NCBI GenBank assembly: GCA_900315105.1
Contig: OMXX01000267.1
Span: 1 to 6,111, forward strand
From: an uncultured Prevotellaceae bacterium
Lineage (GTDB): Bacteria > Bacteroidota > Bacteroidia > Bacteroidales > Bacteroidaceae
Reading direction: 5' to 3'
DNA: 6,111 nucleotides
Shown here piece by piece: positions 1 to 6,111 of this stretch. The notes under the pieces are model-generated. The model was not told the DNA's origin. It ran no database searches and saw nothing but the letters and a program-made list of their open reading frames with translations. A program made the translations under genes and the position numbers. Position 1 is the first letter of the stretch; each line of letters starts with the position of its first letter.

Positions 1-67
1 TTTTGGAAAATACAGTGTTATTATAGCAAAGTTTCCTGTTATCTCATCACTTGATAATTATTACTTA
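1..67. repeat. Terminal direct repeat, left copy (identical to 6045-6111)
   Basis: The 67 bases match the last 67 bases of the window with no difference. Both copies lie in the same coding frame, and joining them reconstitutes one lipoprotein gene. An exact odd-length end overlap is what de Bruijn-type assemblers commonly leave on a circular or tandemly repeated path (inference). A true tandem duplication would look the same in this window. Confidence 0.97.
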
Positions 68-220
68 GAATTGCATCAATATAAAGATTCAACCATTTCC
101 CTTGTTTTCTGTTTCAAAGTTCCAGACAGCGTCTATAGCGGTACCTATGATTCTCATATCTGGGGCTTATTCCCCAAAATTGAAAATTACATCAACAGAA
201 TCGAATACACAACAGAATAA
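1..220 (+). CDS. 3' part of a surface lipoprotein gene (continues from 5686-6111)
   Basis: An open frame enters from the window edge (first full codon at base 2) and stops with TAA at 218-220. It is the C-terminal part of the lipoprotein that begins at 5686: bases 1-67 repeat 6045-6111, and joining the two copies keeps the frame, giving a 192-residue product of which 68-217 encode the last 50 residues. The segment holds an IDFGKYSVII-type strand, then a hydrophobic pattern around LVFCFKVPD and a WGLFPKI motif near the end. This arrangement, with a conserved 'P-x-x-D-F' strand and a late 'ipk'-like strand, loosely recalls the C-terminal domain of the protease-complex lipoprotein PrcB, but similarity by eye is weak. 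Only 12 bases separate its stop from the next start at 233, so it is probably co-transcribed with the subtilisin-like gene. Confidence 0.85.
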   Translation, partial: FGKYSVIIAKFPVISSLDNYYLELHQYKDSTISLVFCFKVPDSVYSGTYDSHIWGLFPKIENYINRIEYTTE

Positions 221-232
221 AACACGACAAAA

Positions 233-2215
233 ATGAAATCCATTCTTTTAACACTTATTTCGTTACTGCTTAGCCTTTGTTTAGCAGCTCAACCCACAAT
301 TAATAATAACAAAACTGTATCAAGAATTATAACGGTAAAGCCCAAAGAGGACTCAAAGAATCTTTTTATGAAGAATTACGAATTCATCAGATCCAATTTC
401 TTAGGGTTCTTTGATGTATTAACTCCAGAAGGAAAAACGGTTGATGACTATATTGATGAATTAAAACATACGAACATATTCGAGTCAATTGACTATAACA
501 CAATAATTTCATTTGGTCAGCTCCCAACAAGAGAGACTATATATGCAAATGTTGAATCTCTGATCTTAAATGAAAGGAATACAACGAGTAGCAATTTCCC
601 GAATGATCCAGATTTTTCAAATCAATCTTATTTAGCATTAATAAATGCTAATGATGCATGGAATATCTCAACAGGTGATTCAACAATAAAAGTTGCAATT
701 ATCAATACAGGCATAGATTGTACTCATAACGATATTGGGATAGGCAATGATACTTATAGTAATGTAAACACATCTTTAGGAGAAAATTCGACACCCTATT
801 TTTCGTATGGCACGCAAATTGCAGGCTTGATTTGTGCAAAAACCAATAACGGTTTAGGTATTGCTGGGTTAGCAGGAGGAAACAACGGGCGCGGTGTCAC
901 TATCATCCCCTTTAATGCTATTGATGCGATGAATGACTATCAAATTGACGGATCTCTTATTGATGATTACATCTTAGAAGCTGTAAATATTGGTGCCCGA
1001 ATTATTCAAATAGACTTTAATTCTAATATGACATCAGCTTTAGAAGCTTCTATAAACTATGCATATAATAATGGCGTTACAATTGTTTGCGGAACAGGTA
1101 TGGATATGTCTGTTGCGCAAAATGCTACTGCTGTCAAATCACCAGCTTCAAACAATAGAGTTATAGGTGTAGGATGTTGTACAGGAACTTCAAACCCCTC
1201 ACGTTATTTTTCATGCTATGGCGAAGGAATAGACTTAGTTGCCCCTGGAGTTCAGTTATATACCACCACCCTTAATAATTCTTACTCACACCTTCACATT
1301 GGCACAGATTTAGCAGCATCATTAGTAACAGGGACAATCTCTCTTATGTTGTCTGTCAATCCAAATCTGACACCAAACGAGATTAGGACAATATTACATG
1401 ATACTGCATACAAAATACCTTTCTATTCTTCATGCTACAATAGTAACGGCTGGTGTGATGAAGTTGGCTATGGTCTTCTAGATGCCTATGCTGCCGTTCT
1501 TGCTGCCTTACAAATTAACATCACCGGATCTGATCCTTTATGCGGCGAGGAAATCTATACCATTAGTGGAATCCCAGCAGGGGCTTCAGTGTCGTTGGGA
1601 ACAAACACTGGAGGATTCTGGATTCAGAAGAGCGGCAACATCAGTTTTGACTCCTATAACAGCACAACCGGCGAACTATCCGTGCAGCAAACAACTCCCG
1701 GTAATGGCTATATAAAAGTCTATTACGACGACCATCTGCTGGCAACCAAAGAATTCTGGGTTGGCGGGCCAGAAATCACTAACTTCTACTATATGGGTAA
1801 CACGCTATACGCTGAGGCATCTGCATTATCGTTCTACTGGAACATCAATGGAACAACATTCTGGTCGCGCGAGGGGCGTAAGTATTACCCATTGGCTGAT
1901 GGAACTTATAACGTTTCTGTTTATGCTGTCATACCAAACTGTGGAGCAGGCCCAACCTATACCACCCAACTACATGTTTCAGGCGGCAACATGTACTCCC
2001 TCGGCGCTATCAGCAGCGACCATCAGGTGAGCATCGAGCCCATCGACTACAGCAATTCGCCGCAGCCGCTGGAGGCCATGCAGACGATGACATCGAAGCA
2101 AGCTGCCAATGACGTTCCCTACGAACTGAAGAACGCCATGACGGGCGAGGTGTCAGCACGGGGCGAGATGCCTGCCGAAGGTGGCGTACTCGACTTCAGC
2201 CGAGTGCGCAAATAA
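233..2215 (+). CDS. Secreted subtilisin-fold (S8-like) pseudoprotease with C-terminal sorting-domain remnant
   Basis: The 660-residue protein has a signal peptide (1-19, cleavage likely before Q20), a propeptide-like region (about 21-115), a subtilase fold (about 120-425), a beta-rich domain shared with the protease at 2782 (about 428-582), and a T9SS-type sorting module (about 590-659). The fold is recognisable: VAIINTG at 154-160 matches the usual IDTG strand, YGTQIAG at 192-198 matches HGTHVAG, GTDLAA at 357-362 matches GTSMAA, and the NPNLTP helix follows. At the catalytic positions, however, Asp is N158, His is Q195 and Ser is D359; the oxyanion Asn appears to be M290. It should therefore not hydrolyse peptides by the S8 mechanism and may bind or regulate a partner (inference). 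The sorting module ends abruptly with K660 and stop, lacking the final strands. The ATG at 233 follows an A-rich leader 12 nt after the preceding stop. Confidence 0.93.
   Translation: MKSILLTLISLLLSLCLAAQPTINNNKTVSRIITVKPKEDSKNLFMKNYEFIRSNFLGFFDVLTPEGKTVDDYIDELKHTNIFESIDYNTIISFGQLPTRETIYANVESLILNERNTTSSNFPNDPDFSNQSYLALINANDAWNISTGDSTIKVAIINTGIDCTHNDIGIGNDTYSNVNTSLGENSTPYFSYGTQIAGLICAKTNNGLGIAGLAGGNNGRGVTIIPFNAIDAMNDYQIDGSLIDDYILEAVNIGARIIQIDFNSNMTSALEASINYAYNNGVTIVCGTGMDMSVAQNATAVKSPASNNRVIGVGCCTGTSNPSRYFSCYGEGIDLVAPGVQLYTTTLNNSYSHLHIGTDLAASLVTGTISLMLSVNPNLTPNEIRTILHDTAYKIPFYSSCYNSNGWCDEVGYGLLDAYAAVLAALQINITGSDPLCGEEIYTISGIPAGASVSLGTNTGGFWIQKSGNISFDSYNSTTGELSVQQTTPGNGYIKVYYDDHLLATKEFWVGGPEITNFYYMGNTLYAEASALSFYWNINGTTFWSREGRKYYPLADGTYNVSVYAVIPNCGAGPTYTTQLHVSGGNMYSLGAISSDHQVSIEPIDYSNSPQPLEAMQTMTSKQAANDVPYELKNAMTGEVSARGEMPAEGGVLDFSRVRK
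2000..2209 (+). repeat. 210-bp sorting-module repeat, copy A (3' end of the pseudosubtilase gene)
   Basis: The stretch aligns without gaps to 4099-4308, with 7 differences by my count. The last 99 bases (2111-2209) are identical to 4210-4308. It encodes LGAISSDHQ through DFSRVR, the linker and most of a T9SS type-A-like sorting domain (beta strand VSIEPID, then the YELKNAMTGEV and GVLDFS segments). It is visibly GC-rich against AT-rich sequence upstream and downstream. The preceding domains of the two proteins are clearly related but much more diverged, so the module has been homogenised or recently copied. Immediately after the shared final GTGCGC, this copy runs into AAA TAA. Confidence 0.95.
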
Positions 2216-2242
2216 TGTATTTTTAAATGCCAACCATATAAA

Positions 2243-2785
2243 ATGAAAAAAGCAAATCTGTTCCTAATCGTTTTCCTATCAGTAACAATAGGGCTCATCA
2301 CCTCATGTAAGGATGATGAAGAAACAAGCTATAGCCTATCAGACTTAAAGTTGGAGTTCTATCTTGTCAATGATGACGGGGAAGTCTCCAATGTGTTTAA
2401 AGAAAAAGAGAATTTCCGAGGCATTTTCACTTTGACCAATCTCACCGACAAGGACTTTCTTCTACCATATGAAGAGTGGAATCGTTCATGGCAAGGAATG
2501 ACCTATTATATATATTCCGATGATGATCCGTCGTTATCTTGGGGAGCTGACATTTGGTTAATAGGAAGTGTGGGGCCGTGGTGGTTAAAATCCCATCAGA
2601 CCAAGACGAAAAAAATGAGCAAATGGTATTATTATGATGAAAACGGGGCAGATTTTGACGCCAAGCGTAATGAAGAACATTTTCTTCCTGCAGGCAACTA
2701 CCACGCAGAACTTGAGGTGAAAAATTTAAAGCGTGGGATGAAACCTATCACCCTCACCTATTCTTTTAAAATAGTAAAGCCATGA
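2243..2785 (+). CDS. Small surface lipoprotein between the two protease-fold genes
   Basis: The 180-residue protein has a lipoprotein signal peptide with lipobox ITSC ending at C22. The following KDDEE resembles the acidic export signal of surface-exposed Bacteroidota lipoproteins. The mature part looks like a single beta-sandwich: an LKLEFYLVNDDGEV strand, then FKEKENFRGIFTLTNLTD (about 51-68), a Trp/Tyr-rich middle, and a LPAGNYHAELEVKN strand near the C terminus. The order 'extended strand, TLTNLTD, PAGNY' loosely recalls Ig-like or BsuPI-type inhibitor folds, but I cannot assign a family. Its stop overlaps the start of the active protease by 4 bases (ATGA), so the two are probably translationally coupled. 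A role as chaperone, anchor or inhibitor of that protease is plausible but inferred only from position. The start at 2243 lies 27 nt after the preceding stop, in an A-rich leader without Shine-Dalgarno. Confidence 0.9.
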   Translation: MKKANLFLIVFLSVTIGLITSCKDDEETSYSLSDLKLEFYLVNDDGEVSNVFKEKENFRGIFTLTNLTDKDFLLPYEEWNRSWQGMTYYIYSDDDPSLSWGADIWLIGSVGPWWLKSHQTKTKKMSKWYYYDENGADFDAKRNEEHFLPAGNYHAELEVKNLKRGMKPITLTYSFKIVKP

Positions 2786-4410
2786 AAAAGACTATTCTTG
2801 CATTATTCACTATATTGAGTCTAACCTCGCTTGGGCAAACTTCGGGCGGTTATAATAATATTGCCTGCGATCCTGATTGGAAACCAGAATCGTATGGAAT
2901 AGCAAGAATTAAGATACCGATAGAAGGTAGAGTTGTTTCTCATGGTAACGGAGCTCTGGTCATGACAACAGACTATTCATACAAGCCCTATCTCTTGACA
3001 GCTTATCATGTATTGGACTTAAATGAAGACGGAATTGTCTCTAACCAAGAAATAGCGGCCCTCAGCAATGCAACGATTACGTTCAGGGATAAGCAAAAGA
3101 CATGCTTAGGTACAGAGAATGACTCTTCGGTAGTGTACACAGGCGCCTCATTGGTTGCTGCGTGGGAGGATACGGACTTTGCCCTCCTGAAGCTCACGGA
3201 GGATTTAGGGCCACATCCCGAGTTGTTTTTCCTGGGTTGGGACAAAAGTGGAAACACACCTGATTCAGCCGTTTGTATTTTCTTACCGCCATTTGAAAAG
3301 ATGAAAATTGCATACGAAGACAATCCTCTTCTCTCATGGAAAATTCATAACAACAATTATTATTACTGGCGGGCAGAGTTTGACGCTAGTGGTTTACCAG
3401 AGGGGGCTTCTGGTGCACCCGTGATTGATTACGATTTCAATATCGTAGGTACTCTAAAAGGAAATCGAGGCGAAAACGTTTCGCAACAAGTGGCGGGAAA
3501 ATTCAGCAGATCTTGGACTGGAGGAGGTTCATCTGCAACAAGACTGAAAACTTGGCTAGATCCCACTAATAGCGGACAGACGAGTATCAACGGTATGTAT
3601 AATGTTCCCATCAAGGGTGGCTGTAATCTTTTCTGCAATCAGGAGACCTTTACCATTTATCTGCCTAACAATTTTCCTGTGTCTGTTGGCTCCATCAACT
3701 CTACTGGTTTTTCAATCTTAACAAGTTCAAATCTTAGTATCAACTCCTATACAAACAGTTTATTAACGGTACAAAAAATATCCGATGGTAAAGGATTCAT
3801 CAAGATATATTACAAAGGAAGCCTCGTATCCAAGAGGGATGTTTGGGTAGGCGCGCCTGTTATCAGTGATGTCTATTACAGTAACGGATATCTATATGCA
3901 GAATGTAATGCAGAGTTTGAGCCATTCTCCTTTTTTTGGAAAGTTAATAACCAATCTTTCATGTCAGTAGAAGGGATGAAATGGCATCCATTAGCAAATG
4001 GCACTTACAATGTTGAAGTTTATTCCAACAACCTCTCTTGTGGTGCAGGACCGATCTATTATACACAAATCATTGTCACAGACAGCTATTATTATGCTCT
4101 CGGCGCCATCAGCAGCGACCATCAGGTGAGCATCGAGCCCATCGACTACAGCAATTCGCCGCAGCCGCTAGAGGCCATGCAGACGATGACTACGAAGCGA
4201 GCAGCCAAGGACGTTCCCTACGAACTGAAGAACGCCATGACGGGCGAGGTGTCAGCACGGGGCGAGATGCCTGCCGAAGGTGGCGTACTCGACTTCAGCC
4301 GAGTGCGCCTACGTGCTGACGCTCTCGCCGGCAGGCTGGGAGCCGGAAACCTTCAAAATTTCGCTGAAATAGGCAATCACGACACATACCGACAACAGAT
4401 TGCAACCTGA
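2782..4410 (+). CDS. Secreted trypsin/lysyl-endopeptidase-like serine protease, C-terminal sorting domain frameshifted
   Basis: The 542-residue protein has a signal peptide (1-18, likely cut before Q19), a chymotrypsin-fold protease domain (about 35-272), a beta-rich domain related to that of the pseudosubtilase (about 275-433), and a sorting module (440-509). The catalytic triad looks intact: H76 in KPYLLTAYHVL, D132 in DTDFALLKL, and S210 in EGASGAP, which fits the GxSGxP motif. The KPYLLTA strand, the SGAPVIDYDFNIVGTLKGN segment and the later GGGSSATRLKTWLDP stretch are like bacteroidal relatives of lysyl endopeptidase; whether it prefers Lys cannot be read here. After R509 the frame leaves the sorting domain: the final 33 residues (510-542) are out-of-frame sequence, while the genuine tail is encoded one base over at 4310-4372. 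The start overlaps the previous stop by 4 bases. A terminator-like hairpin follows 33 bases after the stop. Confidence 0.93.
   Translation: MKKTILALFTILSLTSLGQTSGGYNNIACDPDWKPESYGIARIKIPIEGRVVSHGNGALVMTTDYSYKPYLLTAYHVLDLNEDGIVSNQEIAALSNATITFRDKQKTCLGTENDSSVVYTGASLVAAWEDTDFALLKLTEDLGPHPELFFLGWDKSGNTPDSAVCIFLPPFEKMKIAYEDNPLLSWKIHNNNYYYWRAEFDASGLPEGASGAPVIDYDFNIVGTLKGNRGENVSQQVAGKFSRSWTGGGSSATRLKTWLDPTNSGQTSINGMYNVPIKGGCNLFCNQETFTIYLPNNFPVSVGSINSTGFSILTSSNLSINSYTNSLLTVQKISDGKGFIKIYYKGSLVSKRDVWVGAPVISDVYYSNGYLYAECNAEFEPFSFFWKVNNQSFMSVEGMKWHPLANGTYNVEVYSNNLSCGAGPIYYTQIIVTDSYYYALGAISSDHQVSIEPIDYSNSPQPLEAMQTMTTKRAAKDVPYELKNAMTGEVSARGEMPAEGGVLDFSRVRLRADALAGRLGAGNLQNFAEIGNHDTYRQQIAT
4099..4308 (+). 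repeat. 210-bp sorting-module repeat, copy B (3' part of the protease gene)
   Basis: This is the partner of 2000-2209, the same length with 7 substitutions and no gaps. The differences are all in the first 110 bases; the last 99 bases are identical. It encodes the linker and the first part of the T9SS-like sorting domain in frame. Similarity to copy A stops sharply after GTGCGC at 4308, the same base at which copy A diverges. Confidence 0.95.
4310..4372 (+). pseudogene. Out-of-frame tail of the T9SS sorting domain
   Basis: In the frame one base downstream of the protease frame, TAC at 4310 begins a 20-codon run ending in TAG at 4370-4372. The peptide, beginning YVLTLSP, containing GWEPETF and ending KISLK, has the form of the last strands of a T9SS type-A sorting domain: family members usually read DFS-x-x-x-PG-x-YVL-x-L before a final strand. 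The PG-x piece expected between R509 and this Tyr is absent. A deletion of about 8 bases from an intact gene would explain both the missing residues and the frame change (inference). Confidence 0.8.
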
Positions 4411-4441
4411 CTATTTGCTTTTTAATTACCTGAAAAGGATA

Positions 4442-4558
4442 CTGCGCCCGCCTGGCTTTCATGGCCTGGCGGGTGCTTTCGTGTTACAATTTTTTCGCCC
4501 TTTTTCGGGGGTAAAACCGCGACAAACGCCCTAAACATCGGGATTCTTGTTTCTTACC
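4442..4558. repeat. 117-bp direct repeat, copy 1 (terminator hairpin plus conserved tail)
   Basis: It aligns without gaps to 5411-5527 with 12 differences by my count. The left part contains the hairpin at 4444-4476. The right part, from TGTTACAATTTTTTCGCCC to GATTCTTGTTTCTTACC, is more strongly conserved and is non-coding in any evident way. The copy ends abruptly at 4558 against sequence that reads as RhuM coding sequence, whereas the other copy continues into unrelated promoter DNA. Confidence 0.93.
4444..4476 (+). terminator. Hairpin terminator after the protease gene
   Basis: GCGCCCGC pairs with GCGGGTGC (one G-T wobble), the stem extends inward with a T-T mismatch and further pairs, and the loop is TTCAT. 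A run of six T at 4490-4495 lies 13 bases after the stem rather than directly behind it, so intrinsic termination is likely but not textbook. Compared with the second copy (5413-5445), several stem positions differ while pairing is kept, which supports a real RNA structure. Confidence 0.7.
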
Positions 4559-4614
4559 AGTTAGAGAAAGAACAGGTATGTGCAAAATTTGCACATACCA
4601 CTCAACATGGAGCA
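4559..4614 (+). other. Residual 5' RhuM coding sequence upstream of the first ATG
   Basis: In frame with the ATG at 4615, bases 4558-4614 read QLEKEQVCAKFAHTTQHGA, which continues directly into the downstream protein and fits the RhuM-family region lying between the N-terminal DNA-binding-like part and the LDVIISVGYRVKS block. No start codon other than rare ones precedes it. The frame stays open back to a TAA at 4423-4425, but only through the 117-bp repeat, which is not RhuM-like. The original gene start has therefore been lost and replaced by the repeat. Confidence 0.75.
4575..4599. repeat. Perfect 25-nt palindrome (12-bp arms, one central base)
   Basis: The arms GGTATGTGCAAA and TTTGCACATACC are exact reverse complements around a single A. 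It lies inside the remnant RhuM coding frame, over the codons for VCAKFAHT, and ends 15 bases before the ATG at 4615. It could be an operator for a dimeric regulator, a hairpin masking the start, or a by-product of the codons for a conserved peptide. Confidence 0.9.
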
Positions 4615-5385
4615 ATGGTAGGAAGAACGCAAACCCAAGAAACGGTTTTGTATAACCTAGACGTCATCATTTCTGTAGGCTACCGCGTCAAAAGCAAGCG
4701 AGGCACAGCATTTCGCATTTGGGCACGTAATGTCCTCAAGCAGTATCTCGTCAAAGGCTACGCTGTCAATGAGCGCATGCGGCGTGAGCAGATTGGCGAG
4801 TTGCGACAACTGGTGGGGATGCTGGGGCGCACCATTCAGAACCAACCCGTGCTCTCCACCGATGAAAGCAACGCCCTGTTTGAGGTGGTGACAGACTACA
4901 CCTATGCCCTCGACACCCTTGACAACTACGATTATCAACGGCTGACCATACAGGGAACCACCCAAGAGGAGCCCTTTCATGCGACGTACGAGAACGCGAT
5001 GAAGGAGATAAACCTATTGCGGGAGAAATTCGGCGGCTCGGTGCTCTTTGGCAATGAGAAGGACGACTCTTTCAAGAGCAGCATCGGGCAGATCTACCAG
5101 ACCTTCGGAGGCAAAGAACTATATCCCAGCGTAGAGGAGAAAGCCGCCATGCTGCTTTATCTGGTCACGAAGAATCATTCTTTCAGCGATGGAAACAAAC
5201 GTATTGCCGCCACGCTGTTTCTGTGGTTCCTCAACAACAATCGCATTCTCTATCATGCTGACGGTTCAAAGCGCATTCCTGACAACACGCTTGTTGCCCT
5301 CACGCTGATGATTGCCGAAAGCCGAACTGAGGAAAAGGACGTGATGGTAAAGGTTGTGGTAAACCTCATTAACCACAACAACTGA
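4615..5385 (+). CDS. rhuM: RhuM-family protein with Fic/Doc-type C-terminal domain, N-terminally truncated
   Basis: From the first ATG the product has 256 residues. It opens with the RhuM-family block YNLDVIISVGYRVKSKRG (13-30) and the FRIWARNVLKQYLVKGYAVNE region (33-53), followed by a helical linker (about 55-110) and a Fic/Doc-like domain (about 115-250). The motif HSFSDGNKR at 188-196 matches HxFx[D/N]xNKR, with Lys at the position that is Gly in AMP-transferring Fic enzymes, so it is closer to Doc, a kinase toxin. Family members are usually longer by an N-terminal segment with a helix-turn-helix look; that part is missing here and the homology begins at the repeat junction near 4558. The protein may be non-functional or a stand-alone domain. 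It sits between two terminator-bearing repeats with no visible promoter of its own and is probably not part of the protease operon. No antitoxin gene is visible. Confidence 0.88.
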   Translation: MVGRTQTQETVLYNLDVIISVGYRVKSKRGTAFRIWARNVLKQYLVKGYAVNERMRREQIGELRQLVGMLGRTIQNQPVLSTDESNALFEVVTDYTYALDTLDNYDYQRLTIQGTTQEEPFHATYENAMKEINLLREKFGGSVLFGNEKDDSFKSSIGQIYQTFGGKELYPSVEEKAAMLLYLVTKNHSFSDGNKRIAATLFLWFLNNNRILYHADGSKRIPDNTLVALTLMIAESRTEEKDVMVKVVVNLINHNN

Positions 5386-5410
5386 ACACAATCTTATTTT
5401 CAATTTACAC

Positions 5411-5527
5411 CTGCGCCCGCTTGACCTTCATGGCCAGGCGGGCGCGTTTGTGTTACAATTTTTTCGCCCTTTTTCGAGGGTAGAACCGCTGCAAACGCCC
5501 TAAACATGGGGATTCTTGTTTCTTACC
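5411..5527. repeat. 117-bp direct repeat, copy 2
   Basis: It has the same length and order as 4442-4558, about 90% identical. It starts 25 bases after the RhuM stop and ends at TTCTTACC, after which the sequence becomes CCCTGGAAAAAAC and then the promoter region of the lipoprotein gene. Together with copy 1 it brackets the RhuM gene as direct repeats. Confidence 0.93.
5413..5445 (+). terminator. Hairpin terminator after the RhuM gene
   Basis: GCGCCCGC and GCGGGCGC form a perfect 8-bp stem, extended by T-G, T-A and G-C pairs, one A-C mismatch and two further C-G pairs, around a TTCAT loop. Six T residues at 5459-5464 follow 13 bases later. It is the structural counterpart of 4444-4476 and probably insulates the protease operon promoter from upstream transcription. 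Confidence 0.72.
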
Positions 5528-5575
5528 CCCTGGAAAAAACTGTAACAATGTTAAAGCGATTTAACACTAAAATGC

Positions 5576-5606
5576 TTGCAAGGAATCTTTTTTCACTCTA
5601 ACTTTG
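5576..5606 (+). promoter_or_regulatory. Bacteroidota-type promoter for the lipoprotein-protease operon
   Basis: TAACTTTG at 5599-5606 fits the TAnnTTTG -7 element of Bacteroidota primary sigma factor promoters. A TTG at 5576-5578 lies 20 bases upstream of it and can serve as the -33 element. Transcription would start near 5612, leaving a leader of roughly 70 bases before the ATG at 5686. The leader contains a short AGCCG/CGGCT hairpin at 5616-5632 and ends in A-rich sequence. It is the only convincing promoter I see and, in the closed reading, would drive all four downstream genes. Confidence 0.7.
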
Positions 5607-5685
5607 CCTACGGAAAGCCGACAACGACGGCTACCGCACGATAGAAAAAACAATATAATGTAGAACTCAAAAAAACAATACAACG

Positions 5686-6111
5686 ATGAAAAAACTGTTT
5701 TACCTTTTCAACACCCTGCTGCTCACAGCAACCCTTGCCGCCTGCTCCAGCGACTACGACGATCCGCCCGAGCAGCCCAACTCGCATCAGAACGAAGTGT
5801 CTGTGGACAGCGTTGACAGCACCCAGGATGAAGGAGCCTCAAAGGACTACACCGTCATCTCCACCGTACCCGTCAGCGAGGAAGTGAAGGCTTTCTTCGA
5901 TGAGGCGCTGCCCAAAGAAGAAGGAAATACCGCTTATTTCTATTTCGATAATCATGCAACAAGTTCTTATTCTTATTATGTTATAAATAATGAGAAAGAA
6001 TTACGAGAAAGGTACAAAGGTAATAAAGAACTACCAATTATCGATTTTGGAAAATACAGTGTTATTATAGCAAAGTTTCCTGTTATCTCATCACTTGATA
6101 ATTATTACTTA
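5686..6111 (+). CDS. 5' part of a surface lipoprotein gene (continues at 1-220); PrcB-like resemblance is tentative
   Basis: Starting at ATG 5686, 142 codons run to the window end. The completed product over the end repeat is 192 residues. A lipoprotein signal peptide ends in LAAC with C20 as the lipidated residue, followed by SSDYDD, which suggests outer-membrane and possibly surface location. Residues 25-60 form a polar, acidic, probably disordered spacer. A folded domain follows: VSEEVKAFF (63-70), YYVINNEKELRERYKG (97-112), then ELPIIDFGKYSVIIAKF (115-131). The order 'short helix, PxxDF strand, hydrophobic strand' resembles PrcB-type domains; in Treponema, PrcB is a lipoprotein partner of a subtilisin-like protease, which fits the neighbour here, but the match is by eye and could be wrong. 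Codons up to about residue 78 are GC-rich, later ones AT-rich, a sharp change inside one gene. Confidence 0.88.
   Translation, partial: MKKLFYLFNTLLLTATLAACSSDYDDPPEQPNSHQNEVSVDSVDSTQDEGASKDYTVISTVPVSEEVKAFFDEALPKEEGNTAYFYFDNHATSSYSYYVINNEKELRERYKGNKELPIIDFGKYSVIIAKFPVISSLDNYYL
6045..6111. repeat. Terminal direct repeat, right copy (identical to 1-67)
   Basis: It is the exact copy of the first 67 bases, in the same coding frame. With one copy removed the unit is 6044 bp. See the left copy for interpretation. Confidence 0.97.

Follow-up and report, generated by a model that had tools for sequence, protein, structure and literature searches.

An uncultured Prevotellaceae bacterium encodes a putatively secreted subtilase without an active site

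Can a protein built on the subtilisin fold be retained after its catalytic residues have been lost, and what would it then do? This question is raised by a gene in a 6,111-nucleotide stretch of DNA from an uncultured Prevotellaceae bacterium (contig OMXX01000267.1, hereafter the window; Table 1). Both the profile and the predicted structure placed the window protein in the S8 fold. Pfam Peptidase_S8 matched residues 150-414 (E 1.4e-23, 84.1 bits, cut-off 21.8) and HMMER aligned the protein to many solved subtilisins. A structure search with the predicted model aligned residues 121-424 to thermitase over 271 residues and also returned the mirolase structure among its matches.

Active-site positions were mapped with a HMMER alignment to subtilisin BPN' (1sbt), numbered by script, in which we take Asp32, His64, Ser221 and Asn155 to be the catalytic residues. 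The window protein carries none of them and has N158, Y192, D359 and M290 instead. A first-pass annotation of the DNA had proposed that Asp, His, Ser and probably the oxyanion Asn were all changed; the alignment confirmed this, with N158, M290 and D359 where that annotation had put the Asp, Asn and Ser positions. Its choice of Q195 as the His position was wrong: Q195 corresponds to BPN' His67, which is non-catalytic, and triad-bearing relatives have a wide range of residues in that column (M, F, A, I and others). The BPN' alignment and a 68-row family alignment, in which at least 90% of rows have His in column 192, both gave Y192; in a larger alignment of 144 rows this column holds His in 134, Tyr in 6 (all window-type) and a gap in 4. 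We regard the window protein as very probably a pseudoprotease.

Table 1 Features of the window, in nucleotide coordinates, with the evidence for each.
Feature	Coordinates	Strand	Basis
Pseudo-subtilase gene	233..2215	+	660 codons as assembled, without internal stop; subtilase profile and BPN' alignment
Putative Sec signal peptide, residues 1-19	233..289	+	By eye from sequence
Propeptide domain, residues 31-90	323..502	+	Block pLDDT 91-94; within structural match to unprocessed pro-Tk-subtilisin
Long 33-residue linker (between N89 and P123)	500..598	+	Alignment; block pLDDT 48-62, residues 91-120
Subtilase (S8) domain, residues 123-425	599..1507	+	Pfam, BPN' alignment, structural match
N158 at catalytic Asp32 position	704..706	+	BPN' alignment
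Y192 (in S-Y-G-T) at catalytic His64 position	806..808	+	BPN' alignment and family alignments
D261 at Ser125 of the SLGG strand (substrate binding)	1013..1015	+	Near-invariant-column comparison
M290 at oxyanion Asn155 position	1100..1102	+	BPN' alignment
D359 at catalytic Ser221 position	1307..1309	+	BPN' alignment
C-terminal module, common to triad-bearing subtilases, trypsin-like and M4 proteases	1508..2212	+	Window copy without its last residues
270-nt repeat copy	1940..2209	+	Shares 89% identity with 4039-4308, within the next protease gene
Upstream lipoprotein gene, first part	5686..6111	+	Continues at 1-220 if the contig is circular; lipobox by eye
Upstream lipoprotein gene, last part	1..220	+	Stop 12 nt before pseudo-subtilase start
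Second lipoprotein gene (gene 2)	2243..2785	+	Lipobox by eye; 4-nt overlap with trypsin-like gene start
Trypsin-like secreted protease	2782..4410	+	His/Asp/Ser motifs intact; also carries the terminal repeat of the pseudo-subtilase gene

The gene had also been described as intact over 660 codons. The frame is indeed open from 233 to 2215, but its 3' end is shortened relative to P0003. This protein is, like P0002 and P0004, identical to the window protein over residues 1-425, and its tail has 23 more residues (SGLYVLTL...FKLSLK) where the window protein has one K. The shortening was probably caused by an assembly break in a repeat. The tails of both protease genes (2205-2215 and 4300-4410) are lost at the same point of the repeat they share, and P0002 and P0128 show irregularities at this point or close to it, of a different kind in each; intact copies exist, and the common point of loss looks like assembly trouble. 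The contig ends (1-67 and 6045-6111) form an exact 67-nt repeat, so that the contig is either a 6,044-nt circle or a collapsed path through a repeat. Because identical subtilases occur, among the matches listed, on other contigs whose lengths reach 56.6 and 152 kb, a chromosomal location of the gene is suggested and the circle may be an assembly product.

The state of the active site was compared across 144 aligned rows, which are a sample and not the whole family. They were drawn from the matches listed (120 of 281, and 120 of 163 in a search with an alignment of dead forms) plus one subtilase from a search with the C-terminal module; 152 proteins were collected and 8 non-S8 proteins left out. 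Written in the order Asp/His/Asn/Ser, 105 rows were DHNS, six NYMD (the window type), two DHDH (P0009 and P0129) and one DHYD (P0019), the last three all keeping Asp and His. The other 30 rows keep Ser: 12 EHNS, 7 DHKS, 2 DHRS, one each of DHFS, EHKS, DHHS and EHRS, and five with gaps (four at Asp and His, one at Asp). Ser221 is kept in 135 of the 144 rows and missing in nine, all of which also lack the oxyanion Asn and have only Asp or His in place of Ser. The window-type sequences are few and near-identical, with three alleles over residues 1-425 that are too alike to establish conservation of the exact N/Y/M/D set. P0019 as listed begins without a visible signal peptide, its start position being unsure. 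As a separate observation, 13 of the 144 relatives keep Ser and have Lys, Arg, His or Phe for the oxyanion Asn (P0007, P0013, P0040, P0059, P0070, P0071, P0073, P0076, P0091, P0136, P0139, P0140 and P0142), and 14 have Glu at the Asp32 position with His and Ser kept, for example P0044, P0058, P0064 and P0100. The closest protein with a named source among the matches listed was P0005 (96% identical), from a MAG called Aeriscardovia sp. whose contig may be mis-binned; more distant named sources among these matches were Prevotella, Paludibacteraceae, Lentimicrobiaceae, a Bacteroidetes bacterium and an Acidobacteriota bacterium.

Constraint on the fold was measured at 57 near-invariant columns over residues 123-424, defined on 130 other relatives. 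The window-type sequence P0001 and P0129 each depart from them at 7 columns, P0009 at 6 and P0019 at 9; the median for the other relatives is 2. Five of the P0001 changes are in or beside the cleft (192, 261 or BPN' Ser125, 290, 359, and 363 or BPN' Pro225), the remaining two being at 132 and 370. With the active-site columns excluded, P0009 and P0019 have the same residue at 39 of 41 near-invariant and 117 of 195 other columns; for P0001 with P0009 the figures are 37 of 41 and 82 of 194. Because Ser-less pairs agree at near-invariant columns far more than elsewhere, the fold is, judging from these sequence comparisons, held after the loss of Ser. For P0001 and P0009 the argument needs a common dead ancestor; for P0009 and P0019 such an ancestor is likely because of the 100/99 node that unites them in the tree described below. 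For reference, six Ser-bearing pairs were scored and matched at 39-41 of 41 columns, compared with 36-37 of 41 for pairs that include P0001, suggesting that constraint on the latter is slightly weaker and that some relaxation in P0001 is possible. The earlier view that the active site is gone, the fold kept and simple decay absent is supported by the structural match, the diverged Ser-less relatives that keep the fold and the identical copies on other contigs. We consider it likely that the pseudo-subtilase is maintained by selection as a protein.

In a quick tree of 108 rows, with the four active-site columns removed, the five Ser-less rows included were placed on one side of a branch (SH-aLRT 87). 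A second, more careful tree was built with 42 chosen rows, after each active-site position had been removed together with its 4 neighbouring residues on either side. It recovered the Ser-less group with support of 94/81, and P0001 with P0006 as well as P0009 with P0129 and P0019 with 100/99 each. An AU test left unrejected the placement of either Ser-less type beside the triad-bearing P0007/P0008 group (p-AU 0.086 and 0.181). A single origin of the Ser loss is favoured by these trees. The stretch between propeptide and domain is a further pointer to one origin of the Ser-less group: it spans 33-38 residues in all nine Ser-less rows and 8-9 residues in 110 of the 126 measurable rows elsewhere, with a maximum of 27.

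The C-terminal module of P0003, searched against proteins of similar length only, was found in 19 proteins (identity 47-100%): 11 S8 proteins, both dead and triad-bearing, five trypsin-like proteases (P0121, P0122, P0124, P0125 and P0128), two M4 proteases (P0012 and P0126) and one protein of 624 residues without a Pfam domain (P0123). The module may therefore not be limited to known proteases. The T9SS sorting-domain profile had no match in P0003 and scored 19.9 bits in P0019 (cut-off 23); PF18962 is precomputed on some other relatives. Segment-wise comparison of the window protein revealed a mosaic structure. Identity to P0008, which keeps all four residues, was 36% at residues 1-122, 54% at 123-225 and 41% at 226-370, then 93% at 371-425 and 96% at 426-640; for P0007 (triad kept, oxyanion Lys) the same five segments gave 38, 52, 41, 89 and 98%. 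P0006 showed the reverse pattern, 98-99% up to residue 370, then 85% and 31%. In the upstream lipoprotein gene GC3 lies at 60-80% until about codon 81, where it falls to 15-20%; the dead subtilase stays at 15-38% as far as roughly codon 440, after which values rise to 50-55%, and to 82% in the shared repeat. This fits an import of the lipoprotein domain and the subtilase as one block. Such a step also occurs elsewhere, since the trypsin-like gene likewise has a lower GC3 ahead of its repeat (32-60%).

The upstream lipoprotein matched no potempin or other inhibitor family by sequence and nothing relevant in Pfam or among PDB sequences. The gene 2 product modelled alone gave a poor prediction (pLDDT 44). 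The trypsin-like protein has intact TAYH, DTDFAL and GASGAP motifs, and P0128 and P0122 are each 299/300 identical to it over residues 1-300. Dead P0004 and the trypsin-like P0128 both have one listed contig, of 151,987 bases in either case; for P0008 and the trypsin-like P0122, the one contig listed for each is 82,279 bases long. From these equal sizes, not from contig sequence, we infer that each pair shares a contig. If so, dead and active subtilases would be alternatives near the same protease. Because P0122 pairs in this manner with P0008, the downstream trypsin-like protease seems to need no dead partner. Elsewhere in the window, two copies of a 128-nt intergenic element (87%; 4442-4569 and 5411-5538), both with strong hairpins (z -3.7 and -4.6), flank a RhuM-Fic gene. 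The RhuM-Fic protein (4615-5385) matches the PADLOC candidate PDC-S23 (E 5.5e-111), but the match begins only at profile position 77; its frame is open upstream into the repeat element and the usual start seems missing. Rfam gave no match at gathering scores.

A phage or plasmid origin was rejected: there was no nucleotide match in plasmids or phages, and the protein matches (60 and 14 records) were all below 60% identity, none over 80% of the query. In viral contigs no match was found for the window protein, the trypsin-like protein or a 20-base repeat pattern, and a search with the alignment gave 16 distant loci (27-32%). The upstream lipoprotein had no match in plasmids, and genome contigs searched with the window protein gave one distant archaeal locus (26%). 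Matches to NCBIfam mycosin (129.2 bits, below the cut-off of 278.75) and to the PHROG 3677 'protease' (108 bits) were taken as shared fold only, and so was that to the PADLOC generic subtilase profile (52.2 bits), which had raised the possibility of a defence-system subtilase.

PrtP of dentilisin is an active protease. The dentilisin pair PrcB/PrtP of Treponema denticola resembles the window genes in linking a lipoprotein to a subtilisin-family protease (NCBIfam) and differs in that the scores here fall well short of the curated cut-offs (15.9 bits where 125 are required for the upstream lipoprotein against PrcB, and 74.2 of 300 bits). The KLIKK proteases of Tannerella forsythia, according to excerpts of two papers, belong to several classes, have a near-identical C-terminal domain and are each preceded by a small lipoprotein gene (PMC4404884, PMC7296668). 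Similarly, the window protein belongs to a set of proteases of different classes with a common C-terminal module, and a small lipoprotein ORF lies directly upstream of both window proteases (12-nt gap wrapping round; 4-nt overlap); the match of the model to the mirolase structure is a further resemblance. Unlike KLIKK proteases, the 15 tails seen here end in FKISLK, FKLSLK or similar and not in Lys-Leu-Ile-Lys-Lys; unlike KLIKK/potempin pairs, the window subtilase is dead, and the lipoproteins gave no inhibitor match by sequence. The same excerpts mention no dead KLIKK member. CspC of Clostridioides difficile keeps its propeptide unprocessed and is a proposed bile acid germinant sensor (PMC6636752). 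CspC and CspA share with the window protein a subtilisin-like fold, the loss of catalytic residues and an active relative in the same organism (CspB). They differ from it in a jelly-roll insertion of about 130 residues and a spore role, and CspC keeps Asp whereas the window protein keeps none of the set (PMC6636752). The insertion is absent from the window protein, since the thermitase alignment leaves no room for it; the window protein instead has a signal peptide, recognised by eye, and the C-terminal module. No Csp protein was noticed among the 50 structure-search matches listed, which says nothing against a structural match to one. PIMMS2 of Plasmodium, as described in part of PMC5520436, is a subtilisin-like proposed pseudoenzyme with catalytic residues that vary between orthologues; unlike the window protein it is a eukaryotic parasite protein with a transmembrane segment, and its P. 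berghei form keeps the triad. A literature search, mostly without subscription papers, found, among the papers listed, none on a pseudo-subtilase of Bacteroidales or among KLIKK proteases; the bacterial pseudo-subtilases met in these listings were the clostridial spore Csp proteins.

Other explanations can be weighed against these data. In sedolisins, Asp occurs at the oxyanion site. This parallel, together with the restriction of the Ser replacement to Asp or His in the nine Ser-less members, might indicate that the protein is not dead and that other cleft residues give a different catalysis. We regard this as highly improbable: the classical positions of the window type hold no nucleophile, members are not alike in what they have instead (N/Y/M/D, D/H/D/H, D/H/Y/D) and Ser125 of the substrate strand is lost too. 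The gene could also be a dead allele in passing, its site lost after recombination or drift and its domain persisting by hitch-hiking on frequent cassette exchange. The near-identity of the window-type sequences, their position within mosaics and the excess of changes in P0001 at near-invariant columns are what such an allele would show. Other Ser-less members, however, have diverged to 63% identity (P0009 and P0019) with near-invariant columns kept, the long linker is common to all nine and most of the P0001 changes cluster at the cleft, and we find this explanation quite unlikely.

The first-pass annotation had suggested a regulator of the protease encoded two genes downstream, an idea that is only weakly supported. 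A protein dedicated to regulating the trypsin-like protease allosterically, or to serving as its scaffold, in the manner of CspC and CspA on CspB (PMC6636752, in part), would be in keeping with the adjacent gene, its intact triad motifs and its copy of the terminal repeat, and with the equal contig sizes of P0004 and P0128; the equal sizes for P0122 and the fully equipped P0008 argue against it, and we consider a dedicated regulator unlikely.

The explanation we prefer, with a probability of roughly 60%, is a secreted pseudoprotease in an exchangeable cassette of lipoprotein and subtilase, with a binding role. The gene product would be exported with its signal peptide and fold with its own propeptide, which would stay uncleaved because there is no Ser nucleophile, leaving a zymogen-like pro-form. 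The C-terminal module, common to sister proteases of several classes, would carry this pro-form outward. The pseudo-subtilase and the lipoprotein encoded 12 nt upstream would travel as a cassette, in the layout of KLIKK/potempin pairs, and recombination in the shared ends would swap the dead cassette for one with an active subtilase. The likeliest role would be to bind lipoprotein inhibitors, substrates or foreign inhibitors without cutting, as a decoy or modulator of the active sister proteases; we propose such a function within a KLIKK-like set only tentatively. It is somewhat doubtful that a single locus holds interchangeable lipoprotein and subtilase cassettes, some active and some long-established pseudoproteases. 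If true, recombination in the shared ends would let a strain change between a surface protein that cuts and a version of it that only binds. Secreted pseudo-subtilases in KLIKK-like sets, whose module is also found on triad-bearing versions, would offer a natural comparison for the role of a dead protease, and such a group would make inhibitor-decoy and regulatory ideas directly testable.
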